From the NCBI GenBank assembly GCA_003650925.1, contig QMSP01000019.1, forward strand, positions 1 through 38,360: 38,360 nucleotides of DNA. Direction: 5' to 3'. The stretch is from Thermoprotei archaeon (GTDB lineage Archaea > Thermoproteota > Thermoprotei > QMSL01). Of the stretch, positions 1 through 38,360 are shown piece after piece (the stretch's first letter is position 1; each line of letters opens with the position of its first letter). Position numbers and translations under genes: made by a program. The notes under the pieces were generated by a model, which was not told the DNA's origin, made no database searches, and saw only the letters and a list, made by a program, of their open reading frames with translations.

Positions 1-1
1 A

Positions 2-223
2 GTCCATGTCGTTGAGATGACACTATTCGTCATTAAAGGCAAGCTAGAGCCTAGCGTGACTTTGAGCTATGCTAATTCCACTAAGGTGGTCTACTTGAGG
101 AGTTATGATTATGCAGGTATAGCCTCAATCACTATTGATGGTGAGGTAGTAGTAAGGTTTCAAGTTAAGCCTCAAGACCTTCTCAAGCTTATAGTTATAC
201 ACGAATATTGGAGTACTCGGTAA
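2..223 (+). CDS. C-terminal fragment of an unknown protein, cut by the window edge
   Basis: The frame is open from the first bases of the window to a TAA stop, so the first ATG at position 17 is probably internal and the real start lies to the left. About 73 residues are visible. They are rich in alternating hydrophobic and polar residues (beta-like) with an NST glycosylation-type sequon, as in the exported proteins that follow on the same strand. No family is recognised. It may be the tail of another extracellular or pilin-like protein of this module, which is inference from neighbours only. Confidence 0.5.
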   Translation, partial: VHVVEMTLFVIKGKLEPSVTLSYANSTKVVYLRSYDYAGIASITIDGEVVVRFQVKPQDLLKLIVIHEYWSTR

Positions 224-251
224 GGTAGTATCGTAATTTCTATCCGCGATA

Positions 252-259
252 TTTTAATA
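252..259 (+). promoter_or_regulatory. TATA-like box TTTTAATA
   Basis: The box lies about 30 nt before the ATG at 286 and no purine-rich ribosome site sits next to that ATG. This spacing predicts a leaderless transcript. The same layout recurs before many genes of this window. Confidence 0.55.
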
Positions 260-285
260 ATCCTCCTAGACTAGCTTTGAAATTG

Positions 286-615
286 ATGAGGATACTTTAT
301 GTCTATGACTCAAGTATTGAAGATGAATATAGGAACGAGATTAGACAACTGCTGGACAAAGTTAAGAAGCTAGGGGTTAAGGTGGAGGAGATTGATATGG
401 CCGGCTGGAGTGATGAGGAGAAATCAAAGTTTTACTTAGAGAGGTTAGCGCCTATAAGTGTTATCAGGAAGAAGAGACTACGCGGTAGGATTAGAACTCA
501 CAAGGCAGGCCTCATAATGTTCCACGACATGATAATAGTCAATAGTAGTGATTTCTTCATTGGCGAGGAAGCTGTTAGATGGCTTAGAGCATTTCTGCTC
601 AGAGCTGGAGGGTGA
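286..615 (+). CDS. Small alpha/beta protein of unknown function
   Basis: About 109 residues. It begins MRILYVYDSS, a strand-like opening, followed by an alternation of charged helices and short strands (VKVEEIDMAGW, HDMIIVNSSDFF) that suggests a compact cytoplasmic alpha/beta fold. There is no signal peptide or membrane segment. Two TTG codons lie at 277 and 283, but the ATG at 286 fits the TATA-like box at 252-259 with leaderless spacing and is preferred. It lies upstream of the exported protein gene at 656 on the same strand. No family could be recognised; a thioredoxin-like fold is possible but unsupported by a CXXC motif. Confidence 0.7.
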   Translation: MRILYVYDSSIEDEYRNEIRQLLDKVKKLGVKVEEIDMAGWSDEEKSKFYLERLAPISVIRKKRLRGRIRTHKAGLIMFHDMIIVNSSDFFIGEEAVRWLRAFLLRAGG

Positions 616-655
616 GTAAGACTGACCTTCTTTTTAGCCTATGGGCTCATGCCTT

Positions 656-1987
656 ATGAGATCACTGGAGTTAGTCTGCATTATGATAAGCCTAGTAGTG
701 CTTACAGAAGTAGCTCATTATCTCATCCATCCAAGACCTAACCTCTATGCAATTGCTAAACAGCTTGCTTATGAGATTGAGCATACCTCTGGCGTGAAGG
801 TTATCGACATAGGCTTAGAAGCCCTAGTCATCATCGAGAATAATAAGCTAAAGGTGTTATACCAAGGCTCTATGGCTGAAGCTCGCTTAAGGAGGCAATG
901 CTTGAATAGTATTGATTATGGCCCATTAATCACCATCTACGCTAATACTACGCATGCATGGCTTGGACAGTCCTATGAGGTTAAGCATGTGGCTGAGGTT
1001 AGGAGGGGCTATGCTAAGGCTCCAATAATCCTCTACACCATGATTCCAATAGTCAAGTATAGGCTTTATGAGGAGATCGTTGAGGAGGCTAAGCTTAAAG
1101 TTCCACGATATAGGTGGTGGGGTTGTCCTGATACATTTGATAGATGGCAATCCAAGCATTACTACAGGAAGCCTAATTTCGACATTTACATTAAGGCGAC
1201 TGTATGGAAGGGCTCATACATCTCAAGCTCTCGCCTCTACATAGAGCATGGTGGGAGAAGGTTACGCTTTGGTATTGTTCATAGCTATGGCTATACATGG
1301 TTCTATTGGGCTGGATGCTTAAGCAAGGCATTCAAGCTTAAGAGGAGGAAGACTACTATTGAGTTCATCATACGCTGTAGGGGTGGTAAGGCATGGCTTG
1401 AGGTTGTTAGTGGCTTGCCTATTCATGGTATGATTGATGGTTATAAGATGCTTGGTGATAAGCCTTCAAGAATTATGGTTAGGCTTTGGTGTAGTCTCTA
1501 TCATCCAATACACTTGGAGGCTAAGGTTCGAGTATGGAGTGCATCATGGAGTGACTCTAAGCAGCTTGACTTGAGGCTAAAGCCTTCGGGCTTGATAAGC
1601 TCATTAGGGCTTAAGGATGCCTCTAAAGTAGGCTTTAATGTTAAGCCTATGAAGTTGATAGTAGGCGATCAGGTCATTACTAAGTTCACTTTTGATAGCG
1701 GCTGGTGGACCGCTACAATACCTAGCTCCGAAGGTTCGGGTAAAGCATACTTCAAGACTGAGCTTAAGAAAGTAGAGCCTTATGCTGTAGGCTATCACTA
1801 CGAGTATGAGATATCTGTAAAGAGAGGCATTTTAGCATTAGTCATACTAAGCAATTATGATGTTGAAGTATGGTTTAATCACAGAAGGCTTATGCCCAGG
1901 GAAGTCTATGCCTACAATGCTACTTACCTAGTCTATGAGTATGAGATTCCTAGAGAGGGAGTGGCTAAGGTCATTCTTAAACCATGA
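656..1987 (+). CDS. Large membrane-anchored extracellular protein, unknown function
   Basis: About 443 residues. An N-terminal hydrophobic segment (LVCIMISLVVLTEVAHYLI) acts as signal or anchor. The rest is a long hydrophilic, aromatic-rich, beta-like ectodomain with several cysteines and an NTT sequon, and no second obvious membrane helix. The ATG at 656 is preferred over the one at 641 because a TATA-like TTTTTAG run at 630-636 then lies about 23 nt upstream. The gene precedes two pilin-like genes, a secretion ATPase and a TadC-type platform, so it may be a surface or pilus-associated adhesin; that role is inferred from context. One copy of the 12-bp dyad lies inside it at 1728-1739 and encodes SSEGSG. 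Confidence 0.75.
   Translation: MRSLELVCIMISLVVLTEVAHYLIHPRPNLYAIAKQLAYEIEHTSGVKVIDIGLEALVIIENNKLKVLYQGSMAEARLRRQCLNSIDYGPLITIYANTTHAWLGQSYEVKHVAEVRRGYAKAPIILYTMIPIVKYRLYEEIVEEAKLKVPRYRWWGCPDTFDRWQSKHYYRKPNFDIYIKATVWKGSYISSSRLYIEHGGRRLRFGIVHSYGYTWFYWAGCLSKAFKLKRRKTTIEFIIRCRGGKAWLEVVSGLPIHGMIDGYKMLGDKPSRIMVRLWCSLYHPIHLEAKVRVWSASWSDSKQLDLRLKPSGLISSLGLKDASKVGFNVKPMKLIVGDQVITKFTFDSGWWTATIPSSEGSGKAYFKTELKKVEPYAVGYHYEYEISVKRGILALVILSNYDVEVWFNHRRLMPREVYAYNATYLVYEYEIPREGVAKVILKP
1728..1739 (+). repeat. Dispersed dyad CCGAAGGTTCGG, exact copy
   Basis: Exact 12-mer inside the large exported-protein gene, read there as SSEGSG. It belongs to the dispersed dyad family described under findings. Confidence 0.85.
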
Positions 1988-2029
1988 AGTCCACTTTTTA
2001 ACTCATTAAACCATTCCAGAGGGCTTTAG

Positions 2030-2434
2030 ATGCAGGTTACAACTGAGCATATCCTCTGGATAGTGGCTGGACTAGGTGTGGCAGGCCTTGTCATCTTTAG
2101 CCTTTTCAGCTGGATGCCAAGATTTATGACTACTAAGGACTTCACAGCTTATGATGTACACTGCTATTATGATGGAAGGTATGTCCATGTCTTTGCTACT
2201 ATCAAGAATACTGGGAATGTGCCCATCAAGCAGATTAGAATTGACTTGACTGTAGGAGGCTCAGCTACTGTTAACTTGAATCTTAAGGGTGGTGAACAGG
2301 GTGCTATTAATGATGTTAAGATAGCAAAGGCTGGGCTTAGGGTTGGTCAGGTTATAGGCGTGAAGCTTACAGCAATATTCCAGGATAACTCACAGAAAGC
2401 CAGGCTGGTTCACGTAGTACTGGAGGAGTGGTAA
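2030..2434 (+). CDS. Type IV pilin-like protein
   Basis: 134 residues. A very short N-terminus (MQVTTEH) is followed by a roughly 20-residue hydrophobic helix (ILWIVAGLGVAGLVIFSLFSW), then a beta-rich domain containing NTGNVPIKQIRI, a motif style common in archaeal pilin-like ectodomains. The layout of short leader, hydrophobic stalk and beta-sandwich head matches archaeal type IV pilin-like proteins, but a clear class III cleavage site (K/R-G before the helix) is missing, so it may be an unprocessed minor pilin or FlaF/FlaG-like component. It resembles the protein at 3267 in layout. A TATA-like TTTTTA at 1995-2000 lies about 32 nt upstream. TadA/TadC-type genes follow, supporting assembly into a filament. 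Confidence 0.75.
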   Translation: MQVTTEHILWIVAGLGVAGLVIFSLFSWMPRFMTTKDFTAYDVHCYYDGRYVHVFATIKNTGNVPIKQIRIDLTVGGSATVNLNLKGGEQGAINDVKIAKAGLRVGQVIGVKLTAIFQDNSQKARLVHVVLEEW

Positions 2435-2501
2435 GCCGATATATGATGTCAAGGTTTTATTAAGCGAGTATTTCCTCTGTGATCCTAGAAGAGGCTCGAA
2501 G

Positions 2502-3158
2502 ATGAGTAAATGGGTAGCCGGCTTCGTGCTTATGCTCTACTCTGTTGTCGTCTCCCTAGCTATTCCACTATTCGTCAGAGCATCGCTCAAGGTAGAGGAT
2601 AGAGAGCTTCGAAGGCGTAGGCTTATTCTAGCTAAACACTTAGTATTTCTGCTATGGCTCATCATACCATCTGCAGCCTTGATGGCTACCAGTTACTCTC
2701 ATATTCTGCTTATCGGTAGTCCTCTGGTTTTGCCGTGGGCAGGGCTTGCGTGGCTTCTAAACGTGTGTATCCATGCAGTTTTCGAGGTTATGCAATTGAG
2801 GAGTAGAGGGGTTAGAGTCAGGAAGAAAAGCATAGGAATGCGTGGACTTCTGCTCGAACTGCGAGATCAGCTATACTACATAGGCTTACCTGAGGAGATG
2901 TTGTTTAGGGGGATTATGGTAGGGGTCGCTATGTCGCTAATCGGGATTCATGGCGCAATTATGCTCTCTAGTACATTGTTTGGCTTAGGGCATCTTATCC
3001 ACGAGAGGCGTATAGCTAGGTTCATAGAAACTTTCCTCACAAGTACCATATACTCTATAGGCCTCATATTTGCCGGAAGCGTATGGGCGCCAGCGATTGC
3101 TCATATACTCGTGAATCTGTTCTTCGCAAGCGTCAGCCTAGAGCCAGCCCATAGCTAG
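2502..3158 (+). CDS. CPBP-family intramembrane metalloprotease (CAAX protease/Rce1-like)
   Basis: 218 residues with about five or six membrane helices. The three family motifs are present: EEMLFR (Glu131-Glu132, Arg136), FGLGH (His164) and HILVN (His201, Asn205). In this family these residues form the intramembrane zinc or water-activating site. Members cleave prenylated proteins, mature peptides or give self-immunity; the substrate here is unknown. The gene sits between two pilin-like genes on the same strand, so processing of a surface protein is possible but not shown, and the archaeal prepilin peptidase family is different. The start ATG is preceded by GAGGCTCGAAG and a TATA-like TTTTATTAAG further upstream. 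All key residues are intact. Confidence 0.85.
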   Translation: MSKWVAGFVLMLYSVVVSLAIPLFVRASLKVEDRELRRRRLILAKHLVFLLWLIIPSAALMATSYSHILLIGSPLVLPWAGLAWLLNVCIHAVFEVMQLRSRGVRVRKKSIGMRGLLLELRDQLYYIGLPEEMLFRGIMVGVAMSLIGIHGAIMLSSTLFGLGHLIHERRIARFIETFLTSTIYSIGLIFAGSVWAPAIAHILVNLFFASVSLEPAHS

Positions 3159-3266
3159 GATGCGAAGAGTCACACTAGGAATTCGATGGGATGCTTGAAG
3201 AGCGGTAGTGGACTTCAATACTTAGAACCTCTTTTAAGGTTCTCTTCCTCATGCTTAGGTGGTTTA

Positions 3267-3707
3267 ATGGAGTTAACGGTTTCGAGGATAATTTGGCTTG
3301 TAATAGGTATTGCTCTAGCGATTGGCATTGGCGTAGCAGTATATACCTGGGGCTTTAGAGCCTTCGTAAAGACAGATTTCATGGCTACCATAGTTGCCTA
3401 TGATACTGGTAGGGCTGAGATAACTCTCAAGAATGTAGGCACTGTTGACATTACATCACTCAAGGTTAGAATTATTGCAGCTGATGGCTCTAAGCTGGCC
3501 ACTCCTGTAGAGCTTTCAGTAAAGCTTGCTGATGGCTCAGACTTTAAGAAGCTCTCAGCAGGTGAAGAAGTTCAATTAATTTGTGATGATTGGACTGATG
3601 GAGGTGCTGTAAGTGCTAAGAATACATTGACTTTTGAGATTATCTGCGGCTTTGCTAATGGTAAGACTGTAAGCCATACATACACCGTGCCTATTCAGAC
3701 TGGCTAG
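3267..3707 (+). CDS. Type IV pilin-like protein
   Basis: About 146 residues. MELTVSRI leads into a hydrophobic helix (IWLVIGIALAIGIGVAVYTW), then a beta-rich head with KNVGTVDITSLKVRI that parallels KNTGNVPIKQIRI in the pilin-like protein at 2030, so the two are likely paralogues. An in-frame ATG at 3186 would add a 27-residue non-hydrophobic extension in front of the stalk. The ATG at 3267 is preferred because GGTGG lies just upstream and a TATA-like CTTTTAAGG lies about 33 nt upstream. It probably forms a filament subunit with the TadA/TadC-type machinery encoded next. No typical K/R-G prepilin cleavage site is seen. Confidence 0.75.
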   Translation: MELTVSRIIWLVIGIALAIGIGVAVYTWGFRAFVKTDFMATIVAYDTGRAEITLKNVGTVDITSLKVRIIAADGSKLATPVELSVKLADGSDFKKLSAGEEVQLICDDWTDGGAVSAKNTLTFEIICGFANGKTVSHTYTVPIQTG

Positions 3708-3713
3708 GGCTAA

Positions 3714-3750
3714 TTCCGAACCTTCGGAGCTAAACATCCTCGCTTTTTCT
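3714..3750 (+). terminator. Dyad CCGAACCTTCGG followed by a T-run, possible terminator
   Basis: Directly after the pilin-like gene stop lies an exact dyad copy (3716-3727), extendable to TCCGAA/TTCGGA arms, and then a pyrimidine stretch with TTTTTCTTT at 3744-3752. Dyad plus T-run could end transcription. Because the same dyad also occurs inside genes, a protein-binding role is equally possible. Confidence 0.4.
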
Positions 3751-3781
3751 TTACCTCTTTAATCCTCTTAGCCTTCCCCTC

Positions 3782-5428
3782 ATGCCCGAATACCTCAATT
3801 TGGCAGGCAGGACTATTGAGGAATACTCGCCTGATGGCTTAAGCAAGGTTAGGATACTTGACCTAGGCTTTGAGTATGCCTACTGCCTAGAGCCTGCTAA
3901 GCTTGAGCCTGAAGAGCAGGCTAAGCTTGACGAGGTTATGGAGCGTTTAGCTTATCGTATAAAGCCTAAAGGACTTCTCAATCCTGAGGAGCTTGAGAAG
4001 ACGCTTAAATCATGGGGTTTAAGCGATAAGGTCGTTTATGTCGTCAAGGCTGAGGTCGTTGGCTATTCTTGGCTTGAGCCTTTGATGCATGATGAAAAGC
4101 TTGAAGACATACAATGCTTCAAGGCTAATACATGCATTAAGGTTACTCATCGTGATTATGGTCTGATGCGTACTAATATCGTTCCTAATGAGGATGAAGT
4201 GGATCGTATGGTTAAGCTTCTAGCCTATCGTGGTGGTTCAGCTGTAAGCGTTTATCGTGCTAAGGAAGATAGCGTGATATTGCCTACGGGTGATAGAGCT
4301 GCGCTAACTTTTAGAAGTGAGATATCGCCCACGTCAAGCTTTACGATTAGAAAATTCCCAAGACATCCATGGACGCCTGCCAGGATTTTGAGTACAGGAA
4401 TGCTTACGCACGAAGCTATGGCTTTCCTATGGCTCTGCATAGACGCTAAGCTTCCCATTGTAATCTTTGGGCCTATGGGCAGTGGGAAGACTTCGCTAGC
4501 CAATGCCTTAGCCATGCTGATTAGGCCAGGTGCTTCAATTGCTATTTGCCAAGATGCTCCTGAAATGAGAGTTCCACACGAAAACGTATTGGACTTGTAT
4601 GAGCGTAAGTCTAGAACCGCAGGTTCTGGTGGAGAGGTGACGTTGGAGGATCTGTTAGCGCATGCACTACGTAGGAGCGTCGATTACGTGACCATTAATG
4701 AGGTCAGGTCTAGGCGTGAGGTTTATGCATTTGCTCAAGCAGTAGCTTTGGGTCATGGTGGTATAACCTCAATACATGCTGAATCTGTTGAAGCCGTATT
4801 CGCTAGGCTCAAAGGCTATAATGTTGAAGAGCCCTTAGCTGAGAACATCAAAATCCTAGTTGGTACAGGACTCTTCATAGGCGAGAGGAATGGTAAGAGA
4901 GTTAGGCTTAGACGTGTTAAGGGGATTTATTTCGTCGAGAAGCTTGAATCCTATAAGCCTAGATACAATGTCGTCTTCAAGTATGACCCTGCTGAGGATT
5001 CTTTAGAGGCAAGATACAGTGATGCAGTATTGAGCTATCTAGCTGAGAAGCTATACCTCGAGAGTGAAGTAGACCTACTAAAGCATGAGCTAAGGCTCAG
5101 AGCTGAATTTCTAGAACTCGCCAGTAGAGCTAAGCTCTATGAGGCTGAGAGGCTCTTCACGGCTCTCAAGGAGTTTAGGCGTAACCCTGAGGAGGTACTT
5201 AAGCAGTTGAGGGCCTTCTTTGCTAAGAAGCCTACACCTGTAAGCAGGGCTGTTATTGTTGCTGATATGAGCGACATCAAGTACTGCCCGCACTGCGGTG
5301 CTCAGCTACCGCCTAAGGTCATGAACTGTCCAAGGTGTGGCTTCAGGTTCTACTCAAGCCTTGAGGAAGAGCTGAGGAGGATACTTAGCTCCGAAGGTTC
5401 GGAGGTGAGTGAAAGTGAGGTGCATTAG
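3782..5428 (+). CDS. Type II/IV secretion ATPase of the TadA/VirB11/GspE family with C-terminal zinc ribbon
   Basis: 548 residues. It powers assembly of a type IV pilus-like or secretion system at the inner face of the membrane. An N-terminal domain (about 1-200) is followed by the ATPase core: Walker A GPMGSGKTS near residue 230, a Walker B/Asp-box region VDYVTINEVRSR near 300, and the His box GHGGITSIHAES near 323. The last 50 residues carry a CPHCG...CPRCG zinc ribbon (about 501-523), an uncommon addition for this family that could dock partners. A TATA-like TCTTTAATCC sits about 22 nt before the ATG. It overlaps the TadC-type gene by 14 nt, as expected for translational coupling. A dyad copy near the 3' end shares bases with the next gene's ribosome site. 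Confidence 0.93.
   Translation: MPEYLNLAGRTIEEYSPDGLSKVRILDLGFEYAYCLEPAKLEPEEQAKLDEVMERLAYRIKPKGLLNPEELEKTLKSWGLSDKVVYVVKAEVVGYSWLEPLMHDEKLEDIQCFKANTCIKVTHRDYGLMRTNIVPNEDEVDRMVKLLAYRGGSAVSVYRAKEDSVILPTGDRAALTFRSEISPTSSFTIRKFPRHPWTPARILSTGMLTHEAMAFLWLCIDAKLPIVIFGPMGSGKTSLANALAMLIRPGASIAICQDAPEMRVPHENVLDLYERKSRTAGSGGEVTLEDLLAHALRRSVDYVTINEVRSRREVYAFAQAVALGHGGITSIHAESVEAVFARLKGYNVEEPLAENIKILVGTGLFIGERNGKRVRLRRVKGIYFVEKLESYKPRYNVVFKYDPAEDSLEARYSDAVLSYLAEKLYLESEVDLLKHELRLRAEFLELASRAKLYEAERLFTALKEFRRNPEEVLKQLRAFFAKKPTPVSRAVIVADMSDIKYCPHCGAQLPPKVMNCPRCGFRFYSSLEEELRRILSSEGSEVSESEVH
5391..5402 (+). repeat. Dispersed dyad CCGAAGGTTCGG, exact copy joined to a ribosome site
   Basis: The arms extend to CTCCGAA/TTCGGAG. 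The last GG is also the start of GGAGGTGA (5401-5408), the ribosome site for the TadC-type gene, so folding or protein binding here could affect its translation. In the ATPase it is read as SSEGSE. Confidence 0.85.
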
Positions 5429-7058
5429 GGAGGCTTGTAGGCGATTAGCCTTAGGAGATCCAGAGCCTTACGAGAAGAAGCTCAAGGTAGGGTTAGCCCT
5501 AGCATGGCTCCCTCTGATGAGCCTTATATTGCCTAGTCTCATTCCCATGCCTGCTGAAGGAGTTGAGCTTGTGCTTACCATAGCTCTAGCAATAATTCCT
5601 TCATGCCTCATAATATCAGGCTACATGCCAGTATTGAAACTAAGGAGTCACTTATCGAGTCTAGAGCATGAAGCCCCCTTCGCGATATTAATGATTAACG
5701 TAGGCGTTCACGCTGGCCTGCCTCCACTAAGAGCCTTCGAGGAGCTTGCCAAGCTTGACGTTCTCAAGGCTATAAGCTTTGAGGTCAGACGCATCCTAAG
5801 GGATTCATGCCTGTATAGGCGTCATCTAAGCGAGCAATTGGCTGTAGAGGCTAAGCAGGCTGCAGGCACTTGGGCTAAGCTTCTTAGAGCCTTGGTGAGC
5901 CTTGAGAGAATCGGTGGGGATCCTAGGCTGGTACTTCGTGATCTAATGCGGGAGACTCTTAGGGATCTAAGGGTTCACTACGAGTCCTTAGCCCGAAGGT
6001 TCCAGTCCATGATTAGCGCCTCTAACGTCCTCTTCGGTGCCATGCCCATGATGCTGAGCGTGCTCTTCACTTTGCTGGCTTCTGAAGCTGTGATCTCGAT
6101 GGTTGTAGGCTTCATGATCCTGAATGCTCTCATGGCTACACTCTACCTAATGACTGTTGATATGCAGATTCCAAGAACCACATCATTCACACGAACCTAT
6201 GCGAAGATAGTACTAAGATGGTTGCCTCTTGGTATTGGCTTAGGCCTATTAGCCTACATGGGCTTCATTAGAATACCGATAAGCTTGATAGCTCCAAAGG
6301 CTGTTGCGATCTCAATAGGAGCATTAGCCTTCTCTCTACCAGCCTATCTTGAATTCAGATTGCATGCTAGAGTTGTGGATGAGCTCCTAGAGAATTTGCC
6401 TACTGTGCTGAGAGACATAGCTGATGAGGTTGAGAGAGGCTTTTCACCACATCAAGCCCTTGAGAGGCTTTATGAGAATGCCACTTATGGGAAGTTCACG
6501 GATAGGTTCATAGCCCTACTAGTCAAGCGTGCTAGGGTACTAGGCTCACTTAGAGATGCTCTTCGAGGAATAGAGCACTTATTACCCATACAAATGCGCC
6601 TATCCCTCTGGCTTCTAACCTTAGGAGAAGAGTTAGGTGCAAGCTCAGGAGTCTATCACGGACTAGCAGATGCCATGCTTGAATACTATCTAGCCTTAAG
6701 AAGCTTCAAGCGTGGTTGTCAAGGCTATAGGCTTATGGCTTTAGGAATGGTTGCATTAACAATAGGCCTGGTCATAACGCTATTCTCAACTCTAGTGAGC
6801 AGGATAGCCATTGTAGGTCAGCTAGTTAGTAGTGCTGAGGGCCTGGTCTCATTACCCTTCAGCATTGCAAGCCCCGAGCTATTACCTGTGATTAAGGACT
6901 GGGTTTATGCTGGAGTAGCTGTAAACTCACTGATCCTAGCCTTAGTTACAGGTAAGACGTTAGATTGGAGAATTGGTGGCTCATTTAGAGACTTAATTAT
7001 AGTCTCAATAATGCTCCTAGGAACTCTCATGATAGGCTTAATCACTGGCTTACTCTAG
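5415..7058 (+). CDS. TadC/ArlJ/GspF-type polytopic membrane platform protein
   Basis: About 547 residues, forming the membrane platform on which the secretion ATPase acts. Several hydrophobic segments are visible: two near the N-terminus (LPLMSLILPSLIPM, LVLTIALAIIPSCLIISGY), a central group, and a C-terminal group ending LIIVSIMLLGTLMIGLITGLL. Two cytoplasmic T2SSF-like helical domains can be seen, one around INVGVHAGLPPLRAFEELAKL and one around DIADEVERGFSPHQALERLYE, the tandem arrangement usual for the family. The GTG at 5415 is chosen because GGAGGTGA lies 6 nt upstream; a GTG at 5409 abuts that site. It overlaps the ATPase stop and so is co-translated. A degenerate dyad lies at 5993. Confidence 0.92.
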   Translation: MRCIREACRRLALGDPEPYEKKLKVGLALAWLPLMSLILPSLIPMPAEGVELVLTIALAIIPSCLIISGYMPVLKLRSHLSSLEHEAPFAILMINVGVHAGLPPLRAFEELAKLDVLKAISFEVRRILRDSCLYRRHLSEQLAVEAKQAAGTWAKLLRALVSLERIGGDPRLVLRDLMRETLRDLRVHYESLARRFQSMISASNVLFGAMPMMLSVLFTLLASEAVISMVVGFMILNALMATLYLMTVDMQIPRTTSFTRTYAKIVLRWLPLGIGLGLLAYMGFIRIPISLIAPKAVAISIGALAFSLPAYLEFRLHARVVDELLENLPTVLRDIADEVERGFSPHQALERLYENATYGKFTDRFIALLVKRARVLGSLRDALRGIEHLLPIQMRLSLWLLTLGEELGASSGVYHGLADAMLEYYLALRSFKRGCQGYRLMALGMVALTIGLVITLFSTLVSRIAIVGQLVSSAEGLVSLPFSIASPELLPVIKDWVYAGVAVNSLILALVTGKTLDWRIGGSFRDLIIVSIMLLGTLMIGLITGLL

Positions 7059-7242
7059 GCCTAGCTTGAACCTTCTTCTCTGACATCTTCCTTGAATATT
7101 CATCGAGTATTGAAGCTCTGACATACTCTTCAATGAATGTGTCAAGGTTCATGTAGCAAGAGGTGCAGAAGTAGAGGAGCCTGCCGTTAGGAGCATAAAA
7201 TTTTATGAGATTACCCCTTCTACCACAGATAGCACATGACAT
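7042..7242 (-). CDS. Small two-CXXC zinc-finger protein
   Basis: 66 residues. CAICGRRG near the N-terminus and CTSCYMN about 25 residues later supply four cysteines for a treble-clef or zinc-ribbon site; the C-terminal half is helical and basic. Such small proteins often act as DNA-binding or adaptor factors; no specific role can be given. It is convergent with the TadC-type gene and overlaps its last 17 nt. It marks the left border of a cargo stretch (7.0-10.7 kb) that lacks the 12-bp dyads found in the backbone. Confidence 0.75.
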   Translation of the reverse strand: MSCAICGRRGNLIKFYAPNGRLLYFCTSCYMNLDTFIEEYVRASILDEYSRKMSEKKVQARPRVSQ

Positions 7243-7309
7243 ACAAATGTGAGTAAGTGTGACTCAAGCTTAACCCTAATGCTAAGATTTAAGAAAAAGA
7301 AGGGGAAGT

Positions 7310-7585
7310 TTATGTTTGTACCTTGGGCCATAATGGTGAATTCCTTGTTATCATGTACTTTACTGACTTTTTATTCTTATATACCTCGATGTATCCCCTC
7401 TCTTCAAGTACTCTTAGGTACTGATTCACTAAGCCATAATAATAGCCATTCTGTGGAAGGTCTAGAATCTTTGCAATATCCTTAGGTCTAAAGACAGCAC
7501 TATTCCCCCTATGCTTTGCTAAGAGGCGCTGTAAAGCATCGATAACATCAACTAAGTCTATACTCGGGACCCCGCCCGCCTTCAT
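7310..7585 (-). CDS. Winged-helix DNA-binding protein, starts with a GGCGGGG box
   Basis: About 91 residues. After MKAGGVPS comes a compact winged-helix fold: helix VIDALQRLLAKHRG, then FRPKDIAKILDLPQNGYYYGLVNQYLRVLEERG as the helix-turn-helix, and IEVYKNKKSVKYMI as the wing. It is likely a transcription regulator. A TTG one codon earlier (7588) is also possible, but ATG is preferred; a TATA-like CTTTAAGC lies about 22 nt upstream on this strand. Its first codons contain GCGGGCGGGG, the box also found at the starts of five genes between 30.1 and 37.0 kb, suggesting shared control or a shared origin of the 5' end. The rest of the protein resembles none of those five. Confidence 0.8.
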   Translation of the reverse strand: MKAGGVPSIDLVDVIDALQRLLAKHRGNSAVFRPKDIAKILDLPQNGYYYGLVNQYLRVLEERGYIEVYKNKKSVKYMITRNSPLWPKVQT

Positions 7586-7692
7586 CAATAAGTGAGCTCT
7601 GAAGCTTAAAGAACGGATGTAATTCTAAGTTATTACACCATGGAGTTTAAAGTTAAGGTTATATTTGTTAAAGTACCTTTCAAAAAGTAGAT

Positions 7693-8595
7693 ATGAGAGC
7701 TCTTATAGACTCCTTAAGATCGAGGAAGGAGATGGTAGCATACTTCGATAAGCACGAATATCCAGCAACATCATGGATTCCTCTTAATCTCGCTGAAAGT
7801 TTGAAGGATGAACTTGAAAGAGAAGGGTTTAAGCCACTTGGAGCACGAGAGTTAAGAGACTGGATGATAGAAGTAATAGAAGATCAAAGAGCTCAAAATA
7901 CACTGGTGGTTTTTCTACAAGATGTAGCCCCAGATACGATTCTTGATAGGTTCACTCCTGATGCATTAGTCAGACAATATTTAGACCATGGCGGATGTAT
8001 ACTATGGCTTGGCGATATACCATTCTGGTACAGGGGTAAGGAAGGAGAAGAGAAACCAGAGCCCATATACGGGAACCTCGTGCCGATCAACTTGCTAGGA
8101 GTAATACCAGTGATCACGTACACTCCAACAGATGTTGTAGAGATAACTAAAGAAGGCAGAAAGCTAGGTCTGACTATAAAGTGGACTTCACATAGGCCCG
8201 TTATTTACATGAAGGATAAGTCACATGACTTTATACCATTGGCGAAATCTAAGCCTCTTATTGCGCATTGTGTGCCGTTAACGATAGAGGGAAGGCCTGT
8301 TAAGGAGGTTATACGAGAGCCCTCCCTTCTTGGTAGGATACTTCGCTATTTTAGAGGACGTTTTCAATTAGGAGTTGCTGAAGTCGAGGTAAGGTCTGAA
8401 GCTGAGAGAGGAAAGAAAAGACCTACTGTGTTTATTACAGGCGAGAAGCTACCTTGTGCCTGGATTAAAAAGTTTGGTGATGGCATGTTCATTAGATTAT
8501 GGGATATGCCCATAAGAAGTGAACTTGTAAATTACTACACACGGATAATAGCGACTGAAATACTCCGAATTACTAGGAGGAAGTCTCTTAAATAG
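7693..8595 (+). CDS. Unknown 300-residue cytoplasmic protein
   Basis: 300 residues without signal peptide or membrane helices. The N-terminal half reads as an alpha/beta Rossmann-like unit: NTLVVFLQDVAPDTIL, a helix, then YLDHGGCILWLGDIPFWYRG. The strand plus GD-IPFW loop recalls flavodoxin- or GATase-like folds seen in some signalling or effector proteins, but no catalytic motif can be assigned. The C-terminal half contains TVFITGEKLPCAWIKKFGDGMFIRLWD. A TATA-like GTTATATTTG lies about 32 nt before the ATG and no ribosome site is seen, consistent with a leaderless message. It lies in the dyad-free cargo stretch and could be defence or stress cargo; this is inference. Confidence 0.8.
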   Translation: MRALIDSLRSRKEMVAYFDKHEYPATSWIPLNLAESLKDELEREGFKPLGARELRDWMIEVIEDQRAQNTLVVFLQDVAPDTILDRFTPDALVRQYLDHGGCILWLGDIPFWYRGKEGEEKPEPIYGNLVPINLLGVIPVITYTPTDVVEITKEGRKLGLTIKWTSHRPVIYMKDKSHDFIPLAKSKPLIAHCVPLTIEGRPVKEVIREPSLLGRILRYFRGRFQLGVAEVEVRSEAERGKKRPTVFITGEKLPCAWIKKFGDGMFIRLWDMPIRSELVNYYTRIIATEILRITRRKSLK

Positions 8596-8607
8596 GTCGA
8601 TATGATA

Positions 8608-8829
8608 CTATCCGTGAGCGTCATAGAGGTAATCCGTTATTTCATCCATGCCTTCTGATAAGAGACAAATGCAAACACATTTCACTTCTTCCTTGAGACC
8701 TTCTTTAACGGCTTCTTTCAAACCTCTCCTGTCATGCATTACGTTCTTAGCACGCTTATACGCTGCAGGGACACATTTCAATGTACAAGACAAGGTCTCC
8801 ATTATTACGCGTGTGAGGTTTGGATCCAT
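8608..8829 (-). CDS. Small helical cysteine-containing protein, tentative
   Basis: 73 residues. A GAGGAAGGAG purine run sits a few bases before the ATG, the main reason to accept it. The product is helical with five cysteines (LSCTLKCVP, KCVCICLL) and a charged centre (LKEAVKEGLKEEVK). It converges on the 300-residue protein gene, with the stops 12 nt apart. An overlapping plus-strand frame was judged a shadow. No family recognised. Confidence 0.4.
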   Translation of the reverse strand: MDPNLTRVIMETLSCTLKCVPAAYKRAKNVMHDRRGLKEAVKEGLKEEVKCVCICLLSEGMDEITDYLYDAHG

Positions 8830-9132
8830 ACTCCTTCCTCATAGGTAATTCAATGTTCCCAGCAATTTATGAATGATATTGTAAGCTAGAAACTACATAG
8901 AATGCTGTATGTAGTAGCTAGCCGCTTCTACATGGAGAATGTAAAATATGCCTATTTCGAACCTTGACGAGCGTCCACGTCCATAGCGATGTTTTTAACA
9001 CATTTATGGACATGAACATTAGGCTGGGCAATATGTATGCAGGGAGCTTCAAGAGCATTGTTGTTATAGTTTACAGTACCATTGATCCCTGTAACTCTAG
9101 TCGATAAGCTTAGCGCTAGGAACACTATAAGA
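8830..9132. other. Gene-poor stretch
   Basis: No convincing gene. It holds an imperfect hairpin CTACATA...TATGTAG near 8892-8913 and a GTCCAT...ATGGAC pair around 8980-9016. Short open frames on both strands lack start signals and protein-like composition. Confidence 0.4.
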
Positions 9133-10167
9133 CTATTGATGTGTCTTGAGGAATCTTTCGAAGAGACATTCCATGAGTGCCTTCTGGGCATCGGGAGTGA
9201 GTTTGTATATGTACTCGGCAGGCCAGCTTTTCCTCCTGCCCACTCTTCTCCTATGAGGCGAATAGTCAATGATAAGAACATGGTCTTTGACTAACTGACT
9301 CACCATTTCATCAAAGGATACACCATATTTCTGCTGGAATTTTCTTGCCTCCTCTTCTTCACGAAATGCCTCCACATACTTAATCCTACCGCCTAACCAC
9401 TCCAAGAAGCCCCTAAAGACCTTGTCCTCTAGTAACTCTCTTATACGTCTCTTCAAGTTCTCATACCCCTTATCGTAGATATTGTACTCGAAGGGTCTCT
9501 CATGTACATCTCTGAGCGTGTCCATAGCATAATCAGGGATCCGGTAGTAGTAATAAGTGTAAGCTCTAGAATCATAGAGGTCGCGGTATAGCAACCCTAT
9601 TCTCATCAATTCCTCTATAATAACCTTAGCCTTTTCACCAAAGGCTAGTTCGAAAGTTCTCAGTAGACCATCTTCAACTATGTGATTACTTTCATATTGG
9701 GAGATGATCCACACAGCATCTTGCAGTTCCCTGCTTCCACTCTTTATTGAACGTACAAGCTTCTCTGTAAAAAGGTCTATAACCCCTTGGTCGAAGAGTG
9801 CAGTTTCTATAGCCTCGCTGACACTAATATTTTCACTTAAGTAGTACCGGTTAAGCAAGCCTAACTCATCAAGTCTATTAAGGGCCTCCTCAGCCTTCTT
9901 CAGAGAGTCTCTGCCATACATGACCTCTATGTTCCTCGTTATCATCCACCTACTCAACAATGTAGCACGCAGATGAAGAACTCTCAAGGAGACCTCATCC
10001 TTAGCAACTACATAATCTCTTACGAGTTCCTCTAGTCTTTGAAAGGCTTCAGGGAACTGTAATTTCTCGCGTATAGCCCTTCTAATAACCTCTGACCAGT
10101 TTACGTCTTTCCTCCTCTCCATCTCCCTCTTCATCCATGAAGGTATCCTAATAGTAATCCTTTCCAC
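9133..10167 (-). CDS. Ribbon-helix-helix regulator with a large C-terminal effector domain
   Basis: 344 residues. The first 40 form a CopG/MetJ-type ribbon-helix-helix: strand MERITIRIP, then helices SWMKREMERRK and NWSEVIRRAIREKL. The long remainder is helical and charged, with winged-helix-like pieces (KKAEEALNRLDELGLLNRYYLS; EELMRIGLLYRD), so it may sense a ligand or partner. GTG is the start: GGGGAT lies 4 nt upstream and a TTATATACC box lies 36 nt upstream on this strand. The divergent zinc-ribbon gene has a matching box and spacing, and an inverted repeat between the two promoters is the likely operator, so the protein probably represses itself and its neighbour. Confidence 0.88.
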   Translation of the reverse strand: MERITIRIPSWMKREMERRKDVNWSEVIRRAIREKLQFPEAFQRLEELVRDYVVAKDEVSLRVLHLRATLLSRWMITRNIEVMYGRDSLKKAEEALNRLDELGLLNRYYLSENISVSEAIETALFDQGVIDLFTEKLVRSIKSGSRELQDAVWIISQYESNHIVEDGLLRTFELAFGEKAKVIIEELMRIGLLYRDLYDSRAYTYYYYRIPDYAMDTLRDVHERPFEYNIYDKGYENLKRRIRELLEDKVFRGFLEWLGGRIKYVEAFREEEEARKFQQKYGVSFDEMVSQLVKDHVLIIDYSPHRRRVGRRKSWPAEYIYKLTPDAQKALMECLFERFLKTHQ

Positions 10168-10283
10168 GCATATCCCCTATAACATAGGGCAGACACTGGT
10201 ATATAAGTCTGACTTTATAAGATAAGTCAGACATTGCTGTACATTTATATACCAGAATGCCGAATAAACTTTGGGGATACACA
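10168..10283. promoter_or_regulatory. Symmetric divergent promoter with operator dyads
   Basis: A perfect inverted repeat GTCTGACTT-N8-AAGTCAGAC occupies 10207-10232. It is flanked by mirror-image TTATATACC boxes at 10198-10206 (minus) and 10245-10253 (plus), each about 36 nt from a start codon and each followed by a GGGGATA ribosome-site-like run before the start. A second dyad, CCCTAT-AAC-ATAGGG (10175-10189), lies in the minus-strand leader. Occupancy of the central dyad would block both promoters. The ribbon-helix-helix protein encoded on the minus side is the obvious candidate binder. Confidence 0.75.
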
Positions 10284-10712
10284 ATGCCTGCTTACTGTCC
10301 CTACTGTGGAGCTAATTGGTGCAAGTTGAAGGAAACGAGGGAGGTTATAGAGGTGGTTATAGAGCAAGGTACCTCAATAGCAAAATACCTGTGGACTGAT
10401 TGCAAATGGGGAGAACATCTAAAGAACCATGGCATGAACTGGCAGATGTTTCTCAAATGTATCAATGATATGCGCTACGTATTCATGGATTGGATTTATG
10501 GAAGAAGAAATTGGAAATATGCACTCGAGTCATTGATAAAGAAGTTGGAGGAATTGGGGGTACCATGTGTGTCGCGTCTTCAGAGGACACAAGCCCCTAC
10601 TAGACTGTATCTCAGATGGTACAGTGAATGGCGCAGAATCATGACCAATAAATCCCTGATGTGCCCTAAATGTGGAAGGAGAGTAGAATTCCTTGAAGTG
10701 AGGCAATTCTAG
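10284..10712 (+). CDS. Zinc-ribbon protein divergent from the RHH regulator
   Basis: About 142 residues. CPYCGANWCK at the N-terminus and CPKCGRRVEF near the C-terminus could together form one zinc site. The middle is tryptophan- and tyrosine-rich and helical (NWQMFLKCINDMRYVFMDWIYGRRNW). An ATG at 10257 is in frame, but 10284 is preferred because it has GGGGATACACA before it and the same 36-nt distance to the TATA-like box as the divergent gene. It is probably a nucleic-acid-binding or regulatory partner under control of the RHH protein. Family not recognised. Confidence 0.7.
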   Translation: MPAYCPYCGANWCKLKETREVIEVVIEQGTSIAKYLWTDCKWGEHLKNHGMNWQMFLKCINDMRYVFMDWIYGRRNWKYALESLIKKLEELGVPCVSRLQRTQAPTRLYLRWYSEWRRIMTNKSLMCPKCGRRVEFLEVRQF

Positions 10713-10784
10713 AATCTTAAGTACAGCTACCCCAGCACCACTCTGTGACCACTATGCTCGTGGAAGGCATGCCGTATACCTGTC

Positions 10785-11558
10785 TTAAACCTTCGGGGAA
10801 TGCCTACAACGATACCGATGATACCTAGCATGCTTGTGAACGTGAACAATTGCCTTGGGAAGGCATACAGGAACGTAGGCAACAAGCCTGCAACGCCTGC
10901 CACCAGTAGGAATGACAAGTCCACTCTCAATAAGCTTAGCAAGACATTTTTGAGTGTATCTAAGCGAATAACAGACCTTCTCAGCTAACTCACGAGCACT
11001 AACAGCCCTACCACGCTCCCTGTAGTAGCAGAGAGCAAGCCAAACCCTAACAAGAGCTCTAAAGCCTACTCCCTCTCGAGAAAGGTCATCGCTACTAAGC
11101 CTACAAATACGCCTAAGCCCTTCAACAAGAACATTAGAAGCCCCATTAGAACTAGGACTATCAGCTCTGGAGCCTGAAAACTCCCAACTCGCAAGACCGT
11201 CACACAACTTATGGTTAAACACGTACATTGTAGCGGGACCTCTACCTACCTTAACTATAAGACCCCATTCCCTAAGCTTCTTAAGATGATAGAGAACAGC
11301 ATTCCGAGTTAAACCAAAAGCCTTCTCAATCTCACGCCTAGTCACTACATCCTTCTCGACCACATATCTCAAAATCTTCAATGTTAGACCGTTCCAACCA
11401 TCTTTGGGCCCACGCTTACGCGATCTCCCAAATTTCTTGCATGAACGTCTTTCGGAGTACCTCCTACTAGTTGCAGATCTCCCAAATTTTCTGAAGGTAG
11501 CAGTCTTATGCTCACTTTTAAGCTTGCATGATTGATGCTTGGAGGCCGCCGCCCGCAT
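10785..11558 (-). CDS. Double winged-helix transcription regulator
   Basis: 257 residues. A basic N-terminal tail of about 55 residues contains KFGRS twice, encoded by a repeated GATCTCCCAAATTT on the plus strand. The first winged helix follows (LTLKILRYVVEKDVVTRREIEKAFGLTRNAVLYHLKKLREWGLIVKV), then a linker, and a second one (SARELAEKVCYSLRYTQKCLAKLIESGLVIPTGG). The C-terminus is His/Arg-rich. The ATG is followed by CGGGCGGCGG, a variant of the GC-rich box at other starts. The last codons run through a half copy of the dispersed dyad. It is divergent from the pilin-like operon at 11630 and may regulate it; that is inferred from position. Confidence 0.8.
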   Translation of the reverse strand: MRAAASKHQSCKLKSEHKTATFRKFGRSATSRRYSERRSCKKFGRSRKRGPKDGWNGLTLKILRYVVEKDVVTRREIEKAFGLTRNAVLYHLKKLREWGLIVKVGRGPATMYVFNHKLCDGLASWEFSGSRADSPSSNGASNVLVEGLRRICRLSSDDLSREGVGFRALVRVWLALCYYRERGRAVSARELAEKVCYSLRYTQKCLAKLIESGLVIPTGGRRCRLVAYVPVCLPKAIVHVHKHARYHRYRCRHSPKV

Positions 11559-11629
11559 GAGATGTAGGCAAGAGGGCTAAAAGCCCGATGACCCCTTTAC
11601 CTCTTCTTTAATTCTCCAGCTCTTACCTC

Positions 11630-12145
11630 ATGGAGCTGACCATAGACTTTACAGCGGGCTTTCTCATCTTCATAACAGCATTAAGCCTCTGCCTAACATG
11701 GCTTATTCCAAGCTTAGGCACCCCAGCACCAAGTATTATTGAGCCTAGAGCCTATGCTTACCCCATTCACTTAACCATCTATCGTGATAGCGACCAGCTC
11801 GTCGTTGACTGTATTGAAGGCCTAGTCGTTGAGGTTACAGTCGTATGCTTCGATAGTGATGGCTCTTATATGGTCGTTAAGGGTCGTACGCCTTTGAGAC
11901 TCAAGCTTCATAATTTCGTTGTAGCCTTCGCAGGCTCATGTGTTAGAGCTTATGGAAGTCCTCCTTCGAACCTTCGGGGTTATGTAACACCTCATGGATT
12001 CTATTTAAAGCCTGTAGAGACGCCCTATGCTTACATTGAGGATGGAAGAATTGTAGCCCTGATGCCTGTTGAGGTAGGCCGTTTTGTGCTTGGTTTTAAG
12101 AGAGTCATTATCATTAACGGGACGGTGATGATAGGTGGCGGATAA
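11630..12145 (+). CDS. Membrane-anchored pilin-like protein, first gene of an operon
   Basis: 171 residues. MELTIDFTAGF leads into a hydrophobic segment (LIFITALSLCLTWLI), then a beta-rich exterior domain with an INGT sequon near its end. A TATA-like TTCTTTAATT at 11604-11613 lies about 22 nt before the ATG, matching the promoter of the secretion ATPase gene, so both modules could be expressed together. It opens a tightly overlapping run of five small membrane-anchored proteins (to 13676) resembling minor pilin clusters. A near copy of the dyad at 11966 is read as SNLRG. Exact family unknown. Confidence 0.75.
   Translation: MELTIDFTAGFLIFITALSLCLTWLIPSLGTPAPSIIEPRAYAYPIHLTIYRDSDQLVVDCIEGLVVEVTVVCFDSDGSYMVVKGRTPLRLKLHNFVVAFAGSCVRAYGSPPSNLRGYVTPHGFYLKPVETPYAYIEDGRIVALMPVEVGRFVLGFKRVIIINGTVMIGGG
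11966..11977 (+). repeat. Dispersed dyad, one mismatch (TCGAACCTTCGG)
   Basis: In the pilin-like gene, read as SNLRG. One mismatch to CCGAACCTTCGG. Confidence 0.6.
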
Positions 12146-12512
12146 GGCTCAAGTCTATACTCTTGATGCTATAGCAGCCTCAGTCCTAATCCTGCTTACG
12201 ACTATAAGTCTTCTCTTCATTCAGCAACTCCACGTAGCAAGAATTTACAAAGCTCCTGATGAAGTGCTAGGCGTTCTCTGCAGAGATGAGCGTTTTATAC
12301 AAGCAGTTTATAGCCTAGATGCCTCAAGATTAGAAGCTTTGTTAAATGCCTATCTTGGCTGTATACCATATAACCTTACAATATATGATGCTTATGGTAA
12401 TAGGCTATTGAGTATAGGCCAGCCTATTGAAGGTTTAGCCTCAGTTATCATGCTTCCAGGAATTAATGGCACGTTTAACCCTTTGATAATTTGCCTGAGG
12501 GTGAGAGCTTGA
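12135..12512 (+). CDS. Pilin-like protein with TLDAI-type stalk
   Basis: 125 residues. MADKAQVYTLDAIAASVLILLTTISLLFI resembles archaeal pilin-like N-termini in which a short polar leader with a Gln/Thr-Leu-Asp motif precedes the hydrophobic stalk. The head domain has two cysteines (LLNAYLGCIPYN, LIICLRVRA) and NGT and NLT sequons, fitting an exported protein. The GTG start lies within the previous gene (11-nt overlap), with GGTGAT shortly upstream, so translation is coupled. It is likely a minor filament subunit. Confidence 0.75.
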   Translation: MADKAQVYTLDAIAASVLILLTTISLLFIQQLHVARIYKAPDEVLGVLCRDERFIQAVYSLDASRLEALLNAYLGCIPYNLTIYDAYGNRLLSIGQPIEGLASVIMLPGINGTFNPLIICLRVRA

Positions 12513-12676
12513 GAATAGTCATCCTATGCCTAACCCTTATCTTCATGCTAGTCCTTCTCATGCTTATAATAGGCTATGCTCTCTACAAGGCACTACACTT
12601 GCTTGTGATAATTCTCCAAAGGTTTGGAATAGGCATCATGCCTAAGCTTCTAGCATCGGGAGGGATCATAGCATGA
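12509..12676 (+). CDS. Small single-span or hairpin membrane protein
   Basis: About 55 residues, almost entirely hydrophobic (IVILCLTLIFMLVLLMLIIGYALY, then ALHLLVIILQRFGIGIM). TTG at 12509 is favoured: GAGGGTGA lies 4 nt upstream and the codon overlaps the TGA of the previous gene. A TTG at 12491 is also in frame. It sits in the middle of the pilin-like operon and may be a stalk-only pilin-like or accessory membrane subunit. Confidence 0.65.
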   Translation: MRIVILCLTLIFMLVLLMLIIGYALYKALHLLVIILQRFGIGIMPKLLASGGIIA

Positions 12677-13263
12677 ACTATACGCTCATGGCATACATAA
12701 TCTCACTAACCATTGCCCTAGCCATACTAGCACAGCCTCAGACCATGATAATCACACTCAGAGAGGAGAGTCTAGAGAAGACGTTGGCTCTCGACTACTG
12801 GCTAGTCGTTAACGCCCTAGCTTACGCCTATGATAAGCCTAATCCAGAACAAGCCTTCATAAGCTTCCTAAGAGATGAACTACAAGCACTAGACCCCCGA
12901 CTCGTTGAAGTTCCTAATGCTACCATAGAGAGCCTCGTAATTAGGCAGGAGCGTGTAGAGGCTGTAATAGCCTTCACTCATTCATGGGGCATTCATAGAG
13001 TTCATGTACTCCTGAGCGTTAGTGTGCTTAGCAGATCATCAAGTTATGACCCTAAGCGCAACATAGTCGTCATAAAGGCCAAGTTTCAAATTCTTAGCGA
13101 TAAGCCCGTATTAGTTGACTTCAAGACTTTGGAAGGAGAGCTATTGAATGTTAAACGATACGCTGATCAAGTTTATGAGGTAGAAGTGGGCATTACTCCG
13201 AACCTTCGGGCTAAACTCTTAGTCATGGATTCGAGAGGGCTTAAGGTGGTGATCGAGCTATGA
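12673..13263 (+). CDS. Membrane-anchored pilin-like protein
   Basis: 196 residues. MNYTLMAYIISLTIALAILAQ forms an N-terminal signal/anchor; the remainder is a helix followed by a beta-rich domain. The ATG overlaps the preceding TGA (ATGA). A dyad copy (13198-13209) is read as TPNLRA near the C-terminus. It belongs to the pilin-like operon, and the layout suggests a minor subunit exposed outside the cell. No specific family recognised. Confidence 0.75.
   Translation: MNYTLMAYIISLTIALAILAQPQTMIITLREESLEKTLALDYWLVVNALAYAYDKPNPEQAFISFLRDELQALDPRLVEVPNATIESLVIRQERVEAVIAFTHSWGIHRVHVLLSVSVLSRSSSYDPKRNIVVIKAKFQILSDKPVLVDFKTLEGELLNVKRYADQVYEVEVGITPNLRAKLLVMDSRGLKVVIEL
13198..13209 (+). repeat. Dispersed dyad CCGAACCTTCGG, exact copy
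   Basis: Read as TPNLR in the pilin-like operon, in the same register as the copy at 16070. Confidence 0.85.
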
Positions 13264-13676
13264 ATGCTCTTGAGTATGCTCTAGTCTTCACAGGCTTAAT
13301 AGCCTACCTAGTATTAAGCCTAAGCCTTATCACAATACCTGAACCTACGTTTAGCCCAAGGATTTTGTTATCCGCCATAGCCTCGGTAGCTTACAGACCT
13401 ACGAGTGAGGTCACGATAAGACTTTATGCTTCTAAAGACGTTATTGTAGTCATTCATAGTAATGTCATTGAGGTTCAAGGCTATGTTATCAATTATGGCG
13501 AGGTCAAAGACTTCATAAGCTTAGGCATTGTAAAGAGCTATGCTCCTCAAAGGCTAGAGCTTAATGTAGAGCTTAATTCGCTAAGACTTACAGGCCCTAG
13601 ACTCTATGTACTGAAGGTATCATGCCCTAAAGCCGGCCATGTACTTGTTGAAATCATAGAAATTCGAAGGGTATGA
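13260..13676 (+). CDS. Membrane-anchored pilin-like protein, last gene of the operon
   Basis: 138 residues. An N-terminal hydrophobic segment (ALVFTGLIAYLVLSLSLITI) is followed by a beta-rich domain rich in Val/Ile (VIVVIHSNVIEVQGYVINYG). The start overlaps the previous stop by 4 nt. It ends convergently with the HEXXH-type gene, overlapping 23 nt. It is probably another minor filament or surface subunit. Confidence 0.7.
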   Translation: MNALEYALVFTGLIAYLVLSLSLITIPEPTFSPRILLSAIASVAYRPTSEVTIRLYASKDVIVVIHSNVIEVQGYVINYGEVKDFISLGIVKSYAPQRLELNVELNSLRLTGPRLYVLKVSCPKAGHVLVEIIEIRRV

Positions 13677-13983
13677 GTGCTAAGGTTGCTATGAAATACA
13701 GCTTAATGAAAAGATGCAAAGCATTATTGACAGGGAGAAGGAGGATTATGGGAAGATTAATTATAAGATAAGGTGCAAGAGCTACTACCAGCACTTTAAA
13801 CCTTTCCTCCTTAGGAATTTCTGCAAGCCTCTTACCAGTCCAGCCTTCAATATGGACTCTAATGAAAAGACCTAGCTTGATGCAGTATTGCTTCTTGAAG
13901 AGCTTAAGCATGATTATGTGACATGCCTCATGCAGTGGAATGTAGGCTATGTATACTGTAGCTAGGATGAGGAGCTCAAGCAC
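13654..13983 (-). CDS. Small membrane protein with a HEXXH-like zinc protease motif
   Basis: 109 residues. IPLHEACHIIMLKLF contains HEACH inside a membrane segment, as in site-2-protease-like or DUF3267-type zincins. Two further hydrophobic stretches follow (VLVVALAPYLIINLPIILLLPV; LFIKLYFIATLALIPFEFL). The third metal ligand is not evident, so activity is uncertain. The GTG start has a TATA-like TTTAGAGG about 25 nt upstream on this strand. It converges on the pilin-like operon and could process an exported substrate; its promoter lies at the edge of the iteron cluster. Confidence 0.7.
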   Translation of the reverse strand: MLELLILATVYIAYIPLHEACHIIMLKLFKKQYCIKLGLFIRVHIEGWTGKRLAEIPKEERFKVLVVALAPYLIINLPIILLLPVNNALHLFIKLYFIATLALIPFEFL

Positions 13984-14012
13984 ATCTAGATCTCGAACTA
14001 GCCACCTCTAAA

Positions 14013-14424
14013 CTGCTACTCGCCTTCTCAAAATGCGTCTTCATCCTGCTACCCACTTTTAAACTGCTACCTCCTCTTATTGATGCCTTGGATCTGGACT
14101 CGTGAGATAGCCAAAGCACTAGGCATTAGTCCTGAGAAGGCTGGCTGGTTAATGAAGAGACTTGGCTTGAAGCGTAGGCGTGTTAAGGGTCGTAGTCAAT
14201 GGCTTATAGAGCTAGAACTGCTACCTGATGAGCTTAAACAAAAACTGCTACCTCTCATAGAATCTGCTACCCATAATCTGCCACTCAATGGGTCGCAGAA
14301 TTCTGCTACCCATGAGTCAAGAGGTGGCAGTAATCCTGCTATCCATAAACTGCTACTCAAGAGGCCTATTACTCACCAGGTAGCAAAATCACAAACTGCT
14401 ACCCATAGGGGGAACTGCTACCTG
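14013..14424 (+). repeat. Iteron-like direct repeats CTGCTAC(C/T)(C/T)(A/C), candidate replication origin
   Basis: Ten exact CTGCTAC heptamers start at 14013, 14046, 14064, 14218, 14245, 14264, 14303, 14350, 14396 and 14415; most continue as CTGCTACCCA or CTGCTACCTC. Variants lie at 14278 and 14336, and inverted forms at 14323 and 14379. Two copies bracket the TTTTAAA box in front of the helix-turn-helix gene. Inside that gene the repeat is read in all three frames (LLP, SATH, CYL), so the DNA and not the peptide is conserved. This resembles origins embedded in the initiator gene, as in lambda O. Confidence 0.8.
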
Positions 14425-14685
14425 GAGGAGACGGCTGCCTTTAAGGCTAATGACCCTCCTAGGGAGCTATTGAGAATTGTCCATGATTATTTCAAGCATA
14501 ATCATCCAGTCATCGAGAAGGAGAGGGTTAAGGATGTGCTTCAAGACTCGCTTAGGAAGCTTCTTGATGAGCTAATGCCTAGAGGTTATAAGCCTATAGA
14601 GATTGAGAAGGCTGTAGTTCGAGTTATCAAATCATACCGTGACTTGGGCTTTATGGATCTGCTCGGTATTGGTGATGAGCCATGA
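14083..14685 (+). CDS. Helix-turn-helix protein with embedded iterons, candidate replication initiator
   Basis: About 200 residues. The N-terminus (WTREIAKALGISPEKAGWLMKRLGLKRRRVKGRSQWLIE) is a MerR- or Mu-type helix-turn-helix followed by a basic wing. The middle (about 55-125) is low in structure and encoded by the iteron repeats. The C-terminus is helical (RELLRIVHDYFKHN..., EIEKAVVRVIKSYRDLGFMDLL). The ATG follows a TTTTAAA box by about 23 nt, and iterons flank that box, implying autoregulation. No replication family is recognised, so initiator is an inference from iteron architecture; a plain transcription regulator is the alternative. It overlaps the next gene by 4 nt. Confidence 0.8.
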   Translation: MPWIWTREIAKALGISPEKAGWLMKRLGLKRRRVKGRSQWLIELELLPDELKQKLLPLIESATHNLPLNGSQNSATHESRGGSNPAIHKLLLKRPITHQVAKSQTATHRGNCYLEETAAFKANDPPRELLRIVHDYFKHNHPVIEKERVKDVLQDSLRKLLDELMPRGYKPIEIEKAVVRVIKSYRDLGFMDLLGIGDEP

Positions 14686-15392
14686 GGTTATGGCTTCTAT
14701 TGGTACTATTCATGCTCATATCCATAACGCCCATATCCCAAGCTAACGAGCTCTGGCTTATAATCGTTAACCAGTATGGTGAGCCTATTAGCGATAAGGT
14801 TCAGGTGATTGTTATAGGCGGCAGGGCTGAGCCTTATAATGCGACATACTGGTTTGTTAAGACTAATGCCTCGAAGGTTTTGGTCAAAGTCTACCGCCTA
14901 GGCTTATGTGTAGGAGAATTCCAGCTAAGGCCCAATGGCACGTATAGGCTTAGAGTCCTTGTGAGCAATATGCTCATACAAGCTCCTAGAAGTCTGACGA
15001 TTAGGGTTAAGCTTCTTGGAACAAACCAATCATGGTTGCTTACAGGAGAGTCTTCTTACATCCTTGAGGATTTGCCTTGCGGAACCTACGAGTTCGAGAT
15101 CGTAGGCACTGGTTTCAGAAAGGTAATTTACTGGGAGGGCGGCGTTATTAGCATTGGCAGATCCTATGAAGTCGATTTTGAATATATTCTAAAGCTTACG
15201 CCTATTGCACTAGCACCGATAGTCTGTACTGGTGTTTACGAACTCAAGCAAAGGCGTAGAAGGCATAAGCCTAAGAGGGCTAAGCCTAAGCATAAGCCTC
15301 ATAAGCCCAAGGTTAGGCAGAGGGCTAGAAGGCGCGTTAAGGAGGGGGAGCCTCGAACATTAGCTGAAGCACTCTTGATGACTGAAGTCTAG
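14682..15392 (+). CDS. Exported protein with C-terminal membrane anchor and very basic tail
   Basis: 236 residues. Signal peptide LWLLLVLFMLISITPISQA; ectodomain of about 140 residues with NGT and NQS sequons and carboxypeptidase-regulatory-like repeats (YGEPISDKVQVIVIGG; LEDLPCGTYEFEIVGTGFRKV); membrane helix LTPIALAPIVCTGVYEL; then a cytoplasmic tail extremely rich in Lys/Arg/His/Pro with KPK-type repeats. Such a tail could contact nucleic acid or an acidic partner. The start ATG overlaps the previous stop (ATGA) with GGTGATGAGCC upstream. It may form a membrane complex with the next two exported proteins. Confidence 0.8.
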   Translation: MRLWLLLVLFMLISITPISQANELWLIIVNQYGEPISDKVQVIVIGGRAEPYNATYWFVKTNASKVLVKVYRLGLCVGEFQLRPNGTYRLRVLVSNMLIQAPRSLTIRVKLLGTNQSWLLTGESSYILEDLPCGTYEFEIVGTGFRKVIYWEGGVISIGRSYEVDFEYILKLTPIALAPIVCTGVYELKQRRRRHKPKRAKPKHKPHKPKVRQRARRRVKEGEPRTLAEALLMTEV

Positions 15393-15429
15393 TGAGGAGA
15401 CTTCTTTTCTAGCATTATGCCTATACCTC

Positions 15430-16062
15430 ATGAGAGCTTTAAGCCTAGTACTAATGACCCTACTAGCCAGCATCTTCACGCCCAGCCATGCTGGTGAAAT
15501 CGTATGCTTGATACTTAAGCATTCTAAAGTCTATAATGTCCTAGCCCCCTATGAGCGAGTGATAAAGCTCTCAGCTACTCAGGCTTTAAAGCTTGATGTT
15601 GCTGATTATTACGAAACGATTCTAGCCTACTATAAGCTTGCTTATGACTCCATGCTTCATAATCGTCTAGAAGAATGTGCTCGGTATACTGGCATAATGC
15701 TAGCCTTAATGCTTAAGGCTAAGGGTTACTCAGAGGAGCTTGGGCCTAAACTACTCGATATTCTCAATCGCCTAGACTGGAGTAAGGTTAGGCTTTATAA
15801 TGATGATCTCAAGAGGCTAATCAGCTATTGGCTTAATTACAAGCCTAGGGATCTTGAGGACTTTGCCTACACTTATGCCTCAGTATGCTTAAGCCTTCTT
15901 GAACAATTACCATCAGACTCCTTTATTAGAATTCTGTACACACCCAAGCTAAGAGAGCTCTACATCATAAGCCTAGCCTTAATCGTAATCACCTCAGCAT
16001 ATTTCGTCATAAAGCGTGTTAGGGAGGAGGCTGGTGGTGTGAGCTATGAGGGTTATAGGTGA
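15430..16062 (+). CDS. Exported helical protein with C-terminal membrane anchor
   Basis: 210 residues. Signal peptide LSLVLMTLLASIFTPSHA, a helical ectodomain with TPR-like pairs of amphipathic helices (YYETILAYYKLAYDSML; ECARYTGIMLALMLKAKG), and a C-terminal helix ELYIISLALIVITSAYFVI ending in a short basic tail. The helical ectodomain contrasts with the beta-rich proteins nearby. The stop lies 17 nt inside the following gene. Role unknown; probably a subunit of the same membrane assembly. Confidence 0.75.
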   Translation: MRALSLVLMTLLASIFTPSHAGEIVCLILKHSKVYNVLAPYERVIKLSATQALKLDVADYYETILAYYKLAYDSMLHNRLEECARYTGIMLALMLKAKGYSEELGPKLLDILNRLDWSKVRLYNDDLKRLISYWLNYKPRDLEDFAYTYASVCLSLLEQLPSDSFIRILYTPKLRELYIISLALIVITSAYFVIKRVREEAGGVSYEGYR

Positions 16063-17911
16063 TCATACCCCGAACCTTCGGGGAATACTATTAGTTACTT
16101 TACTAGGACTAATTGCATTGAATATCATAGCATGCGCTAAAGCAATTCCTGCCGGCGAGGAGAATTCAACAATATTGATTCTTAAGGCAGTTGATTATGG
16201 CGAGATTAGGCATATTGAGTACATTCCAAAGCCCCTCTATAAGGCTAAGGCCCTACTATGCTCTGAAATTGCTAAAGAACTCTTGCTTAAGGCTCTTTAT
16301 AACATGGAGCTTGATGAGATGAAGTTAAACTTCATTCTTGCATGTAAGCATGATGGCTACTTTTCCGAAACCCCAGATAGTCTAAAGTTTAGTCCTGAAG
16401 CAACCTTCTATGCTACGTGGCTTCTTAAAATGATAGGCTCTATGCCAAAGATTAATGCAAGCTTACTATTAAGCGAGCTGAGGAAAGCTGAGACCTTTGA
16501 CAAAGCCTACTACGTAGTCATGACTCTTAAACTAATAGGCTATAATGTGAGTGAAAGATTACTCCAAGATTTTGACTTAGACTATGCTGTAGCGTGGGTT
16601 AGGAATTCTTCAAGATCAAGCATTAAGGCTACTGCCATGTGGTTATGCTTGTTCAAAGATGGGGAGAAGGCTAAATGGTTGTTAGAGCATGCTCGAGATT
16701 TAGGCGCTAAGGTTCGTGCCAAGCTAGCACTCGGAAACTACTCTTATGAAGATATTACCAGCCTAGACTACTCAGAGTGGTTTAACATCGAGACTCTCAT
16801 CATCTTTAAGCCTGTATTCGTGAATGTAACAATTGTACCAGCTATAGTCGTTAAGGAAGAGCCTAAGATCGTGAATTTAAACATCGTCAAATGGCCTGAT
16901 GAGATTATTAATGATTATGAATTTTCATGGTCGTTAGAGGACAGTAGGATCGTTAGTAGGCTTAAGGCTGACAATCGTCTCCTAACCTTCGTGCATTACA
17001 TAGCTCGTGAGGAAACAGCCTATCTCAAGATTGAGCAGGTTAAATTCGGTAAAATTAATGTGACTTGCATCTATAAGCCGCCCTACGCCTTGAAGCTTTC
17101 AATAGGTGGTCTTGAGTATGAGTTAATGGGCACAGCATATAGGGCGCAGTGGTGCCTAGACGTCCTTTTGACAGGTACCTATAATCTCAAAGCCATCATC
17201 AAGTCCTCAAGAAGCCTTCTAATGGGCGAGGGAGTAGTTAAGCTAAAAGCCTCCTATGAGAGAACACTACTTGATTATGCATGGTTGGGACTTCCACTAT
17301 TATCAACCACTATAGCCTTATGTGGTGCTCCTAGTAGAAGGCGAAGGCTTAGACTAGGCCTACCAGCTGTAGTGATCCAAATAGTTCCTGCTTACTACGC
17401 TTACGAGCTTCTCAAACTTCACCCCTTATGGTTCACCTTAGCCTCTGGAGTTGTACTCCTCATTATAGCACGCTTAATCGATAAGGAAGCTTTAGAAGCC
17501 TGTCTAGGCCACATCATTGTAATTACAGCCCTATGCATGGCTTCAATGCTTACATCAAATCCTATAGTTCTACTGCTTGGTGGTATTGGTTCAGGCTTAT
17601 TCCTAGCCTCAGCCATACTATACCCAAGTGAAAGAGAGCGTACTGAAAGGCTTTACAAGAGCACGATACTAGTCTATAGCCTAGGCATTATGCTTATGGG
17701 CTTGATAAATCAGCTTGCTGTAGAAATAGCCTCCTTCCTCTATGCGCCGGATGAGGCTTTTATTGACTCAATACGCATACAGGCCATGCTCATAGCAGAT
17801 TTAATCGCGCTTACACCAGTAATAGCGCCATTAGTACACTTAGCGAGACTAATACACTCATTTGAAAGAGCAAAAGAAGCTGAGGCTATTGTCAGAGCTA
17901 TTGGAAAGTGA
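16046..17911 (+). CDS. Large protein with exported N-terminal domain and polytopic C-terminus
   Basis: 621 residues. An N-terminal hydrophobic helix (GILLVTLLGLIALNIIACA) exports a roughly 380-residue domain with several NXS/T sequons and helical repeat features (TPEATFYATWLLKMIG-type units). The last 210 residues contain about seven membrane helices. GGTGGTGTGAGC stands before the ATG, which overlaps the preceding gene. The dyad with the longest arms (16068-16083, CCCCGAA/TTCGGGG) lies within the first 12 codons. The size and topology suggest a channel or scaffold subunit of the surface machine; no homology is claimed. Confidence 0.8.
   Translation: MRVIGDHTPNLRGILLVTLLGLIALNIIACAKAIPAGEENSTILILKAVDYGEIRHIEYIPKPLYKAKALLCSEIAKELLLKALYNMELDEMKLNFILACKHDGYFSETPDSLKFSPEATFYATWLLKMIGSMPKINASLLLSELRKAETFDKAYYVVMTLKLIGYNVSERLLQDFDLDYAVAWVRNSSRSSIKATAMWLCLFKDGEKAKWLLEHARDLGAKVRAKLALGNYSYEDITSLDYSEWFNIETLIIFKPVFVNVTIVPAIVVKEEPKIVNLNIVKWPDEIINDYEFSWSLEDSRIVSRLKADNRLLTFVHYIAREETAYLKIEQVKFGKINVTCIYKPPYALKLSIGGLEYELMGTAYRAQWCLDVLLTGTYNLKAIIKSSRSLLMGEGVVKLKASYERTLLDYAWLGLPLLSTTIALCGAPSRRRRLRLGLPAVVIQIVPAYYAYELLKLHPLWFTLASGVVLLIIARLIDKEALEACLGHIIVITALCMASMLTSNPIVLLLGGIGSGLFLASAILYPSERERTERLYKSTILVYSLGIMLMGLINQLAVEIASFLYAPDEAFIDSIRIQAMLIADLIALTPVIAPLVHLARLIHSFERAKEAEAIVRAIGK
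16070..16081 (+). repeat. Dispersed dyad CCGAACCTTCGG, exact copy with extended arms
   Basis: The arms extend to 7 bp (CCCCGAA/TTCGGGG, 16068-16083). It lies 24 nt after a start codon and is read as TPNLRG. Confidence 0.85.
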
Positions 17912-18036
17912 ACGATAGGCTAATAAGACCAATAGGAGCACAGAGAAGTAGATTGTGTGGCTCATGTAAAGTAGTGTATTGTGGTGTTAAGTGCTGTACA
18001 GTATCTTCCCCCTTCTTAAAACTTCTTATTACCTAA
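17908..18036 (+). CDS. Small cysteine-rich ORF, possible zinc knuckle
   Basis: 42 residues starting at a GTG that overlaps the previous TGA (GTGA), the usual layout for coupled translation. Five cysteines cluster as LCGSCKVVYCGVKCC, enough for a metal site. The 3' part overlaps the TATA-like region of the HerA-like gene, and no strong ribosome site is present, so it may be chance. Confidence 0.4.
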   Translation: MNDRLIRPIGAQRSRLCGSCKVVYCGVKCCTVSSPFLKLLIT

Positions 18037-18042
18037 TACTTG

Positions 18043-21000
18043 ATGAGTCTTCAACTACTGGAGTATAAGCTCATACCTAAGGGTAATCTACTCGATTGCA
18101 TAGTCTATAGGCTAGTTGATCGTGGTGAGGAGTATTATCGTGTTCTCAAGCTCTTACGCCTACTTCGTAATCCAAGAGAACTTGCACAAATTGAGACCCT
18201 CTTAGACATGCATCAGGACATCGTATCAGCTTTCAAGCATGAGACTAGAGCTCGGCTGGTCTTGATAGCGGTCTATTCAAAGCGTTTAGGTTTAATTTGG
18301 TGCTATGGCGTAGCTGTGGCTGACAAGGGGCTTGAAGTCGCTAAGGCTTGGGCTGATAAGCTATTTGAAGCTCTAAAAGCCTGCCTTAAAGGTACTTACA
18401 GGCAAGCAGTCTTTAGGGAGCTTACTTATGATGAGGCTTGTGAAGTCGTGAGGATTCTAATGGCTTCAAAGCATGCTGCAGCCATTATTGGCTTGCCAGA
18501 GCCTAGGGAGGCTATGGCTAGACCAGCAAAGACGGTTTACTACTACATTGGAACTCGTATTGTTGAAATGGCTGAGGAGGTTGTTAGAGGCTTATTAGCA
18601 CATGGAGAGGAATTTGCCTATGTAGTGCTTGCTCAAGCAGTACCCCCTGAGCAACTTCACAAGCTCTTAACCAAGGTCTCGAAGCTATGCTCAAAGTATT
18701 CAACTTTTGAAGAGACAGCTAGCCTAGGCTTCTACATGACGATACCCTTCGGCTATACTAGAAGCCTTTCATATACTTCGCATGAAGCTTCGGGGAAGAC
18801 CATAGGCAAGCAAAGGATGGAGACTAGAGCCTATTCACTAAGTGAGAGTGAGGCTAGGCATAGTTCAGAAAGCCATGTAGAATCTAAAGCCGTAAGCGAG
18901 GGTATTGCCGAGAGTGAGGTCCATACTAGAAGTCGAGCCCACACGATAACGCATGGTGAATCCTGGAGTGAGGCTCATACTGAAGCGCATGCTAAGGGAG
19001 TCTTCGAGTCTAGGGGTGGCTTCTCAAGTCATGCTAGGGTAGAAGGCTTTACTTATGGTCAGATTGAGAGTGTAAGCAAGGGCTTAAGCTTAACAGATTA
19101 TGACAAGGCAGTTAAGGAGTATGGTTATCAGGTTAAGACTGAAAGCGAGAGTACTGGAGGGTCTAAGGCTACTAGTCAAAGTGAGAGTTATACTCATTCT
19201 AAGGAGTGGGATGTTGAGGGTGGTGTAGGCTTTAAGGGGCTGATTCATGGTGGGGGTTCTTATGGTGAGAGTGATGCTTGGGGCAAGACCAAGGGTGTTA
19301 CTAAGAGTGAGAGTTGGAGCAAAAGCGAGAGTGTTCAAAGACCTGAGGGTAAGGTTCCCACGTTTACTGAGAGTAAGACTGTAGTTGATTATGGTACAAG
19401 GGAGAGTCCTAAATTACGCACTTACAGTGAGACGAGAGTCTCTGGCTCATCATGGGCTAGAGGGACTTCTGAATCATGGAGTGAGGCTCATACTGTAAAC
19501 CATGGAAGGTTTAGGAGTGAGTCATTTACTGAGGCTGAGTCGATAAGCAGAGGCATAACTAAAAGCCATGTTGAGACTCGAGGAGAATCCAGGGGCGTTA
19601 GTGAAGGTATTAGCAAGGTGCAAGGTAGGGTTCGAAGCTTCGGGGAATCTATTGGTGAGAGTCAAGCTCTAAGTGAGTCAAGAGGCTATAGTGTTAGTGA
19701 AGGAAACATTTATGGTCTAGGCATTTTTCCAGGATTAAGCTTCAGCTACTCAGTTAGGCGATTAGATGAGCTAAAGCGCCTAGCCTACGAGCTCTTGAGG
19801 TTCGAAAGGGATCGTATTGCACAGATGATTTCGCAAGGAGGCTACCATGTCCTATGTGCCATACTAGGTTCTGAGAAGACAATAGCTGTGGCTAAGGCTT
19901 TGATGATCGAAGCCTATACGCCTACGAAGCTTTATCCAGAGCCTCTTAGAGTTATCGAGGGCGATGAGGAATTCCTCTTAAGCGTTAAGACGCTCTCATT
20001 TGACCTAAGGCCGTCAAAGCATCTCATACGCCCATACAAGTACATGAACCTCTACACAGCTACTGAATTGGCTGCTTTAACTCATCCTCCAAGACTTGAA
20101 GCACCTGGATTAGAGGCTATAATGGAGAATATTCCTGAGTTTAGAGTACCACCACCTAAGCACTATGATGTAGAGTTTGGTAATGTTGTTAGTCATGAAC
20201 TTGGTGATGTAACTTCAATACGCTTTGGCATTAACAAAGAGGAGCTCTTACATGCAGGCTTCTTTGGGATAACTAGAAGTGGAAAGACTAATGCAGCACT
20301 AGTCTTTGTTAGTCGTTGTATCAAGGCATTAGGCGCTCGTGCCTTAATCCTCGACTGGAAGCAGGATTGGCGTCGTATTCTAAAAGTCGTCAAGGGTAAG
20401 CTCTTCGTTCTATACCGCTCTGAACCTTCGGGGGAAGCTAGGCCCCTAAGATGGAATCCGCTAGTACCTCCGAGAGGAGTTGATCCAGAAACTTGGCGTG
20501 ATATCGTCATAACGTGGTTCTGTATGACTTATGGCTTAGGTCCAAGAAGCTATACATTACTATGGGAAGTGCTTGATGAGCTTTATGCTGAGAGAGGAAT
20601 TTATGATGGCGATTATAGCAATCCACCAACACTCAAAGACATGTATGAGCGTATCAATGCTATGTATGAGCAGGAGCGTAAGTCGAGAAAAGTCACTTTC
20701 GAACAACTTGACATCTATGTGAAGACTTTAGCAAGGCTTAGATATTACACTCGTGGAAGACTAGCCAAACTCTTCGCCTCAAAAGAGCATACTGATATAA
20801 GCGAGCTACTCTCAGGCGTTACTGTAATTGAGGCTGGTGAGATGGCTGATGTTCATAAGCCATTCATACTGGGCCTACTAGCCCTAAGCGCATTCTACTA
20901 TCGCAAATTCACAGGCCCAAGTGAAGTACCAGAGCTAATAGTGCTTGAGGAGGCTCATCAGGTGGCATTTGACCCAACTGTTAAGGAGATTGCTAGGGAG

Positions 21001-21396
21001 CTTAACATCACAGAGTCTGTATTTGATAAGATGGCTGCAGAATCAGCAGGCTTCAACCAGTATCTAGTCTTCATAGCACAACATCCTGCTACACTATCAA
21101 ATGGTGTGTTAAAGAATCTAGGCTTAATCGTAGTCTTTAAACTAATAGCTGAGGATACAAAGCATCGTGATATCCAGCTCGTAAAAGATATGCTCGTGAG
21201 AGGCACTGAGAGGGCATATATTGAAGTAGCAAGGTTTATTACAAGACTTCCAGTAGGCTGGGCAGTAGTAAGAAAATGTAGAAGTTATGTTTTAATAGAG
21301 CAAGAGCCCGTACTGGTCAAGTGGGATTTATTTGACCAAGAGATTGTAAAAAATAACAAATTCATTAATTTAGTTTTAGGCTCTACCTCTCGCTAA
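18043..21396 (+). CDS. HerA/VirB4-like ATPase with long Ser/Glu/Gly-rich insertion
   Basis: About 1117 residues. The N-terminal 250 residues are alpha/beta. Residues about 255-570 are low-complexity, built of degenerate SES/GES/SEAH units. The C-terminal half is a HerA/FtsK/VirB4-type motor: Walker A GITRSGKT near residue 743 and Walker B LIVLEEAH near 967. The LTHPP...PGLEAI segment before the motor is typical of VirB4/TraG-like conjugation ATPases. It probably pumps DNA or protein through the membrane with the TadA/TadC or exported proteins. The ATG at 18043 follows TTCTTAAAAC by about 24 nt. The final 21 residues after WDLFDQ look added: related tails downstream end near WNLFNV. Confidence 0.9.
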   Translation: MSLQLLEYKLIPKGNLLDCIVYRLVDRGEEYYRVLKLLRLLRNPRELAQIETLLDMHQDIVSAFKHETRARLVLIAVYSKRLGLIWCYGVAVADKGLEVAKAWADKLFEALKACLKGTYRQAVFRELTYDEACEVVRILMASKHAAAIIGLPEPREAMARPAKTVYYYIGTRIVEMAEEVVRGLLAHGEEFAYVVLAQAVPPEQLHKLLTKVSKLCSKYSTFEETASLGFYMTIPFGYTRSLSYTSHEASGKTIGKQRMETRAYSLSESEARHSSESHVESKAVSEGIAESEVHTRSRAHTITHGESWSEAHTEAHAKGVFESRGGFSSHARVEGFTYGQIESVSKGLSLTDYDKAVKEYGYQVKTESESTGGSKATSQSESYTHSKEWDVEGGVGFKGLIHGGGSYGESDAWGKTKGVTKSESWSKSESVQRPEGKVPTFTESKTVVDYGTRESPKLRTYSETRVSGSSWARGTSESWSEAHTVNHGRFRSESFTEAESISRGITKSHVETRGESRGVSEGISKVQGRVRSFGESIGESQALSESRGYSVSEGNIYGLGIFPGLSFSYSVRRLDELKRLAYELLRFERDRIAQMISQGGYHVLCAILGSEKTIAVAKALMIEAYTPTKLYPEPLRVIEGDEEFLLSVKTLSFDLRPSKHLIRPYKYMNLYTATELAALTHPPRLEAPGLEAIMENIPEFRVPPPKHYDVEFGNVVSHELGDVTSIRFGINKEELLHAGFFGITRSGKTNAALVFVSRCIKALGARALILDWKQDWRRILKVVKGKLFVLYRSEPSGEARPLRWNPLVPPRGVDPETWRDIVITWFCMTYGLGPRSYTLLWEVLDELYAERGIYDGDYSNPPTLKDMYERINAMYEQERKSRKVTFEQLDIYVKTLARLRYYTRGRLAKLFASKEHTDISELLSGVTVIEAGEMADVHKPFILGLLALSAFYYRKFTGPSEVPELIVLEEAHQVAFDPTVKEIARELNITESVFDKMAAESAGFNQYLVFIAQHPATLSNGVLKNLGLIVVFKLIAEDTKHRDIQLVKDMLVRGTERAYIEVARFITRLPVGWAVVRKCRSYVLIEQEPVLVKWDLFDQEIVKNNKFINLVLGSTSR
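20420..20431 (+). repeat. Dispersed dyad, one mismatch (CTGAACCTTCGG)
   Basis: In the motor domain of the HerA-like gene, read as SEPSGE, a register different from the TPNLR copies. Confidence 0.6.
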
Positions 21397-22207
21397 GTTG
21401 CTCTCCAAGCTTCCATAATCCACTATTTATCGTGAATATGTCAGTATCTGCAAGATTGGCTAGATGCCTGTGAAGGTCTAGCATGAATTTCCTATCAATC
21501 TTCCTACTAGCATCTACCTGAAAGCCTGTTAGAAACTTTATCCCTTTTACCACGTTAACCCCTAAAGGTGGCTCAAGCTCGTTAATAAACTTGCTGAGTA
21601 ACACCCCGGAAACCGCTAGAATCTTGAAAGGTACTACTGCTGTCCAATGTCTTACATTAGGCGTTCTTTCAGCTTCATCAATTATCAGCCTCTGGTAGTA
21701 TGGTGGATTATTTATAATATCCTGAGCATCATAGTTCTCTAGCACTTTAGCATGGAATGTCAACATCCTCTCCATGTTGATCTTTCTTGAGCCACGATAC
21801 CCCTTCATGTAAACTACGTCTCTCACAAGCATAGGGTCCCTTCTTCTCGTAGGATCCTTAGTAAGTTGATACACCTGCTTGATATATCGGATCCTATCTT
21901 TGCGATCCATACCTCCTATAGCCCAAGTGCCACCGATAACTGCAGCAAGCCAATACTTCTCAACAGCAGTTCTCGCGCCCAGATCCTCCGCCAAGCTAAT
22001 AAACTCTTTTGCAATACTGTCGTTGAGTTTAGATCCCTCATCCCTCAGCTTTATGGCAATATCCTTTATTAGCCTATAAATCACATCTCTGAAATTCAGA
22101 CTCATATTTTCAGCCTCAGAAAGTATAGACTGAATAGGGCTATTTAAACTTTCTAGTCTGAAGCATAGACGATATCTCTCGACCCTCTTATCTTGAGCGC
22201 TAGACAT
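21383..22207 (-). CDS. Unknown 274-residue cargo protein
   Basis: 274 residues, helical, without signal or membrane anchor except a short hydrophobic patch (VVPFKILAVSGVLLSKFI). No motif is recognised. It converges on the HerA-like gene and overlaps its stop by 14 nt. The same arrangement, a minus-strand gene ending exactly at a HerA tail, recurs at 23082, 23759 and 26297. It is divergent from the small gene at 22248 with a 40-nt gap, so the two may be a functional pair. Its lack of dyads and its position mark it as cargo. Confidence 0.75.
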   Translation of the reverse strand: MSSAQDKRVERYRLCFRLESLNSPIQSILSEAENMSLNFRDVIYRLIKDIAIKLRDEGSKLNDSIAKEFISLAEDLGARTAVEKYWLAAVIGGTWAIGGMDRKDRIRYIKQVYQLTKDPTRRRDPMLVRDVVYMKGYRGSRKINMERMLTFHAKVLENYDAQDIINNPPYYQRLIIDEAERTPNVRHWTAVVPFKILAVSGVLLSKFINELEPPLGVNVVKGIKFLTGFQVDASRKIDRKFMLDLHRHLANLADTDIFTINSGLWKLGEQLSER

Positions 22208-22247
22208 AAACTATCGCACATCGCTCTAGAATGCAGGGGTGTAGAGG

Positions 22248-22679
22248 ATGAGAAGTGAGGTAAAATATCCACGATGGGTAAACGAAATTCTGAAAAAGAT
22301 TAACGTAACGATATACAGAGGAAGGAAGGGACGAGTACTGAAAGAGAATGTTCCCATCCTTAGTTTACCTTCAAGACTCCTCTCGCACGGAGGAAGTACA
22401 ATTAAGCAAAGAGCTTTTATCATAGGTTTTGAAGATGAAGAGGAAATATGGAACCAGCCTCCTGACTGTGGCGATATAGTGGTGAAGATCTACGACTTAA
22501 AAGAGCCGGGGAAATATCGCGTTGAAATATTCTGCTCGGGAGTCAACAAGAAGGTGATTAAATTTGATAACAAGGAAGTTTTGAATTATCAAGGCTATGA
22601 AGAAGAGGATATCAGAAATAGGAGGCAGATTGTGGGCACGGTAATATTCGATGTCCAAATTCGTGAGTACAATTTGTAG
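22248..22679 (+). CDS. Unknown 143-residue cargo protein
   Basis: 143 residues. A basic N-terminus (VNEILKKINVTIYRGRKGR) is followed by a beta-rich C-terminal half (GDIVVKIYDLKEPGKYRVEIFCSG; VGTVIFDVQIREYNL). GGTGTAGAGG precedes the ATG. It is divergent from the 274-residue gene and is the only other gene in the first cargo unit. Family not recognised; a two-gene defence or toxin-type pair is conceivable but unsupported by motifs. Confidence 0.7.
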   Translation: MRSEVKYPRWVNEILKKINVTIYRGRKGRVLKENVPILSLPSRLLSHGGSTIKQRAFIIGFEDEEEIWNQPPDCGDIVVKIYDLKEPGKYRVEIFCSGVNKKVIKFDNKEVLNYQGYEEEDIRNRRQIVGTVIFDVQIREYNL

Positions 22680-22984
22680 TACCCTTAACAGTCGTTAACC
22701 TCACGAAATAATGCTAAGCTCTCAGCGAATATTACTGGAGTCGGAGGACAGCTTGGCGTCTACAATCCCACTGCCCTGGTCTCGTATCTGCGTAGAACGC
22801 CCTTGCTTATATACTCAGGAGGTTCACTTCGTAAATATCGGGATAATTTTGCCGATCATCCTACAGGGGTGTGCGTTAAATGAGCAAGTGACAGATCATC
22901 TAATCTCCTACCATGGAGTCTCCACTTAAACACGGACATAATTAACTAATGTATCGGCAATGCTCATAAGTGTCCTCTTAGTCC
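22680..22984. other. Gene-poor stretch before the first HerA tail relic
   Basis: No convincing gene or RNA is seen. One 72-codon open frame (22711-22929) lacks a ribosome site and looks like chance. Faint similarity to the HerA-like gene begins only at its right end. Confidence 0.4.
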
Positions 22985-23092
22985 GTTATCATCAGTTTGC
23001 CGATAGGCTGGAGTATAGTACGCAAACGTCGCTCTCATAACTTAATGGAGCAAGAGCCAGTTCTAGTAGAATGGAATCTATTCAATGTATAA
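22985..23092 (+). pseudogene. Relic of a HerA-like gene 3' end (tail copy A)
   Basis: 35 codons ending in TAA. They align without gaps to the HerA-like protein near its end: LPIGWSIVRKRRS against LPVGWAVVRKCRS, then LMEQEPVLVEWNLFNV against LIEQEPVLVKWDLFDQ, about 21 of 33 residues identical. No start or ATPase core precedes it. The divergence is too large for a fresh duplication, so it probably comes from a related element. The convergent gene at 23082 ends 11 nt inside it. Confidence 0.8.
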
Positions 23093-23588
23093 TCATCGGA
23101 AGTAGTATAGAGAGGTAATGCAGAAGTAGAGGTATATAACACAACACCGTGACGGTATACAGCAATATCGCGAGAACCTGTAGAATTTTCGATAAATTCG
23201 ACCAAAAATCTTGAGCTAGATCAATTATAATGTCAATAAAGATGGGTAATAAGGTGTCCTTGATCATCTCCACTTCATATAGTCTAAGTGGGAAGGCTAT
23301 TACAAGTAGAACTACTAATATCCCTGTATGTTCACATCGTCTAAACCAAATGGGTTCCTTTATTTCAGCAAAACATAATTTTAGAAAGTCAAGGCCATCT
23401 TTAATTAAAGCTACTAGTAATGTGAGAACATAAATCAATTCAAAGTGATATAGCGTAATAGCTCCTGATAATTTGCAAATTATCAACATTATGCATGCTA
23501 TACATGTTATAATAGCGTAAATCAGATAGAGGCGGAGTCTGCCTTTTTCACGCACATTATTATTACGTGTTAATCTTAATTTTAACAT
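23082..23588 (-). CDS. Polytopic membrane protein, cargo
   Basis: 168 residues with about four membrane helices: LYLIYAIITCIACIMLIICKL, LIYVLTLLVALIKDG, ILVVLLVIAFPL and LAILLYTVTVLCYIPLLLHYL. The N-terminus is basic. There is no enzyme motif. It is alone between two HerA tail relics and converges on tail copy A. Single small membrane proteins in such positions are often immunity, exclusion or abortive-infection factors; this is inference. Confidence 0.7.
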   Translation of the reverse strand: MLKLRLTRNNNVREKGRLRLYLIYAIITCIACIMLIICKLSGAITLYHFELIYVLTLLVALIKDGLDFLKLCFAEIKEPIWFRRCEHTGILVVLLVIAFPLRLYEVEMIKDTLLPIFIDIIIDLAQDFWSNLSKILQVLAILLYTVTVLCYIPLLLHYLSILLPMIIH

Positions 23589-23690
23589 TTTCTCACATTG
23601 TTTAACATCTTTCTCTTAGAATTCTTTTGCCCTATATTATTTCATCTTCCCGCACGGTGATTCATAACGAAATCACCAATAAGGTGAGGT

Positions 23691-23762
23691 ATTGCAGAGA
23701 AATGCAGGAGTTATGACCCCGTGGAGTGTGAATAAGCCCTAATAGGATGGGATCTCTTTTAC
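23691..23762 (+). pseudogene. Relic of a HerA-like gene 3' end (tail copy B), with internal stop
   Basis: 24 codons aligning to the same tail: EKCRSY against RKCRSY, E-C-E against E-Q-E, then a TAA at 23733-23735, then ALIGWDLF against VLVKWDLF; about 12 of 24 positions are identical. Weaker similarity may continue upstream through a TGA at the expected Trp. The convergent gene at 23759 ends within its last four bases. Confidence 0.65.
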
Positions 23763-24409
23763 CTAGTAACAATCTTCATGCACATCTCGATATGGGCTAT
23801 TAGGCTTTTTCTCAAGTCTTCATAAATATCCCTTGCCCCTTCATATTTACTGAAGTCTCGTGCAATAAAGGCGTATACAACTTCAATTAATTGGTTACGC
23901 TCCGCAAAGTCTACGAGTTCCTTCACAAGAAATGTTATCGTGGAATTATATTTGATGTTAACTACGTTGTAGCGTACATTGTACTTGCTTGAAGTGATGA
24001 AAGGTTCGAGGAGCATGTGGAATATCATCAAGTAGGCTAGTATGAACATTAGATATAAGCGAATAATTATGTTGTCCATCATTTTATTGAATTTCTCATA
24101 CTCCAGGAGCTTGTTCAGTAACTCCTTATGATCTACCTTCACCTTGAACTCCTTTAAGTAGAAGCCAAGTATGCCTACAAACCAGTACATCACTGTTTCG
24201 AAGATCTTCCTTAATACTTCCTCCTCAAGGCTTGTAATTAATGTCATTTTATTAAAGATCTCGTTTATTTTCTTCCTTACCTCCTCGTTTGGTTGAAGTA
24301 GCAATCTCGCAAGTCTCTCAGGCTTTAATTCTTTTGTCTTTGAAATTCTCTTAAGTTCAACTTCAAAAGCTTCTATAGAGCTCCTAAATTCATGGGTAAC
24401 ATCATCCAC
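23759..24409 (-). CDS. Helical protein downstream of a HEPN gene, cargo
   Basis: 216 residues, helical throughout. Two hydrophobic helices (FETVMYWFVGILGFYL; IIIRLYLMFILAYLMIFHMLL) suggest membrane association or a buried core. The C-terminus (YEDLRKSLIAHIEMCMKIV) has HEPN-like spacing but no clear RX4-6H motif. The GTG start has a TATA-like CCTTTAAAGC 27 nt upstream, so it has its own leaderless promoter despite following the HEPN gene by 38 nt. It may be the partner of the HEPN protein. It ends on tail copy B. Confidence 0.75.
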   Translation of the reverse strand: MDDVTHEFRSSIEAFEVELKRISKTKELKPERLARLLLQPNEEVRKKINEIFNKMTLITSLEEEVLRKIFETVMYWFVGILGFYLKEFKVKVDHKELLNKLLEYEKFNKMMDNIIIRLYLMFILAYLMIFHMLLEPFITSSKYNVRYNVVNIKYNSTITFLVKELVDFAERNQLIEVVYAFIARDFSKYEGARDIYEDLRKSLIAHIEMCMKIVTR

Positions 24410-24447
24410 GAGGGAGATGCCAGATTTTAGCGCTTTAAAGGGCTCCT

Positions 24448-24834
24448 TTACACTTGCTTTTCAGTTATTAATGATATGAGGTAATTAATGGCATTTGCGA
24501 AGGATGAGAGCTCAAGTGAGCTTTCTAATTCTTTCCTGAAATGTTCGTGTATGGCTTTAATCCCTTCTCTAAACACTTTATGCCTTATTCTACGTGCCAA
24601 GTCTTTCTCATCAACGAAGCCTAAATGTAACATTATTGCCTCACAAACTTTCTCACACATTTGCTGGCACATGAATATAGCCTGAGGGTAACACTCTGCC
24701 TTTAAGAGAACCTTAGTTGCTTCCAAATCCTTTCTAGCAATTCTAAGCAGACCTAAAGCCCTCTTCAGCCTTCTTCGTGACTCCCCTCTTAACTCTTCCG
24801 AAATTCTATCTAGTGTAATTCCATCGGTGGACAT
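24448..24834 (-). CDS. HEPN-domain protein
   Basis: About 128 residues. The HEPN signature is clear: ALGLLRIARKDLEATKVLLKAECYPQAIFMCQQMCEKVCEAIML, followed by a charged second half. HEPN proteins are commonly RNases or non-catalytic partners in toxin-antitoxin and defence systems. The RX4-6H catalytic motif is not certain (nearest RRIRHK). No nucleotidyltransferase partner of the MNT type is present; the neighbouring helical gene takes that place. The ATG at 24834 is chosen because upstream codons to a GTG at 24885 run through AT-rich promoter-like DNA (TTTTTAAG). A start at 24885 remains possible. Confidence 0.82.
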   Translation of the reverse strand: MSTDGITLDRISEELRGESRRRLKRALGLLRIARKDLEATKVLLKAECYPQAIFMCQQMCEKVCEAIMLHLGFVDEKDLARRIRHKVFREGIKAIHEHFRKELESSLELSSFANAINYLISLITEKQV

Positions 24835-24885
24835 TGAGCCCCTAAAATTCTTAAAAACCTTTACAAATAAGTCTCGACCCAACAC

Positions 24886-25236
24886 TGAAGCGTTTTAGCT
24901 TAATTTAAACGTTTTGCAAATATGCCTGGCTATATCGCTTCTGCTTTCAAAGAAGGGTCTAGATGTTCAAGTAATCCGACATGCATTATACAGAGTGTAA
25001 GTACAAGAATCCTCTAGACTTGAGCAAGGACAAGTCAGTAAAGCTAAATCATATCCCAAACCTTTGAAGAAAAATCATCCACGCCCCCATACTATTTCTG
25101 AGAGCAATAGTTAGTGGAGCCTTCCCCAAGGGATGAGAGGTTGACTGTAAAGGCATAAGCTAATAAGGGAAGGGCTTATAACGACCGGTAGATTATTCTT
25201 AAGAATCATGTGCTCAAGATATAGTAATCAGAGAGC
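24886..25236. other. Gene-poor stretch between HEPN and nuclease-like genes
   Basis: No gene recognised. It should hold the HEPN promoter (TTTAAATT near 24900) and the promoter of the gene at 25237 (TTCTTAAGAA, a perfect 10-bp palindrome at 25197-25206). A very weak HerA-tail-like stretch lies at 25160-25198. Confidence 0.4.
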
Positions 25237-26100
25237 ATGAGGATCAATGTCAGTTATGAGATAATCAGAATACCTCTAGATACCTTGAATGCTTACAAAG
25301 CAAATCTGATAGGCTTCTTAGGAGAACTATTCGTTGATTACTACTTGATGAATAATTACTCACTTCAGCAAGGTAGCACAATAAACATCATAAGGAGGCA
25401 AGTATCAAGCTCTGATTTAAGGAACTTACTTTATGGAGAATTCACATCCCGCTCCCCCTTCATACCCCATGTATTAGATGGTTATATTCAAAGAGTACTG
25501 TGGTTACCAAAAGGAACAAGAATAGAAGTACGTAGAGATATACAATTTTTGAAAGTTCAAGTTCCAGATGAGTTCGTTGGGCTGGGTCAAGGTTTCAGAA
25601 GGGTTATGAAACGTGAATTCTTTGATATGATATTTCCTCTCCTAGAGAAGAACCCTTTATTTAAACTAAGCATTTCTGATGAGGTTCTATTAAGAGAACG
25701 CGCCCTAAAGCTCTTTGAGTTTGGAACCTTTTTAGGCATGGGGGCTAAGGTATACGTACTCATTTCCAGTATAGATAATATGAAAGAAGTTATTGAGGTT
25801 CTGAATGCTGGCTTAGGAGTCATAGACTATGCTGTGCTGAAGGGTCAGATCGAAAGGATTGAGGAGGAGGACGAATATCATCTAATAGCAGAGGGGAAGA
25901 TAGAGGAGATAGAACTCTACGAGGTGAAAAGTGGAAAACAGGCCTCCAGGAGAGACTTGGTGAATCAAATTCTTGGACAGGTAAGAAGTATTTTAGAGAA
26001 TATAGAGGGGGACATCAGGGTTAAATTCAAGTTGATCACAATCCCCTTTGAGCTTGATCTTCCCCGTATAGTGAGACTTGAAGTCTTTGAAATCACATGA
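25237..26100 (+). CDS. PD-(D/E)XK nuclease-like protein
   Basis: 287 residues. An N-terminal helix GFLGELFVDYYL carries Glu30 in the position used by many restriction-type nucleases. Near the C-terminus ELYEVKSGKQASRRDLVNQI supplies the ExK signature (Glu229, Lys231) followed by a helix, as in the PD-(D/E)XK fold. The long middle insert (about 50-200) is unusual. It is probably a DNA nuclease of restriction or defence type; substrate unknown. It is the only plus-strand gene of its cargo unit, and HerA tail relics follow it. No cognate methylase is encoded nearby. Confidence 0.78.
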   Translation: MRINVSYEIIRIPLDTLNAYKANLIGFLGELFVDYYLMNNYSLQQGSTINIIRRQVSSSDLRNLLYGEFTSRSPFIPHVLDGYIQRVLWLPKGTRIEVRRDIQFLKVQVPDEFVGLGQGFRRVMKREFFDMIFPLLEKNPLFKLSISDEVLLRERALKLFEFGTFLGMGAKVYVLISSIDNMKEVIEVLNAGLGVIDYAVLKGQIERIEEEDEYHLIAEGKIEEIELYEVKSGKQASRRDLVNQILGQVRSILENIEGDIRVKFKLITIPFELDLPRIVRLEVFEIT

Positions 26101-26148
26101 GTTGTACATTATTGCTTAGAAGTCATCACTTAAAAGAATGGAGGGAAA

Positions 26149-26226
26149 ATGTTTAGCAGATTAAGAAGGTCAAGCGTATTAAGAAGGGGAGGCCTAGTTT
26201 TAAAGTCTCGCTTACTTGAGGACTGA
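26149..26226 (+). pseudogene. Possible HerA tail relic (copy D), weak
   Basis: RLRRSSVLRRGG and LVLKSRLLED can be aligned with RKCRSYVLIEQE and VLVKWDLFDQ, about 9 of 23 identical with one gap. GGAGGGAAA precedes an ATG at 26149, so a 25-residue peptide is an alternative. Its place just before copy C makes homology plausible but not secure. Confidence 0.3.
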
Positions 26227-26247
26227 GCTAATGAGGTCCAGGGAATC

Positions 26248-26319
26248 TTTTATTCATCTTCATTATATGAGCTAATAGAGCAAGAGCCTGTATTAATCAA
26301 ATAGGGCTTATTCGCCTAG
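26248..26319 (+). pseudogene. Relic of a HerA-like gene 3' end (tail copy C)
   Basis: ELIEQEPVLIK, a TAG where HerA has Trp, then GLF match LIEQEPVLVKWDLF, about 12 of 18 identical. At DNA level TAATAGAGCAAGAGCC is identical to the HerA-like gene at 21293-21308. The convergent gene at 26297 ends inside it. Confidence 0.75.
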
Positions 26320-26620
26320 TACTTTCATGACCCCTGAGGCATTCCTTCACAAAGCTCAGGTTACCTGCTATAAAGTGAGCTATTTCGCGAAGTACTTCTC
26401 TTTCCTCATCACTCACACTGGAGCTATCCATCATCCTGTTAACCCTAGCAAGGTAGGACTCCTTTGTATCAGCGTCCTTTACACATGTTATGAGTAACTG
26501 AACAAGTTGCCTATGTGCAGAGGGAACCTGACTTTTAACCTTATGAACTAAACCTGGAGGCAGTATTCGTCTATAAGAAACCCAGCGCCTTCTACCCTTC
26601 TTAGGAGATGGCTTATACAT
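26297..26620 (-). CDS. Small basic helical protein, cargo
   Basis: 107 residues. A basic N-terminus (KPSPKKGRRRWVSYRR) is followed by a helical body with LVQLLITCVKD and DEEREVLREIAHFIAG. GAGGTAGGAG directly precedes the ATG. Its stop lies inside HerA tail copy C, so its last residues (RRISPI) are read from the opposite strand of the relic; the original C-terminus may have been different. It is the last cargo gene before the backbone resumes. Function unknown, possibly nucleic-acid binding. Confidence 0.68.
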   Translation of the reverse strand: MYKPSPKKGRRRWVSYRRILPPGLVHKVKSQVPSAHRQLVQLLITCVKDADTKESYLARVNRMMDSSSVSDEEREVLREIAHFIAGNLSFVKECLRGHESTRRISPI

Positions 26621-26706
26621 TTCTCCTACCTCAAAATCAACGGGGAACTAGTACATTCTAAGTGCTTCGTTTAAAATAACCTAGCTTGATTCTTGGTGGT
26701 TCAGTC

Positions 26707-26970
26707 TTGAATCATAGGAAGCGTAGGCATTTATGGGTTAGTGAGGATGCTTATTGGATTCTTCAAGAGTTGAAGGCTAGGCTTAGATGCAAGACTTATG
26801 ATGAGCTCTTCCAAAAGCTTCAAGCATTAATACTTGAGCAGGCTATCAGCTTGAATCAGGTGGTAAGTCAAGAGCATATACATGAGCCTATTGAAGAGCT
26901 TCCTTCTTATCTCCGTAATAACCCCTGGCTTGGTATTCTAGCAAGGCGTGGTAGGGATGTTCAAGCGTAA
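26707..26970 (+). CDS. Ribbon-helix-helix-like small protein
   Basis: About 87 residues. The basic start MNHRKRRHLWVSEDAYWILQELKARLRCKTYDELFQKLQALI fits a strand plus two helices as in RHH or VapB-like DNA binders, followed by an acidic tail. The TTG at 26707 is favoured by GGTGG 7 nt upstream and TTTAAAATAA about 34 nt upstream; a TTG at 26686 is in frame. It overlaps the coiled-coil gene that follows, so the two are probably one operon. Confidence 0.7.
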   Translation: MNHRKRRHLWVSEDAYWILQELKARLRCKTYDELFQKLQALILEQAISLNQVVSQEHIHEPIEELPSYLRNNPWLGILARRGRDVQA

Positions 26971-27976
26971 GCATAAGATAGCTGAACTTGAGGCTCATGT
27001 TAAGCAGTTAAGCGAGTATGTAGAGCGCTTTAGGCAGGAGCGTGACTTGTTAGCCAAAAGGCTTGAAATGCTTGAATGGCGATTAAAAGCCCTTATAAAA
27101 GTTTACTTTCCCTCAAGATTTCACAGTAATCTCAAAGCTGAGGACTGCATAGCCATATTGTCTGAGGAGCTCCAGCATGTAACTGAGGCTCTAGCAAAAG
27201 TCAAGATTATGCCTAGTTCCGAAGGTTCGGGCAGGGTAGAGTCAAGAAGTGAAAGAGATCATGTCTACGAGAGACTTGAAAGGCTAAACGATGAGCTTAA
27301 GGAGGCTCTAAAGCATGCCTTACTCGGCTACTGCACTGTGAACTCATTGGCGAAGGTACTTTCAATTAGGCCTCATAGGGCAAGGAGCCTGCTCTCAAGT
27401 CTAGTCGACTTGGGCTGGCTAGATGCGCTTAAGGTCAAACCATTAAGGCGCGGTGAGGTCTTCGACATCTACTTCCCAAGCCCTTATGGCCTAGTTGCAT
27501 GTGATAAGCTATTAAATGCCTCATGGACTTTTGCTCAGGCGCAACACCTCAAGGAGTTAAAGCAGTTTATTAGCGATGAGGAACTTATTGACATGGCTAA
27601 GGAGCGATTGAAGCATGCTCACGAGCACGTGGTGAGCGTTAAGGATGATTCAACGCGATGCCTGATAAGGTACTCCGAAGGCTCGCATAAAGCAGACCTG
27701 CTCATAGACGGCAGATATGTTGAATGTGAATCGCTAGCCAATGACTTAGAGCAGACTCTCCGTATGTGCAGAGCTTTGCATGAAGCTCAGGGCGAGGTCA
27801 TAGTCATAGTCCCGAGCACTCACGCTATACGCATGATGCTCCAGCGATTATGCCTAGCATCATGGAGATTAGGCCATAGTCTCAAAGTGAGGATATCTCA
27901 TGTGAACGAGCTAAGCCATCTGGAGGCTATGAGGAAGTTCATAATCCTAAGACCGCCAAAGCAAACCCGCGGTTAA
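26957..27976 (+). CDS. Coiled-coil and winged-helix protein with possible nuclease-like C-terminus
   Basis: About 339 residues. An N-terminal coiled coil (about 5-50: IAELEAHVKQLSEYVERFRQERDLLAKRLEMLE) is followed by a second helical pair around 100-120. A winged helix comes next (LGYCTVNSLAKVLSIRPHRARSLLSSLVDLGWLDAL). The C-terminal alpha/beta domain includes HKADLLIDGRYVECESL, with Asp and ExE spacing reminiscent of restriction-like folds, though no Lys is seen. It could be a DNA-end or partition factor. It overlaps the RHH-like gene by 14 nt. A GTG at 26948 is an alternative start. It contains an exact dyad (27219) and a degenerate one (27675). Confidence 0.75.
   Translation: MFKRKHKIAELEAHVKQLSEYVERFRQERDLLAKRLEMLEWRLKALIKVYFPSRFHSNLKAEDCIAILSEELQHVTEALAKVKIMPSSEGSGRVESRSERDHVYERLERLNDELKEALKHALLGYCTVNSLAKVLSIRPHRARSLLSSLVDLGWLDALKVKPLRRGEVFDIYFPSPYGLVACDKLLNASWTFAQAQHLKELKQFISDEELIDMAKERLKHAHEHVVSVKDDSTRCLIRYSEGSHKADLLIDGRYVECESLANDLEQTLRMCRALHEAQGEVIVIVPSTHAIRMMLQRLCLASWRLGHSLKVRISHVNELSHLEAMRKFIILRPPKQTRG
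27219..27230 (+). repeat. Dispersed dyad CCGAAGGTTCGG, exact copy
   Basis: Read as SSEGSG in the linker after the coiled coil, the same peptide as the unrelated copy at 1728. Confidence 0.85.
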
Positions 27977-28108
27977 TATTAACACCTCTCTCAGACTGGT
28001 CTGACCAGCGATAACCTTGAGTTAACCTCGGGGCATGAAGCCCTTAATACGGCTGTTAACTGGAGGTTAACTTAGCCTCCTCCTCTTATATTAATCAGCT
28101 ATTAACTC
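27971..28108 (+). promoter_or_regulatory. Operator cluster of GTTAAC boxes before the RHH gene
   Basis: The stretch holds GGTTAATATTAAC (27971-27983), overlapping palindromes TCAGAC-TG-GTCTGA (27991-28004) and CTGGT-CTG-ACCAG (27996-28008), then GAGTTAACCTC (28019-28029), TGTTAACTG (28054-28062) and GAGGTTAAC (28063-28071), the last an inverted match of the second box. A TTATATTA box lies at 28086-28093. Clustered half-sites suit cooperative binding by the ribbon-helix-helix protein encoded next. Confidence 0.6.
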
Positions 28109-28345
28109 ATGAAGTCCAAGCTGGTAGCTACTAAGCTTAGCTCCGAGGAGTATAGGCAGGTTGAGGAGTACGCGAGGAGAAGGAAAATCTCGACATATCA
28201 GGCTATAAGAGAGCTGGTCAAGCTGGGCCTGTTAAGGGAGCGCTTCATGCATGAGCTACTCCAACTAATAGAAGCTTACGCCAGGGTAAGCCCAGAGTTC
28301 AGACTTGAGCTAGAACGCCTACTAACAAGTCTAGAAGAACTCTAG
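28109..28345 (+). CDS. Ribbon-helix-helix DNA-binding protein
   Basis: 78 residues. MKSKLVATKLSSEEYRQVEEYARRRKISTYQAIRELVKLGLL is a canonical CopG-type RHH: a strand, helix one, a turn with STYQ, and helix two. A leucine-rich helical tail follows (about 46-78), probably for oligomerisation. Clustered GTTAAC-type palindromes lie directly upstream, so autoregulation is likely. It could act in copy control, partition or transcription. There is no toxin gene directly after it; a zinc-ribbon gene follows. Confidence 0.88.
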   Translation: MKSKLVATKLSSEEYRQVEEYARRRKISTYQAIRELVKLGLLRERFMHELLQLIEAYARVSPEFRLELERLLTSLEEL

Positions 28346-28504
28346 CAAAGCATTTTGCCTACAGCTATTTTAAGTGAGGGATTAATCTACCCACTCACTT
28401 CAGCCTACTTATTGGGAGGGCTGAGGAAACCTAGTAGTTACTTGGTAGCGACTACCACATGCACGCTTTTAATATGCTTTTGCCAACCACCTCGGGCTCT
28501 ATTA

Positions 28505-29665
28505 GTGCCCAAAATAAGATGCCCAGAATGTGGCTCTGAATGTATTCTGGATGATAAGACTTTCGAGTGGATATGCCCTAACTGTGGTTTGGTGGTTGAC
28601 GATTCTAGGATGGCCCATGACGATTACCACAATATCATATTCATGGACGATTATAGGGGTAGAATTGAGCCTGAGCTCAAAAAGCGATTAAGACGACAAT
28701 GGAAGGAAGCAAGCGATATTGAGCATAAGACGAGAGGTGGCACGAATTACGTAGTAGAGCTTGTCAAGTCTAAACTCAAGGAGCTTATGCCAGCCTATAG
28801 AGAGCTTCTAGACCAAGTAGAGGCTCATAGCCTTAAGGAGCTCTTTAGACACTTCCTCTTCATAACCGGCCTACCTTATGAAGAAGCTAGAGACAAATTC
28901 TTGAAAGCTTGTGAGATGGCTCAAGCTAAGCCTCCGAAGCTTAGGCCTGTCAAAGTCTTAACTCCTTCAGCCTCAAGAGCTAGGCTTAGGATTAGGGATG
29001 CTAGGATTAGAAAGGCCCTAGATGAGGTCAAGGATTCCAAGGTTAGAAAGCTTGTTAGGGCCTTGATGGAAGTTCCCGAGTTCCAGCCTGTGAATATTAA
29101 AGCATTGATAGCAGCCGTAGAACTTTGGCTTAATGGGAGAATTCTGATAAAGGGCTATAGTGATAGAGCCTTTAGACGCTACCTCAAGCTGTTGGAACGC
29201 TTCTCCAGAATGAATGCCTATATCCTAGCTAACCGCTATGGTCTTAAGCCTGAATACATCGCTTTGCTCAAAAAGATTAGTCTTCATGGCGTCCAGGAAT
29301 CAATAAGACGTGGCAAACTGCTCATGCACGCTATTAATGGGCATTCTGGTAGCAACCTGGTAGTGGCTAGCAACCTATACCCTGAACTTGGGGAGACCCA
29401 CCTGAAAGTTATCGCACATTACAAGCGCTACCCAGACTACAAGCGTGGCTGTCTAGTTCTAGGCCTAAAGCCATTAAGCAAGAAAGAGTGGAGAAGGGTT
29501 AAGGCTGACTTAGAGCTTCTCGGTAATCAAGCGTCTGACAGCTCTTTCAGCCTGCTCCCTACTTGGGAAGTGGAGTATGAGTTCAACTTGATCACCCCTT
29601 ATGAGTATCTTACTAGCCCTAATACTGCTGTCAATACCCTCAACATCAAGAAGGATAATGTTTAA
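28505..29665 (+). CDS. TFIIB-type zinc-ribbon protein
   Basis: About 386 residues. RCPECGSECILDDKTFEWICPNCGLVVDD near the N-terminus is a TFB/TFIIB zinc ribbon (CPEC at 6-9, CPNC at 24-27). The rest is helical and basic and does not obviously show two cyclin repeats, so it is not a plain transcription factor B. It may bind RNA polymerase or DNA for element-specific control. An earlier ATG at 28355 would add a non-protein-like, promoter-containing stretch; GTG 28505 follows a CTTTTAATA box by about 36 nt. The last 52 codons overlap the Lsm-like gene on the other strand, which may be an extension after loss of a stop. Confidence 0.75.
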   Translation: MPKIRCPECGSECILDDKTFEWICPNCGLVVDDSRMAHDDYHNIIFMDDYRGRIEPELKKRLRRQWKEASDIEHKTRGGTNYVVELVKSKLKELMPAYRELLDQVEAHSLKELFRHFLFITGLPYEEARDKFLKACEMAQAKPPKLRPVKVLTPSASRARLRIRDARIRKALDEVKDSKVRKLVRALMEVPEFQPVNIKALIAAVELWLNGRILIKGYSDRAFRRYLKLLERFSRMNAYILANRYGLKPEYIALLKKISLHGVQESIRRGKLLMHAINGHSGSNLVVASNLYPELGETHLKVIAHYKRYPDYKRGCLVLGLKPLSKKEWRRVKADLELLGNQASDSSFSLLPTWEVEYEFNLITPYEYLTSPNTAVNTLNIKKDNV

Positions 29666-29923
29666 ATGGTCTGGGTCAATAGCTCCTAGCTTGCCAATCC
29701 ATAATTCATTCTTTGTTTTTACCAGTACGTGCTCTTGTCTAATACAGACGAAGGTCTCTAGAGCTTGTAGATAATTAGTCCTTAATTTCACCCTCCAATC
29801 TTCAGAAGGCTTGTAATTCATCACCTTGAATATCTTTCTAACATCCCTCTCCATCTGCCTCTGCAATTGTGGATTCTCTTCTGAAACGCTCATCATTGTG
29901 TTAAAGATGTTCCTCTCACTCAT
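29510..29923 (-). CDS. Lsm/Sm-fold RNA-binding protein
   Basis: 137 residues. After a helical N-terminal region (about 1-60) comes an Sm fold: Sm1 HVLVKTKNELWIGKLGAIDPDHLNIILLD (about 65-93) and Sm2 ILIRGDQVELI (about 106-116), then a short helical tail. Archaeal Lsm proteins form rings that bind U-rich RNA. An element-encoded Lsm-like protein with extensions is unusual and could act on element or host RNA. The Sm2 part lies in the 156-nt overlap with the convergent zinc-ribbon gene, so this frame is the better constrained one there. An exact dyad and a GC-rich hairpin lie upstream. Confidence 0.8.
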   Translation of the reverse strand: MSERNIFNTMMSVSEENPQLQRQMERDVRKIFKVMNYKPSEDWRVKLRTNYLQALETFVCIRQEHVLVKTKNELWIGKLGAIDPDHLNIILLDVEGIDSSIRASKILIRGDQVELILHFPSREQAERAVRRLITEKL

Positions 29924-29957
29924 GAGGATTTAGCGTGTAAATTTAAGAATTGCTTCT

Positions 29958-29969
29958 CCGAAGGTTCGG
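29958..29969 (-). repeat. Dispersed dyad, exact copy upstream of the Lsm-like gene
   Basis: Intergenic, about 35 nt before the Lsm-like gene start. It reads CCGAACCTTCGG on that gene's strand, so it could overlap its promoter. Confidence 0.85.
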
Positions 29970-30004
29970 GGCAAACAACTTTTATTTGATTAAACTCTAC
30001 TCTT

Positions 30005-30068
30005 GAGCCTCCCCTGAGGGGATGAGGGGCCCCGCCCGCTAAAATGAAAGCCGATGATGGGGAGGCTC
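30005..30068 (-). other. GC-rich hairpin with orphan GGGCGGGG box
   Basis: Perfect 10-bp arms GAGCCTCCCC (30005-30014) and GGGGAGGCTC (30059-30068) enclose 44 nt that themselves contain CCCC-TGA-GGGG and GGGGCCCC. The loop carries GCGGGCGGGG on the minus strand, identical to the start box of the winged-helix gene at 7585 but without an ATG. It may be a structured RNA, a terminator for the gene at 30102, or a decayed gene start. Confidence 0.5.
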
Positions 30069-30101
30069 CTTCTAGGAAATAAAAAGGAGGCTAGGGAAAA
30101 T

Positions 30102-30482
30102 TTAGAGGATTATTGCTAGTATTGCTAGGATTATGCTCATGATTGTTACCATGATTATGAAGTATGTGTCATACTCATCCATAGGATCACCATATAACAT
30201 TTCGCGAAGTACTCTTAATATTCTTGTCTTCTTGATGTAAAGTCCTGCTAAGTGAATCACACAAGATACCATGAACATTATTGCAATTATACTAACATAG
30301 CCAAGCCTCAGTTTGACCATTATGCTGACGTAGGCAATCTCTAGTCCTAGAAGGGTTAAAATCCATGTGAAGTAATGCCTCAAGTCCGCTTCTAAAGAAT
30401 GCTTCTCTTCAAGGAGCAAGTCCTTGTACTTCTCAGGCTCCTTCCTAGCCTTCTCTAGTAGCTTCTCAAGGACCCCGCCCAT
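30102..30482 (-). CDS. Small membrane protein starting MGGV
   Basis: About 126 residues. MGGVLEKLLEKARKEPEKYKDLLLEEKHSLEADLRHYF forms an amphipathic coil, followed by three hydrophobic helices (WILTLLGLEIAYVSIMV; YVSIIAIMFMVSCVIHLAGLYI; YFIIMVTIMSIILAILAIIL). An ATG at 30551 is in frame but the added codons are promoter-like; TTTTAATA lies about 30 nt before the ATG at 30482, predicting a leaderless message. ATGGGCGGGG begins the gene, and the preceding GGGATTTCT nearly matches the start region of the VWA gene at 35483. Possibly a membrane partner of the KaiC-like operon. Confidence 0.75.
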   Translation of the reverse strand: MGGVLEKLLEKARKEPEKYKDLLLEEKHSLEADLRHYFTWILTLLGLEIAYVSIMVKLRLGYVSIIAIMFMVSCVIHLAGLYIKKTRILRVLREMLYGDPMDEYDTYFIIMVTIMSIILAILAIIL

Positions 30483-30558
30483 AGAAATCCCATAAGATAA
30501 GCATGAAGTATTAAAAGGGGTGAGATAAAGAAAAAGGAAGGAGGTTTTCATTACTGGC

Positions 30559-31356
30559 TTACATTATTACGAAACCTTTGCCTTTTACAATATCATACTT
30601 GAAGGCTTTCTTGTAGTGGTTGGTTAATCTCATCTTGCGGATAATGCCCCAGCGCTGTATCTCACGAGCTTTCTCCCAAGGCTCGAAATAGAGTTGGATA
30701 ATACCGTCAGCAATATGCTCAGCTCCAAAGCCAAATGAGCTACCTGTAGTCACTGCATACTGGAGAGTGCCTATTACTGTTGGTCTAAGCCTTGCTAAGC
30801 GAAGTTTTAGCCTATAGGTAATTCTTCGAGCCATTGCAGGCTTATCAACCCAAAATGCTGACAAAGAGTCAATGATGATTAGTGGATTTTCTAAACCTTC
30901 TTGCTGACATAACTCCCTAAGATAGTTCGCTAAGTTATCTGGATCTAGTGGGTCAGCAATTTTAAGCTTGCCATTCTTCTTAGCCTCCCAAGCATGCTCA
31001 TAGAGGTCAAAGATGTCAATTACATGTAAAGACTCCTTCACGTAAGGTGAGAGATTTATGCTAAATTGCTTTGCCTGTTCAAGCAAGTCCTTGAAGGGCT
31101 GTTCTGTAGTCACGTAGATGACATCAATACCGTCCTTGAGACTGGCGTAAGCAATGTGTAAGCATAATATCGTCTTTCCTGTTCCAGGTTCTCCCGCAAT
31201 GAAAAGCCACGTTCCTTGAGGTATTCCACCCTCAAGGTACTGGTCTAGCTTCTCAATACCCGTTGATAACCTCTGCCTTGTAGCCTTCTTGACCTTCTTC
31301 CTAGGCTTCTTCTCAACCTCTTCCTCTTCAACAATATCGGGTACCCCGCCCACCAT
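30559..31356 (-). CDS. KaiC/RadA-like RecA-superfamily ATPase
   Basis: 265 residues. A charged N-terminal tail (about 1-30) leads to a single RecA-type domain: GIEKLDQYLEGGIPQG, Walker A GEPGTGKT (55-62), TTEQP with the likely catalytic Glu85, and Walker B LIIIDSLSA (159-167). This pattern fits archaeal KaiC-like single-domain ATPases, which serve in signalling or motility (ArlH relatives). A link to the pilus-like module is possible. The gene begins ATGGTGGGCGGGG; a GTG one codon later would give MGGVP as in neighbouring genes. A TATA-like CTTTATATCC lies about 33 nt upstream. Confidence 0.9.
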   Translation of the reverse strand: MVGGVPDIVEEEEVEKKPRKKVKKATRQRLSTGIEKLDQYLEGGIPQGTWLFIAGEPGTGKTILCLHIAYASLKDGIDVIYVTTEQPFKDLLEQAKQFSINLSPYVKESLHVIDIFDLYEHAWEAKKNGKLKIADPLDPDNLANYLRELCQQEGLENPLIIIDSLSAFWVDKPAMARRITYRLKLRLARLRPTVIGTLQYAVTTGSSFGFGAEHIADGIIQLYFEPWEKAREIQRWGIIRKMRLTNHYKKAFKYDIVKGKGFVIM

Positions 31357-31396
31357 GTTTTATCCCGCTGGAGAAGGCTAGGGGGGATATAAAGTG

Positions 31397-31408
31397 GCGA
31401 ACCTTCGG
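31397..31408 (+). repeat. Dispersed dyad, one mismatch (GCGAACCTTCGG)
   Basis: Intergenic, directly after the stop of the SWIM gene and before the KaiC-like gene's TATA-like box. Confidence 0.6.
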
Positions 31409-31409
31409 G

Positions 31410-31787
31410 TTAAAAGATTCTGCCTGCATAAGTCTCGAGAAAGCCTCTAACAAGCTCTAAATCCTTATGCTCATTCCTCAGGAAAATATAGAGCTCAAGT
31501 AACAGCAAGACATGCTTGCATAGCGCTCTCCTAAACTTGTGATGCGGACATGTACAATTGAAGGTTCCATTCAGTAAATTCACCTTAGCGTGCCATTCAC
31601 CATGAAGCCCCTTTACAATGGCTTCAATATACCCATGCTTCAGCCTTAAGACCTTAAACCTCCCCATGTTTAGGTAGAAGGTGAAGTCGCTTAGAATATG
31701 CCTTAACCTACGAGCCTCTACCTTTAACCCTAAACTCTCAAGCATCTTAGGAGTCTTCAACTCCCTTTTGGCTAATACGTACGACAT
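31410..31787 (-). CDS. SWIM zinc-finger protein
   Basis: 125 residues. NCTCPHHKFRRALCKHVLLLLE gives the CxC...CxH SWIM signature (Cys78, Cys80, Cys90, His92). SWIM domains bind DNA or proteins and occur beside RecA/RadA-like proteins, for example in archaeal Sws1-type partners of RadA paralogues. Here it stands immediately upstream of the KaiC/RadA-like ATPase gene on the same strand, so a complex of the two is a reasonable inference. A CTTTATATAC box about 33 nt upstream predicts a leaderless start. Confidence 0.85.
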   Translation of the reverse strand: MSYVLAKRELKTPKMLESLGLKVEARRLRHILSDFTFYLNMGRFKVLRLKHGYIEAIVKGLHGEWHAKVNLLNGTFNCTCPHHKFRRALCKHVLLLLELYIFLRNEHKDLELVRGFLETYAGRIF

Positions 31788-31850
31788 AACAGTACAAGGG
31801 GAAAGAAAAAGGAGTATATAAAGCCAATGTCATGAGTAAAAAGAAAGGAT

Positions 31851-32081
31851 TTAATTCTCAATTGGATGTAGTTCTCCTAGCCCCTCATAGACTCTTCTCA
31901 ATAGTTCAATAACCTCCCATGATAAGCCATCCTTAGAGAGCTGGTAGAGCAGACCTGCAATCTTCTGTGCTAAGTCTCTGAGTTGCTCTTCTGGATAAGA
32001 CCCTCTCAATATAAGCTCAAAGTCATACTCCTTGCCGTTCTCTACGATATGAGTCCATATTCTAGCTCTTGCCTCCCTCAT
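31851..32081 (-). CDS. Small unknown protein, third gene of the MGGVP operon
   Basis: About 76 residues. MREARARIWTHIVENGKEYDFELILRGSYPEEQLRDLAQKIAGLL: a strand pair followed by helices. GGAGGT lies 9 nt before the ATG at 32081, deciding this start over a possible one at 32108. It overlaps the preceding gene by 20 nt. Function unknown. Confidence 0.7.
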   Translation of the reverse strand: MREARARIWTHIVENGKEYDFELILRGSYPEEQLRDLAQKIAGLLYQLSKDGLSWEVIELLRRVYEGLGELHPIEN

Positions 32082-32364
32082 TAGAATACCTCCTTTTAGC
32101 CTCCTCAATAGCCTTGATTATCTCGTCTTGGATTGTTTCGATATCAACAAGCTCCTCTAAATCACCTAGAGCACTTTTCAGAACTCCAAAGGCTATCCTA
32201 AGCTTAATGCTCAAGTCTCTGTACTCTAGCTCGACTAAGGTATCGTGAATCATAGCTAGCTCGGCTGTTATTGCTTTAAGCCTCATCAGAAGCAAGTAGA
32301 GTATCGTATTCACTGGCTTCTCCTCACTGCTCTCCTCAGTAATCTCTTTGACTTTCTTGCTCAT
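32062..32364 (-). CDS. Small helical protein, second gene of the MGGVP operon
   Basis: 100 residues, all helical (LYLLLMRLKAITAELAMIHDTLVELEYRDLSIKLRIAFGVLKSALGDLEELV), probably a coiled-coil dimer. GAGGTG precedes the ATG. It starts 3 nt after the previous stop and overlaps the next gene, so the three are co-translated. Function unknown. Confidence 0.7.
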   Translation of the reverse strand: MSKKVKEITEESSEEKPVNTILYLLLMRLKAITAELAMIHDTLVELEYRDLSIKLRIAFGVLKSALGDLEELVDIETIQDEIIKAIEEAKRRYSNEGGKS

Positions 32365-32367
32365 AAC

Positions 32368-32970
32368 TTACACCTCTATTGTGAGGATGTCGATAAGTCC
32401 TAGAAGCTTCTTGAGCTCTGGATCGCGCTCTAGAAGTCTGAATCTATCCTGCTCTTTGAGACGCTTAATCATCTCCCTAACACGCCTATTGATGTCCTTT
32501 GGATCTTTCTTCTCAACCTTAAGCTTCCTTATGATATAGTCCTTGATGGTTTCAAGTGAATCCCTAAGATAGTTCTTGAACATAGCTTCAAGAGTCTTCA
32601 AGTCTTCATTGGAGGCTGGTTTAAAGCGTACAACTCCTATCCTAACCTTGTCCTCGCTTGGTAGAAGGCCCCATTTGTCCATATCCTTGAGCTTTTGATA
32701 CTTCTCCCTAACACGCTCGCTAACCTCATGAACCGTCTTAAGCCTCTCTACATCAGCTATTATTACTGAATAGCCTATGGGATAGCCTAAGTTCCTTAAC
32801 GTCTCAGTAGCCCAATCATACCATGTACGCCATCTAGCAAGTAGTCGTCTAAGCTCTCTATCGTTAGGGTCGTTGTTAGCTAGCTGTCGTACCTTGCTCC
32901 TAGGCACTGGTAGGTCGTAGTGTATGATGATGATGTTTTCATCAACAAGATTCTCAGGAACCCCGCCCAT
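32368..32970 (-). CDS. Unknown protein starting MGGVP, first gene of a three-gene operon
   Basis: 200 residues. After MGGVPENLVDENIIIIHYDLP comes a mixed alpha/beta N-terminal half and a charged helical C-terminal half (KVEKKDPKDINRRVREMIKRLKEQDRFRLLERDPELKKLL). There is no membrane segment. The ATG opens the GGGCGGGG box and shares one TATA-like box with the divergent gene at 33033. It leads an operon with the genes at 32062 and 31851. A role with the MoxR/VWA pair is possible because they are divergently co-regulated. Confidence 0.75.
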   Translation of the reverse strand: MGGVPENLVDENIIIIHYDLPVPRSKVRQLANNDPNDRELRRLLARWRTWYDWATETLRNLGYPIGYSVIIADVERLKTVHEVSERVREKYQKLKDMDKWGLLPSEDKVRIGVVRFKPASNEDLKTLEAMFKNYLRDSLETIKDYIIRKLKVEKKDPKDINRRVREMIKRLKEQDRFRLLERDPELKKLLGLIDILTIEV

Positions 32971-33032
32971 TAAGACACCTCATTGCATGAGCTACTGGCT
33001 TTAAGAGTGGTAGCCGAAGGTTCGGGGTCTGT
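32971..33032. promoter_or_regulatory. Compact bidirectional promoter with one shared TATA-like box
   Basis: Only 62 bp separate two divergent ATGGGCGGGG starts. CTTTAAGAG (32999-33007), near-palindromic, lies about 30 nt from each start, the spacing for leaderless initiation in both directions. The plus-strand half contains an exact dyad copy (33014-33025) between box and start, where a bound protein would favour one direction. Confidence 0.6.
33014..33025 (+). repeat. Dispersed dyad CCGAAGGTTCGG, exact copy in a promoter
   Basis: It lies between the TATA-like box and the start codon of the gene at 33033, a position suited to repression. Confidence 0.85.
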
Positions 33033-33152
33033 ATGGGCGGGGCCCGGAGGAGTAAGAAAAGGAAGACAAGCGTTGAGAGCATCCTAGAGCGCCTAGAGAG
33101 CTATCGCAGGCTCAAAGAGTTCTACGAGGGGCTGAAAGCATGGCTGAAGTAA
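33033..33152 (+). CDS. Short basic ORF, leader of the MoxR gene
   Basis: 39 residues: MGGARRSKKRKTSVESIL then a helical end LERLESYRRLKEFYEGLK. It carries the ATGGGCGGGG start box and the shared TATA-like box, and overlaps the MoxR-type gene start by 13 nt, so it may couple translation to that gene. The box at a new frame and a protein-like helical sequence support it despite its size. Confidence 0.6.
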   Translation: MGGARRSKKRKTSVESILERLESYRRLKEFYEGLKAWLK

Positions 33153-34714
33153 AGTCCTTGTCCAAGGAGAGCCTACAAGAGCTCCTCAGGGTATTAAAAG
33201 GTTTCTTTAAGGGTTTAGATGAGGAATTAGAAGTTTACGTAGCCTCACAAGTGCTGGGATTACCAACGCTCTTACTAGGACCTCACGGTACAGGAAAGAC
33301 AACACTTGCCAAAGCGTTTTATGATACCCTAGTCGTTAAGGAAGGCAAGGGCTACAGACCGCTCAAGAAGTTTTTCATGCTGATCAAGGAGAGGCATACA
33401 CCATTCGACGTCTTCTATACCTACCACCTTCCCTCACTAATGAGAGGCGAAGAGAAGATAGTTCCAAAGGCTATTGAAGCTGAAGCAGTCTTCCTCGATG
33501 AGCCCTTTACTAACCAGCTCATAACCTCAGCCCTCAAAGACTTCCTCGAGGAGAGAATTTACGATAAATTCCAATGCAAATGGCTCTTCTTTACCGCTGC
33601 TAGTAATCCACCAAACCTATTCTACGAGACTGTCATGCAGTTAAAGAACTTAGCCGATTTAGATCGCTTTGATGTTGTAATACTGATTGAAGCTCGCCTA
33701 GGCTTAAGCCTCTATGAGATCGCGGAGCAGATGGCCGAGGCCAGGGATAGGCATCCTATGCCTGAGGTAGGCTTTAGGATTGATGTAAGCAATCTCCCGA
33801 AGGTTAGGAGCGAGATATTGAGTCTCAGAGTCTCTAAAGAAGCATTATCATGGCTGACACTATTTGCTCACAGTCTTTCAGTCTGTGCCTATGAGGATGA
33901 GGATAGGCAAAAGCATATCCTCGATAAGTTCAGCGTCCTGGAAAGTCTACCATGTAGCACCTGCCCCTTCAGACAGCATAAACTATGCTCAAAGTATGCA
34001 TTGCAACCTAACAGGTTTATGAGGAGCACCATACTCCTAGCGAAGGCATTAGCATGGCTTAGAGGAGATAGTGAGGTAAAGCTAGAGCATGTAAGAAAGG
34101 TTGTCAGATACACACTACCATTAAGGCTAGCCTTGGTTAACGAAGCTTTAAAGCATAGGATGCCAACATTGAAAGCCTTAGTTCAGCAATGTATCAAGGA
34201 CTTTGATGAATGGTGTAGAGAAAGGGGAAGATACTTCATAGAAGCATTAGAGCGAGTCTTCAGGGCATTAGAGAAGCTTGACTTTATGAGAGCCAATAAG
34301 GCTTTAGAAGGCTATCATAACGACCCAATACTATGGGCCTTAAGCTGTAGCATTAGAGACAGAATTCAAAGACTTAGGGAGGAGCTCCTAGAATTAGTTC
34401 CAAAGCTTAGTGAGGAGGAGTTAGAAGTCATAGCAGAGGCTAGGGATGAGGAGATTGTGGAATTAGCAAGGAAGAGGCTTGAAGAATTACAAGGCATTAT
34501 CACAGTAGCTTATGGTCGTGGCAGTGAGAACTTGAAGAAGCTATTGAAGAAACTGTTCATGGAGGGGGTTCTTAGCGAGCAGGACCTAGTACAAATCTTT
34601 GAGGGGAGCATTCAGGGGATGGAGAAGAGGTGGAATGGCAAGCGCCTAGTCATTGAGAATAGGGGTAGTGAGGTGTGGGTTAGAGGACCTAAGGAGCTCC
34701 TAAAATCCCCCTAA
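33140..34714 (+). CDS. MoxR-type AAA+ ATPase
   Basis: 524 residues. Walker A GPHGTGKT (47-54) and Walker B VFLDEP (117-122) with FTN following mark a MoxR/RavA-class AAA+ domain. A cysteine cluster (CSTCPFRQHKLC, about 274-285) is inserted in the lid region and could bind zinc or an Fe-S cluster, an unusual feature. The C-terminal 200 residues are helical. MoxR ATPases work with VWA-domain partners as chaperone-like remodelers of metal or membrane complexes. The VWA fusion at 35483 is the expected partner, with one minus-strand gene between. It is translated from the leader ORF overlap. Confidence 0.9.
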   Translation: MAEVKSLSKESLQELLRVLKGFFKGLDEELEVYVASQVLGLPTLLLGPHGTGKTTLAKAFYDTLVVKEGKGYRPLKKFFMLIKERHTPFDVFYTYHLPSLMRGEEKIVPKAIEAEAVFLDEPFTNQLITSALKDFLEERIYDKFQCKWLFFTAASNPPNLFYETVMQLKNLADLDRFDVVILIEARLGLSLYEIAEQMAEARDRHPMPEVGFRIDVSNLPKVRSEILSLRVSKEALSWLTLFAHSLSVCAYEDEDRQKHILDKFSVLESLPCSTCPFRQHKLCSKYALQPNRFMRSTILLAKALAWLRGDSEVKLEHVRKVVRYTLPLRLALVNEALKHRMPTLKALVQQCIKDFDEWCRERGRYFIEALERVFRALEKLDFMRANKALEGYHNDPILWALSCSIRDRIQRLREELLELVPKLSEEELEVIAEARDEEIVELARKRLEELQGIITVAYGRGSENLKKLLKKLFMEGVLSEQDLVQIFEGSIQGMEKRWNGKRLVIENRGSEVWVRGPKELLKSP

Positions 34715-34717
34715 TTT

Positions 34718-35398
34718 TCACACTCTTCTTCCCGGTATTCTCATGAGGAGCTTGATAGCCTCCCTACGCTTTAGCACTATATGATCCCTCCTCTTCTCAT
34801 CATAAATCAAGGGATTTCTACAGTACCTCATAACATCACTAAACCACCTTACCAAGTACTTCAACTCTACTTTGCTAGTATAGTACTTATTCATGAGAAT
34901 GAACTCTCCTTCCTTGGTCATTTTTGTAGCGTAATATCTCATGCATAGTTTCAACTTTTCAAGAGTCTCTTCGATTAATGATACATAGCGCTGTATTAGT
35001 GAATCCTCTATTTCCTCATCAAATACATGCCATAAGATAGCTACATCATATCCGAGCAAATAGTACCTAAGAGGCTGTCCTATCTCTCTGAAAGCCTGCC
35101 TCATCTTCTTCTTAACTTCCTTAACTTCACCAGATTGTATGCCCTTTAATTCAATAGCAATTAGCTCCCAGCCATCAACAGTATCATAACCTTCGAGAAC
35201 CAGAACTAGGTCGGGTGTGGGGACAAATACTAAATCCTCGATATTGAAGTAATTGGACATTATCTCTTTGTACTGCTCACTTCCTCCAAGATCCTCCTCA
35301 GCAACTACTTTAACGAGACCATAAACCTCTCCTTTTAGAGAGCTGATCAGCTCCTTTAATCTATGTCTGAGCTCACTTTCCTTCATCCAGTCCCCCAA
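34718..35398 (-). CDS. PD-(D/E)XK nuclease-like protein
   Basis: 226 residues. VPTPDLVLVLEGYD...WELIAIELKG shows Pro62-Asp63 and Glu83-x-Lys85 on adjacent strands, the PD-(D/E)XK core, followed by REIGQPLRYYLLGYD, a helix with Gln as in several archaeal nucleases and Mrr-like families. It may cut DNA for defence or element processing. A TTG at 35398 has CTTAAG about 25 nt upstream; an ATG at 35386 is the alternative. It is inserted between the MoxR and VWA genes on the opposite strand, and ends 4 nt from the MoxR stop. Confidence 0.75.
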   Translation of the reverse strand: MGDWMKESELRHRLKELISSLKGEVYGLVKVVAEEDLGGSEQYKEIMSNYFNIEDLVFVPTPDLVLVLEGYDTVDGWELIAIELKGIQSGEVKEVKKKMRQAFREIGQPLRYYLLGYDVAILWHVFDEEIEDSLIQRYVSLIEETLEKLKLCMRYYATKMTKEGEFILMNKYYTSKVELKYLVRWFSDVMRYCRNPLIYDEKRRDHIVLKRREAIKLLMRIPGRRV

Positions 35399-35482
35399 TT
35401 ATGTATTGGCTCGTGTAATTCTTAAGCCATTATGACCAGAGCACCACGTTTTGAATGTCGTTATCCTCTTAATGGGATTCCT

Positions 35483-36976
35483 ATGGGCGGGGCTCCTGAT
35501 ATTGAAAGAATGTTAGAGTACATCAGGACTACACATATCCCAATGCCTCCACCACACCAAGTAATACTTGACCCCAAGATTGAGACGGCAGACTGTGACC
35601 TCAAGGAGCGGGTAGTTAGGCTGAATCCTAAGAGTCAATGTCTCGAGTGGGATTATCGTCATGAGATTGAGCATTTAAATGCGTATCCAAGGACTGAGAA
35701 GGAGATGTTCAAGCATTATGTTAAAGCTAGAAGCAAGCTCAGTCATGGTCGGGATAGGGAGCTTTTCAAACAATACTTCACGATAATAGCAAATATCACC
35801 TATGACTCCTACATTGATTACGAGCTAGCTCAGCGATACGAGAATGTCCGTAAGCAGATGGAGGATTATGTCAAGAGGCTTCCAAGCCTTGAAATTCCGT
35901 GCGACGAAGTTAGAGCACTTGTAGTCAGAGGAAGGAAGCCTAAGTGGCTCAGCGATGATATTGTCGAAACTATGCTCTACGTCTTTCAACGACTTAAGCG
36001 CAGGTTACCAAGGCTAGCACCTAAGGTTCGAATTCATGTTATGCCTCAAGGAGATCCAAGAGTAGTAGGCGAAGCTTTAGTCGAGCTACTAGATGAAGGC
36101 TACTCATGGGATGAGATTAAGGAGGCAGCCAAGGAATATCTCAAGGATGTAGCAGGTAAAAGGGTTAGATGGAGTGAGGTGGTGGAAGCCTACATTGATG
36201 CACTCATTAGGTCAAGATTTAATTTTGCAATAAAGGCGACCTTTGAGCCTAAGGTAGCAATCAGAGAAACTAGAGAGGCTTGGGATGTTTGGAGGCTAGG
36301 TGATCCAATCGATGAGCTTGAAGTTCATGAATCCATACGAACCTATGGCATTCTGGTACCAGGATGTAACACACTAAGACGCTCCCTAGTACCAGTTAGG
36401 AGGGGAATTCCTAAGCGAAGTAGGGGAGGAGCTAGGATAGCAATACTAGCTGATTGTAGTGGCTCTATGCTTGACTACAGGAAGTGGATCTACGCTAGAG
36501 ATGCTGTTCTAATGCTCCTAGGCTTTGCAAATAGGTACAGGTATGAAGCATGCGTAGGCATCTTCACAAACTATAATGTCTGGAGTCATGAGTGGACGAG
36601 GGATCATTATACCCTAGCCCGAAGGTTCGTGAAGAGGTTTAACCCAAGCAAAATGCCTTTTCACTCCTACACCAGCCCAGTACACAGTCTAGAATGGCTA
36701 TCCAGCATAGGCAAGGAGAACATGACCATCTACCTAATAAGCGACATGGAGCTGGCAGAACTTCATAATCCAGCAGAGCTTGAAAAGGCCTTTACAAGAC
36801 TAGCTAAATTCAGCCCAAGATTAGTACTCTTCCTGATATCACATGAAAGGAGAACGGTGGAGATTATTGCAAGATGTGCTAGAAGGGCGAACATCAATGA
36901 TGTAAAAGGCTACTGGGTTAATCCACTAGAGGCAAGAAAGCTCGTAGACGAAGTCATAAAAGAAATAAGTGTTTAG
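35483..36976 (+). CDS. Metallopeptidase-like plus VWA fusion protein
   Basis: About 497 residues. YRHEIEHLNAY near residues 59-67 is a HEXXH zinc site; ITYDSYIDYELA follows and may give further ligands. The C-terminal half is a VWA domain with MIDAS motif DCSGS (about 324-328). This order matches the DUF2201-type metallopeptidase-VWA proteins that pair with MoxR ATPases. An ATG at 35432 is in frame, but 35483 is chosen because it opens ATGGGCGGGG and its upstream GGGATTCCT matches that of the gene at 30482. A near dyad lies at 36619. It probably acts as substrate adaptor for the MoxR ATPase. Confidence 0.88.
   Translation: MGGAPDIERMLEYIRTTHIPMPPPHQVILDPKIETADCDLKERVVRLNPKSQCLEWDYRHEIEHLNAYPRTEKEMFKHYVKARSKLSHGRDRELFKQYFTIIANITYDSYIDYELAQRYENVRKQMEDYVKRLPSLEIPCDEVRALVVRGRKPKWLSDDIVETMLYVFQRLKRRLPRLAPKVRIHVMPQGDPRVVGEALVELLDEGYSWDEIKEAAKEYLKDVAGKRVRWSEVVEAYIDALIRSRFNFAIKATFEPKVAIRETREAWDVWRLGDPIDELEVHESIRTYGILVPGCNTLRRSLVPVRRGIPKRSRGGARIAILADCSGSMLDYRKWIYARDAVLMLLGFANRYRYEACVGIFTNYNVWSHEWTRDHYTLARRFVKRFNPSKMPFHSYTSPVHSLEWLSSIGKENMTIYLISDMELAELHNPAELEKAFTRLAKFSPRLVLFLISHERRTVEIIARCARRANINDVKGYWVNPLEARKLVDEVIKEISV
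36619..36630 (+). repeat. Dispersed dyad, one mismatch (CCGAAGGTTCGT)
   Basis: In the VWA domain, read as ARRFV, the third reading register seen for this motif. Confidence 0.6.
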
Positions 36977-37107
36977 ACTGACATCAGAGCTTCAGCAAGC
37001 TTCACTAGAGGTGCATACTCTGGATCTCTTTCTAATCTCTTCTTTACCTCAGGATATTCTCTGAATATTCTTTCAAGCTCCTTGATTATCCATTCTACCT
37101 TCTCCAT
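36973..37107 (-). CDS. Small helical ORF overlapping the recombinase 3' end
   Basis: 44 residues: MEKVEWIIKELERIFREYP followed by EVKKRLERDPEYAPLVKLAEALMSV, an amphipathic helical pair with protein-like composition. It begins 35 nt before the recombinase stop in another frame and ends in the VWA gene's stop region. No ribosome site is evident, so expression depends on coupling. A recombination accessory role is possible only by position. Confidence 0.45.
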   Translation of the reverse strand: MEKVEWIIKELERIFREYPEVKKRLERDPEYAPLVKLAEALMSV

Positions 37108-38284
37108 GAGGCTTATGCTTACGACCGTATAAAGCGTCTAAAAGCCTTGTAATTACTGATGGGTCTTTACGAATCTCTCTTGCTAACATTTTGAGAAGCA
37201 TCCTAGTCTTCTCTTCGACCTTCATCTCCTCAGCGATGCGCTCAACAATAGACTTCTCGCTTAGAGGCCTACCACATCTTGGACAATACTGCCATGATGC
37301 TGGTACTTCCATACCACAATTTGGGCAAATAATCTTCCTCTCCAAAGCTTTGGGCTTAGTCTTTATCCCATAGAGTTCACGCATTCTTTCCTCAACATCA
37401 TCCATGGTAATCTTTGAGTAGACATCAATCATCATTCTAGTCTTCCAACCAAAAAGCTTCATCATCTCAAGCTCTGTAAGCTTTCTCGACTTGTAAAGCT
37501 CAGTAGCTCTTAAGTGGCGTAGATTGTGTGGGTGAAGGAGGTCTGGATTTAGACCTAGCCTTATAGCAAGCCTTCTCATATACATGCTTAATGCACTAGG
37601 CCTAATAGGTTCTCCATACTTGTTATAGAAGAGCCAATCGTTAGGATTCTTAGAGCGATGTTGTAGTAGCCAATCCCTGAGAATATGAGCATACTTTACA
37701 ATGAAAACTACTCTTGGTTGTGATTTTGACTTTCTAATCCATATGCGATAACCAACATCCCATAACTCAACATCGCCATAACGTAGATTTAATGCCTCAC
37801 AACGTCTAAGACCACCCTCATAAAGAACTGCAAGAATGGCCTTGTAAGGTTGCCTAGCGTGCATAATGAGCTTCTCAACATCCTCAGGCTTTGGAAGCTG
37901 AGGTAGCTCTTGCTTAGTTCTAGGGTATTTTATGTGTTTTGCAAGTTGAAAGAATAGTGGTTTGTATTGTGCATTAACCTTAGCCATGACTCTAATAGCC
38001 TTGATATAATCCTTAACCGTTTCAGGCTTCCCTCTAGTTAAGAGGTAGTCTTGTATCTCATCGAGAGTTATTTCATCAATTGTCTTGCCTAGAGCTTCAA
38101 CATATTTGAGGAAGAGAAGAGCTCTATTAAGGCGTGTATAGATTGTATCCAGTGAATAGTTTTGCGCCTTCATGTACTTGTAATACCTTTCAAGCATTTC
38201 AATGTGGTCCTTCACCTTTAGCTCCTTCCTGACCCTTCCAAGTAATGCTTGTATAGTTGAGGGCATATGATGTCTGATCTCCAT
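37073..38284 (-). CDS. Tyrosine recombinase with C-terminal zinc ribbon (integrase, Xer-like)
   Basis: About 403 residues. An N-terminal SAM-like core-binding domain (about 20-120) is followed by a catalytic domain with all key residues: Arg in EGGLRRCEAL, Lys in IRKSKSQP, HNLRH, a Trp in FGWKTR at the second His/Trp position, and Tyr in IDVYSKI. The tail has a zinc ribbon (CPNCG...CPRCG) and a helical end. It cuts and rejoins DNA at attachment sites; the ribbon may help site or partner binding. The ATG at 38284 is chosen because CTTTTATAC lies 25 nt upstream; a TTG at 38299 is possible. The attachment site may lie just right of the window. Confidence 0.93.
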   Translation of the reverse strand: MEIRHHMPSTIQALLGRVRKELKVKDHIEMLERYYKYMKAQNYSLDTIYTRLNRALLFLKYVEALGKTIDEITLDEIQDYLLTRGKPETVKDYIKAIRVMAKVNAQYKPLFFQLAKHIKYPRTKQELPQLPKPEDVEKLIMHARQPYKAILAVLYEGGLRRCEALNLRYGDVELWDVGYRIWIRKSKSQPRVVFIVKYAHILRDWLLQHRSKNPNDWLFYNKYGEPIRPSALSMYMRRLAIRLGLNPDLLHPHNLRHLRATELYKSRKLTELEMMKLFGWKTRMMIDVYSKITMDDVEERMRELYGIKTKPKALERKIICPNCGMEVPASWQYCPRCGRPLSEKSIVERIAEEMKVEEKTRMLLKMLAREIRKDPSVITRLLDALYGRKHKPHGEGRMDNQGA

Positions 38285-38360
38285 CACTTCATTAGACAAT
38301 GAAGTATAAAAGACGGACTTACCATTCTCCTGAGCGAACCTTACAAGGGCTGATATCCAT

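Follow-up and report, generated by a model that had tools for sequence, protein, structure and literature searches.

Origins located inside the coding sequence of the replication initiator are known from RepA_N plasmids and from lambda O. In pSK41 Rep, a RepA_N protein, the Rep boxes recognised by the wHTH domain lie in the central, linker-coding part of the gene for the protein itself (PMC5703833). Iteron origins usually show helical phasing of the repeats and an A+T-rich region (PMC5043065). The clt loci of the FtsK-like Tra proteins of Streptomyces are made up of short direct repeats, one such locus overlapping a tra gene (PMC3583192), and repressors of archaeal viruses commonly regulate themselves (PMC5569661). 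In archaeal autoregulated repressors of mobile elements, a site at the TATA box or start blocks initiation and the regulator controls itself. BldC, a MerR-like wHTH protein of the BldC/Xis type, binds direct repeats and regulates promoters.

The window analysed here is a whole contig, C19 (38,360 bp), of an archaeal genome of 2.14 Mb in 81 contigs. It contains a gene for a 200-aa wHTH protein with an array of short repeats upstream of and within it. The array is real and unusual: its sites form a self-contained set embedded in a regulator gene and are kept in four diverged copies, on contigs C19, C56, C69 and C75 (protein identity 71-75%). We favour autoregulation as its role, and regard an origin or transfer role as the minority reading.

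The locus resembles pSK41 RepA_N and lambda O in having an N-terminal wHTH, repeats in its own linker-coding DNA and a separate C-terminal domain. It differs in that the sites are irregular, unphased and without an A+T-rich unwinding region, that the protein matches none of the known initiator families in sequence, and that the gene is located in a HerA/pilus operon. Like clt, the array consists of short direct repeats able to overlap a transfer gene of a translocase element; the candidate reader is here a separate wHTH protein, and transfer is putative, by analogy. Compared with the archaeal autoregulated repressors, most of the sites lie within coding sequence. BldC shares the predicted small wHTH fold (rmsd 2.7 A over 46 columns, not significant), but its repeats are adjacent, are bound head-to-tail and have their own consensus, AATTXXXX(C), whereas the sites described here are 14-154 bp apart and the protein has an extra linker and C-terminal domain.

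Repeat array, repeat unit and genomic distribution

The features of the locus are listed in Table 1. Ten exact copies of CTGCTAC are found on the + strand, at 14013, 14046, 14064, 14218, 14245, 14264, 14303, 14350, 14396 and 14415, spanning 14013-14421. The first three come before the ATG, and the other seven fall within the coding sequence. Three of the coding copies are read in frame 0 (14218, 14245 and 14350, giving LLP/LLL), three in frame +1 (14264, 14303 and 14396, giving SAT/TAT) and one in frame +2 (14415, giving NCYL). The remainder of the window has five CTGCTAC copies on both strands combined, and in any other 412-bp stretch of the window heptamers reach at most five copies. Shuffling gives an expectation of 7.48 copies per window (both strands), or about 0.04 per 412 bp per strand. 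The initial annotation had reported the same ten copies upstream of and within one gene, read in all three frames, against a chance expectation of about 0.03 on one strand; our recount and shuffles agree with this. It had also placed two copies on either side of a TATA-like box, and the copies at 14046 and 14064 do flank CACTTTTAAA.

Table 1. Coordinates of the features of the wHTH gene, its repeats and its surroundings in the window.
Feature	Position	Strand	Remarks
Gene for 200-aa wHTH protein	14083..14685	+	ORF call; ATG conserved in four paralogs
Putative operon begun by the wHTH gene	14682..21396	+	Three secreted/membrane proteins and a HerA-like DNA translocase
TATA box TTTTAAA	14057..14063	+	26 nt before ATG; identical in four paralogs
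Promoter-proximal site AAACTGCTACCT, between TATA box and start	14061..14072	+	C19, C56, C69
Two additional upstream sites (14013, 14046)	14010..14054	+	In C19 copy only
Intragenic array: seven exact CTGCTAC and CTGCTATC at 14336	14215..14423	+	Consensus RWNCTGCTACCY; three frames
Three weaker opposite-strand sites (14291, 14323, 14379)	14291..14386	-	Imperfect dyads with neighbours
Lone exact CTGCTACC in N-terminal coding part of divergent wHTH gene 10785-11558(-)	11496..11503	-	

When one mismatch is allowed, the array has 14 sites, three of them on the - strand. The inverted sites are kept only in part between the paralogs. Spacing is irregular throughout, and the site at 14013 resembles a local duplication of the promoter segment (13998-14019 compared with 14049-14070, 86%).

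The repeat unit extends beyond the heptamer to about 12 bp, RWNCTGCTACCY. It was defined from C19 and the three paralogs, using sites picked on the 8-mer CTGCTACC alone with at most one mismatch. Outside the searched 8-mer, R at -3, W at -2 and Y at +8 are present in 34 of 34 + strand sites; these sites come from related paralogs and are not independent, and the window's own 11 sites show the same constraint. Farther out the sequence is near-random. Units that agree over about 12 bp and are unrelated on either side resemble binding sites more than products of slippage.

In its strict form, RWWCTGCTACCY, the unit occurs 23 times in the genome and 20 of these are within the four arrays. One of the remaining three is in the C69 copy of a divergent wHTH gene and two are elsewhere. 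Within each array all exact CTGCTACC copies have the same direction, except for one reverse copy in C56. With just three strict sites outside the arrays, one of them in the element's second regulator, we rejected a wide chromosomal regulon. Six other places matching AACTGCTACC were inspected; five are inside ORFs and none has an obvious promoter setting. A REP-like palindrome was also rejected, as GGTRGCAG-N-CTGCYACC occurs once in the genome.

The second regulator is the wHTH gene at 10785-11558 (-), which is divergent from a pilin-like operon. Its lone CTGCTACC is kept in the C69 copy (C69:2840) despite altered flanking codons. In 60 other genomes, the search for arrays of the same repeat gave one isolated pair in one genome, and around HerA relatives in other genomes the stretches compared had no comparable CTGCTACC array. 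A fragment from another genome of the class has five GTGCTACT copies in both orientations at 710-833, near the 5' end of a ribbon-helix-helix-like gene. TTTTAA immediately precedes one of them, and the fragment also has a related HerA gene.

It could be argued that no partner binds the repeats, and that neutral or selfish micro-repeats have multiplied where a disordered linker tolerates them. Most copies do lie in a disordered linker of variable length, a duplication of the promoter segment is visible in C19, and spacing is irregular. However, the units share a fixed 12-bp window and not longer flanks, unlike slippage products. They occur in three frames with some sites on the opposite strand, the promoter site is kept in four copies, and there is no spread elsewhere in the genome. 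We find such an explanation rather improbable.

Constraint on the DNA and the encoded protein

Codon choice does not explain the repeats: seven CTGCTAC copies are observed in the coding sequence, while synonymous resampling of the same protein gives an expectation of 0.42. The resampling used the element's own codon usage, and in 20,000 trials more than four copies were never obtained. An excess over synonymous resampling was found in the other three paralogs as well (P up to 7e-4). CTG, found in both LLP peptides, is used less than any other leucine codon in the element (69 of 1017). The repeat cores are more alike than the remaining linker in six of six paralog pairs (0.91 versus 0.80 for C19/C56), a comparison that may be inflated since aligners favour repeats, and in which the non-core stretch for C19 reaches into the sequence encoding the C-terminal part. 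At the two LLP sites, synonymous conservation exceeds the background only moderately, and C75 has drifted to CTACTACC. As the two best-aligned sites are in conserved LLP codons, peptide constraint contributes. Conservation of the repeats despite changing peptide had been proposed as a check, and the repeats are indeed kept across paralogs whose peptides differ. Loss of the repeats from close relatives with an intact gene would have spoken against the proposal, and all three paralogs keep them.

The ATG at 14083 is the likely start rather than the TTG at 14080, since this TTG is not conserved and is CTG in one paralog. AlphaFold2, run on the single sequence without an alignment, predicts a wHTH domain at residues 1-60 (pLDDT 79-89), a disordered linker at about residues 64-121 (pLDDT below 50) and a C-terminal three-helix domain at about residues 127-187. 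The array covers residues about 46-114, so that most of its intragenic part encodes the predicted linker, the length of which varies among the paralogs.

The wHTH protein had nothing above threshold in Pfam, NCBIfam or PHROGs. Relatives were absent from 80 other genomes of the class, GTDB contigs, IMG/VR, PLSDB and phage records, collections that may omit records near the window's own genome. Foldseek returned generic wHTH proteins, BldC/Xis among them, none of them significant (best E 0.087). As for membership of the BldC family, the fold is similar but the Foldseek E value is 0.13 or worse, and the array repeats are non-adjacent. A Mu-type DNA-binding domain (PF02316, HTH_Tnp_Mu_1), which the sequence had led us to suspect, was rejected, having no match in the genome at E<=10.

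The repeats might also act in the mRNA, through hairpins or through binding of a protein or sRNA, instead of in DNA. In three of the four copies the sense strand folds more strongly than shuffled sequences (z -3.3, -2.5 and -2.9), and exact copies are mostly on the sense strand. The predicted folds differ between the copies, however, and in the fourth copy folding is not significant (z -0.9). Rfam gives no match, and the promoter-proximal site would be upstream of a leaderless transcript. A conserved RNA structure was rejected because of the differing paralog folds and the lack of an Rfam match, and we regard action in the mRNA as highly improbable.

Promoter, putative operon and proposed autoregulation

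The four copies become alignable at the promoter. In each of them the conserved block starts at TTTTAAA with nothing alignable upstream, and the distance from the start of the TATA box to the ATG is 26-27 nt. In C75 the promoter-proximal site reads CCGCTACC. Allowing up to one mismatch, a genome-wide search for the pattern TTTWWAANTGCTACC finds these four promoters only. TTTTAAACtGCTACC is present in four of four paralogs, a conserved site overlapping promoter elements as in an autoregulated operator. This geometry suggests that the promoter is leaderless and that the site between its TATA box and the ATG is an operator.

The ORFs of the putative operon overlap or are separated by short gaps, and the wHTH gene overlaps the next one. 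The HerA-like ATPase (18040-21396) has a DUF87/HerA match and a partial match to CedD. It is 1118 aa long with a long serine-rich stretch, and its match to NF033849 ('serine-rich protein') is strong (5.9e-159), partial and below the cutoff.

A copy of the repeat behind the TATA box points first to autoregulation, and we infer that the protein binds the sites, that the genes form an operon, that transcription is leaderless and that it is repressed. In brief, the gene's own wHTH product would bind the array of approximately 12-bp sites. On the site between the TATA box and the start it would block TBP, TFB or RNA polymerase and thereby repress its own leaderless promoter, and this repression would extend to the downstream HerA/pilus operon. 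The linker-coding sites may recruit extra protein, and the larger nucleoprotein complex so formed would make repression stronger or set its threshold, the linker-coding stretch being where changes in the DNA would cost the protein least.

We think it likely that the array is bound by the product of its own gene. This is favoured by the site directly after TTTTAAA in four of four paralogs with otherwise different upstream sequences, and by the concentration of 20 of the 23 strict sites in the four arrays with one more in the second regulator. The excess over codon choice, together with the constraint outside the 8-mer and the core identity, speaks for it as well, as do the predicted wHTH with its disordered linker and the position as first gene of a putative operon. 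It should be noted that co-occurrence of gene and array within one genome is trivial, since most sites are inside the gene, and that the generic, non-significant Foldseek matches count against self-binding. That the sites serve to autoregulate the first gene of a HerA/Ups-like pilus operon we suggest tentatively; 7-10 intragenic sites are more than simple autorepression needs.

On contig C29, a diverged copy of the element retains the operon but lacks the wHTH gene and the array. In place of the wHTH gene, it has DprA-like and phosphoribosyltransferase-like genes (assigned by eye). At its operon start, TTTAAAA precedes a perfect inverted repeat, CATTGTAGCA/TGCTACAATG, with a 5-nt gap, which possibly is a different operator in the same position. 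A TATA-like box and perfect inverted repeat at an operon start without gene and array favour autoregulation. The C29 HerA gene contains stops, and this copy may therefore be decaying. Further TGCTAC/GTAGCA copies are found beside CATTGTAGCA/TGCTACAATG in the C29 stretch 8071-8243.

If self-binding is true, the four diverged natural versions in one genome would be a ready system in which to ask how binding sites persist within coding DNA by being parked in a disordered linker, and a control point would be exposed for an uncharacterised archaeal HerA/Ups-like pilus element.

Origin and transfer readings and the mobile element

The initial annotation took the array for iterons in an initiator gene, recalling lambda O, and for a candidate replication origin. 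Such a gene would be a replication initiator with the origin in its own coding sequence; its wHTH would bind the linker-coding iterons, and the C-terminal domain would recruit the host replication machinery upon excision of the element. We consider this origin reading unlikely, and the proposed roles of the two domains equally so. The multiple short direct repeats of an iteron origin are present (ten exact copies in 412 bp), with the gene as a candidate initiator only. The modelled protein has the three-part layout of pSK41 Rep, with a wHTH N-terminal domain, an origin-coded linker and a C-terminal domain (PMC5703833; AlphaFold2 model), and it is in layout only that the prediction matches RepA_N. 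The element is multi-copy and integrase-bearing, and Pfam recognises no other initiator among the 38 window proteins scanned.

Against an origin, the sites are out of helical phase (Rayleigh test P 0.47-0.93 in the four arrays). The A+T content in 60-bp windows is 0.47-0.60 in the 14.0-14.7 kb region, compared with a window mean of 0.57, leaving no A+T-rich segment there; the maximum, 0.67, is at 13703. Near 12-14 kb the cumulative GC skew, suggested earlier as a check, shows a small shift that coincides with a switch in gene strand and is confounded by it; the skew is uninformative here and gave no origin-like signal specific to 14.2 kb. Pfam scans of the four paralogs gave no match to RepA_N (PF06970) at E up to 10. 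The wHTH gene sits in a secretion/HerA operon, and C29 keeps this operon without the gene, though the C29 copy is degenerate. Of the earlier proposal, the repeat set at the nucleic-acid level in a wHTH gene of a mobile element is supported, as is the layout of wHTH, repeat-coded linker and C-terminal domain to which the lambda O comparison pointed; the origin claim is not supported. Irregular unphased spacing, no adjacent A+T-rich segment and no known initiator family argue against a replication origin.

The array could instead be a cis-acting transfer site, at which the wHTH protein would mark the element and set the direction in which the operon's own HerA-like translocase is loaded. The exact CTGCTACC copies are co-oriented within the arrays, apart from the reverse copy in C56. 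The partial CedD match of the HerA-like ATPase and the presence of UpsF-like and VirB11/FlaI-like proteins are compatible with transfer, as is the clt precedent. The oriented short repeats are near a translocase gene, the HerA-like gene being in the same putative operon and not immediately adjacent. However, transfer by the element is proposed from analogy, and in Streptomyces the translocase itself reads the repeats. C29 has a HerA gene without an array, though with stops in that gene. We judge a transfer site to be quite improbable.

A replication or HerA-transfer origin located inside the linker-coding part of its reader's gene, in a multi-copy archaeal integrative element, is possible but doubtful. 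Such an origin would be an archaeal counterpart of RepA_N/lambda O or of clt, based on an unrelated wHTH protein. Both the origin and the transfer readings are testable on a fragment of approximately 750 bp.

Elsewhere in the window are genes for a VirB11/FlaI-like ATPase, an UpsF-like membrane protein, pilin-like proteins and a tyrosine recombinase. The element resembles the new type IV pili-like systems and integrated elements of archaeal dark-matter islands (PMC4158269). A circular plasmid was rejected for the window, as it has no terminal overlap. Directly upstream of the wHTH promoter is a hot spot of variable cargo, which in the window is a zincin-like peptidase gene (13676-14056). Other genes are found at this position in C56 (stretch 930-2570) and C29 (stretch 6080-8240), and nothing in C69. 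The idea that the cargo is flanked by repeat copies was rejected, no left-hand copy having been found. Further degraded copies of the element are present on C15, C29 and C64 of the same genome, some with in-frame stops in HerA, which suggests repeated integration and decay. A TFIIB-type zinc ribbon is present in the protein encoded at 28355-29665 of the window, which may be a basal transcription factor supplied by the element.
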